Source of the DNA: Candidatus Fermentibacterota bacterium | Lineage (GTDB): Bacteria; Fermentibacterota; Fermentibacteria; Fermentibacterales; JCC-6 | Direction: 5' to 3' | DNA: 35,491 bases | Assembly (NCBI GenBank): GCA_014728175.1 | Contig: WJMA01000060.1 | Span: 1-35,491 of the forward strand | In this document: piece by piece, positions 1 through 35,491 of the stretch | How the letters are laid out: each line of letters opens with the position of its first letter | Position numbering within the stretch: the stretch's first letter is position 1 | Notes under the pieces: generated by a model | Told to the model about the DNA's origin: nothing | What the model saw: the letters and a program-made list of their open reading frames with translations, nothing else | The model's database searches: none | Program-made: the position numbers and the translations under genes

Positions 1-27
1 GCGGCGCCCCTCCAAAGAAGTTGCTCT

Positions 28-1032
28 CTACATTCCTCCACCCATCGGACCGGCTCCTCCGCCTGCTCCGGGGCCGCCGCCGGATCCCATCATCTGCAGG
101 AACATCGCGGCGTCCATGGTCTGAACCGCTTCTCCGGGAAGCTTGTCCTCGACACCGTCGAAGCCGAAGCCCCGGACCTCGAGGACGTGTTCCTCCCCGC
201 TCTGGGTATCGGTGAACTTGGCGTGGGCCAAGGGGATCACCGGAAGCTCGTCGGAGATGACCACCTCGACGCCACCGTCGGGATGGATCATCGTGAACTC
301 GTAGCCGCTTACGCTCGTGCCCTGAACATCGACCTCGGTGGGATCCCAGCCGAAATCGATTCTGTCCAGCTCGGCCATTATCTCGTCGATATCGGCCTCA
401 CCCTCGACCATTCCGCTCTGGAAACCCTGCTCGAAGGACTGACTGAAGGCCGGGTCTTCCATCATCTCCTCCAGCGCATCCGGCACGCCGCTGAGATCCA
501 GGGCCAGTATCTGGCCGCCGCCCTGATCGACCCTGATCATCTTGAAGGCGCCTATGAACTCCAGGGCGTTCTCCATGTTCTCCTCGCTGGTGAACATGGC
601 GGACACGTCGCCCGCCTCACCCATGTTGTCCCTGATGTACTGGGCCGGGTCCTCCAGGAAGGTCTCCGCGACCATGCTGTAGGAATCGAAAGCTTCCGAG
701 AGCACGGCCGGGTCCACCAGCATCTGAGCCGCGGACTCGCCCCAATCGATCTGTATCCACAGGCACTCGGTTCCCTCGAAAGTCTCGGACGAGAGAACGC
801 CGAAGGTAGCCTCCTGGGGCTCATCGTCAACACCGTAGGTTATCCACTGCCCGACCTCGAGCTCGGGAGCATCCAAACCTATCCCACCGCCGCCGCCGGA
901 GAGCTCGCCCCCGCTGGGACCTCCCTCACCGGACTCGGTTACCTCGCCGCCAGCCCCCTGCTCGGGCTGCTCGCCGCAGCCGAATAGGAAGAGCCCGAGG
1001 ACCAATACCAGAACAAGATAAAGCCTTGACAT
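28..1032 (-). CDS. Glycine-rich lipoprotein of unknown function
   Basis: The 334-residue product begins with a hydrophobic signal segment ending in a lipobox (LFGC, lipid-attached Cys19), so it should be an exported lipoprotein. A Gly/Glu-rich linker (about residues 20-50) follows, then an acidic domain opening with a GQWITYGVDD-like strand that probably folds outside the cytoplasm. The last 20 residues are almost all Gly, Met, Pro and Ala (GGGPGAGGGAGPMGGGM), an unusual low-complexity tail. I do not recognise the family. It is the last gene of the left cluster, 95 bases downstream of apt, with its own candidate promoter at 1096-1124. Lipoprotein assignment is firm; function is unknown. Confidence 0.85.
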   Translation of the reverse strand: MSRLYLVLVLVLGLFLFGCGEQPEQGAGGEVTESGEGGPSGGELSGGGGGIGLDAPELEVGQWITYGVDDEPQEATFGVLSSETFEGTECLWIQIDWGESAAQMLVDPAVLSEAFDSYSMVAETFLEDPAQYIRDNMGEAGDVSAMFTSEENMENALEFIGAFKMIRVDQGGGQILALDLSGVPDALEEMMEDPAFSQSFEQGFQSGMVEGEADIDEIMAELDRIDFGWDPTEVDVQGTSVSGYEFTMIHPDGGVEVVISDELPVIPLAHAKFTDTQSGEEHVLEVRGFGFDGVEDKLPGEAVQTMDAAMFLQMMGSGGGPGAGGGAGPMGGGM

Positions 1033-1064
1033 ACGTCTACCCTTCTCTCTCGGTTTGCATAAGA

Positions 1065-1082
1065 CGCAACCGGTCGGTTGCG
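1065..1082 (-). repeat. Inverted repeat in the apt-lipoprotein gap
   Basis: Perfect 7-base arms (cgcaacc / ggttgcg) flank a 4-base loop. It lies downstream of apt and just after the candidate -10 of the lipoprotein gene. It could be an operator, a 5' leader hairpin, or a weak apt terminator, although no strong T-tract follows on the minus strand. Confidence 0.45.
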
Positions 1083-1095
1083 AAGATCAGCCAAA

Positions 1096-1124
1096 GATAT
1101 GACGTCGGGACCGGCCCGGGTCAA
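1096..1124 (-). promoter_or_regulatory. Candidate sigma-70-type promoter for the lipoprotein gene
   Basis: On the minus strand TTGACC (1119-1124) is followed after 17 bases by CATATC (1096-1101). The -35 is good and the -10 weak. It sits about 64 bases upstream of the lipoprotein start, in the only gap before that gene. Confidence 0.35.
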
Positions 1125-1127
1125 ACC

Positions 1128-1667
1128 CTACGATGCCTCTACATCAATGAGGAACTCGGTTCTGTAGCCGGCCCTTTCTATTTTCTCCCTCCCCCCCAGG
1201 AACTCCAGGTTGATTACGTAGGCCACCGCGGCGACGCCGCATTCTTCCCTCTCCACCAGGTTTGCCGTCGCCAGAACCGAACCGCCGGTGGCCACCAGGT
1301 CATCCACGATTAATGCGTTTCCGCTGTTGGAGAGAGAGCCACTATGCATCTCGATGGTGTTGCTTCCGTACTCCAACTCGTAGTCCTGGCTTATGGTGTC
1401 TGCAGGAAGTTTTCCAGGTTTTCTCACCAGTATCAGCGGCAGATTCTCCCGGGCCGCCAGCACCGCCCCGAACAGGAAACCCCGGGACTCTATGCACACC
1501 ACCGAGTCGTAATCGACGTCGGAGAGCCTCCGCTGGAGATGGGTTAAGGAGTCCCCCAGGGCGCCCGGGTGGACCAGCATGGTGGTTATATCTTTGAAAA
1601 CGACGCCCTTCTGGGGAAAGTCCGGAACGTCCCGAATCAGCTCGCTCAGTTCTCCAACCTCAAGCAT
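1128..1667 (-). CDS. apt: Adenine phosphoribosyltransferase
   Basis: The 179-residue cytosolic enzyme converts adenine and PRPP to AMP and pyrophosphate (purine salvage). The family signature is complete: IRDVPDFPQKGVVFKDITTM at residues 11-30, ESRGFLFG near 60, and the PRPP-binding loop ALIVDDLVATGGS at 118-130. Length is normal for bacterial APRT. The ATG start overlaps the upstream TIGR00725-type gene by 8 bases, so the two are probably translationally coupled. No defect is visible. Confidence 0.97.
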   Translation of the reverse strand: MLEVGELSELIRDVPDFPQKGVVFKDITTMLVHPGALGDSLTHLQRRLSDVDYDSVVCIESRGFLFGAVLAARENLPLILVRKPGKLPADTISQDYELEYGSNTIEMHSGSLSNSGNALIVDDLVATGGSVLATANLVEREECGVAAVAYVINLEFLGGREKIERAGYRTEFLIDVEAS

Positions 1668-2124
1668 TCTCGCCTCCGTAGCTGCTCTTTACAAAATCGA
1701 TGGCCTCCTCCGGAGAAGACACCGGATGCACGCCTCTTATGCTCTTCCAGCCGCCTATGGAGCAAACCCGCCTGCCGGCGTCCAGGGCGAAGGCTATCTC
1801 CGACAGGGTGCCGTACCTGCCTCCGATGGCCACCACCGCCCTGCCGGCCAGGGCGACTATTCTGTTCCGCATGGAGCCCATCCCGGTGGGCACCGCCACG
1901 TCCAACCACCTGTTGCCCGAGGAAGAATCGGATCCGGGAAGTATTCCTATGGTCAGCCCGCCCGCCTTCTTGGCACCCTCGCAGGCGGCCTCCATCACTC
2001 CGCCCATACCTCCGCAAAGCAGATCGAAACCGTTCTCGGCCAGAAGATGTCCCAGCCGAAACGCTGTCTTCCGCTCCTCCTCGGAGGCCACGGCGGTTCC
2101 AATCACGATAACCAGTCTTCCCAC
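1660..2124 (-). CDS. TIGR00725 family protein (LOG/DprA-like Rossmann fold)
   Basis: The 154-residue protein starts at GTG with a GAGGAAG ribosome site upstream. It opens with a Rossmann strand (RLVIVIGTAVASEEE) and has a GGMGGVMEAACEGAKKAGG loop near residues 38-56 and GGRYGTLSEIAFAL near 100. These resemble the nucleotide-binding PGGxGT motif of the LOG/lysine-decarboxylase-like superfamily. Such proteins may bind or hydrolyse nucleotide monophosphates, but this subfamily has no settled role. Coupling to apt (8-base overlap) points to nucleotide metabolism, which is inference. Confidence 0.85.
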   Translation of the reverse strand: MGRLVIVIGTAVASEEERKTAFRLGHLLAENGFDLLCGGMGGVMEAACEGAKKAGGLTIGILPGSDSSSGNRWLDVAVPTGMGSMRNRIVALAGRAVVAIGGRYGTLSEIAFALDAGRRVCSIGGWKSIRGVHPVSSPEEAIDFVKSSYGGENA

Positions 2125-2160
2125 GGTTCTTCCTCTATGGGTTGAAGGCGGTACAGCGGA

Positions 2161-2240
<80 letters not shown>

Positions 2241-2280
2241 CGGACTGCAAATGTAAGCAGAACTCCCCCGACCTGCAACT

Positions 2281-2312
2281 CTCCGGGGTGTTTTTTGAAA
2301 AATGTCCCGGAG
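2281..2312 (-). repeat. 32-base inverted repeat directly after a stop codon
   Basis: The sequence folds end to end: outer arms ctccggg / cccggag, three G-T pairs, then a T-run opposite an A-run. It begins at the base after the stop codon of the COG2426 gene and lies before tRNA-Pro(CGG). It probably ends or protects the COG2426 mRNA. A classic T-tract after the stem is absent on the minus strand, so intrinsic termination is uncertain. Confidence 0.55.
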
Positions 2313-2831
2313 TTAGCGGGCCATCAGGAAGGAGAGGCCGGCCAGGGTACCGGTCATGATCAAGGTTACCAGGGCCCCGGCTATGGCCACCCCCAGGAAG
2401 ATGGCCGGGATTGCCATCCGCTTGGGGATGGCGAACAGGAAGGAGGCCAGGCTTCCGGTCCAGGCTCCGGTAACGGGTAATGGAATGGCCACGAACAGGG
2501 TAAGGCCCAGGGCCTCGTAGCGCTCTATCTTCTCCCTGGTCCTCCTTCTGGTGCGCTCGAAGAGCCAGTCGAGGAAAGTGTCCATAGGGCCCCACCTGCG
2601 TAAAAAGCGGCTGACCGGATCCAAAAACCACAGGATGAAGGGAACCGGGACCAGGTTACCCAGAAGGGCCAGCAGGTAGATCTTCCACCAGGGCCAGCTC
2701 CAGGAGGAGCCCATGACGGTGTAAGCGAACGGTATGCTGCCCCGCAGCTCCGTAAGCGGAAGAGCGGAAAGCACCAGCATCTGGATCTCCCCGGGAATGC
2801 CCGAAAGAAACCTGGCTATGGTCTCAGCCAT
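2313..2831 (-). CDS. COG2426 small membrane protein (Sm_multidrug_ex family)
   Basis: The 172-residue protein has about four hydrophobic segments and matches the COG2426/PF06695 pattern: LPLTELRGSIPFA near residues 24-36, VPVPFILWFLDP near 62, a basic helical stretch (ERTRRRTREKIERYEALG), and FVAIPLPVTGAWTGSLASFL near 113-132. The family is labelled small multidrug export, but its substrate is unproven, so I would read it only as a conserved inner-membrane protein. Its start overlaps the pcm stop by 8 bases. Confidence 0.88.
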   Translation of the reverse strand: MAETIARFLSGIPGEIQMLVLSALPLTELRGSIPFAYTVMGSSWSWPWWKIYLLALLGNLVPVPFILWFLDPVSRFLRRWGPMDTFLDWLFERTRRRTREKIERYEALGLTLFVAIPLPVTGAWTGSLASFLFAIPKRMAIPAIFLGVAIAGALVTLIMTGTLAGLSFLMAR

Positions 2832-3471
2832 CCCACCCAGCGCTTCCCACCAGGGGAACGAAACTGCATGAGAACCCTCCGTCCTCCCTTTCCAGGCGGT
2901 CCTGCTTCCGGAGCCAGACGGCGAAGGCCTGACGTTCCCGACCCCCGACCGGGGCCGCTATCCGGCCTCCTTCCACCAGTAGTTGAACGGTTTCTCGGGG
3001 AAGGTCGGGCAGGGCGGCACTGTACAGGACGGCGTCGTAGGGGGCCTGGGGCATCCACCCCATCCCACCGTCGCCGAACCTGACCTGAACGTTGTGCATG
3101 GACAGCTTCTGCAGGACGTTGCGGGAAAAGTGAACCAACGAGAGATGTCTCTCGATTCCGTAGGCCCTTCCGCACACGGACGAAGCGACGGCCAGAAGAT
3201 AGCCGCTGCCGGAGCCTACCTCCAGGAGGCTTCCCCCGTCGGGAATCTTCAAGGCCGACAGGCAAAGCAGAACCGTAGAGGGCTGGCTGAGGGTTTGTCC
3301 CTTCCCTATGGGAAGGCTGCAGTCCGAGTAGGCCCTGTGCCACAGCCCGCGCTCCACGAAACGGTGCCGGGGCACCGCTTCCATGGCGGACAGAATGCGG
3401 GGATCGGCACCGGGATATCTCTCGGTAAGGCGCTCGACCATCTCCAGCCTGGGCTTGGCGTAGTCGGTCAT
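2824..3471 (-). CDS. pcm: Protein-L-isoaspartate O-methyltransferase
   Basis: The 215-residue cytosolic SAM-dependent methyltransferase begins repair of isoaspartyl residues in aged proteins. Family marks are VPRHRFV near residue 33, the substrate-side segment GKGQTLSQPSTV near 57-68, and SAM motif I LLEVGSGSGYLLAVAS at 82-97. The YDAVLYSAALPDLP segment matches the post-I strand, where the family usually has VTAAAP. Length is typical. It is the first gene of a pair with the COG2426 gene, and a 95-base gap separates it from the tRNA upstream. Confidence 0.93.
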   Translation of the reverse strand: MTDYAKPRLEMVERLTERYPGADPRILSAMEAVPRHRFVERGLWHRAYSDCSLPIGKGQTLSQPSTVLLCLSALKIPDGGSLLEVGSGSGYLLAVASSVCGRAYGIERHLSLVHFSRNVLQKLSMHNVQVRFGDGGMGWMPQAPYDAVLYSAALPDLPRETVQLLVEGGRIAAPVGGRERQAFAVWLRKQDRLEREDGGFSCSFVPLVGSAGWDG

Positions 3472-3566
3472 CCCCGCTCCCGTATGTTAACTGCCCGTCC
3501 ACCAAACCCGTGGGGGCCACGGGCCCTTTCCATCAGGCCTGCATGGAATCGGTGGGTATTGGAAAA

Positions 3567-3644
3567 TGGTCGGGGCGACTGGATTCGAACCAGCGACCAC
3601 TTGAACCCCATTCAAGTGCGCTACCGGACTGCGCCACGCCCCGA
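3567..3644 (-). tRNA. tRNA-Pro (GGG)
   Basis: On the minus strand acceptor TCGGGGC pairs with GCCCCGA. The anticodon stem CTTGA/TCAAG carries loop ATGGGGT (anticodon GGG), the T-arm has GGTTCGAATCC, and CCA is encoded at 3567-3569. It lies 14 bases after the MerR-like gene; a TTGACG at 3679-3684 inside that gene's end could be its -35, but spacing to the AT-rich element is not ideal. Confidence 0.95.
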
Positions 3645-3658
3645 CCCGAGCCGTATAA

Positions 3659-4060
3659 CTAGCCAGAGCCCCCATTTTCGTCAAGCGAGGAGTCGTCCTC
3701 CATGGGATCCCGCTCCAGCAGGGTCATCATATCCCTTATCTCGTCGCAGATCTCCTCCAGCTCCGCGACCGCTTCGTCCGGATAATCCAGACCCAGCTCC
3801 AACTGGCCGTCCTTATCCGTCATCTCCTCCAGCTTCTTGCGGGCCCCGTCTACGGTGAACTTTTCCTCGTACAGAAGTTTTTTGATCACCTTTACAAGCT
3901 TGACGTCTTGGGGACGATAGACCCTGTTGCCCGCCTTGTTCTTCGACGGCCTGAGCATGGGGAAAGCCGTCTCCCAGTAGCGAAGAACGTGAGGCTTGAG
4001 ATCGGTACGCTGGCAAACCTCGCTTATCGAGTAGTAGAGCTTGCTCTTGGTGGCGTTCAC
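3659..4060 (-). CDS. MerR-like helix-turn-helix regulator
   Basis: The 133-residue protein begins with a MerR-type winged helix: YYSISEVCQRTDLKPHVLRY (residues 9-28) then WETAFPMLRPSKNKAGNRVY, ending the domain at RPQDVKLVKVIKKLLYEEKF. A charged helix follows, then an acidic C-terminal region (LEEICDEIRDMMTLLERDPM). It lacks the long dimerisation helix and effector domain of classical MerR sensors and matches the short form common in many phyla. It sits 5 bases downstream of the J-domain gene. Target genes are unknown. Confidence 0.9.
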   Translation of the reverse strand: MNATKSKLYYSISEVCQRTDLKPHVLRYWETAFPMLRPSKNKAGNRVYRPQDVKLVKVIKKLLYEEKFTVDGARKKLEEMTDKDGQLELGLDYPDEAVAELEEICDEIRDMMTLLERDPMEDDSSLDENGGSG

Positions 4061-4065
4061 GAAGG

Positions 4066-4794
4066 TCAGCCCTTCTTCCCCAGGATGAGCTTCTTGAGCT
4101 TGCCGAGAAGCGAGCCCCCGCTTTCCAACTCGTTGACCCTCTCCAGGCCCTTCTGGGCCTTCTCGTTGTTCTCGTCCCAGGAAAGGGCCTCCAGGTAGGC
4201 CTGCCTGGCCCTATCCAGCTGCTTGCCCTTCGTATACATCCTGCCCAAAAGAACGTGGTTCTCTGCGTTGAAGTATTCCACCTCGCAGGCAACCTTCAGA
4301 TGATCGACGGCCTCATGGTACCTGAATTTCCCCTCGGCGGCCAGGGCCAGAGCGCGTCTGAGAACGGGTTGCCTGGGATAATCAGTGAGGAGCTTCTGCA
4401 GCACCTCGGTTGCCTGCCAGAAGTCGCCCTTCTTCCGCAGATGCCGGGCAATCTTTATCGCCTTCTTGCACCTGTCGTCGAGCTTCTGGGTGAGGCCGCC
4501 CTTGGTGGTGGCCTTCTTGAACATGGTGCCGGCAGATGCGCCCCCGTCCTCCGCACTCGCCAAGCCCAAGGCCTTGTCATGCTCCTTGCGATCCTCCTTG
4601 GAGGTGAGGACCTGGTAGGCCTGGTTGATCAGCATGAAACGGTTCTGGGCGTCCTCACCGCCGTCCGCAACGTCCGGATGGAGCTTGCGGGCCAGCTCGA
4701 AGTAGGCCGCCTCTATCTCCTCCGGCGTGGCGTCGGTGGGGACACCCAGTACCTTGTAGAAGTTATGCTTCGGTCCGGATTCAGTCTCGGGCAT
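4066..4794 (-). CDS. J-domain protein with TPR region
   Basis: The 242-residue protein starts with a J domain (about residues 10-77) carrying the HPD motif at 39-41, which stimulates DnaK ATPase activity. It lacks the Gly/Phe, zinc and C-terminal domains of full DnaJ. Instead, residues 100-225 are helical with TPR-like periodicity (ATEVLQKLLTDYPRQPVLRR, then HVLLGRMYTKGKQLDRARQA). The tail is basic (LLGKLKKLILGKKG). It is probably a specialised Hsp70 co-chaperone recruiting clients through its TPRs. It sits between the secreted M14 peptidase gene (18-base gap) and the MerR-like gene. Confidence 0.92.
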   Translation of the reverse strand: MPETESGPKHNFYKVLGVPTDATPEEIEAAYFELARKLHPDVADGGEDAQNRFMLINQAYQVLTSKEDRKEHDKALGLASAEDGGASAGTMFKKATTKGGLTQKLDDRCKKAIKIARHLRKKGDFWQATEVLQKLLTDYPRQPVLRRALALAAEGKFRYHEAVDHLKVACEVEYFNAENHVLLGRMYTKGKQLDRARQAYLEALSWDENNEKAQKGLERVNELESGGSLLGKLKKLILGKKG

Positions 4795-4812
4795 GGGCCT
4801 CCAGTATGTCGT

Positions 4813-6282
4813 CTACTTCAGTACCGTGAAGCGCCTCTCGACGGCATCACCGCCGTTTTCCACCCTCAACATGTACACACCGGAAGACAGATCTTCCGGA
4901 ACGCTCCAGTTTACCGCCTGGACGCCGGCGTCCGCAACCCGACCCAGATCGAGGTTGGCCACCTTGCGGCCGCAAAGGTCGAATATCGTGGCCTCTACGT
5001 TAGTGCCCACCTGGGCTCTTACGTCGAAACTCATTGCGGTACTCACGGGATTCGGAGCGATAGCGCCAACGAATAGCATAGGCCTGGCTTCGAAGCTCGG
5101 GGGAGTCTCCACGCCCACGTACTCCAGGGCGTTCATGGCTATGATGATGTTCATCCACCGGCAGTCCTCGCAGAACTCCTCGATCAAGGTGGTGTCGTTC
5201 TGACCTCCCCAGAAGCCGTTGTCGGCCACCTCGGGAGTCATGGCGAGAATGCTGGGGCTTCCCAGCGTATCGGAGTAGCTGTAGTCGCACTGCTCCCCGT
5301 TGACCGGATAGAGAACCTGGCCCGCCCTTCCGTACTCGTAGCCGTTGTACATGGTCATGTGGGCAGCCCAGCTCTCGAAGGTGCTCTGGTCGGGAGTGGG
5401 CTGATTCACATAGCCCCAAGGATAAAGGAGATAACCACCGTAAGTGTGGTAATGAAGTGCGGCGATAGGGGCCACGTCGTTCATGAAATCCCTCTGCTCC
5501 TGCGTCTCCACCTCAGAAGCGGGAGATGTCCCTCTGTACGTCTCGTCGTAAGGGTCGGGGCTGGAACCCTGGTCGTCGTAGCCCCACTTGTGCTCCCAAT
5601 TGCGGTTGAGGTCGATCCCGTCGCCGTTGGTCCAGTTCATGTTCTTCCGCTGGTTGCCGCCCCCGGGCATGTTGTACTCGTAGCCGTCGGGATTGGCTAT
5701 CGGCACGAAATAGACCTCGGCGTTGTCCAGTATAAAGGTTGCCCTGGTGTCGCTGTTGTAGTTATCGGCAAGCCAGGTTGCGAAATCTATGAGGACCGAG
5801 TTACCTCCGGGCTCCCGGGCGTGTATCAGGGAGCTGTAGTAGAGGGCCGGCTTGTCGGGGGGGCCCGAGCCGCTGGTCATCTTGATCATGTAGATGTCTC
5901 TGCCCTCGTAGGACTGGCCTATGGTCATGGGAGTATCGGCCAGGTCCGAATGGTCCTCCGCCAGGGTGCACCAGAAGGTCCAGTTCTCCCCCGGGCTGTA
6001 GTAGTAGCCGGCGTCGCGCGAGTTCTCCGGCAGGAGCTCTGCGAACTCCCGTGGCAGAACCTTTACGTCGTCGGAGTACCTGGTGAGCATTGTGGCCTCC
6101 GACTCGTCGGAGATCATAACGTCCACCCAGTGCTCGATGAGGTTTCCGGCGGCTACCTTGTATCCCTCTGCCTGGAGGGTCAGTGCGCCCTCATAGTCCA
6201 TTCCGCGCAGGCGTACCAGCCTTCCCGCTCCCGCAGAGGCCACCAATAGTACGGTAAGAGCGACAGAAAGGTATCGATACAT
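4813..6282 (-). CDS. Secreted M14 zinc carboxypeptidase with C-terminal FlgD/sorting-like domain
   Basis: The 489-residue protein has a signal peptide (residues 1-19), a pro-region, and an M14 catalytic domain. Zinc ligands are His154 and Glu157 (HAREPGG) and His279 (HYHTYGGYLLYPWG). Substrate-binding residues NRN lie at 226-228 (IDLNRNW), and the catalytic Glu is Glu351 (LAMTPEV). Residues about 400-489 resemble the FlgD Ig-like or type IX sorting fold: NPVSTAMSFDVRA, then ATIFDLCGRKVANL, then SSGVYMLRVENG. This implies surface anchoring or secretion in the FCB manner, which is inference. GGGGAGAG precedes the ATG. The enzyme should trim C-terminal residues from peptides outside the cell. 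Confidence 0.93.
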   Translation of the reverse strand: MYRYLSVALTVLLVASAGAGRLVRLRGMDYEGALTLQAEGYKVAAGNLIEHWVDVMISDESEATMLTRYSDDVKVLPREFAELLPENSRDAGYYYSPGENWTFWCTLAEDHSDLADTPMTIGQSYEGRDIYMIKMTSGSGPPDKPALYYSSLIHAREPGGNSVLIDFATWLADNYNSDTRATFILDNAEVYFVPIANPDGYEYNMPGGGNQRKNMNWTNGDGIDLNRNWEHKWGYDDQGSSPDPYDETYRGTSPASEVETQEQRDFMNDVAPIAALHYHTYGGYLLYPWGYVNQPTPDQSTFESWAAHMTMYNGYEYGRAGQVLYPVNGEQCDYSYSDTLGSPSILAMTPEVADNGFWGGQNDTTLIEEFCEDCRWMNIIIAMNALEYVGVETPPSFEARPMLFVGAIAPNPVSTAMSFDVRAQVGTNVEATIFDLCGRKVANLDLGRVADAGVQAVNWSVPEDLSSGVYMLRVENGGDAVERRFTVLK

Positions 6283-6302
6283 AACTCTCCCCTAACATTA
6301 CA

Positions 6303-6331
6303 TTGACTTACGGCGAACCTCTCAGTAGGAT
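6303..6331 (+). promoter_or_regulatory. Candidate sigma-70-type promoter for rpsT
   Basis: TTGACT (6303-6308), a 17-base spacer and TAGGAT (6326-6331) lie in the 153-base divergent gap between the M14 peptidase gene and rpsT. The leader would be about 100 bases and contains a short palindrome at 6353-6366. Confidence 0.5.
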
Positions 6332-6435
6332 TCGCCTCCAATTGGCTAACAAGCGTCTAAAGACGCCTTGGGCTCCATTTGTTCATTCTAACTATTGCAG
6401 AATAGAACGTAACGTCAACATCGAAGGGAGCGTAC

Positions 6436-6678
6436 TTGCCCAAGAGCAGACAGGCGCTGAAGCGGCAAAAGACCGACCGGATGAAACGGCAGAAGAACCG
6501 CAGCGAGCTCACCCGGCTTCGCACCGCGATAAAGGCCGTGGAAGAGGCCAAGGATGACGAGGAGAGGCAGAAGGCCTACCGCCACGCCCAGAGCCTGCTG
6601 GACAAGGCGGGCAGGAAGCGCCTGATCCATCCCCGCAAGGCCAGAAGGCTTAAGAAACGTTTGAGTAGGGCGGAGTAA
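6436..6678 (+). CDS. rpsT: 30S ribosomal protein bS20
   Basis: The 80-residue, highly basic product matches bS20: PKSRQALKRQKTDRMKRQKN at the N-terminus, LRTAIKAVEEA in the middle, and a conserved Lys/Arg-rich end with LLDKAGRKRLIHPRKARRLK. It binds 16S rRNA during 30S assembly. The start is TTG at 6436 with GAAGGGAG about six bases upstream; no in-frame ATG fits. Non-ATG starts are known for rpsT in other bacteria and can serve feedback control. It is an isolated plus-strand gene converging on cysS with only 5 bases between stops. Confidence 0.96.
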   Translation: MPKSRQALKRQKTDRMKRQKNRSELTRLRTAIKAVEEAKDDEERQKAYRHAQSLLDKAGRKRLIHPRKARRLKKRLSRAE

Positions 6679-6683
6679 CGCCC

Positions 6684-8123
6684 TCAGCAACCCTCGGAGT
6701 GGATACGGCTTCTTCCGTCCGGCAGGTCCATGACCGCGAAGCCCAGCTCCTCCAGACGGTCCCGCATGGCATCAGCCTCATCGTACAGGCCCTTTTTCCT
6801 GAGGGTGCCCCTGAGCTCGGCCAGCAGCTCCAGAAGCTCGCCGCCTCCGGCAGCCGGCGCCGCCTCGTGACGTAGATCTATTCCCAGAACGTCGCCCCCC
6901 AGCTCTTCTAGATACTCGGATAAAGCTTTCGCGTCGGCCGGCGTGTGCTCTTGGTCCAGCACCGAGTTGGCCTCTTTGACCAGGTCGAACAGCGCCGCCA
7001 GGGCCATCGGGGTGTTAAGATCGTCATCCATGGCTTCGTGGAAGGCTTCTTTGGTCTGGTCCAGAAGGCTTCGGACCTTTTCGGAGACCTCCCCGTCCTC
7101 GCCTTCCTCCGACGACAGCCTGGAGGTAAGGGAGTAGATCCGTTGTTGCGCGCTGCGGGCGGAATCCAGAGCCTCGTCGGAGAAGTCCAACGGCTTGCGG
7201 TAATGGCTGCGGAGGATGTACAGTCTCACCACGGGAGCGGGAAAGCGCTGGAACAGGTCCTTCAGGGTGATGTAGTTTCCCAGGCTCTTGCCCATCTTGC
7301 GGCCATCGACGGTCACCATGTTGTTGTGAAGCCAGTACCGTACGAAGGGCTTGCCGGTGGCCGCCTCGCTCTGGGCGATCTCGCAGTCGTGGTGGGGGAA
7401 GATGTTCTCCAGCCCGCCTCCGTGTATGTCCAGGGTATCGCCTATGTAGCGCATGGACATAACCGAGCACTCCAGATGCCAGCCCGGATAGCCCTCTCCC
7501 CACGGGGAGCGCCACCGAAGGATGTGATCCTTCTCGGCCCTCTTCCACAGGGCGAAGTCACGCGGGTCGCGCTTGTCGTCGGCCACGCCCACCCGAACCC
7601 CGCAGACCTGCTCGTCCAACTTCCGGCCGGAGAGCTTGCCGTAATCTGGGAAGGTGTCCACCGAGAAGTATACGTTCCCTTCGGCCAGATACGCGTGATC
7701 CTTCTCCAGGAGCTTCTCCACCAGCTGTATCTGCTCGGGTATGTGGCCCGAGGCCCGGGGCGATATGTCCGGCCGCAGGACGTTGAGGGCATCCATGTCC
7801 CGGAAGTAGGAGCGGGTGTACTTCTCGGTGAGCTCCATGGGCTCCAGCTTCTCCAGCCGGGCCTGCTTGAGCACCTTGTCCTCGCCCTGGTCGGCATCGT
7901 CCGTCAGATGCCCGACGTCGGTAATGTTCTGAACGTACCTCACCCTGTAGTCCTTATAGCGCAGGTACCGATTGAGTACGTCGAAGCTGACGTAGCTCTT
8001 GGCATGGCCCAGATGGCTGTCGCCGTAGACGGTGGGACCGCAGACATACATTCCCACGAGGGGGGGGCTCAGGGGCTCGAACTCCTTCTTCTCCCGACTA
8101 AGGCTGTCGTGCAGCTTCAGCAT
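6684..8123 (-). CDS. cysS: Cysteinyl-tRNA synthetase
   Basis: The 479-residue class I synthetase charges tRNA-Cys. Visible landmarks are zinc ligand Cys28 in [14 protein letters not shown] at 37-40 (HIGH motif), Cys219 in WHLECSVMS, His244 and Glu248 in [12 protein letters not shown], and KMGKS at 276-280 (KMSKS motif with Gly for Ser). The helical anticodon-binding region follows. It is the last gene of a five-gene operon, one base after trpS. Its substrate tRNA-Cys is at 19194. The enzyme looks functional. Confidence 0.97.
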
Positions 8124-8124
8124 G

Positions 8125-9123
8125 TCACTCCATATCCCAGTAGTCTATTCCCATCGCGTCCCGGACCAGCTCCATGGTGCGCTCGCCCTCCTCGACCGCT
8201 CTTCGGTTACCCTCCACCAGTATATCGTCTATCGAGCCGGCCTTCTCGAGCTCCCTTCGCTTTTGCCTAATCGGCTCCAGAAGCTCGTTGAGCCTTTTCG
8301 CCAGGTTCTTCTTGCAGGCCACGCACCCTATGGTCCCCCGGCGACACATCTCCTTTATGTTCTCGATCTCGTCTTCGCTGAAGGCGGCGTGGTAGTTGAA
8401 AATGGTGCAGACCTCCGGATGCCCCGGGTCGTCCTTGTGGATCCGGGCCGGGTCGGTGACCGCCTGGCTCACCTTCTCCTCCACCACATCGGGAGGGTCG
8501 GAGAGGTATATGCAGTTGCCCAGCGACTTGGACATCTTGGCGTTGCCGTCCAACCCCATCAACCTGGACACCCTGCTCACCATCGGCTCCGGCTCGGGGA
8601 AGACCTCGTCGTACAGCTCATTGAACCGCCTGGCCACGAACCTGGTCATCTCTATGTGCGGCAGCTGGTCCTCGCCCACCGGTACCAGGTCCGCCCTGCA
8701 GAACAGGATGTCGGCGGCCTGGCTGACCGGATATCCCAGAAAGCCGTAGGTCATGTTGTCCTCGAAGCCGTACTGCTTGGCCTCGGACTTGATGGTGGGA
8801 TTGTGCCGCAGCCTGTTGACGGTGGTGAACATGGAGAACAGCACGGTAAGCTCCGCTATCTGGGGAACCATGCTCTGCACGAATATGCTCATCCGCTCCG
8901 GATCGAGGCCGGACGCGATGTTGTCCAGGGCCACATCCCTGACGTCCACCTGCAGCTTCTCGGGGCGGTCGAAGTTGGTGCTCAGGGCCTGGATGTCGGC
9001 GATTATGATAAAGGTGTCGTACTCGTCCTGCAGGGATACCCTGTTCTGAAGAGATCCCGCGTAGTGTCCCAAATGGAGAGGGCCCGTGGGCCGGTCTCCG
9101 GTCAGTATTCTCTTTCTGGCCAT
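8125..9123 (-). CDS. trpS: Tryptophanyl-tRNA synthetase
   Basis: The 332-residue class I synthetase charges tRNA-Trp. It shows TGDRPTGPLHLGHYAGSL (HIGH motif, HLGH at 17-20), the tryptophan-pocket segment GYPVSQAADILFC, EDQLPHIEMTR, and AKMSKSLGN. Length is typical of bacterial TrpRS. Its ATG overlaps the kinase stop by one base (TGATG), and its own stop is one base from cysS, so the genes are cotranslated. Confidence 0.97.
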   Translation of the reverse strand: MARKRILTGDRPTGPLHLGHYAGSLQNRVSLQDEYDTFIIIADIQALSTNFDRPEKLQVDVRDVALDNIASGLDPERMSIFVQSMVPQIAELTVLFSMFTTVNRLRHNPTIKSEAKQYGFEDNMTYGFLGYPVSQAADILFCRADLVPVGEDQLPHIEMTRFVARRFNELYDEVFPEPEPMVSRVSRLMGLDGNAKMSKSLGNCIYLSDPPDVVEEKVSQAVTDPARIHKDDPGHPEVCTIFNYHAAFSEDEIENIKEMCRRGTIGCVACKKNLAKRLNELLEPIRQKRRELEKAGSIDDILVEGNRRAVEEGERTMELVRDAMGIDYWDME

Positions 9124-10142
9124 CAGCCGGTCTCCGATCCCTTTCTCACCACCGGTGAGTCGCTCTCCCTGAATCCTCTCAGATCTATCTCACCCACGTA
9201 GTTGTCCAGTATCCTGTACACGTCCCCAACCAGGGGGTTCAGCCGGGGGCAAACCTCTCTGTAGCCGTCGAGGTAACGCATGGTCCGGGGAAGGCTCTCC
9301 AGGTACCGTTCGCGGCCGTACGCCCTGTACTGGAACGCGAACGTGCCGGCAGCTTTGAGGTTGCGCTGGCATGCAGCAGCCGCGATACGGAACATGTTGG
9401 AGTCTCCTCTGTTTTGGATGAACTTCCGAGCGTACTCCTTCCACTGCTCGCCGCAATCGACGTAGCTATCCCTTATCAGGCTCACCGCATCGTACTCCGG
9501 AGGGCCAAAGCGTGCGTCTTGCCAGTCCAGCATCACCAGCCTGTCGTACTTGCACATGAGGTTGGCGCTGTGGAAGTCGCGATGGTTGAAAGCTTGTGGG
9601 CCGTCATCCAGCATGCCGCAAAGGTCTCTCATCCTGGATTGCAGCTCACCCAACTCGTCCTCGGGTACCTCCAGCAGCCTAAAGAACAGGTGCTCCAGGG
9701 TATGCTCCAGCTCGGCCATGAAAAAGCTTCTGGTGAAGTACCGCCTGCCGGCGACCGAGCTGGCGCAGCTGTCGTGTTCCAGCTCCTCCTGCATCCTTTC
9801 CAGAAGCTTCAGACCGTCTAACAGAGCCCCTCGGTATTGCTCCTCGGAGAGATCCAGCATCCTGGTGCTTCCCAGGTCCTCCTGCAGGGCCCAGCCCTTT
9901 TCCGGCAACGTCTCGTAGATCTTGGGAACAGGCATACCACGGGATTCCAGCAGGTCGTGAATGTCCAGCCATGGCCAGACGGGGATCTTTCCACTGTCCA
10001 TGGCCACGTAGGAGCCGTCATCGGAGCTTACCCTGTAGAACAAACGCCCCGATGCGTCGCTGGAAAGACGCTCGATCCCGCAACCGTCCCCGACCAGGCT
10101 TTCGAGCCAGCTTCTGAAACCTTCTGAAAGTTCCCTTATCAT
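9123..10142 (-). CDS. AmgK-like amino-sugar anomeric kinase (APH fold)
   Basis: The 339-residue protein has the aminoglycoside/choline kinase fold. The catalytic loop is FNHRDFHSANLM (Asp189) and the metal site is MLDWQDARFGPPEYDAVSLI (Asp206). The DxQDA..GP..YD.vSLiRD pattern is characteristic of the AmgK/COG3178 kinases that phosphorylate MurNAc or GlcNAc at C1. The next gene upstream is a MurU-like nucleotidyltransferase, the usual partner. I chose ATG at 10142 because it overlaps that gene's stop as ATGA; a longer reading to 10898 only mirrors the nucleotidyltransferase. Exact sugar substrate is inferred. Confidence 0.88.
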   Translation of the reverse strand: MIRELSEGFRSWLESLVGDGCGIERLSSDASGRLFYRVSSDDGSYVAMDSGKIPVWPWLDIHDLLESRGMPVPKIYETLPEKGWALQEDLGSTRMLDLSEEQYRGALLDGLKLLERMQEELEHDSCASSVAGRRYFTRSFFMAELEHTLEHLFFRLLEVPEDELGELQSRMRDLCGMLDDGPQAFNHRDFHSANLMCKYDRLVMLDWQDARFGPPEYDAVSLIRDSYVDCGEQWKEYARKFIQNRGDSNMFRIAAAACQRNLKAAGTFAFQYRAYGRERYLESLPRTMRYLDGYREVCPRLNPLVGDVYRILDNYVGEIDLRGFRESDSPVVRKGSETG

Positions 10143-11029
10143 GGACCTCTCCTGCACGACCAGAGAAGAATCTCGTTCTCCAGCTTTCCCTCCTCCAAAA
10201 CCGACCCTTCCAGCATCACCGCATCCCGGACCAGGCATCCGGGCATTACCCTGCACCGGTTGCCGATGTTGTATCGACCCTCCAGAACGGCGTTTTCGGC
10301 TACGAATGCACCCGGATGCAGAAAGCTTCCTCCCTCCAGAACGTTCGTTACGATCATACTCATACGGCCCATGTCGAGCCACCGGGAATCGCTGTAGAAG
10401 CTCTCCAGGCGCAATCCCTCGTCCAGTGCCGCCGGAAGCAGGTCGGAGAAGAGCCCGATGCATTGCCTTCGCCGGGCTATATCCAGAACCATGCTCTCTA
10501 CGATCGAGTAGCCGAGGTAGTGAGCCTGTTCGCAACAGGTCGTCGTCCCATCCTGGTCCGGACGAATGCGGCCGTCCGATCGAACCCGGAGGCCCCCGTA
10601 CTCCCCGCTTGGGGGGAAGGGCCCCACCAAAACGGTCCAGTGTGCCCCCCGGTTGCGGTGGTGGTCCAGCATCTGAACCAGCGGCGGAGTGGTTACCATA
10701 TCGGTGTTGGCAACCAACCAGGTGCCTCCCCGGGAGGTCGGGGCCAGCCTTCCCATGGTGGTTGCCGCGCCCAATGGCCTTTCTTCGAACATCATCTCGG
10801 CGGAACGGTCGGTGGACAATCCCGAGAGAACCAAGTCGGGACACCGGGAAGCGTTTGCCACCAGCCTTCGGGGATGGAGTTGCGACGTATGGGACCACAC
10901 GTTCGAGAGCACGGTTCCGCTTCCGAAGGGAAGCAGGGCCTTGGGCCTACATATCGAAAAAGGCTCTGCCCTGGTGCCGAAACCGGCCGTCAGGAGCAGA
11001 GCCCCTTCTACGGGTGGATCCCCGTTCAC
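10139..11029 (-). CDS. MurU-like sugar-1-phosphate nucleotidyltransferase
   Basis: The 296-residue protein has the nucleotidyltransferase signature LLLTAGFGTR at 11-20 and CRPKALLPFG at 27-36 (Lys30), then a metal-site strand LVANTDM. The C-terminal third (HPGAFVAENAVLEGRYNIGN and after) looks like left-handed beta-helix turns, which MurU lacks but GlmU/RmlA-like enzymes often have. With the coupled AmgK-like kinase, the pair would turn a free amino sugar into its UDP form, bypassing de novo synthesis. Start is GTG, one base after the zinc-ribbon gene. MurNAc versus GlcNAc or another hexose is undecided. Confidence 0.85.
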   Translation of the reverse strand: MNGDPPVEGALLLTAGFGTRAEPFSICRPKALLPFGSGTVLSNVWSHTSQLHPRRLVANASRCPDLVLSGLSTDRSAEMMFEERPLGAATTMGRLAPTSRGGTWLVANTDMVTTPPLVQMLDHHRNRGAHWTVLVGPFPPSGEYGGLRVRSDGRIRPDQDGTTTCCEQAHYLGYSIVESMVLDIARRRQCIGLFSDLLPAALDEGLRLESFYSDSRWLDMGRMSMIVTNVLEGGSFLHPGAFVAENAVLEGRYNIGNRCRVMPGCLVRDAVMLEGSVLEEGKLENEILLWSCRRGP

Positions 11030-11030
11030 C

Positions 11031-11234
11031 TCAACCGTATATCTCTTCTCTGTTGCAGTCGCAGATCTTCACCCTGCGCCTTTGAGGCCTGTAGCAGCCG
11101 TCCTCGTTGTACAGGGCCGCGTGGAATACGGCCGGAACTACCTCCTTGCCGCAGACCGGGCACTTTTCCTTGTGTATCCGCCTCGCCTCGTGGGCGAGCT
11201 TTGCAACGAACGTTCTTTCCTTCTTCTTGGGCAT
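11031..11234 (-). CDS. Small zinc-ribbon protein, unknown function
   Basis: The 67-residue basic protein carries CPVCGKE near residue 25 and KICDCNRE near 57, plausible ligands for one zinc ion. It begins with a lysine-rich helix (MPKKKERTFVAKLAHEARRI). I do not know the family; such proteins often bind nucleic acid, but that is a guess. AGGGAGGA precedes the ATG, and a hairpin (11246-11266) sits immediately upstream of that site. It heads the operon leading to MurU-like, AmgK-like, trpS and cysS, one base before the next start. Confidence 0.75.
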   Translation of the reverse strand: MPKKKERTFVAKLAHEARRIHKEKCPVCGKEVVPAVFHAALYNEDGCYRPQRRRVKICDCNREEIYG

Positions 11235-11245
11235 TCTTTCCTCCC

Positions 11246-11266
11246 TGGATCACGTGCGGTGATCCA
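11246..11266 (-). promoter_or_regulatory. Hairpin abutting the ribosome site of the zinc-ribbon gene
   Basis: Perfect 8-base arms (tggatcac / gtgatcca) with a 5-base loop end right before AGGGAGGA on the minus strand, in the 140-base gap 11235-11374. On the mRNA it could affect ribosome access; as DNA it could be an operator for a dimeric repressor. Confidence 0.45.
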
Positions 11267-11374
11267 AGTCTTGATGCGGTTTTTCTTTTGATCGGCCGTA
11301 TTTATAACCGCAGCCAACGATTGCTGCAACCCGTTTTGCACAATACAGCGAACGTATCGACGAGTCACGGGCCG

Positions 11375-12145
11375 TCAGCCCAGCAACAGGACTAGCCGGT
11401 CCCCTCGAGTTAGCTCCGTGGTACGCGCTGCACTGTCACCGGACAGGGCTAACTCCATAAGTCCTTGACTGCCTTGCAGAAGCAGCAGGTCTTCAGTCTC
11501 CAATCCGTAGGTCTCCACTCGTCGAACTGTTTTTCGGCCTCCGTTGGGAAGCCTTACTGCCCGGATGCGAAGGCCCTTCACGTCTTCCGACTCCAGCCAG
11601 AGAACCACGTTTCCGAATCCGTCTACGTGGGCCACCGACGCCTCCACGGTTTCTTCGGAGCGTCGAGGCATCGACCTCTCCAGCCTTACCAACTCGGTGA
11701 GAGGTATCTCCCTAAGTCGATCGAACCACTCGGGCTCTATGGCCAGCCTGGCAGCGGAAGGAGCGAACAGGTCCCTGCCATGAAAGGTGCTCGAGCTACT
11801 CTTCTCCGCCGAAGGAAGCTCCGCCGCCCCATCCAGGCTAACCCATCCGAACAGGCCGTTGTCCGGGCCCACCATCAGCCTGCCGCCGCACCTACAGCAG
11901 ATTGCCCTTCTATCGGTACCCACCCCCGGATCCACTACGGCGAGCAGAACCGACCTGGGGGGAAGATGGGGCAGACATCTGCTCACATGGAAGGCGGCCT
12001 CCTCCACCTCGCCGGAGCATATCCGATGGGTCAGATCGATCATTCGGCTGGACCCGCCGGTGGCCTCGACCAGGACGCTCTTCATCTGGCCCACGTAGGT
12101 ATCGCTGTCGCCGAAGTCGGACAAGAGAAAAATGGGCAGGCTCAT
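11375..12145 (-). CDS. SAM hydroxide adenosyltransferase (DUF62 family)
   Basis: The 256-residue enzyme should split S-adenosylmethionine with water into adenosine and methionine. Family marks are LSDFGDSDTYVGQMKSVL at 8-25, VVDPGVGTDRR near 70, GPDNGLFGWV near 93, STFHGRDLFAPSAARLA near 118-134, and VDGFGNVVLW near 173. It is related to fluorinase but lacks any sign of halide specialisation that I can judge. Its ATG overlaps the stop of the giant phosphatase gene (ATGA), placing it at the end of the partner-switching operon. Why it is there is unknown. Confidence 0.93.
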   Translation of the reverse strand: MSLPIFLLSDFGDSDTYVGQMKSVLVEATGGSSRMIDLTHRICSGEVEEAAFHVSRCLPHLPPRSVLLAVVDPGVGTDRRAICCRCGGRLMVGPDNGLFGWVSLDGAAELPSAEKSSSSTFHGRDLFAPSAARLAIEPEWFDRLREIPLTELVRLERSMPRRSEETVEASVAHVDGFGNVVLWLESEDVKGLRIRAVRLPNGGRKTVRRVETYGLETEDLLLLQGSQGLMELALSGDSAARTTELTRGDRLVLLLG

Positions 12146-15100
12146 CTGTGCTTTACGACCACCAGCGTCTGGTCGTCCCTCCTGGTGGAATCCTCCTCCA
12201 AGCTTCCTATCCGGTCCATAATACGGGCGGTTATCTGGCCGGCGGAGAGGTCACGGCAGGAGGTGACGATGCTGCTAAGGCCCTCGATACCCAGCTCCTC
12301 CCCCTTATCGTCCATTACTTCTGTGATCCCGTCGGTGTACAATACCAGCACGTCCCCCGGCCTCATGTAGACCTTGTGATCCTCGTACTCCGCGCTGCTT
12401 CTGAATCCCAGCAGTAGACCACCCTCGGTAAGACGTTTGACGCTCCCGTCCGGCCTGACCAGAAGAGGCGGGTTGTGCCCGGCGTTGACGTAGCTGTACT
12501 CGCCGTTGGAGACGTTGAGAACGCTGTAGAACAACCCGGCCAGGTTCTCGCCCTCGCCCACCGTGCAGAGCGACTCGTTGACCAGCCTTACTATCTCGCG
12601 GATTGAGCTTTCCTTCCAGACCCATGCCGAGAGATTCCCTTTCAGGGCGGCCATGGTCAGGGCGGCCGGTATGCCCTTGCCGGCCACGTCCCCCACTACC
12701 AGAACCAGCTTGCCCTCGTCCGGCTCGAAGAAGTCGTAGTAATCCCCACCCACCTCCCTGGCCGGTCTGTACACTACGTCCACCTCGTAGGGGTCCGGGT
12801 TGGGCGGGACCTCGGGAAGCAGCTCGGTCTGTATCTGCCTGGCCGTATTCAGCTCGTCGGCTATGGTGATGCCCGTCGACATTCGGTCCAGGAAGAGGTC
12901 GGGCAGCCTCTCCCGTATCGACTCGGATGACAGCAGGGTGGGACAGTCGGTTACCAGTCTCACCGCGTCCAGGCGAATCCTCTTGTCCGAATCGTTTAAA
13001 AGCTGCGCTATCCCGGCGGCCATAGATTCGTCGCATAACTCTTCATGCTCGGACAATCCCTTTATGACCGATCGCCTTACGTCCGGAGATGGATCGGATA
13101 CCGCCTTCGATATCAGCTTCTTCTTCATCGCTTCCTCCAGACGAACGGAATCCATGGCCCCCTGGAGAGTCTTCACCCGCACGAACGCGTCCTCGTCTTC
13201 CAGAAGCCTGCCCCGAACCAAAAGCGAATCCCGGTCGCACTCCCGGCAGAGCTCGCCCAGAGCCTCGCCGGCGGCGGCCCTCACCGACCTTTCGCCGTCC
13301 GCCGCCAGTCCCTCCAGAATGCGCATGCACAACCGACTGTTGCATCCTAGTCTCAAGACGGCTCTTGCCAATGCGATTCGCACTATCTCCGAGCCGTCCT
13401 CACCCAGCCTTTGCAGCAATGAAACTCCGGCCTCGCGGTCCAGATTGTCCAGGTTCCACAAAATGAACCACGGAATTCTTGCCCGTTCCTCCGGGGCTCC
13501 GGACTCTATTATCTCACCGCAGGCCCCCAGGCTTATCTCCGCGAGGTCCTCCTTGCCCTTGGCCAGCATCTGGCTCAGCGCCTCCCGCCCACCGTAGGCT
13601 TCGGATACAAGCAGCTTCCTTACCAGAAGCTCGCGCCCTTCTTTCTCCAGGGCGCTGAAGTAACGGAACACCAGGTTGGAAAGGTCGGCATTCCCCGCGG
13701 ACTCGTTCATGGCGATATACCAGAACTTCTCCCGCTCTTCGTCGCTCAGCCAACTGTAATTCATTAGCAGGCACAACGCGGCGGCGCGGACGTCGCCCTC
13801 CTCCAGATTCGTCAGAAGAGCCTTTCTTACGCTGGGGGCAAAGTATCGCAGCCTGCCTCCGACCTGCATGCTGAACTGGGCCTTGTACTGAGGCTCCAGC
13901 CTTTCCAACAGAAGCCAGAGGAGATCTGTGAACTCCTCATTGAATTCCTCGGGCAGCCTGTTTAGAAGACCGTTGGCCAGACGCATCAGCAGCTGGCTAT
14001 CGCCTTCGATCAGAGCCTCGTTGATCAACTCCGTCTCCCGATCGGTAACCGCGGGGAACCGGCTTCCCACGAAATCCAGTACCAGGGTTCTCACCTGCGG
14101 ATCGTCGTCCTCCAAAAGTCGCAAGTAGAGTCGATCCTGAACGTCACGCTTGCTCCAGGAGTAGATTCCGTTCATCAGGCTAGATCTTACTTCCGGATCG
14201 TCCTCCAGCAGGTCGTCCACCATTTTCCCGTACTCGGGATCGGACACCACCCAGGGCCTAACCAGTTCGAACGCCAGGGCCCTCCTGGCCTCCTTGCTGT
14301 CCGAGACCAGCAACCTCCGGCACAAAGCCCTGACCGGACGCTCCGAGTAGTACTTCTTGCTGAGAAGCACCATAAGCACCACCGTATTGCTGGCGAAGCT
14401 GTCCTCCTTCGAGACTCGCTGTAGCAGGCTGGTCCGGTTCTCCTGCGATAGGGAATGGTAGAAGTTGCAGAGGTTGTAGCCGGCCCGTCTCACTCTGGGG
14501 CTGCCGCTCCCAAGCAGGGTGTCGGCCAGTACGTGTGCGGATGGGTCCCTGCGCAAGAGCAGATCGTTTAGGAGGTCATCCAGGGCGTTCATTCTCATGG
14601 TGTCACCGGCCGCCAAGTGGCTCTCGCCCCTCAGCCCAAACCTCCGGAAAGGGCTCTCTCCCCTTCTGGCAAAGGTGGCTTCGTAAAGCTGCTCCTTCTC
14701 CTCCTCGTCCGGCAGTCTGTCCTCGTAGAAGAGAAGGAGCCGGTCCCAGTAATCGAACAGCACGCCCTTGAAAAGAGCTTCCGGGACCACCGGCTCGAAC
14801 AGGACCAGCAACAACAGTTCGGCCCGATCGATCTCGTTCATTGACGAATATCTCTCCAGCGCCCTTCTGCCCTCCTCCAATCGCCACTGCCTGGTTCCGG
14901 AAGGACGTGGCAGCCGGACGTGCCCGTCGCCGTAGGAATCGAACACTTCGACCATTTCCGGCATGGAGGAGGCCAGTATGCATCTCCTCCTGGACTCGGT
15001 CGCCCGGATTATCAGGGAAACGAAGAGTTCGAGTATGTGCATGGACAAGTACTCCAACTCCCGGCGAAAGATGTCCAGGTCGACGAATGCGATGCAGTCC

Positions 15101-15756
15101 TCCGCCCCGGTCAGTATACGCTCGATGTCCCGGCCGTTGACGTCCGGCGATATTACCTCGACGGGCTTTAGGCCTTCGGTGTGAGAATCGAGCATCAGAA
15201 GCCTGGCCATGGTGGTCTTGCCCGAACCCAGCTCCCCGCTGATACAAACGAATCCTCTCTTGGAAAGAACGGACCCCGCTGCGATCTTCGACCGCTCGTC
15301 CACCGTAGAGGGATCGATATCTCCATAGCTGTTCAGGAGCTCGTCGCCGGAGGGGAACCCGAAGCTCTCCCTCCTGACCGTGCTTATCCACTGTTGAACA
15401 TCGTTGGCCAGGCGTCGACGGGCTTCGACCACGGAACCGAACTCGAAGCAGAGGTTCCACTGCCTGAGTTTGGAGAAGATGGGACCACCGTGGCTGCACG
15501 AACCTCTGCTAAGAGCGCATATGGGAAAACCATCCCTGAAGGATTTGAAGAAGAACTCGCGGAGGGTGGCGGACGGCGGACCATTAAGAACCAGAAGCAC
15601 GGCGTCGGGCTCATCGGAGGTAGAGTCCACCAGCACCAGATCCTCCGCCCATTGGTCGGGCGGAGCCAGAGAGCCGACATCGGCCCTAAGCAGGGCCTCG
15701 AAGCCCTCCTCCAGACCTCGAGTCTCACAAGCCAGAAGCAGCCTGAAACGAGTCAA
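12142..15756 (-). CDS. 1204-residue P-loop ATPase / HEAT-repeat / SpoIIE-type phosphatase fusion
   Basis: Residues 1-130 look like a degenerate alpha/beta receiver-like domain without a clear phospho-acceptor. Residues 155-300 are a P-loop NTPase: Walker A GELGSGKT at 174-181 and Walker-B-like CIAFVDLD at 221-228. Residues about 390-950 are helical HEAT-like repeats (DDPQVRTLVLDFVGSR; DGERSVRAAAGEALGELC; DPSPDVRRSVIKGLSEH). The C-terminus is a PP2C/SpoIIE (RsbU) phosphatase with metal residues in GGDYYD (1003-1008), GDVAGKG (1022-1028), TDG (Asp1142) and RRDDQT (1192-1197). It probably dephosphorylates the STAS protein two genes upstream. It lies 17 bases after the RsbW-like gene and overlaps the DUF62 gene by 4. 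The combination is unfamiliar to me. Confidence 0.93.
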   Translation of the reverse strand: MTRFRLLLACETRGLEEGFEALLRADVGSLAPPDQWAEDLVLVDSTSDEPDAVLLVLNGPPSATLREFFFKSFRDGFPICALSRGSCSHGGPIFSKLRQWNLCFEFGSVVEARRRLANDVQQWISTVRRESFGFPSGDELLNSYGDIDPSTVDERSKIAAGSVLSKRGFVCISGELGSGKTTMARLLMLDSHTEGLKPVEVISPDVNGRDIERILTGAEDCIAFVDLDIFRRELEYLSMHILELFVSLIIRATESRRRCILASSMPEMVEVFDSYGDGHVRLPRPSGTRQWRLEEGRRALERYSSMNEIDRAELLLLVLFEPVVPEALFKGVLFDYWDRLLLFYEDRLPDEEEKEQLYEATFARRGESPFRRFGLRGESHLAAGDTMRMNALDDLLNDLLLRRDPSAHVLADTLLGSGSPRVRRAGYNLCNFYHSLSQENRTSLLQRVSKEDSFASNTVVLMVLLSKKYYSERPVRALCRRLLVSDSKEARRALAFELVRPWVVSDPEYGKMVDDLLEDDPEVRSSLMNGIYSWSKRDVQDRLYLRLLEDDDPQVRTLVLDFVGSRFPAVTDRETELINEALIEGDSQLLMRLANGLLNRLPEEFNEEFTDLLWLLLERLEPQYKAQFSMQVGGRLRYFAPSVRKALLTNLEEGDVRAAALCLLMNYSWLSDEEREKFWYIAMNESAGNADLSNLVFRYFSALEKEGRELLVRKLLVSEAYGGREALSQMLAKGKEDLAEISLGACGEIIESGAPEERARIPWFILWNLDNLDREAGVSLLQRLGEDGSEIVRIALARAVLRLGCNSRLCMRILEGLAADGERSVRAAAGEALGELCRECDRDSLLVRGRLLEDEDAFVRVKTLQGAMDSVRLEEAMKKKLISKAVSDPSPDVRRSVIKGLSEHEELCDESMAAGIAQLLNDSDKRIRLDAVRLVTDCPTLLSSESIRERLPDLFLDRMSTGITIADELNTARQIQTELLPEVPPNPDPYEVDVVYRPAREVGGDYYDFFEPDEGKLVLVVGDVAGKGIPAALTMAALKGNLSAWVWKESSIREIVRLVNESLCTVGEGENLAGLFYSVLNVSNGEYSYVNAGHNPPLLVRPDGSVKRLTEGGLLLGFRSSAEYEDHKVYMRPGDVLVLYTDGITEVMDDKGEELGIEGLSSIVTSCRDLSAGQITARIMDRIGSLEEDSTRRDDQTLVVVKHR

Positions 15757-15773
15757 TTTGGCCTAGGGCGGGC

Positions 15774-16187
15774 TTAGACCAGGGGCCAGACCAGTTTGGC
15801 CCTGGTCTTGCCGTTTGGGTCCAGGTCGAACTCGACCCATCGGGCGAGGTTTCGTGCGATGAGAACCCCTCTACCCCGGCTGGAGAAAAGCTTCTCTCCC
15901 TCCCCCGGCTCGTAGCCGGGCTCCTTCTCGGGCTGCCAGGTCCCGGTATCCACTATCTGGAAATCTATCCTGCCGGGCTGCCTACTTATGGTGATGGTCA
16001 CGTGCTTGTCCGGGTCCATGTCGTTTCCGTGTTCCATGGCGTTCTTGACCAGCTCCAAAACGGCGATGGAAAGAGAGGTCGTCTCATCGCCCCGCACGCC
16101 GAACGACGCACCGATCTTCTCCACGAAGACCTGGACGGCCTCCAGAAAGGATTCGCTGCTGGGGATCCTTAGCTCGACCGCTTCCAA
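15774..16187 (-). CDS. RsbW-like anti-sigma/serine kinase (HATPase_c_2)
   Basis: The 137-residue GHKL ATPase has the N-box LSIAVLELVKNAMEHGND (about 38-55), G1 box VDTG near 96-99 and the G2 region SSRGRGVLIARNLARWVEFD. Proteins of this type bind a target, often a sigma factor, and phosphorylate a STAS antagonist on serine. The STAS gene is 7 bases upstream and the phosphatase gene 17 bases downstream, so the three parts of a partner switch are in one operon. The regulated target is not encoded here. Confidence 0.94.
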   Translation of the reverse strand: MEAVELRIPSSESFLEAVQVFVEKIGASFGVRGDETTSLSIAVLELVKNAMEHGNDMDPDKHVTITISRQPGRIDFQIVDTGTWQPEKEPGYEPGEGEKLFSSRGRGVLIARNLARWVEFDLDPNGKTRAKLVWPLV

Positions 16188-16194
16188 GATCAGT

Positions 16195-16536
16195 CTATTC
16201 TTCGAAGCTCTGTAGAGCCTCTTCCTCGTCGGTGTAGGTGTCGAAAACCGTTATCAGCTTGGTTATGATGAAGAGCTCATGTATCTTCTTGGTCGCGTTT
16301 AGGATCTTCATCTCGCCATCGGCTCTGCTCAGGGTGGTGTGCCCGGAGACTATCACCCCCAGGCCGGAGCTGTCCATCCAGGTAACACCCCCCAGATCGA
16401 GCAACACCTTGAGGCGATCGTGGTTGACGGCGTTCTGGAAGGTCTCCTTGAGCTCTACCAGCTCTGGTCCCCCGATGACCTTCCCGGACAGACGTATCTT
16501 GAGAACATCGCCCTTCATCTCTTCGTGAATCTTCAA
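16195..16536 (-). CDS. STAS-domain anti-sigma factor antagonist
   Basis: The 113-residue single STAS domain matches RsbV/SpoIIAA: MKIHEEMKGDVLKIRLSGKV at the start, LLDLGGVTWMDSSGLGVIVS in the core, and the expected phospho-acceptor Ser56 in DSSGLG. When unphosphorylated it should sequester the RsbW-like kinase. The start is TTG with GGGGAGG six bases upstream; the next ATG (codon 7) would cut the first strand. It is the first gene of the operon. Confidence 0.94.
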   Translation of the reverse strand: MKIHEEMKGDVLKIRLSGKVIGGPELVELKETFQNAVNHDRLKVLLDLGGVTWMDSSGLGVIVSGHTTLSRADGEMKILNATKKIHELFIITKLITVFDTYTDEEEALQSFEE

Positions 16537-16569
16537 GTCAGACCTCCCCTAATTTTTTGCTACTGGGCA

Positions 16570-16599
16570 AGGATACCTCCGTAGACTCTCCGCTGTAAA
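16570..16599 (-). promoter_or_regulatory. Candidate promoter of the partner-switching operon
   Basis: On the minus strand TTTACA (16594-16599), an 18-base spacer and TATCCT (16570-16575) lie 34 bases or more before the STAS start, in the only gap ahead of the operon (16537-16633). Confidence 0.4.
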
Positions 16600-16633
16600 G
16601 TCCGACGCGACGGCCAGGATCCATCGCTGGAAC

Positions 16634-17326
16634 TCAGGCGCAGACCACGTAATCCTGCCAGTTACGGTAGCCCATAGAGTTCAGCCAGCTACATATCTCC
16701 TCCCGGGCTCCAGGGGCCCTGGAAGCCACCAGTACCGGAAGGCCCCGGAGTGCTTTTAGCCCCCGGGGAAGACTATGAGAGCTCCGCGCATGGTGCTTCC
16801 GAATCTGCCCTCCGCGACGTCGACGAAAGCTCTGATCGAAATCCCTTCCCGCCTCAGGCACTGGGAGAGCCTTCTCCCGGTCTGACCGCTGCCCCACATC
16901 ACCACCTCGTCATCGACAATCGGAGGAACGTAACGGATATATATAGCTTTGAGCTGGTAAAACGACGACACCGAGTATCTGGAATCGGTCCGGGAGAGCC
17001 TGTCCGGCCTTTCCCTCCATCTAAGGAGCATCCGGGGGCATTTGACGAATCGTATTCCCATCTTCCACAGCCGGAGCCAGAGCTCGTAGTCCTCCGGCAC
17101 GTCCAGGCTCCGGTACCCCCCACCCCCCGGAGCGAAGCAGGCGGAACCTGTTATTCTCTGCCTCCCGGCCCTGGGCAAGCTCGGTGGAGCCGTCGTCCGA
17201 CCGGTCGTTCACCATAACCACCTCGAAGTCGTCCCTGGTCTGCTCGGCTAGCGACTGCAAGGCCTCCTCCATACGGGCGGCCTCGTTGCGAAAGGGCATG
17301 AGCACTGACAGAGAGGGATGGGTCAA
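16634..17326 (-). pseudogene. Broken family 2 glycosyltransferase
   Basis: Three reading frames together spell parts of a GT2 enzyme. Frame 1 (from ATG at 17326) has LSVLMPFRNEAARMEEALQS and EVVMVNDRSDDGSTELAQ. Frame 2 (to 16756) has GGYRSLDVPEDYELWLRLWK. Frame 3 (to the stop at 16634) has LKALRGLPVLVASRAPGARE and ends NWQDYVVCA. About 100 residues that should lie between frames 1 and 2, including the DxD metal site, are absent, with the joint near a G-run at 17112-17130. The second shift is in a C/G run at 16760-16768. The start overlaps the TlpA gene stop as ATGA. Most likely a decaying gene; the shifts alone could be sequencing errors, the deletion could not. Confidence 0.8.
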
Positions 17327-18132
17327 TCGATGAGTTCCTCCATCGTCGATCGAAGTTCCTGGGGACTACGTGCCGGCCGGCCGCAGGCCGGTCCGTAGCA
17401 CGCCTGGGCGTACGGATAGCCGGTATCCGGCAGGTGGAGGGAATCCATTCGTCGCTTCTGCAGGGGATCTGAGGGATCGAAAACACTGACTCTTTCCCTT
17501 CCCGCCAGCTCCACCGCGGTAGACAGCAGGGCCGAATAGGCGGAATCCGACGGGCTTCCCACCACGTTCACGTGCATCTCCGAAGGGGAAGCGGTGCCGG
17601 TGTCCGCCGGGACCTCCGCACCGGCGATCATTCTCCGGAAGAACTCCCCGGTGCGGGCCCCCGCCGCTCTGCTCAACTCGGATCCTTCCGGGTCAAAAAG
17701 AAGGGTCACCGGCAACACCCGGGGAAGATCCCAGTCCGCTCTCAAATCCGCGCTCTCCTCGGCGGACAGCCAAACTATGGGCATGGAGAGCCCCGAAGAC
17801 GAATGGTAGGACCGCACCTCCTCCAGCGAGGGGTCGTCGATACAGACGGCCACGGCCAGAAGGTCTTCCGACTTTTCCCTGTACACATCGTCTATCTCCG
17901 GCAACTCGCGCATGCAGGAAGGGCACCAGGTCGCCCAGAGGTTGACCAGCAGCAGGTCGTACGATGAGGAATCGATCAGGCTGTCCAGAGACCGCCGTCC
18001 GGCAAGGAAGGGCCCCGGTCCGGCCCCATGCCGCCTGCTCGGCTCTTTCCACTCTAAAACGGTCAGGATCACTGGAATCAGAGGAAGCAGCACCAGGAGC
18101 ACCCACAGCTTCTCCACCACTCTCCTAGCCAT
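17323..18132 (-). CDS. Membrane-anchored TlpA-type thioredoxin with YyaL-like tail
   Basis: The 269-residue protein has an N-terminal membrane anchor (residues 8-26) and a TlpA-like thioredoxin domain with WCPSC (Cys70, Cys73) and the cis-proline in VLPVTLLF (Pro141). Residues 185-269 resemble the C-terminal end of YyaL/DUF255 proteins: HVNVVGSPSDS, then QACYGPACGRPARSPQEL with Cys245 and Cys250. It should act in disulfide or redox transfer outside the inner membrane, fed by the polyferredoxin upstream. I chose ATG at 18132 (8-base overlap with that gene); GTG at 18150 and ATG at 18144 are alternatives. Confidence 0.88.
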   Translation of the reverse strand: MARRVVEKLWVLLVLLPLIPVILTVLEWKEPSRRHGAGPGPFLAGRRSLDSLIDSSSYDLLLVNLWATWCPSCMRELPEIDDVYREKSEDLLAVAVCIDDPSLEEVRSYHSSSGLSMPIVWLSAEESADLRADWDLPRVLPVTLLFDPEGSELSRAAGARTGEFFRRMIAGAEVPADTGTASPSEMHVNVVGSPSDSAYSALLSTAVELAGRERVSVFDPSDPLQKRRMDSLHLPDTGYPYAQACYGPACGRPARSPQELRSTMEELID

Positions 18133-19027
18133 GCTTCTCCCCATCACCACCAGGCTTGGCCATGGAATGGCTTATCGCATCCACCGGACAGGCCCTGATG
18201 CACTCGCCGCACCTGATGCAGGAGGCGGAATCGGGATGCTTGTATATGGCCAGGTCCACCGGACAGACCTCGGTACAGCGGTCACATTCGATGCAGCTGG
18301 AATCCACCCTCATCCGAAACAGGGAAACCTTTCCGGCGGCTCCCCATATGGCCCCCAACGGGCAAAGCACCCGGCAGAAGGGCCTCTTCGATACCACCGC
18401 CCACACCAAGACCAAGACCAGAATAGCGCTCTTCCAGCCGAACAGGAATCCCAGATCCAGGGTCTCTCCACCGTCGTGGAGGGCCAGGGGCCATCCGGCG
18501 GCAAGGGTTCCCTCGGGGCAGACCACCTTGCAGAACCAGGGATTCCCCGCCGAAGCCGGTGAAGGCTTCAGAAACAGAGGTAGAAGCAGAACGAAAAGAA
18601 GCGCCACCACTATCCTGCCGTGCCTCCACGCTCTGGGAACACTCAGCTTGGGCGAAGGGATCCGGTACAGGAGCTCCTGCAGCAGGCCGAACGGGCAGAC
18701 GTAGGCACAGGCTACGCTTCCGGCCAGGAAACCGGGCAGGAGAATGAAGCCCAGAACGCCGAGAACGGTCAGCGCCTGCGGAGATCCCGAGGAGATGCCG
18801 GCCAGAAAGCCCGGCGATGATATCACGCTCTGAAGCGAGCCCAGGGGGCAGGCCAGAACGCTGGAGGGACAGGAGTAGCAATGGAGCCCTGGAACGCAGA
18901 AGAGCTTGGATGTGCCTGTGAAGAGCCTACCCGTTATCAGGCCGGATAGGTGGAGATTCATCGCGGCCAGAGAGAAGAACTGAACGGTCTTTCGGAATGC
19001 GTGCCGCCTGCGAACCGAGCGCGGCAT
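18125..19027 (-). CDS. Membrane polyferredoxin (NapH/CcoG-like 4Fe-4S protein)
   Basis: The 300-residue protein has about four to five membrane segments and many cysteines. Two ferredoxin clusters lie at the C-terminus: CIECDRCTEVCP (Cys245-255) and CIRCGECIRACP (Cys270-280). Membrane-side cysteine pairs are CYSCPSSVLACPLG (50-62), CAYVCPFG (107-113), CKVVCPEG (166-172) and CRVLCPLG (218-224). This is the NapH-like layout, moving electrons across or along the inner membrane. ATG at 19027 is chosen because it overlaps the microprotein stop as TGATG; a longer reading to 19084 would overrun that gene. The partner TlpA gene follows. Confidence 0.92.
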   Translation of the reverse strand: MPRSVRRRHAFRKTVQFFSLAAMNLHLSGLITGRLFTGTSKLFCVPGLHCYSCPSSVLACPLGSLQSVISSPGFLAGISSGSPQALTVLGVLGFILLPGFLAGSVACAYVCPFGLLQELLYRIPSPKLSVPRAWRHGRIVVALLFVLLLPLFLKPSPASAGNPWFCKVVCPEGTLAAGWPLALHDGGETLDLGFLFGWKSAILVLVLVWAVVSKRPFCRVLCPLGAIWGAAGKVSLFRMRVDSSCIECDRCTEVCPVDLAIYKHPDSASCIRCGECIRACPVDAISHSMAKPGGDGEKHG

Positions 19028-19167
19028 CAGCCCACGCCAATGCATTCGAGACAGACCGTGGCTGCTTTCCTGTAGATGACCCATGGATCGCCAAGGAGGT
19101 ATCCGAGCGCGAAAAGACCCAGAGCAACCAGGGCCAGGATCGCACCCAAAGCGTACCGATCACGCAC
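19027..19167 (-). CDS. CD1871A-family CXXC-motif membrane microprotein
   Basis: A 46-residue protein read from GTG at 19167: MRDRYALGAILALVALGLFA, one transmembrane helix, then GDPWVIYRKAATVCLECIGV and a final Gly. The ending, KAxxxCLECIGxG, is the hallmark of the CD1871A family, known to sit beside membrane 4Fe-4S proteins. Its stop overlaps the polyferredoxin start (TGATG). The two cysteines (39 and 42) could hold or pass a metal centre or a thiol; the role is not established. A different frame here (78 residues) lacks family features. Confidence 0.88.
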   Translation of the reverse strand: MRDRYALGAILALVALGLFALGYLLGDPWVIYRKAATVCLECIGVG

Positions 19168-19193
19168 TACGGCTCACCCATCGGGAAAGGTCT

Positions 19194-19268
19194 TGGAGGC
19201 GGCGATCGGATTCGAACCGATGCATGGTGGATTTGCAATCCACTGCCTTACCACTTGGCTACGCCGCC
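19194..19268 (-). tRNA. tRNA-Cys (GCA)
   Basis: On the minus strand GGCGGCG pairs with CGCCGCC, the anticodon region is GGATTGCAAATCC (anticodon GCA), the T-arm has GGTTCGAATCC, and TCCA ends the gene with CCA encoded at 19194-19196. It lies 26 bases before the CD1871A-family gene and has a good promoter upstream. Confidence 0.96.
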
Positions 19269-19285
19269 TCCGTCAACGGTGGACA

Positions 19286-19314
19286 ATAATAGGCCAAGAC
19301 CATGGTCGTATCAA
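19286..19314 (-). promoter_or_regulatory. Promoter of tRNA-Cys and possibly the redox operon
   Basis: TTGATA (19309-19314), 17-base spacer, TATTAT (19286-19291) on the minus strand, 17 bases ahead of the tRNA 5' end. Each element has five of six consensus bases. Read-through would transcribe the microprotein, polyferredoxin and TlpA genes. Confidence 0.65.
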
Positions 19315-19406
19315 GGTTGGGCAACTTCGGATAGAACGGAGCACATTGACCTAGAAGCGGGCGGTTCTCCGAAATAGTTCAAAAGGTTTAGGAACGTCCC
19401 CACATT

Positions 19407-19482
19407 TGGAGCGGGAAACGGGACTCGAACCCGCGACAGCTACCTTGGCAAGGTAGAGCTCTACCAACTGAGCTATTCCCGC
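19407..19482 (-). tRNA. tRNA-Gly (GCC)
   Basis: On the minus strand GCGGGAA pairs with TTCCCGC, stem CTACC/GGTAG holds loop TTGCCAA (anticodon GCC), the T-arm has GGTTCGAGTCC, and CCA is encoded at 19407-19409. It stands between the SPOR gene and tRNA-Cys; the 138 bases between the two tRNAs hold only the tRNA-Cys promoter. Confidence 0.97.
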
Positions 19483-19498
19483 TCCGTCCGTGGGCGGG

Positions 19499-19528
19499 GC
19501 TATACTAAAGCCCCCGTTGTTATGTCAA
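19499..19528 (-). promoter_or_regulatory. Candidate promoter of tRNA-Gly
   Basis: TTGACA (19523-19528) is consensus; TATAGC (19499-19504) lies 18 bases on, and TAGTAT overlaps it at 15-base spacing. The start of transcription would fall about 10 bases before the tRNA. Confidence 0.55.
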
Positions 19529-19534
19529 GCCTGC

Positions 19535-19993
19535 CTATTCCGATCTCCTTACCACCCAGGCGTCACCGAATCCCAGGCTCCTAACAGTGTCCAGATGCTC
19601 CTCCGCGGACCGCTGGTCCTCGAACGAGCCGACTCTGACCTTCCACCAGGAAGAAACGTGATCGACGAAAACGTCCATCTCCAGATCCGCCGACACTGCC
19701 TCGGCCAATCCCAGCGCGGTCTCGCGGTCCGATAGAGCGGAGATCTGTATGGAGTAGGGTCCGGCGGTCTCCGCGATTCGAACGGTATCGCTTTCCTCTA
19801 CCTCGAGGGTATCCACTACTCCCGGAACCTCCAGAGAGATAACCTCCCCGAAGCCCTCGAACGGATCGCCGGAGTAGTCGGGCCTGTCGGCGTAGGGATC
19901 GGGCGGGGTATGCTCCGGTTGCTCGTAGGTGGTCACCGTAGGCTCGCCGCAGGCCAGGAGCAGCAAAGCGCTCGACAGAATCAGTTTACGCAT
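19535..19993 (-). CDS. SPOR-domain lipoprotein
   Basis: The 152-residue protein has a short signal peptide with lipobox LLAC (Cys15), a Pro/Asp-rich linker (EHTPPDPYADRPDYSGDPFE), and a C-terminal SPOR domain from about residue 78: YSIQISALSDRETALGLAEA, then SSWWKVRVGSFEDQRSAEEH. SPOR domains bind denuded peptidoglycan glycans, often at the septum. The gene overlaps the deoxyhypusine-synthase-like gene by 8 bases. An envelope role is likely; a division role is inference. Confidence 0.92.
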   Translation of the reverse strand: MRKLILSSALLLLACGEPTVTTYEQPEHTPPDPYADRPDYSGDPFEGFGEVISLEVPGVVDTLEVEESDTVRIAETAGPYSIQISALSDRETALGLAEAVSADLEMDVFVDHVSSWWKVRVGSFEDQRSAEEHLDTVRSLGFGDAWVVRRSE

Positions 19994-20936
19994 CTCTCTT
20001 CTCCTCCACCCTCACGAACAGGTCCAACAGTGGAAGCATCAGCTCGTGATGACCGGTCAGCTGGATCGGATGACCTCCCAGCGCCTCGGTCGGTCTTCTA
20101 ACCACGTTGTTCTCCGGTCTGTAATGCTGGATCATGTCCAGGTTGGCGGCGGTGATGTCCGAGGCGTCCGAGCCCAGGTTCCTGGCAGTGGTAAGAGCCT
20201 TGAGGAAGACCTCGGGCATTACAACGGCCGATCCCACGTTGACCACCACGCCATTCTTCAGATCGGTCACCCTTCGTACCATAAGATCGAAATCATGCTC
20301 GGCCGCCGCCCCCAGATCACTCCAACTGAGGGAAGGGTAGGGGTGGACGATGTCTCCTCCCAGACAGTGGTGAACGCTGACCGGACGACCGAGTTCCATC
20401 GCGCATGCCAGAGGGCTCTCATCGGGGAAGGCCCCCTCGTCCAGGACCAGCCTTCCCAGGGCCTCTCCCAGAGATACGTTGCTTTTCGCGGCTTTCTCCA
20501 CGGCTTTCGAGAACAGCTCGCAGGTTCGTCTACGCATACCGAACGAGCCGTCAGCAATCCCGGATTCGACATCCTCGGACGTCGTACCCAGGAAGGCCAA
20601 CTCCAGGTCGTGTATAGTCCCGGCCCCGTTGGTGGCCAGGCTGCTCAGAACGCCCCTCCTTATCCAGTCACACAGCAGCGGGCCCAGACCGCATTTGATC
20701 ACGTGGCCACCGTACATCAGGAGGCGGGTCGCGCTGCGGCGCCTGGCATCTACCAGCGCACGGGCGAGCGCCCTCATCCGCTCGACCGCCAGGAGTGGGG
20801 GCAGGGAGCCCAAGAATCCGGCCATGTCCGTCGAGAGGTCCCACGAACCCACGAGATCGCCCCGCCCGACCTTGTCCGACTCCGGCCCGGATTCCCGGAG
20901 CCTCAGATTTCTTCTGTCCATCTCTCTATCGGTCAA
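19986..20936 (-). CDS. Deoxyhypusine-synthase-like conserved protein
   Basis: The 316-residue protein has a central MYGGHVIKCGLGPLLCDWIR (74-93), then ATNGAGTIHDLELAFLGTTS (101-120) and EDVESGIADGSFGM. The NGAG.IHD.E pattern recalls a conserved family that looks distantly like deoxyhypusine synthase (NAD-binding Rossmann type). Later segments include LGGDIVHPYPS and VVVNVGSAVVMPEVF. Bacteria lack eIF5A, so true hypusine synthesis is unlikely. It sits between pruA (28-base gap) and the SPOR gene (8-base overlap). Fold assignment is by motif memory; function is unknown. An ATG at codon 6 is an alternative start. Confidence 0.75.
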   Translation of the reverse strand: MTDREMDRRNLRLRESGPESDKVGRGDLVGSWDLSTDMAGFLGSLPPLLAVERMRALARALVDARRRSATRLLMYGGHVIKCGLGPLLCDWIRRGVLSSLATNGAGTIHDLELAFLGTTSEDVESGIADGSFGMRRRTCELFSKAVEKAAKSNVSLGEALGRLVLDEGAFPDESPLACAMELGRPVSVHHCLGGDIVHPYPSLSWSDLGAAAEHDFDLMVRRVTDLKNGVVVNVGSAVVMPEVFLKALTTARNLGSDASDITAANLDMIQHYRPENNVVRRPTEALGGHPIQLTGHHELMLPLLDLFVRVEEKRDA

Positions 20937-20964
20937 TATACTGCCCCCCCGAGCGACGGTGCGA

Positions 20965-22593
20965 TCATTCTCCCATGTACGGGTACCTGAAGTCGGTCAC
21001 CGGATTCAGGTTCTCCTTCACGGTTCTGGCGCTGACCCATCTGAGCAGGTTTATGTGGGAGCCGGCCTTGTCGTTGGTTCCCGAGCCCCGGCTACCGCCG
21101 AAGGGCTGCTGTCCGACCACCGCACCGGTCGGCTTGTCGTTTACGTAGAAGTTGCCGGCCGAGTGGCGCAGGATTCTGTAAGCCATCTGTACGGCGGCTC
21201 TGTCCCGGGCGAAGATGCTTCCGGTCAGGCCGTAGATCGATGTCCGGTCACACAGGTGCAGAATGTCCTCGTACTGGCCGTCGGGGTAGACGTAAACCGT
21301 GAGAACCGGCCCGAATATCTCCTCCCTCATCAGTCTGTGACCGGGATCGTCCGAGCGCACCAGCGTGGGCTCGACGAAGTAGCCCTCGCTCTTGTCGTAT
21401 CCTCCGCCTGTCAGTATCTCCGCGTCGTCTGATTCCTTGGCCAGCTCTACGTACGAGGTGACGGACTCGAAGGCCGCCTCGTCTATCAGCGCACCCATGA
21501 ACATCCCCAGGTCGGAGATGTCGCCCATGCGAAGGGTCTTGATATCCTCGACCATCGACTCGCTGACCTCGGGCCACAGGCTCTCGGGGACGTAGGCCCT
21601 GGAAGCCGCCGAGCATTTCTGCCCCTGGTACTCGTAGGCCCCTCTGACCAGGTTGGCAACCACCGTCTTGGGATCTGCGGAGGGATGGACGAATGCGAAG
21701 TCCTTGCCACCGGTTTCTCCCACTATGCGGGGATAGCTCTTGTAATCGGCTATGTTCTCGCCCACGGTCTTCCACATACGTCGGAAGACTGCGGTGGAAC
21801 CTGTGAAATGAACGCCGGCCAGTTCCTCCTGGCCCATGATCGGATCACCCAGGGCGCTTCCCCTGCCGGGCAGGAAGTTGATCACGCCGTCCGGAAGCCC
21901 TGCCTCCTTGAACAGCTCCATCAGGAAGTACGCCGGGTAGACCGCGGAGGATGCGGGCTTCCACAGCACCGTGTTGCCCATCAGCGCCGCGCTGGTGGGC
22001 AAGTTGCCGGCTATGGAGGTGAAGTTGAACGGGGTCACGGCGAACACGAAGCCTTCCAGTGGCCTGTATTCCAGATAGTTCCATACGCCGCGCGCCGATG
22101 CGGGTTGCTCGCCGTAGATCTGGGTCATGTAGAACGGATTGAACCTGTAGAAATCTATCAACTCACATGCGGAGTCTATCTCCGCCTGATGTATGGTCTT
22201 GGACTGACACAGCATGGTCGCCGCATTGAGCGTCATTCTGTACTTGCCGGCCAGGAGATCGGCCATCCTGCCGAATATCGAGGCCCTGGCCTGCCAGTGC
22301 ATCTCCGACCATTCGCGCCATGCCTTCTGGGACGCCTCCACCGCCTGATCGACCTGCTCGGGCCCGGCCTTGTGGTAGCGTCCGAGAATAGTTCCGTGGT
22401 CGTGCGGACATCTGCACTCCGCCAGGTCGCCGGTTCGGACCTCCTTGCCTCCGATTATCGTGGGTATCTCGATCTGGTCGTCCTTGAGCTCCTCCAATCG
22501 GGATGCGATCCGTTCCCTCTCCGGGCTGCCCGGAGCGTAGGACATCACGGGTTCGTTCTCCGGTCTTTCCAGCCTTACTATCGAATTATGCAT
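20965..22593 (-). CDS. pruA: 1-pyrroline-5-carboxylate dehydrogenase (ALDH4-type)
   Basis: The 542-residue aldehyde dehydrogenase oxidises glutamate semialdehyde to glutamate with NAD in proline breakdown. Catalytic residues are Cys327 (YEYQGQKCSAASRAYVP), Glu293 (IVGETGGKDFA) and Asn190 (VTPFNFTS). The length, the GRYHKA segment and the conserved FGGSRGSGTNDKAGS near the C-terminus match the stand-alone ALDH4A1-like group rather than PutA fusions. No proline dehydrogenase gene is in the window, so arginine or ornithine breakdown could also feed it. Confidence 0.95.
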   Translation of the reverse strand: MHNSIVRLERPENEPVMSYAPGSPERERIASRLEELKDDQIEIPTIIGGKEVRTGDLAECRCPHDHGTILGRYHKAGPEQVDQAVEASQKAWREWSEMHWQARASIFGRMADLLAGKYRMTLNAATMLCQSKTIHQAEIDSACELIDFYRFNPFYMTQIYGEQPASARGVWNYLEYRPLEGFVFAVTPFNFTSIAGNLPTSAALMGNTVLWKPASSAVYPAYFLMELFKEAGLPDGVINFLPGRGSALGDPIMGQEELAGVHFTGSTAVFRRMWKTVGENIADYKSYPRIVGETGGKDFAFVHPSADPKTVVANLVRGAYEYQGQKCSAASRAYVPESLWPEVSESMVEDIKTLRMGDISDLGMFMGALIDEAAFESVTSYVELAKESDDAEILTGGGYDKSEGYFVEPTLVRSDDPGHRLMREEIFGPVLTVYVYPDGQYEDILHLCDRTSIYGLTGSIFARDRAAVQMAYRILRHSAGNFYVNDKPTGAVVGQQPFGGSRGSGTNDKAGSHINLLRWVSARTVKENLNPVTDFRYPYMGE

Positions 22594-22853
22594 CTGCGGG
22601 ACCTTTCGTCTTTTCGGGTCGCTCGTATCGATCGCTCGGTTGAGCCAGCCTTTCTACGCCAGCATGCGCAAGCCACAATATCCACAGAAAGCGCGATTCG
22701 TCAAAGCTGCCGGCGCACGAAACGGACTTCGGCCCCCCGGGAATCACCACCGCTTCACTTCGAAGCGGTGATCGTCACAAGGCCCTTTGCCGGTCCGAGT
22801 AGGCTGTCGACGTACTTTTCCGGCCTGCTACCAACGAACCGTATAACCGTCTG
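22594..22853 (-). other. 260-base gap between pruA and murJ
   Basis: No open frame of substance or RNA gene is visible. The one clear structure is an inverted repeat at 22748-22770 (arms caccgcttc / gaagcggtg, 5-base loop), about 85 bases past the murJ stop. It has no T-tract on the minus strand, so it may be a 3' mRNA hairpin or an operator for pruA. No convincing pruA promoter was found. Confidence 0.5.
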
Positions 22854-24446
22854 TTATTTCCAAGGGCGGCTTCTGCCGATCTTCCGCACCCTGCCCAGCA
22901 GATCCAGGGCGACCCTCGCTTTTAGGACCGCTGCAATCACGAGGTAGACGATAGATGAGGAAACCAACCAGACCAGCATCGAACCGAGGCGATGCCAGAA
23001 GGGATCGGTTAGCCTGCTGGGAACCAGCTCGGTTAGGGCAAAGACCGAAGCAATCATCCCTCCGGCCGCGGCGAGTAGCTTCAACTGCTCTTTGGCGATC
23101 CGAGCCCCATTGATGGATCCCATCTTCTTTCTAAGGAAGTACACAACGAGTATGCTTTTTCCGGTAGAAGAGAGGGTGGTGGCCAGGGCCAGACCGCCGA
23201 TGCCCAGGGGTCCTATCAGTATGAAGTTCAGAAGCACGTTTACGATCAGCGCCCATACGCTGGTAAGAACCGGGGTCACGGTATCCTTCAAGGCGAAAAA
23301 GGCTCTTCTGGCAATCCCTCCGAATCCGAATTGGGCAAGCCAGGGAGCGTAGAAGGCCAGGGCATACCCCACCAGTCTAGAGTTAGAGGCGGTGAAGCTC
23401 CCCCGCTGGAAGAGCAGGGCCACCAGGGGACTCGCCAGAAGGGTCAGGATGACCGCGGCGGGGAACATCGCGAACGACGTCCATCCCATGGTATCGGCCA
23501 TATCGCTTTTCAACAGACCGATCTCTTTTTTCGCCACCCTCTTGGAGAAACGGACGCCTATGATCTTCTGGAGGGGTACTAAGAAAACCAACAGGGCGAT
23601 CTCCTTGATTCGATCGGCGTAGGTGAGAGCGGTCACCGAGTTCTCGCCGAGGAAAGAGGCCAATATCTTGTCGGTAATGGGACCGAGCAAGCTGAAAACG
23701 GTTCCCCCCACGACGGGGAAGGTCATCCTCATCAGGGCTCGTAAGTCGACGCCCCTGGGATCGACGACCAACCGGTAGCTGAACCCGGTCTTCATTACCA
23801 GGAAGGCCAGCACCAGGAAGGACACCACCACCGAGACCATGCTGGAGAGAGGAAGAGCCAGGATTCCCAGGAATTCCTGACCGACGACCAACGTGACCAG
23901 GGCGACCGTTAATTCCAGGACTCCGATGAACGCCTGCAATCCGAATCGCTGCTGGTACGTCAGGTAACCCAAAAGGAAGCCATTGATCTGAAAGAGGAAG
24001 ATCATCGGCAGCATGATCAGGACCATTACGGTGGCCAGCTCCAAGGCCTGGTCATCCAGGCCGGGGCCAACCATGGAGACGACGTCGTGCCCCAGCAGCA
24101 CCAGCAGACCCGCCAGCAGGAATCCCGATACTCCCGCCCAGAAAAGCAGGCGGTTTACCAGCTTTTTCCCCTCCTCCAGACCCTTTCGCTCGATCACATC
24201 GGCCAGAATAGGAACGAAGCCTGGCTCGAAGGAGTTGGTGACCACCCTTCGTATAAGGAAGGGAACGATCAGGGCTATGGAATACGCGTCCGTCTTCCAA
24301 GAAAGACCGAAGTAACTCGCAATGAGCATCTGCCTGAGGTAGCTGAGAATGGTTACCACTAGTCTTCCGGAAGAAAGGAAGGAGAGGCCTGGGCCACCCT
24401 TCTTCGCGGTATAGATCCAGCTCAGCGAGTTGCGAAAGCCCTTCAA
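22854..24446 (-). CDS. murJ: MurJ/MviN-type lipid II flippase
   Basis: The 530-residue polytopic membrane protein fits the MurJ length and topology of about 14 helices. Typical features are LRQMLIASYFGLSWKTDAYS near the first helices, FEPGFVPILADV, FFALKDTVTPVLTSVWALIV and the GPLGIGGLALATTLSS stretch. MurJ flips lipid-linked peptidoglycan precursor across the inner membrane. It overlaps truA by 4 bases and ends an operon. Related MOP exporters for O-antigen or teichoic chains are possible, but the SFEPGFVPIL segment and length favour MurJ. Confidence 0.92.
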   Translation of the reverse strand: MKGFRNSLSWIYTAKKGGPGLSFLSSGRLVVTILSYLRQMLIASYFGLSWKTDAYSIALIVPFLIRRVVTNSFEPGFVPILADVIERKGLEEGKKLVNRLLFWAGVSGFLLAGLLVLLGHDVVSMVGPGLDDQALELATVMVLIMLPMIFLFQINGFLLGYLTYQQRFGLQAFIGVLELTVALVTLVVGQEFLGILALPLSSMVSVVVSFLVLAFLVMKTGFSYRLVVDPRGVDLRALMRMTFPVVGGTVFSLLGPITDKILASFLGENSVTALTYADRIKEIALLVFLVPLQKIIGVRFSKRVAKKEIGLLKSDMADTMGWTSFAMFPAAVILTLLASPLVALLFQRGSFTASNSRLVGYALAFYAPWLAQFGFGGIARRAFFALKDTVTPVLTSVWALIVNVLLNFILIGPLGIGGLALATTLSSTGKSILVVYFLRKKMGSINGARIAKEQLKLLAAAGGMIASVFALTELVPSRLTDPFWHRLGSMLVWLVSSSIVYLVIAAVLKARVALDLLGRVRKIGRSRPWK

Positions 24447-25219
24447 AGCTTCCTATCTCCCGCCTTTCCGGTGATCTCGGAGGATTCGTACCTGACCTCG
24501 AGCAGGGTAAGACCCTTGGCCGGAAGTGCGGGCCCGGCAAGGCTCCTGTCGCCGGATTGCAGGATCCTGGCCATGTCCTCCGGTTCCAGCCTGCCCCTGC
24601 CCACCTGCATAAGGGTACCCGCCCATATCCGCACCATGCCCCGAAGGAACCTGTTAGCGGAAATGACCAGGGTCCAACCCCCGGAGTACTCATCCATCCA
24701 CGCGCCCGTGACCTCCACGGTCCAGTCCTGGTTGGAGCTTCCCTCCTTGGCCATGCCCCGCCAGTCCGCCATTCCCAGGCTTAGTTTCGCCGCCTCCCTC
24801 ATGGCAGGGCTTACCAGGGAATCCTCCATGGTGCACGCGTATCGGTACTGGAGGGGGCTCTTCGCCTTTAGCATGCGGTAAACGTAGGTTCTGGATATGG
24901 CCGAGAACCGGGCGTGAAAATTCGTGGGGGCGATCTCGATGGAATGGACCGAGACGTCCTGGGGAAGGACCTCGTCCAGTCCCTCGACTATTCTCCTGCG
25001 TTCCCGGGGCGACACATCGACATGGGCGACCTGCCCCAGCGCATGGACCCCCCGATCAGTTCTTCCAGAGCCGTGCAGCCGGGGGCGCCTTCCCAAAAGC
25101 CTGGCCATGGCCGACTCTATCTCTCCCTGAACCGTTCTACCCTCGGCCTGGACCTGCCATCCGTAGAAGTCGGTTCCGTCGTAGCTGACCTTCATCCTTA
25201 GCCTGAGCTTCTCGCTCAT
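24443..25219 (-). CDS. truA: tRNA pseudouridine synthase A
   Basis: The 258-residue enzyme makes pseudouridine at positions 38-40 of tRNA anticodon arms. It has MKVSYDGTDFYGWQVQ near the start and the catalytic GRTDRGVHALGQVAH with Asp55, then FHARFSAISRTYVYR and FLRGMVRIWAGTL. ATG at 25219 is chosen over an upstream in-frame start at 25249 because it overlaps the preceding stop as ATGA and the added residues (MSSPGGNSAG) are not conserved. MurJ follows with a 4-base overlap. Confidence 0.96.
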   Translation of the reverse strand: MSEKLRLRMKVSYDGTDFYGWQVQAEGRTVQGEIESAMARLLGRRPRLHGSGRTDRGVHALGQVAHVDVSPRERRRIVEGLDEVLPQDVSVHSIEIAPTNFHARFSAISRTYVYRMLKAKSPLQYRYACTMEDSLVSPAMREAAKLSLGMADWRGMAKEGSSNQDWTVEVTGAWMDEYSGGWTLVISANRFLRGMVRIWAGTLMQVGRGRLEPEDMARILQSGDRSLAGPALPAKGLTLLEVRYESSEITGKAGDRKL

Positions 25220-25806
25220 ACCTGCACTATTCCCACCAGGAGAAGACACCAGGCCAGAATTGCCGTGGACTTGGGGAAAACGCCTACCGGATCCGCGGAG
25301 GGGTCGGGCTCATCCAGGGCACCCAAGGAAAGAGAGCCCAGGGCCTTCCGAATCGATTCCGCCATGCCCAGTCCCTCCCTACGCCCGGAAAGGTAGGTCT
25401 TCCTCGCCCTACCGATCCAGATTCCGGTCAGCTTGAGCACTGCCGCCAGCAATCCGAAGAGCCCGGAGGCGAGGGGTAGTCTTCTCGACGCCCTGCGCAG
25501 CAGGGGCACCATTCTCTCCGTTCCGGTCTCCGCCGCCAGGTAACTCCCGCTGCACAGAGCGGCGATCCACCTGGTGGCCTGGAGGGACAGCGATTCGTTT
25601 CCCCGGGCCAGACCAAGCACCATCAACGCGGCCGGAGCCAGCATCATGAGTAGGGTCCGTCCGATCCAGGAGCCGCCCAATCTGACCGAGCCGCTGAAGG
25701 CGAAGATCAGGTAGACGAAAAGTAGCTGGGGTACGACCATAAACGCCGCGGCCGATCCTCCGACCGTACCGGCCAGTAGAAGAAGGGCCGTGGCGGAATC
25801 ATTCAT
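25216..25806 (-). CDS. Membrane protein, possibly EcfT/CbiQ-like
   Basis: The 196-residue protein has several hydrophobic stretches: LLLLAGTVGGSAAAFMVVPQ and LLFVYLIFAFSG, TLLMMLAPAALMVLGLA, LFGLLAAVLKLTGIWI, and a C-terminal LAWCLLLVGIVQV. Between them are basic loops (RMVPLLRRASRRLPLASG; RARKTYLSGRREGLGMAESI). Position just before truA recalls ecfT in other bacteria, and the loop with arginines is reminiscent of its coupling helices. But it is shorter than EcfT and no ATPase genes are near, so I leave the function open. It overlaps the RluD-type gene by 8 bases. Confidence 0.75.
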   Translation of the reverse strand: MNDSATALLLLAGTVGGSAAAFMVVPQLLFVYLIFAFSGSVRLGGSWIGRTLLMMLAPAALMVLGLARGNESLSLQATRWIAALCSGSYLAAETGTERMVPLLRRASRRLPLASGLFGLLAAVLKLTGIWIGRARKTYLSGRREGLGMAESIRKALGSLSLGALDEPDPSADPVGVFPKSTAILAWCLLLVGIVQV

Positions 25807-26773
25807 TCATGTCCTCCAGCAGCCTTTTCTCGACCAGTCTGAACTCCAACGGGGGGGCGGAATGGAACTCCATGCTCTCCTCGGTAACCGGATGGATGAA
25901 CCCCAGGGTCTCGGCGTGCAGCATCTGATGACGGGCCAGTCTCAGCACGTCGGAAACCAGGGCCCGGTTGCGGGCGGTGGAAGGGATGCCGGTGGGTCGA
26001 TGTCCGCCGTACCTCCAGTCGGCTATAAGCGGACAGTCGCTGTGAGCCATGTGTACCCTTATCTGATGGGTGCGGCCGGTCTCCAGCCTGCAGGCGATCT
26101 TACTGGCCAGGCGGTATTTCTCCAGGATTCTGTAGTTGGTGACGGCCCTCTTCCCGCCGCCCACCACACCCATGCGCTTGCGATGGTACGGATCCCTTCC
26201 GATGGGCTGGTCCACCCTCCCGTCGGCAGGGTGGGGATGTCCCCAGACCAGGGCCAGGTATCTCCTCTTGACCGTTCTCCGGGCCAGTTGAAAAGAGAGC
26301 TCTCTGTGGGTGGAGTCGTCCTTTGCCACCATCATCAGGCCGGTGGTATCCTTGTCCAACCTGTGAACTATGCCCGGCCTGATCTCCCCCCCTATTCCCG
26401 AGAGCTTCTCGCAATGTGCGAGCAGGGCGTTCACCAGCGTCTCCGATCGGTGGGTGCCGGAGGGATGAACCACCAGTCCGGCGGGTTTGTTCAGAACGAC
26501 CAGGTACTCGTCCTCGTAGGAGATGTCCAAATCCATCTCCAGGGGGGCCAGATCGACCGGCCGGGGATCGGGTACCTCCAGACGGACCTCCTGCCCGCTC
26601 TTCACCCTGAACGCGGGCTTGCTGACCCTGGACGACTCCACGGTCACGTGCCCGTTGCTGATGAGCGCACTGAGATAGCTGCGGCTGTGGGAGACAGCCT
26701 CCTGCATAACCAGGAAGCTGTCCAGCCTCATTCCCTCGCTCTCGTCGTCTACGTCGAAGAGGTACTCTTCCAA
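25799..26773 (-). CDS. rluD: RluA-family pseudouridine synthase (RluD-type)
   Basis: The 324-residue protein has an N-terminal S4 RNA-binding domain (MRLDSFLVMQEAVSHSRSYL; GHVTVE) and a catalytic domain with LNKPAGLVVHPSG and GIVHRLDKDTTGLMMVA (catalytic Asp140). CRLETGRTHQIRVHM and LIADWRYGG complete the family pattern. The S4 plus catalytic layout is that of RluD, which modifies helix 69 of 23S rRNA, but other RluA-type enzymes share it. It follows the parvulin gene by one base. Confidence 0.93.
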   Translation of the reverse strand: MEEYLFDVDDESEGMRLDSFLVMQEAVSHSRSYLSALISNGHVTVESSRVSKPAFRVKSGQEVRLEVPDPRPVDLAPLEMDLDISYEDEYLVVLNKPAGLVVHPSGTHRSETLVNALLAHCEKLSGIGGEIRPGIVHRLDKDTTGLMMVAKDDSTHRELSFQLARRTVKRRYLALVWGHPHPADGRVDQPIGRDPYHRKRMGVVGGGKRAVTNYRILEKYRLASKIACRLETGRTHQIRVHMAHSDCPLIADWRYGGHRPTGIPSTARNRALVSDVLRLARHQMLHAETLGFIHPVTEESMEFHSAPPLEFRLVEKRLLEDMNE

Positions 26774-26774
26774 T

Positions 26775-27239
26775 CTACCTCGTGCGCTTGATCAGGTGGA
26801 AGCCGAAAGGGGTCTCTATTATGGAGGACATATCTCCCGGTTCCAGAGCAAAGGCGGCGTCCTCGAACTCGGGGACCATCGCCCCCCTGCCGAAGCTGCC
26901 CAGGTTTCCTCCGGAGGCCCCGGAGGGGCAGTCGGAGTACTGTATGGCCGCTTCCTCGAAGGTCAGGCTGTCGTTGCGTATCGAGGCCTCTATCCGTTGC
27001 AGCAGCTCCGACGCCTCGGATCTGGAGCGGGTGGCGGTGGATCTCTCGGCTCCATCGTAGGCAACCAAGATATGGCTGGCGGTAACCGTGGCCGGTACGT
27101 CGGAGGTCGTAGACTGGGTCGTTTCCCCGGTGGGGGTGGTCTCCACCGTCTGGGCGGGTTCCTCGGCGGGCTCGTCCCCACCGCAGGACAAAGCGATGAA
27201 AGCAATAAGTATTACGAAGTAGCGTAGGGGCTTGTACAT
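26775..27239 (-). CDS. Parvulin-type peptidyl-prolyl isomerase lipoprotein
   Basis: The 154-residue protein has a lipobox ALSC (Cys19), a Thr/Glu/Pro-rich linker (residues 22-50), and one parvulin domain: TASHILVAYDGAERSTATRS, FEEAAIQYSDCPSGASGG, GNLGSFGRGAMVPEFEDAAF and the ending TPFGFHLIKRTR. It should speed prolyl isomerisation of proteins folding in the periplasm. It lacks the SurA/PrsA chaperone domain. It is first in the operon to rluD, the membrane protein, truA and murJ. Confidence 0.93.
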   Translation of the reverse strand: MYKPLRYFVILIAFIALSCGGDEPAEEPAQTVETTPTGETTQSTTSDVPATVTASHILVAYDGAERSTATRSRSEASELLQRIEASIRNDSLTFEEAAIQYSDCPSGASGGNLGSFGRGAMVPEFEDAAFALEPGDMSSIIETPFGFHLIKRTR

Positions 27240-27289
27240 CTGGTTCTCCTCTCCAGCTGGATTCGGGTACCCAACGTTCTTGTCGAGTA

Positions 27290-27318
27290 GAACTACAGCC
27301 TGGCCCGAGTTTGGTCAA
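27290..27318 (-). promoter_or_regulatory. Candidate promoter of the parvulin-murJ operon
   Basis: TTGACC (27313-27318), 17-base spacer, TAGTTC (27290-27295) on the minus strand, in the 195-base divergent gap. The -35 is strong and the -10 weak. Confidence 0.4.
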
Positions 27319-27334
27319 CTGCAGCCGGGTACGC

Positions 27335-27362
27335 TTGACATCGAACCTCCACCGGCTAACCA
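27335..27362 (+). promoter_or_regulatory. Candidate promoter of the aminotransferase gene
   Basis: Consensus TTGACA (27335-27340), 16-base spacer, TAACCA (27357-27362). It lies 73 bases or more before the start chosen for the aminotransferase and faces away from the parvulin promoter. Confidence 0.4.
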
Positions 27363-27434
27363 TTGAAAGTTGGATAGAGCACTTGCCAATCCGTCGTGTA
27401 CCTCCGTACGGATGCAACGAGAGGAGGCCCTGCC

Positions 27435-28640
27435 GTGGACAGGGACAAGATTTTTTCCTCCCGGGCGAGAGGAATGAAGAGATCCGTCATCCGGGAGCTT
27501 CTGAAGCTCACCGCAAACCCCGAGGTGATCTCTTTCGCAGGTGGCCTGCCGGCCGCGGAGACCTTCCCGGTGAAGGAAGTCCGCAGCGCTGCGAAGGTGG
27601 TGTTGAAAGAGGAGCCTGACACCGCCCTGCAATACTGCCCCACAGAGGGCGACTCCAGGCTTCGCAAAGACCTTGCCGAGCTGATGAGCAAGGACGGTAT
27701 AGACGCGCATTGGGAGCAGGTTTTGATCACCACCGCCTCCCAACAAGGTCTCGATCTGATGGCCAAGGTCTTCCTGGATCCCGGAGATACCTGTGTGGTT
27801 GGGCTGCCCACGTACCTGGGCGCGCTGCAGGCCTTCAGGAACTACGAGGCCAAGTCCATCGGGGTCGAGCTAGATCATCACGGGATGATCCCCGAGAAGC
27901 TCCGAGCCACCCTGGATCGCCTGGAGGGGGAGGGAAGAAGGCCCAAGTTCATATACCTGGTCCCCGACTTCCACAATCCCGCCGGGGTAACCATTCCCCG
28001 CAGCAGGCGGGAGAAGATCATCGAGATGGCCCAGGAGCGGGATTACCTGATAATCGAGGATACCCCTTATCGCCAGCTTAGGTACACGGGCGAGCACGAG
28101 CCAACCTTCCAGAGCCTGGCCCCGGACCGTGTACTGTCGTTGTACACGTTCTCCAAGATCCTCCTTCCCGGTTTCAGGCTGGGTTGGTCCTACGGGCCTG
28201 AATGGGTGATATCCAAGATGGTCATGGCCAAGCAGGCGGTGGATCTCTGCACCCCGGCCTTCAACCAGGCAATCACCCACAGAATTCTTGCCTCGGGCGC
28301 CCTGGAGAAAGGCATAAGGAAAAACATCAAGCTCTACGGAGGCCGAGGCGAGCTCATGCTGCAGCGGCTGGACGAAGAGCTGGGAGACCTGGAGGGCGTG
28401 GATTGGACCAAGCCGGAGGGAGGTCTCTTCCTTTGGCTCACTCTGCCCGAAGGTATGAGCACGGACGACCTCTTCCAGAAGGCCATCGACGAGAAGGTGG
28501 CCTACGTTCCGGGCAGCGCCTTCTACCCGGAGGGAGAGAACGACCGCAGTATGAGGTTGAACTTCAGCTACGCCAACGACGAGCAGATAACGGAGGGCGT
28601 TAAGAGGCTGGGAAACCTGGTCAAGAAGATGATGCCCTGA
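27435..28640 (+). CDS. PLP-dependent aminotransferase (2-aminoadipate/aromatic type)
   Basis: The 401-residue fold-type I enzyme has FAGGLPAAETFPV near the start, the PLP-phosphate segment ITTASQQGLDLM, Asp209 in IIEDTPYRQLRY and the Schiff-base Lys241 in YTFSKILLPGFRLGW. The FSGGLP-type start and the lack of a GntR domain match LysN / 2-aminoadipate transaminase and related broad-range enzymes; substrate cannot be fixed from sequence. GTG at 27435 has GAGGAGG about seven bases before it; the longer start at 27396 has no ribosome site. Monocistronic, with a terminator just downstream. Confidence 0.92.
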   Translation: MDRDKIFSSRARGMKRSVIRELLKLTANPEVISFAGGLPAAETFPVKEVRSAAKVVLKEEPDTALQYCPTEGDSRLRKDLAELMSKDGIDAHWEQVLITTASQQGLDLMAKVFLDPGDTCVVGLPTYLGALQAFRNYEAKSIGVELDHHGMIPEKLRATLDRLEGEGRRPKFIYLVPDFHNPAGVTIPRSRREKIIEMAQERDYLIIEDTPYRQLRYTGEHEPTFQSLAPDRVLSLYTFSKILLPGFRLGWSYGPEWVISKMVMAKQAVDLCTPAFNQAITHRILASGALEKGIRKNIKLYGGRGELMLQRLDEELGDLEGVDWTKPEGGLFLWLTLPEGMSTDDLFQKAIDEKVAYVPGSAFYPEGENDRSMRLNFSYANDEQITEGVKRLGNLVKKMMP

Positions 28641-28665
28641 GAGACTCGCGCTCGGTACCAGACCG

Positions 28666-28697
28666 AAGGAGGCACCGCCGGCGGTGCCTCCTTTTTC
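28666..28697 (+). terminator. Rho-independent terminator of the aminotransferase gene
   Basis: A perfect 14-base inverted repeat (aaggaggcaccgcc / ggcggtgcctcctt) ends in a T-run, 26 bases after the stop codon. The minus strand lacks a T-run, so it works one way. Confidence 0.92.
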
Positions 28698-28802
28698 CAT
28701 TTAGTATCTGGCCGGCGCCCACCTCCAGCTTCTCCATCCGGTAATCTATGGATATCACCGCGCCCGTTGGGCTTTGTAATTCAACTAATACAAGGTTGTA
28801 TA

Positions 28803-28830
28803 TTGACATTTCTTAATAATTCTTTATAGT
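28803..28830 (+). promoter_or_regulatory. Strong sigma-70-type promoter of the DUF2089 cassette
   Basis: TTGACA (28803-28808), 16-base spacer, TATAGT (28825-28830) in an AT-rich stretch that stands out from the GC-rich window. The leader would be about 20 bases with GGAGG at 28845-28849. It follows the upstream terminator, so the cassette is an independent transcription unit. Confidence 0.8.
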
Positions 28831-28855
28831 TCTTTTAGAATAATGGAGGTTGGAT

Positions 28856-29203
28856 ATGGATATTGGTGATGTCAGGTGCCCGGAATGCAGGGAGCCGTTG
28901 AACCCCGAGACCTGCAAGTGTGGTAAATGCGGCACCAGGATAACCGGCGAGTTCACCCTCTCCCCCCTGGCCAAGCTCTGCACAACCGACCAGGCTCTGG
29001 TTATCGCCTTTCTGAGGAGCTTCGGGTCCATAAAGAAGCTTCAGGAAGCACTGGGAGTAAGCTATCCCACGGCACGCTCCAGGATAGAGCGGATCGTGTT
29101 GAGGCTGGACGAGTTCATGCAGGGTCCCTCCAAGAGAAACGAGATACTGGAGCAACTCGACAATGGGACCATAAGCTTCGACGAAGCAGTGGAGAGACTG
29201 TAG
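28856..29203 (+). CDS. DUF2089 protein: zinc ribbon plus helix-turn-helix
   Basis: The 115-residue protein opens with a zinc ribbon (CPECREPL, Cys8/11, and CKCGKCG, Cys20-25), then a helix-turn-helix resembling sigma region 4: LCTTDQALVIAFLRSFGSIK and ALGVSYPTARSRIERIVLRL. The last 22 residues, EILEQLDNGTISFDEAVERL, form a helical SHOCT-like hairpin also found at the start of the third protein of the cassette. It is likely a DNA-binding regulator, perhaps of its own operon. ATG at 28856 has better ribosome-site spacing than TTG at 28850. Confidence 0.92.
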   Translation: MDIGDVRCPECREPLNPETCKCGKCGTRITGEFTLSPLAKLCTTDQALVIAFLRSFGSIKKLQEALGVSYPTARSRIERIVLRLDEFMQGPSKRNEILEQLDNGTISFDEAVERL

Positions 29204-29205
29204 GC

Positions 29206-29460
29206 ATGCCCGCTTTTCTGCTCATTCTCAGAAAGGGTCGTCTGGTCATCCCTCTGCCCTATTTCCTGCTGTGGGGGCTGCTGCTTCCCCTCCTCCCGCT
29301 TTTGATATTGGCGGGCATGCTGGGAAAAGCGTTCTCCGAGCGCATCGAGTTCAGGATGATTACCAGAAGCGACCTCCTGTTAAGGCTACTGGTGTGCGTT
29401 CACGGACTGAAGGTAAGGGTGGGCGAAGGCCGCAGGCAGCTGTGTATGAGCTTCTTGTGA
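29206..29460 (+). CDS. Small membrane protein of the DUF2089 cassette
   Basis: The 84-residue protein starts two bases after the DUF2089 stop. It has one or two hydrophobic helices (LPYFLLWGLLLPLLPLLILA) followed by a charged segment (SERIEFRMITRSDLLLRLLV) and a basic end (VRVGEGRRQLCMSFL). I do not recognise a family. Its place between a regulator and a SHOCT-like protein suggests a membrane sensor or anchor, which is inference. A longer upstream reading in this frame overlaps the DUF2089 gene and is not used. Confidence 0.75.
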   Translation: MPAFLLILRKGRLVIPLPYFLLWGLLLPLLPLLILAGMLGKAFSERIEFRMITRSDLLLRLLVCVHGLKVRVGEGRRQLCMSFL

Positions 29461-29486
29461 AAAGCCCCATTCGAAGGGAGCAAAAA

Positions 29487-29906
29487 ATGGAAGAGTCGAG
29501 AAAGAAGATCCTGGAGATGCTGGCGGAGGGCAAGGTTACCGTCGAAGAGGCCGCCGTCCTTTTGGAGAAGGTCGCATCCGGAGACGACACCCCCTCGGCG
29601 GAGCCTCCGTCCCCTCCCGAGCCTCCGGAACCCGGTGGGAAGAAGAAGCCCCGCTATCTGAGGGTTCTGGTGGAATCCGCCGATGGCGACAATGTTAACG
29701 TGAGGGTCCCGTTGAGCCTCATTAAGACTGGCATCAAGCTGAAGGCGTTAATACCGGCCGGAGCCGCCGACGCGGTAAGCGAGAAGGGCTTCGATCTGTC
29801 CCGGCTGACCGAGCTGGACGAGGATGAGCTGGTCCGCGCCCTGTCGGAGATAGAGGTGGACGTGGACAGCGCAAACGGTGATACCGTCAGGATATTCACG
29901 GAGTAA
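29487..29906 (+). CDS. SHOCT-like domain protein
   Basis: The 139-residue protein starts with MEESRKKILEMLAEGKVTVE and EAAVLLEKV, a short helical hairpin like the N-terminus of YvlB-type proteins and like the C-terminus of the DUF2089 protein. A Pro-rich linker (SAEPPSPPEPPEPGG) leads to an alpha/beta domain of about 85 residues (YLRVLVESADGDNVNVRVPL; DSANGDTVRIFTE). GAAGGGAG precedes the ATG. No signal peptide is visible, so it is cytosolic. It may bind the other cassette proteins through the shared hairpin. Confidence 0.85.
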   Translation: MEESRKKILEMLAEGKVTVEEAAVLLEKVASGDDTPSAEPPSPPEPPEPGGKKKPRYLRVLVESADGDNVNVRVPLSLIKTGIKLKALIPAGAADAVSEKGFDLSRLTELDEDELVRALSEIEVDVDSANGDTVRIFTE

Positions 29907-29935
29907 CGCTCCGGCCGATCGATCGGAGTAGATGG

Positions 29936-30925
29936 ATGAAGCTGGTCCTCGTTGGCCTGCCTGGTTGTGGAAGAACCACTCTGCTCAAGGCCCTGGCCGG
30001 TGACCCGGACCTGGATCCGGCAAAGCCGCTTACGGTCAAAGTGCCCGACCCCAGGCTGGATCGACTGGCGGAGCTTGCGGAGGTACGGAGAAAGGTAGCT
30101 ACCTCCATGGTCTTCGTGGACGTCCCCTCGCCCGCTTTTGAACCAAAACACATGACCCGGATGCAGGACGCTTCCGCCATAGTCCTGGTCCTGGACAACT
30201 ATGCCCGGGGCAACCTGGAGAGAGACTTCCTGTCGGCCGAGGGGGAACTGTGTCTGTCCGATTTATCCACGGTGGAGAACAGATCGAACAGGCTTATAAA
30301 GGAGGGTCGTAAGGGATGTCGGGAGCTGGAGCTGCTGGACCGGCTGCGGGACCACCTGGAGAAAGGGCTCCCGCTGCGCACGATGGACCTGACTCCTTCC
30401 GAGCTCTCCATGCTCCGCGGATACTCGTTCCTGAGCCAAAAGCCCATCCTGGTGGTAATCAACAGGGCGGACCGGCCCGTGGCCGACGAGGGCGCGCTGA
30501 TCGAGGTTGCCGACCGGCACCAAGCCTCGACGACAGCGGTGAACGCCGCCTTCGAGCTGGAGCTCTCCGAGCTTCCAGAGGAAGAGCATCAGGCGTTTCT
30601 CGGCTCCATGGGCTACCAGGGGTCGAGCCTCTCACGGCTGATAAGGCAGGCGTACGTATCGCTGGACCTGGTCACCTTCTTCACCATGAACCCCGAAGAG
30701 GTAAGGGCGTGGCCCCTGCCCAGGAACGCCACCGCCCTGGAGGCGGCCGGCAAGGTGCATTCCGACATGGCCAGGGGTTTCGTAAGGGCCGAGGTTGTAG
30801 GCTTCGAGAGGTTCGCGGATTGCCCGGACATGCCGGAGTTGCGGTCGCGGGGAGAGCTGCGTGTAGAGGGAAAGGACTACGTCATCCGGGACGGTGACAT
30901 CATCCAGGTAAGGTTCAGTGTCTGA
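29936..30925 (+). CDS. YchF-like protein with altered nucleotide motifs
   Basis: The 329-residue protein matches YchF/OLA1: an N-terminal P-loop domain, a short helical insertion, and a C-terminal TGS domain (about 243-329) with EEVRAWPLPRNATALEAAGK, GFVRAEVVGF and EGKDYVIRDGDIIQVRF. But Walker A reads GLPGCGRTT at 7-15, with Arg13 in place of the usual lysine, G3 reads DVPS (62-65) instead of DxAG, and the G4 site is NRAD (176-179) instead of NMxE. It is about 35 residues shorter than YchF. It is probably a paralogue with weak or lost hydrolysis but a kept ribosome-binding part. It converges with yihY, overlapping by 11 bases. Confidence 0.88.
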   Translation: MKLVLVGLPGCGRTTLLKALAGDPDLDPAKPLTVKVPDPRLDRLAELAEVRRKVATSMVFVDVPSPAFEPKHMTRMQDASAIVLVLDNYARGNLERDFLSAEGELCLSDLSTVENRSNRLIKEGRKGCRELELLDRLRDHLEKGLPLRTMDLTPSELSMLRGYSFLSQKPILVVINRADRPVADEGALIEVADRHQASTTAVNAAFELELSELPEEEHQAFLGSMGYQGSSLSRLIRQAYVSLDLVTFFTMNPEEVRAWPLPRNATALEAAGKVHSDMARGFVRAEVVGFERFADCPDMPELRSRGELRVEGKDYVIRDGDIIQVRFSV

Positions 30926-31838
30926 CTACCGGGCTTCCCACCGCCGACCGATCACGTTGGCGCCACTCGTGGCCCGCCTGGCTTATCTCGGCCGCTGCCA
31001 GGAATATGACGCACAACCAGTAGACCCATAGAAATGTTGCCATTATTCCGGCCAGGGACCCGTAGACGACTCCCCAATGAGGACGGGAGACCACCCAGGT
31101 GTACAACTCGGTTCCCAGAGCGCCCAGCATCCAGGTCAGGGCGGTGGCTGACAGGGCCTGCCTGACGCTGACCTTCCGGTTCGGGACCGCCCAGTAGAGA
31201 AGAAAAAGCAGAAGCACGGTGAATGACATGGCCAGAAGGTCCGCGCTGCCCTTTCCCAGTATGCCCCCCAGCACCGGCCAGCCGGCGACCAGACGGCCCA
31301 CCGCGGAGTCTGCCACCAGGTTGGCCAGGGTGGTGAACACGAACGCCAGAACGAAGCACAGGGTGACCAGGATGGAAAGCAACAGATCGAACATCTTGCC
31401 CCCGAAGGCGCCCCTGGGCCTGCTGGGCTGGAATATTCCGTGGAACGCCGTTCGGATATTCCCGAAGAGCCTGCTCACCAGAAGCATAAGAAGCAGAGCT
31501 CCCGCCACACCGGTCAGGCCCGACAGCCCATCCTCCAACAGCATGTTCTCCAGGTCCTGTCTCGCGGCCTGAGGAAGGAAGGGGTTGGCCTCGTCCAGCC
31601 AGCTCTCCAGACCCGCCCGCAGCTCCGAGCTGCTTTGGAGAGCCATCCCCCCCACGCTTACGATCAACAGGCACAGGGGAAGGGCGGTGACCAGGACGTT
31701 GAAAGCCAGAGACGAGGCGGAGAAGAATACCCTGTCCTTCCGCCATCGATGGTAGACACGGACGACTACGAAACGCAGCGCGGACCAGAACTTTTCCGGC
31801 CAGGTTCGGAAGGCCCACTTGCCGCCGGGGCGACCCAC
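30915..31838 (-). CDS. yihY: YihY/BrkB-family inner-membrane protein
   Basis: The 307-residue protein has about six membrane helices and the family pattern: FFSASSLAFNVLVTALPLCL near the start, LLMLLVSRLFGNIRTAFHGI and FQPSRPRGAFGGKMFDLLLS, and VVYGSLAGIMATFLWVYWL. UPF0761/YihY members were once called ribonuclease BN in error; their role in the envelope is not settled. Start is GTG overlapping the glmS stop by one base. The C-terminus overlaps the converging YchF-like gene. Confidence 0.93.
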   Translation of the reverse strand: MGRPGGKWAFRTWPEKFWSALRFVVVRVYHRWRKDRVFFSASSLAFNVLVTALPLCLLIVSVGGMALQSSSELRAGLESWLDEANPFLPQAARQDLENMLLEDGLSGLTGVAGALLLMLLVSRLFGNIRTAFHGIFQPSRPRGAFGGKMFDLLLSILVTLCFVLAFVFTTLANLVADSAVGRLVAGWPVLGGILGKGSADLLAMSFTVLLLFLLYWAVPNRKVSVRQALSATALTWMLGALGTELYTWVVSRPHWGVVYGSLAGIMATFLWVYWLCVIFLAAAEISQAGHEWRQRDRSAVGSPVVRH

Positions 31839-33673
31839 TATTCTACGGTTACGCTCTTGGCCAGATTGCGGGGTTTGTCCACGTCACATCCCCTGGCCAC
31901 GGCCACGTGGTACGACAGAAGCTGCAGGGGAACGACCGTTAGAAGAGGCAGGAGGACGTCGGTGGTCTGGGGAACGTGAATCACCCAGTCCGAGAGGGCC
32001 GCTATCTCTTCGTCTCCAGCGGTGGCAATGGACAGTACCCGTCCCTGTCTGGCCTGGACCTCGGAGATGTTGGAGAGCACCTTCTCGTAGGCGGCGTCGC
32101 GTACCGCGATCACCGCCACCGGCATCATCTCGTCTATCAGGGCGATGGGGCCGTGCTTCATCTCGGCCGCCGGATATCCCTCGGCATGTATGTAGGATAT
32201 CTCCTTCAGCTTCAGCGCACCCTCCAGGGCGACCGGGAAGTTCATGCCCCTGCCCAGGTAGAGGAAGTTACGGGCGTACGTGAACTCCCTGGCGATCTTG
32301 GCTATCCGGTCGGAGGTGCCCAGTATCCGCTCCACCTTCTCGGGTATGTTGAGAATCTCTCGGGCCAGCCTGGCCCCCTGTTCGCGGTCGATAACTCCTC
32401 GGGAGCGACCGAAGGCCAGAGATATGAGAGTTAGTACCATCACCTGGGAGGTAAAGGCCTTGGTCGAGGCCACCCCTATCTCCGGGCCCGCATGTATGTA
32501 CACTCCGGCGTCGGTCTCCCGGGCTATGCTGGACCCTACCACATTCACTATGCCGAATGTCCTGCATCCCTTATCCTTGGCGAGTCTCAACGCCGCAAGG
32601 GAATCGGCGGTCTCCCCGCTCTGGCTGATAACGAACACCACCGTACCCGGGCCCACCACCGGATCGCGGTACCGGAACTCGGAGGCGTACTCCACGCTCA
32701 CCGGTATCCTGGACTGGCTCTCTATCAGGTACTTCCCTATGAGGCCGGCATGCCAGGAGGTTCCGCACGCGGTTATTATGATTCTGTCGATGCTCCTCAT
32801 GTCGGCTTCCGTAAGACCCAATCCACCCAGATGGGCGGTTCCACGAGAGATGTCTATCCTGCCCCTGAAAGCGTTGCGCAGCGACTCCGGCTGGCTGAAT
32901 ATCTCCTTGAGCATGAAGTGGTCGTAACCGTTCTTCTCTATCTCCGCCAGGTCCCAATCCACCCTCTGCACCCGGTCTCTGAGCAGGGCGGTCCGGCCAT
33001 TGTTGGAGGAGATCCCGTGCAGGCTTACCTCGACCACCTCGCCCTCGTCCAGGTAGATAACGTCCCTGGTATGGGATACTATGGCCGCCACGTCGCTGGC
33101 CACTATGTACTCGGACTCTCCAACCCCCACCACCAGGGGGCTTCCGTACCTCGCTGCCACCATAGCATCAGGCTCGTCCGCGGAAATAACCGCTATTCCA
33201 TAAGCTCCCATTACTTTGGAAAGAGCATCACGCACCGCGTTGAACAGGTTCTTGCCCTTTGCCGCCTCCAGGCCTATCAGCTTGGCGACTATCTCCGAGT
33301 CGGTATCGGAGTAGAACTCCACCCCCTCCCCCTCCAGCTGCCGCCTCAGCTCCTTGTAATTCTCTATTATCCCGTTGTGCACCAAGGCTATCCTACCCGA
33401 CTGGTCCACATGAGGGTGGGCATTGGCCTTCGACGGCTCTCCATGGGTGGCCCAGCGGGTGTGGGCGATGCCCGAGGTTACGTCTTCCCCGCCCTCCGGA
33501 AGTTCGGAGGACAGCTCGTCCACCCTCCCCTTACACTTGGTTAGCAGCAGTCCATCCTCGCCCTGCAGGGCGTATCCCGCCGAGTCGTACCCCCTGTACT
33601 CGAGCCTTTTAAGGCCGGTGATAAGCACATCGAGGGCGCAACGTCGCCCCACGTAACCCACGATCCCACACAT
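31838..33673 (-). CDS. glmS: Glutamine--fructose-6-phosphate aminotransferase
   Basis: The 611-residue enzyme makes glucosamine-6-phosphate. It has catalytic Cys2 (MCGIVGYVG), RLEYRGYDSAGYAL, TRWATHGEPS and HNGIIENYKELR in the glutaminase domain, two SIS sugar-isomerase domains (ACGTSWHAGLIGKYLI; ISQSGETADSLAALRLAKDK; GPEIGVASTKAFTSQ) and the C-terminal LAKSVTVE loop that closes over the active site. No glmS ribozyme is expected, because glmM lies directly upstream with a one-base overlap. It feeds UDP-GlcNAc for peptidoglycan. Confidence 0.98.
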   Translation of the reverse strand: MCGIVGYVGRRCALDVLITGLKRLEYRGYDSAGYALQGEDGLLLTKCKGRVDELSSELPEGGEDVTSGIAHTRWATHGEPSKANAHPHVDQSGRIALVHNGIIENYKELRRQLEGEGVEFYSDTDSEIVAKLIGLEAAKGKNLFNAVRDALSKVMGAYGIAVISADEPDAMVAARYGSPLVVGVGESEYIVASDVAAIVSHTRDVIYLDEGEVVEVSLHGISSNNGRTALLRDRVQRVDWDLAEIEKNGYDHFMLKEIFSQPESLRNAFRGRIDISRGTAHLGGLGLTEADMRSIDRIIITACGTSWHAGLIGKYLIESQSRIPVSVEYASEFRYRDPVVGPGTVVFVISQSGETADSLAALRLAKDKGCRTFGIVNVVGSSIARETDAGVYIHAGPEIGVASTKAFTSQVMVLTLISLAFGRSRGVIDREQGARLAREILNIPEKVERILGTSDRIAKIAREFTYARNFLYLGRGMNFPVALEGALKLKEISYIHAEGYPAAEMKHGPIALIDEMMPVAVIAVRDAAYEKVLSNISEVQARQGRVLSIATAGDEEIAALSDWVIHVPQTTDVLLPLLTVVPLQLLSYHVAVARGCDVDKPRNLAKSVTVE

Positions 33674-35010
33674 CAGTCGTACACAACCTTTCGAAACTTA
33701 TTGTACCGCTCTTCGGCAACCTGTCGATCCCGGTCCTCGCAGATGAACCTGACCACCGGCTCGGTACCCGAGGGCCTCACGTGGATCCATCCCCGGTCGC
33801 GCCGGAACCACAGTCCATCCCTGGTATCGTCGGCAGCGCCGAAGGCCTCCTCCAACCTGGGAGCCAGATTCTCGAAGGGCTTCTCCAGAGGCAGTTTCCT
33901 CTTCAACATGGAATACCCGGTCAGCGTTCCCGTCCATCCAGAGAGGTCAAGCTCGGGGCTCAGTCTCAAAAAGGAGACCACGTAGGCCATGGCCACGCCG
34001 CTGTCTCGTCCGGGATGACAACGGAGGTCTATGACCCCGCCGTTTCCCTCTCCCCCTATCTCGGCTCCCCTGGCTTCCATCTCCTCCACCACGTTGACCT
34101 CGCCCACCGGGCTCCTGTAGACCGGGCAGCCGAACCTGCCGGCGACGTCCTCCACGACCATCGATGTGGACAGGTTTACCACCACCGGGCCCGGTCTGTG
34201 GGCCAGAACCAGCTGCAGCGCCAGGGCTACGGTCAGATCCTCTCCTATGGGCCTTCCCTGCTCGTCCACCAGGGCCAGCCGGTCACCGTCCGGGTCGAAG
34301 GCCAGCCCCAGATCTGCTCCCTCCGACACCACTGCCTTACACAGATCGGCAAGGTTCTCTCCCACCGGCTCCGGTCCCCTGGGAAAGGTCCCGTCGGCCC
34401 CCATCCGGGAGTTGATAAGGCCGTAGCCGACCTCCAGGCGCTCCATTATTCCCACCGCCAGCTCGGTGGCGGCTCCTCCCACCGGGTCCATGACCACTTT
34501 CAGCTTCCTGCCGTCCCTTTCGACCGAGGGAAGGTTAACGACGGTTTCCACGTGTCTTTCCACCGAGCCGCCCAGGATGACGGCAGCAGGCGCGGGGTGG
34601 GCCGCCCCCGGCGAGGCTCTCTCCCGAAGTATCTCCATCAATGCTTTCCTGGCATCGGCTCTGAGGAACACCCCGTCGGTTCCTATTAGCTTGAGCGCGT
34701 TCCACTCGGAGGGATTGTGACTGGCGGTTACGGCAACGCCTCCCGCCACCCCTTCTCTCATCGCTTCCAGCTGGACCGTGGGAGTGGGCACCACCCCCAA
34801 AGAGAGAGGGGTGCAACCCGAAGAGGTCAACCCGGCCAGGACGGCTTCCTCCACCACGGGGCCGCTCGACCTGGTGTCTCTGCCCACCACCACGGCGCCG
34901 GAACCAACCAGGTTTCCAAAAGCGGCGGCGTACCGAAGGGCGTCTGATTCGGTGAACGATTTCCCGAAAACTCCCCTTATCCCCGAACCGCTTACGATGG
35001 GTTTGGTCAT
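33673..35010 (-). CDS. glmM: Phosphoglucosamine mutase
   Basis: The 445-residue alpha-D-phosphohexomutase has the phosphoserine loop GVAVTASHNPSEWNALKLIG (Ser97), metal site FDPDGDRLALVDEQG, sugar-binding GEGNGGVID and the phosphate loop RPSGTEPVVRFI. It is a little closer to the archaeal-type PMM/PGM forms in the loop SHNPSEWN, but linkage to glmS makes glucosamine-6-P to glucosamine-1-P the likely reaction. It overlaps glmS by one base (TGATG) and lies 20 bases after tRNA-Thr, so it may share its promoter. Confidence 0.93.
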   Translation of the reverse strand: MTKPIVSGSGIRGVFGKSFTESDALRYAAAFGNLVGSGAVVVGRDTRSSGPVVEEAVLAGLTSSGCTPLSLGVVPTPTVQLEAMREGVAGGVAVTASHNPSEWNALKLIGTDGVFLRADARKALMEILRERASPGAAHPAPAAVILGGSVERHVETVVNLPSVERDGRKLKVVMDPVGGAATELAVGIMERLEVGYGLINSRMGADGTFPRGPEPVGENLADLCKAVVSEGADLGLAFDPDGDRLALVDEQGRPIGEDLTVALALQLVLAHRPGPVVVNLSTSMVVEDVAGRFGCPVYRSPVGEVNVVEEMEARGAEIGGEGNGGVIDLRCHPGRDSGVAMAYVVSFLRLSPELDLSGWTGTLTGYSMLKRKLPLEKPFENLAPRLEEAFGAADDTRDGLWFRRDRGWIHVRPSGTEPVVRFICEDRDRQVAEERYNKFRKVVYD

Positions 35011-35030
35011 AGTATCCCCTGGTAGGACCG

Positions 35031-35106
35031 TGGAGCCGGCGAACGGACTCGAACCGTTGACCTGCGCATTACGAATGCGCTGCTCTGCCAGCTGAGCTAC
35101 GCCGGC
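35031..35106 (-). tRNA. tRNA-Thr (CGT)
   Basis: On the minus strand GCCGGCG pairs with CGCCGGC, stem GCGCA/TGCGC holds loop TTCGTAA (anticodon CGT), the T-arm has GGTTCGAGTCC, and CCA is encoded at 35031-35033. glmM begins 20 bases downstream. Confidence 0.97.
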
Positions 35107-35121
35107 CCCAATCGGGCCAGG

Positions 35122-35150
35122 ATTCTACGTAGGATAGCCATGCGCGTCAA
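35122..35150 (-). promoter_or_regulatory. Strong promoter of tRNA-Thr, likely also glmM-glmS-yihY
   Basis: TTGACG (35145-35150), 17-base spacer, TAGAAT (35122-35127) on the minus strand; each box has five of six consensus bases. The tRNA begins about 9 bases after the expected start. No other promoter fits in the 20 bases before glmM. Confidence 0.75.
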
Positions 35151-35166
35151 CGTTCTCCGGCCCCGA

Positions 35167-35491
35167 TTAAAAGCTTAGCACCGATCGGTCGGCGCCCACC
35201 ATGGACACCACCAGAGACAACCCGAAGCGACCGTAGCTCAGGTCGGTGCTCTCGGCCGGATATACCACACTCTCACTTCCGTCGATAGTTGCCCGATCGG
35301 TCTTTACCCCCATGAACGTCCTGCGGTAGTCCAACCGTCCGGAGAGGGGGCCCCATAGATCCACGGAGGTGCCGACGGCCAGCCCGAATCCGGCACTGCT
35401 GCCGTCGGCCTCCACATACCTTCCGAAATCGTCGGTTCCCGAGTAGCTCCCGTCGGCGTAGACGACGCCCGGGCCGGCGTAGATACCTACC
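35167..35491 (-). CDS. Outer-membrane beta-barrel protein, 5' end outside window
   Basis: The visible last 107 codons read without a stop to the window edge, beginning VGIYAGPGVVYADGSYSGTD. Alternating polar and hydrophobic residues in strand-length blocks (AGFGLAVGTSVDLW, SGRLDYRRTFMGVKT, LSYGRFGLSLVVSMVG) and the terminal phenylalanine (SVLSF) fit a small outer-membrane barrel of the OmpA/OmpW-like kind. The start lies beyond the right edge, and GTG at 35415 is only an internal codon. Ligand or role cannot be told. Confidence 0.75.
   Translation of the reverse strand, partial: VGIYAGPGVVYADGSYSGTDDFGRYVEADGSSAGFGLAVGTSVDLWGPLSGRLDYRRTFMGVKTDRATIDGSESVVYPAESTDLSYGRFGLSLVVSMVGADRSVLSF

Follow-up and report, generated by a model that had tools for sequence, protein, structure and literature searches.

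The window, that is, the whole 35,491-nucleotide stretch of DNA analysed here, encodes on its minus strand a STAS-domain protein, an RsbW/SpoIIAB-like kinase and a very large protein ending in a SpoIIE-type phosphatase, with a gene for SAM hydroxide adenosyltransferase (SAM_HAT) directly downstream (Table 1). The STAS and kinase genes are separated by 7 bases and the kinase and phosphatase genes by 17 bases, and the phosphatase and SAM_HAT genes overlap by ATGA. A Pfam scan gave STAS (PF01740, 45 bits), HATPase_c_2 (PF13581, 66 bits) and SpoIIE (PF07228, 157 bits), all above the gathering cut-offs, and in addition HEAT_2 (52 bits), nSTAND3 (PF20720, 33.7 bits; cut-off 27.2) and SAM_HAT_N/C, which was also above cut-off. 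For the giant gene, a TTG start is backed by orthologue starts at the same place or at most one codon away. All three cassette genes (12142-16536) begin with TTG, and GTG or TTG is frequent in the orthologues; non-ATG starts are thus recurrent in this operon.

Table 1. Positions in the window of the cassette genes, the domains of the giant phosphatase and the neighbouring features
Feature	Position	Strand	Description
GGGGAGG ribosome-binding site ahead of the STAS TTG start	16543..16549	(-)	GGAGG-type site kept in orthologues
STAS-domain anti-sigma-factor antagonist (RsbV/SpoIIAA-like)	16195..16536	(-)	113 aa; TTG start; phospho-site Ser56; Pfam STAS and TIGR00377 above cut-off
RsbW/SpoIIAB-like HATPase_c_2 kinase, anti-sigma candidate	15774..16187	(-)	137 aa; TTG start; PF13581
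ATPase-HEAT-SpoIIE phosphatase	12142..15756	(-)	1204 aa; TTG start
N-terminal domain, residues 1-140	15337..15756	(-)	alternating beta/alpha pattern; receiver-like aspartate absent (alignment)
P-loop ATPase, nSTAND3/AAA class, residues 141-300	14857..15336	(-)	Walker A 174-181; Walker B D226/D228
HEAT-repeat solenoid, residues 401-940	12937..14556	(-)	about 16 repeats; HEAT_2 in 21/21 members; 34-residue period
Linker, residues 941-985	12802..12936	(-)	RsbU-type EL..AR.IQ..LLP segment
SpoIIE/PP2C phosphatase domain, residues 986-1204	12145..12801	(-)	PF07228, 157 bits; aligned to Rv1364c
SAM hydroxide adenosyltransferase (SAM_HAT)	11375..12145	(-)	adjacent gene, considered to lie outside the switch

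In an alignment of the STAS protein to SpoIIAA structures, Ser56 falls on the phosphorylated first Ser of DSSG. The chain 1tid_B reads 'mdasg', with Ala at the position matching Ser56, which we take to be the S58A variant of SpoIIAA. At least 97% of 29 sequences keep the DSSG motif, and the protein has the phosphorylatable Ser of RsbV/SpoIIAA-type antagonists. The kinase aligns to structures of both SpoIIAB and RsbW, and the N box (E..xN) and G2 box of HATPase_c_2 kinases are conserved in it together with a variant G1 box. This G1 box (kinase gene, 15774-16187) is DxGxW with a conserved Trp, compared with DxGxG in SpoIIAB. The earlier note had recognized here the three parts of a partner switch and had singled out Ser56 of the STAS protein; both readings agree with the domain matches and with the alignment to SpoIIAA. 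Judged from their sequences, the STAS protein, the kinase and the giant phosphatase constitute a compact and complete partner-switch core.

In the giant protein, an N-terminal domain is followed by the P-loop ATPase, the HEAT region, the linker and the PP2C domain. For the N-terminal domain, a Pfam scan of 30 members gave no consistent match to residues 1-140, a profile search against PDB gave P-loop-level or chance matches only, and the single-sequence model was poor (pLDDT 40). In the following P-loop domain, Walker A is GELGSGKT, of which G174, G179, K180 and T181 are invariant in 30 orthologues, as are D226 and D228 of Walker B and several R/W residues after it. The nSTAND3 profile was matched in all 21 members scanned (best 7e-12), along with weaker AAA matches; with regard to STAND membership, the nSTAND3 match spans only 72 residues, co-occurs with the AAA-like matches and comes without a confident fold. 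At the other end of the protein, the PF07228 match, the upstream helical linker and the PP2C metal-binding aspartates D1005, D1023, D1142 and D1195 are those of an RsbU/SpoIIE-type phosphatase. Loss of the metal-binding residues in homologues had been named beforehand as a finding that would refute the earlier reading; instead, all four aspartates are invariant in the orthologues.

In the home protein, Pfam detects HEAT over residues 780-935 only. On the other hand, hydrophobicity averaged over 30 orthologues had a 34-residue period in residues 400-780 (reached by 0 of 5000 surrogates) as well as in 780-940, and the same test gave no such period in residues 1-400. The region has the tandem helical hairpins of about 34 residues and the D..VR signatures of HEAT repeats, and its low-confidence single-sequence model is all-helical, the top Foldseek matches being the PP2A scaffold subunit and other HEAT proteins. 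The description of the phosphatase as the tail of a 1204-residue protein with a Walker A motif at 174-181 and more than 500 HEAT-like residues therefore holds, with the whole of 400-940 periodic.

HEAT solenoids are typical scaffolds, and the PP2A scaffold subunit among the top matches of the low-confidence model would fit an ATPase-HEAT half that serves as a constitutive scaffold or localizer, with a phosphatase that is not gated by ATP. We consider this unlikely, because the G, K and T residues of Walker A, the Walker B acids and the later R/W residues are invariant in 30 orthologues of about 40% overall identity, and because the linker is strongly conserved. The linker region (residues 961-1012; 57% identity to orthologues) and the PP2C domain (52%) are the most conserved parts of the protein, compared with 42% overall. 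That both Walker motifs are invariant speaks for a genuine nucleotide cycle.

The distribution of the cassette was analysed in a phylum sample of 42 genomes, representing three families and nine genera. The giant protein was present, whole or in part, in 39 of them at 39-47% identity; among these carriers we counted G041, in which a contig end encodes the phosphatase C-terminus. The three genomes without it were G014, G018 and G021. The STAS, kinase and phosphatase genes were contiguous in all 20 long loci within the phylum, and short gaps were likewise seen in those shorter loci that extend over the whole cassette. Mean identity was 72% for STAS, 59% for the kinase and 42% for the phosphatase, the STAS protein being 65-80% identical in 28 orthologues. 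The conserved gene order runs from a ferredoxin-like and a thioredoxin-like gene through the gene at about 16756-17178 to STAS, kinase and phosphatase, and continues with SAM_HAT, a gene missing in the window, a nucleotidyltransferase, a kinase-like protein, TrpS and CysS.

Several features of this neighbourhood were observed in passing. Missing from the window (11029-11375) is a gene that the relatives conserve between SAM_HAT and the nucleotidyltransferase; its product, of about 370-400 aa, starts with MKxIxLLLHxYQPPTQD and looks GH57-like by eye. The nucleotidyltransferase and kinase-like protein at 9123-11029 resemble a sugar recycling pair of the AmgK/MurU type, and the kinase-like gene is listed with a start that lies too far upstream, conservation setting in near residue 250. 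A T9SS-type sorting domain, also encoded in the window, points to the FCB group.

This fixed synteny bears on a second reading of the sensor half, in which it would detect foreign or damaged protein in the manner of a STAND sensor, with the PP2C tail leading to a transcriptional response rather than to cell death. STAND logic consists of an NTPase plus superstructure repeats, the occurrence of nSTAND3 in every member scanned is in keeping with it, and the anti-phage sensor Avs5 has nSTAND3 and C-terminal repeats (PMC12931631). However, the cassette is a core locus that is vertically conserved in the same gene order across the phylum, unlike mobile defence genes, the PADLOC matches were weak and partial (repeat and P-loop), and a toxin domain is not what the PP2C tail represents. 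A defence role of this kind is accordingly rated as quite improbable.

The membership of SAM_HAT was decided by two genomes. In G014 (98% complete, 1.9 Mb), the same neighbourhood is present and the cassette is gone: the match to the upstream gene runs to 12732, and SAM_HAT follows from 13005. Neither a SpoIIE domain nor a STAS antagonist was found in the whole G014 genome. Conversely, G009 has the cassette and no SAM_HAT beside it. SAM_HAT is thus kept without the cassette and missing beside it, which indicates that STAS, kinase and phosphatase are one unit to which SAM_HAT does not belong. An enzyme that acts as effector or input of the switch could be supposed from the ATGA overlap in the window and from the adjacency of SAM_HAT to the cassette in most genomes; the dissociation in both directions already contradicts this, and such a role appears extremely improbable. 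In addition, the ATGA spacing is not conserved. Of the coupling by ATGA that had been reported, the overlap itself was correct for the window and the implied membership in the system was not supported.

The number of phosphatases differs from the number of antagonists. STAS antagonists normally occur once per genome, with few exceptions, and the genome from which the window derives (the home genome) encodes three SpoIIE proteins for a single STAS antagonist. Besides the giant phosphatase, these include two proteins whose long N-terminal halves, inspected by eye, appear to be membrane-bound. It follows that several SpoIIE inputs probably converge on the single STAS/kinase switch in the home genome. 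Elsewhere, G016 has a second STAS gene beside a SpoIIE-HATPase fusion (L098, G016:C5:147620-149172), and a second-type module with a SpoIIE-HATPase fusion protein lies on G003:C69 (L099).

No sigma factor is encoded on this contig, and the seven Sigma70_r2 matches of the home genome are all on other contigs. Two of these seven proteins are non-ECF (RpoD/RpoS-like), and five are of ECF size or ECF-like. A sigma factor of the SigB/F/G or FliA class was not recognized in the home genome, where a highly divergent one is possible. One of the non-ECF factors is near-invariant (82-86% identity between the home genome and sister genera), is present in nearly all genomes and was taken as the primary sigma factor. 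The other, designated SigX, reaches 38-40% identity in a comparison of this kind and is RpoD-like but below all specific cut-offs. It lies between dnaG and a BtuF-like gene in the six genomes checked. The fast-evolving SigX gene directly follows dnaG (loci L092 at about 4900-6264, G000:C65:184887-186293; L097:6816-8216; L102:5438-6445), the usual place of rpoD, and the near-invariant primary sigma gene is located elsewhere; SigX may be a former primary sigma factor that has turned dispensable.

Some form of SigX was detected in all 39 cassette-bearing genomes, although in lineages g4 and g5 it is shorter and divergent and was called orthologous from gene order in three of them. In cassette-less G014, dnaG and btuF are side by side and SigX is gone. 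The G014 genome is reduced, with 2 ECF sigma factors compared with mostly 4-6 in near-complete relatives, and it represents one well-supported loss event. G018 and G021 were rejected as further joint losses because they are 61-66% complete, also lack dnaG and are uninformative. The presence of SigX in all cassette genomes and its absence from G014 make it the best candidate for the target of the kinase. The earlier statement that no sigma factor is encoded nearby is thus true of the window and incomplete for the genome, in which this candidate is found elsewhere.

A switch that works as described but whose kinase holds another regulator or an enzyme, or whose unphosphorylated STAS protein acts on an effector, is the most serious alternative to SigX, and we rate it as a real possibility that is somewhat less probable than its opposite. 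Non-sigma targets occur in several non-Firmicute partner switches. Sigma factors of the SigB/F/FliA class were not recognized in the home genome, and SigX is RpoD-like, whereas kinases of the RsbW type usually bind factors of the SigB/F class. Furthermore, the STAS protein is far more conserved than the kinase and the phosphatase, as expected if it had extra partners, but at least three phosphatases plus the kinase as partners could explain this too. Against a non-sigma target, the presence of SigX matches that of the cassette in all informative genomes, with joint loss in G014.

The following model is built on what was seen directly: the gene content, the domain order, the conservation of the catalytic residues, the linkage across the phylum and the clean joint loss. 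The kinase would phosphorylate the STAS protein on Ser56 and could also hold its target, for which SigX is the best candidate. The giant phosphatase, when active, would strip the phosphate from Ser56; the STAS protein would then capture the kinase and the target would be freed. The ATPase and HEAT arm would read the input: a ligand would dock on the HEAT repeats, and the P-loop domain would contribute its nucleotide state. A resulting change of conformation or oligomeric state would reach the PP2C domain by way of the conserved helical linker, in the manner of RsbU. The helical linker of RsbU dimerizes and switches the phosphatase on, and there is evidence that such linkers carry signals to PPM phosphatases across bacterial phyla (PMC12143880). 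By analogy with RsbU, it is most likely that the ATPase-HEAT half controls the linker. This local sensor phosphatase would be cytoplasmic, and the one STAS protein of the home genome probably also receives input from the two other SpoIIE phosphatases. We infer these reaction steps, the gating by ATP and the target from knowledge of the families involved.

As a whole, this partner switch, with an ATPase-HEAT-sensed phosphatase, a STAS protein phosphorylated on Ser56, a kinase and SigX as the best target candidate, is considered likely. A wider proposal can be offered only tentatively and seems doubtful to us: that a PP2C switch driven by an ATP-cycling P-loop (STAND/AAA) and HEAT sensor releases SigX, an RpoD-derived factor encoded at the ancestral dnaG-rpoD position, in a phylum-specific general response, which would represent both a new soluble sensor class and a new target class.

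The switch type is already known, and what appears new is the design of the ATPase-HEAT sensor. Partner-switch phosphatases have been described with, among others, PAS, GAF, HAMP, response-receiver and RsbT-binding modules as sensors (PMC12143880). No paper combining the present domains was found in a literature search, and the stress regulation of the phylum appears undescribed in the literature searched. Sequence searches beyond the phylum, which covered plasmids, a set of genome contigs and the Legionella phylum, did not recover the architecture: tblastn against plasmids matched the C-terminal PP2C and the adjacent part and not the full architecture, and a profile of residues 1-400 gave short P-loop matches only in 399 genomes of the Legionella phylum. 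Legionella ABC-transporter genes, all that the contig scan gave, were rejected as chance matches to a short peptide pattern. A conserved ATPase-HEAT sensor, if true, would add a class in which an ATP clock could serve to read large protein ligands, and in SigX, with which the cassette is paired, there is a direct, testable target.

Among known systems, the SigB switch of B. subtilis (RsbU/RsbP-RsbV-RsbW) is alike in its three parts, the STAS Ser site, the HATPase kinase, the linker-bearing PP2C phosphatase and the use of several phosphatases per STAS protein. It differs in that the sensor half here consists of a P-loop ATPase and about 540 residues of HEAT repeats, and in that the proposed target is RpoD-like in a home genome without a recognized SigB-class sigma factor. 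The SigF system (SpoIIE-SpoIIAA-SpoIIAB) contains the nearest solved relatives of the STAS protein and the kinase, but SpoIIE is a membrane protein, whereas here the ATPase/HEAT half of the phosphatase is soluble and the setting is not one of sporulation. RsbU/RsbV/RsbW of Chlamydia is likewise a Gram-negative partner switch; its reported target is the housekeeping sigma66 (PMC11619594), so that a target of the RpoD type has a precedent, whereas the candidate target here is an alternative sigma factor. Chlamydia RsbU is predicted to sense alpha-ketoglutarate in the periplasm, in contrast to the ATPase and HEAT sensor of the present system. STAND NTPases with nSTAND3, such as Avs5, have an nSTAND3 P-loop domain followed by a long helical repeat array, which the nSTAND3 match and the HEAT array found here resemble, but Avs5 has an N-terminal Sir2-type effector, whereas here the output is a C-terminal PP2C domain after the repeats in a vertically inherited core locus. 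Finally, the PP2A scaffold (PR65) is among the best HEAT matches in both sequence and fold, but has only the repeat class in common with the present protein, and the catalytic subunit of PP2A has a phosphatase fold unrelated to the SpoIIE/PP2C domain found here.
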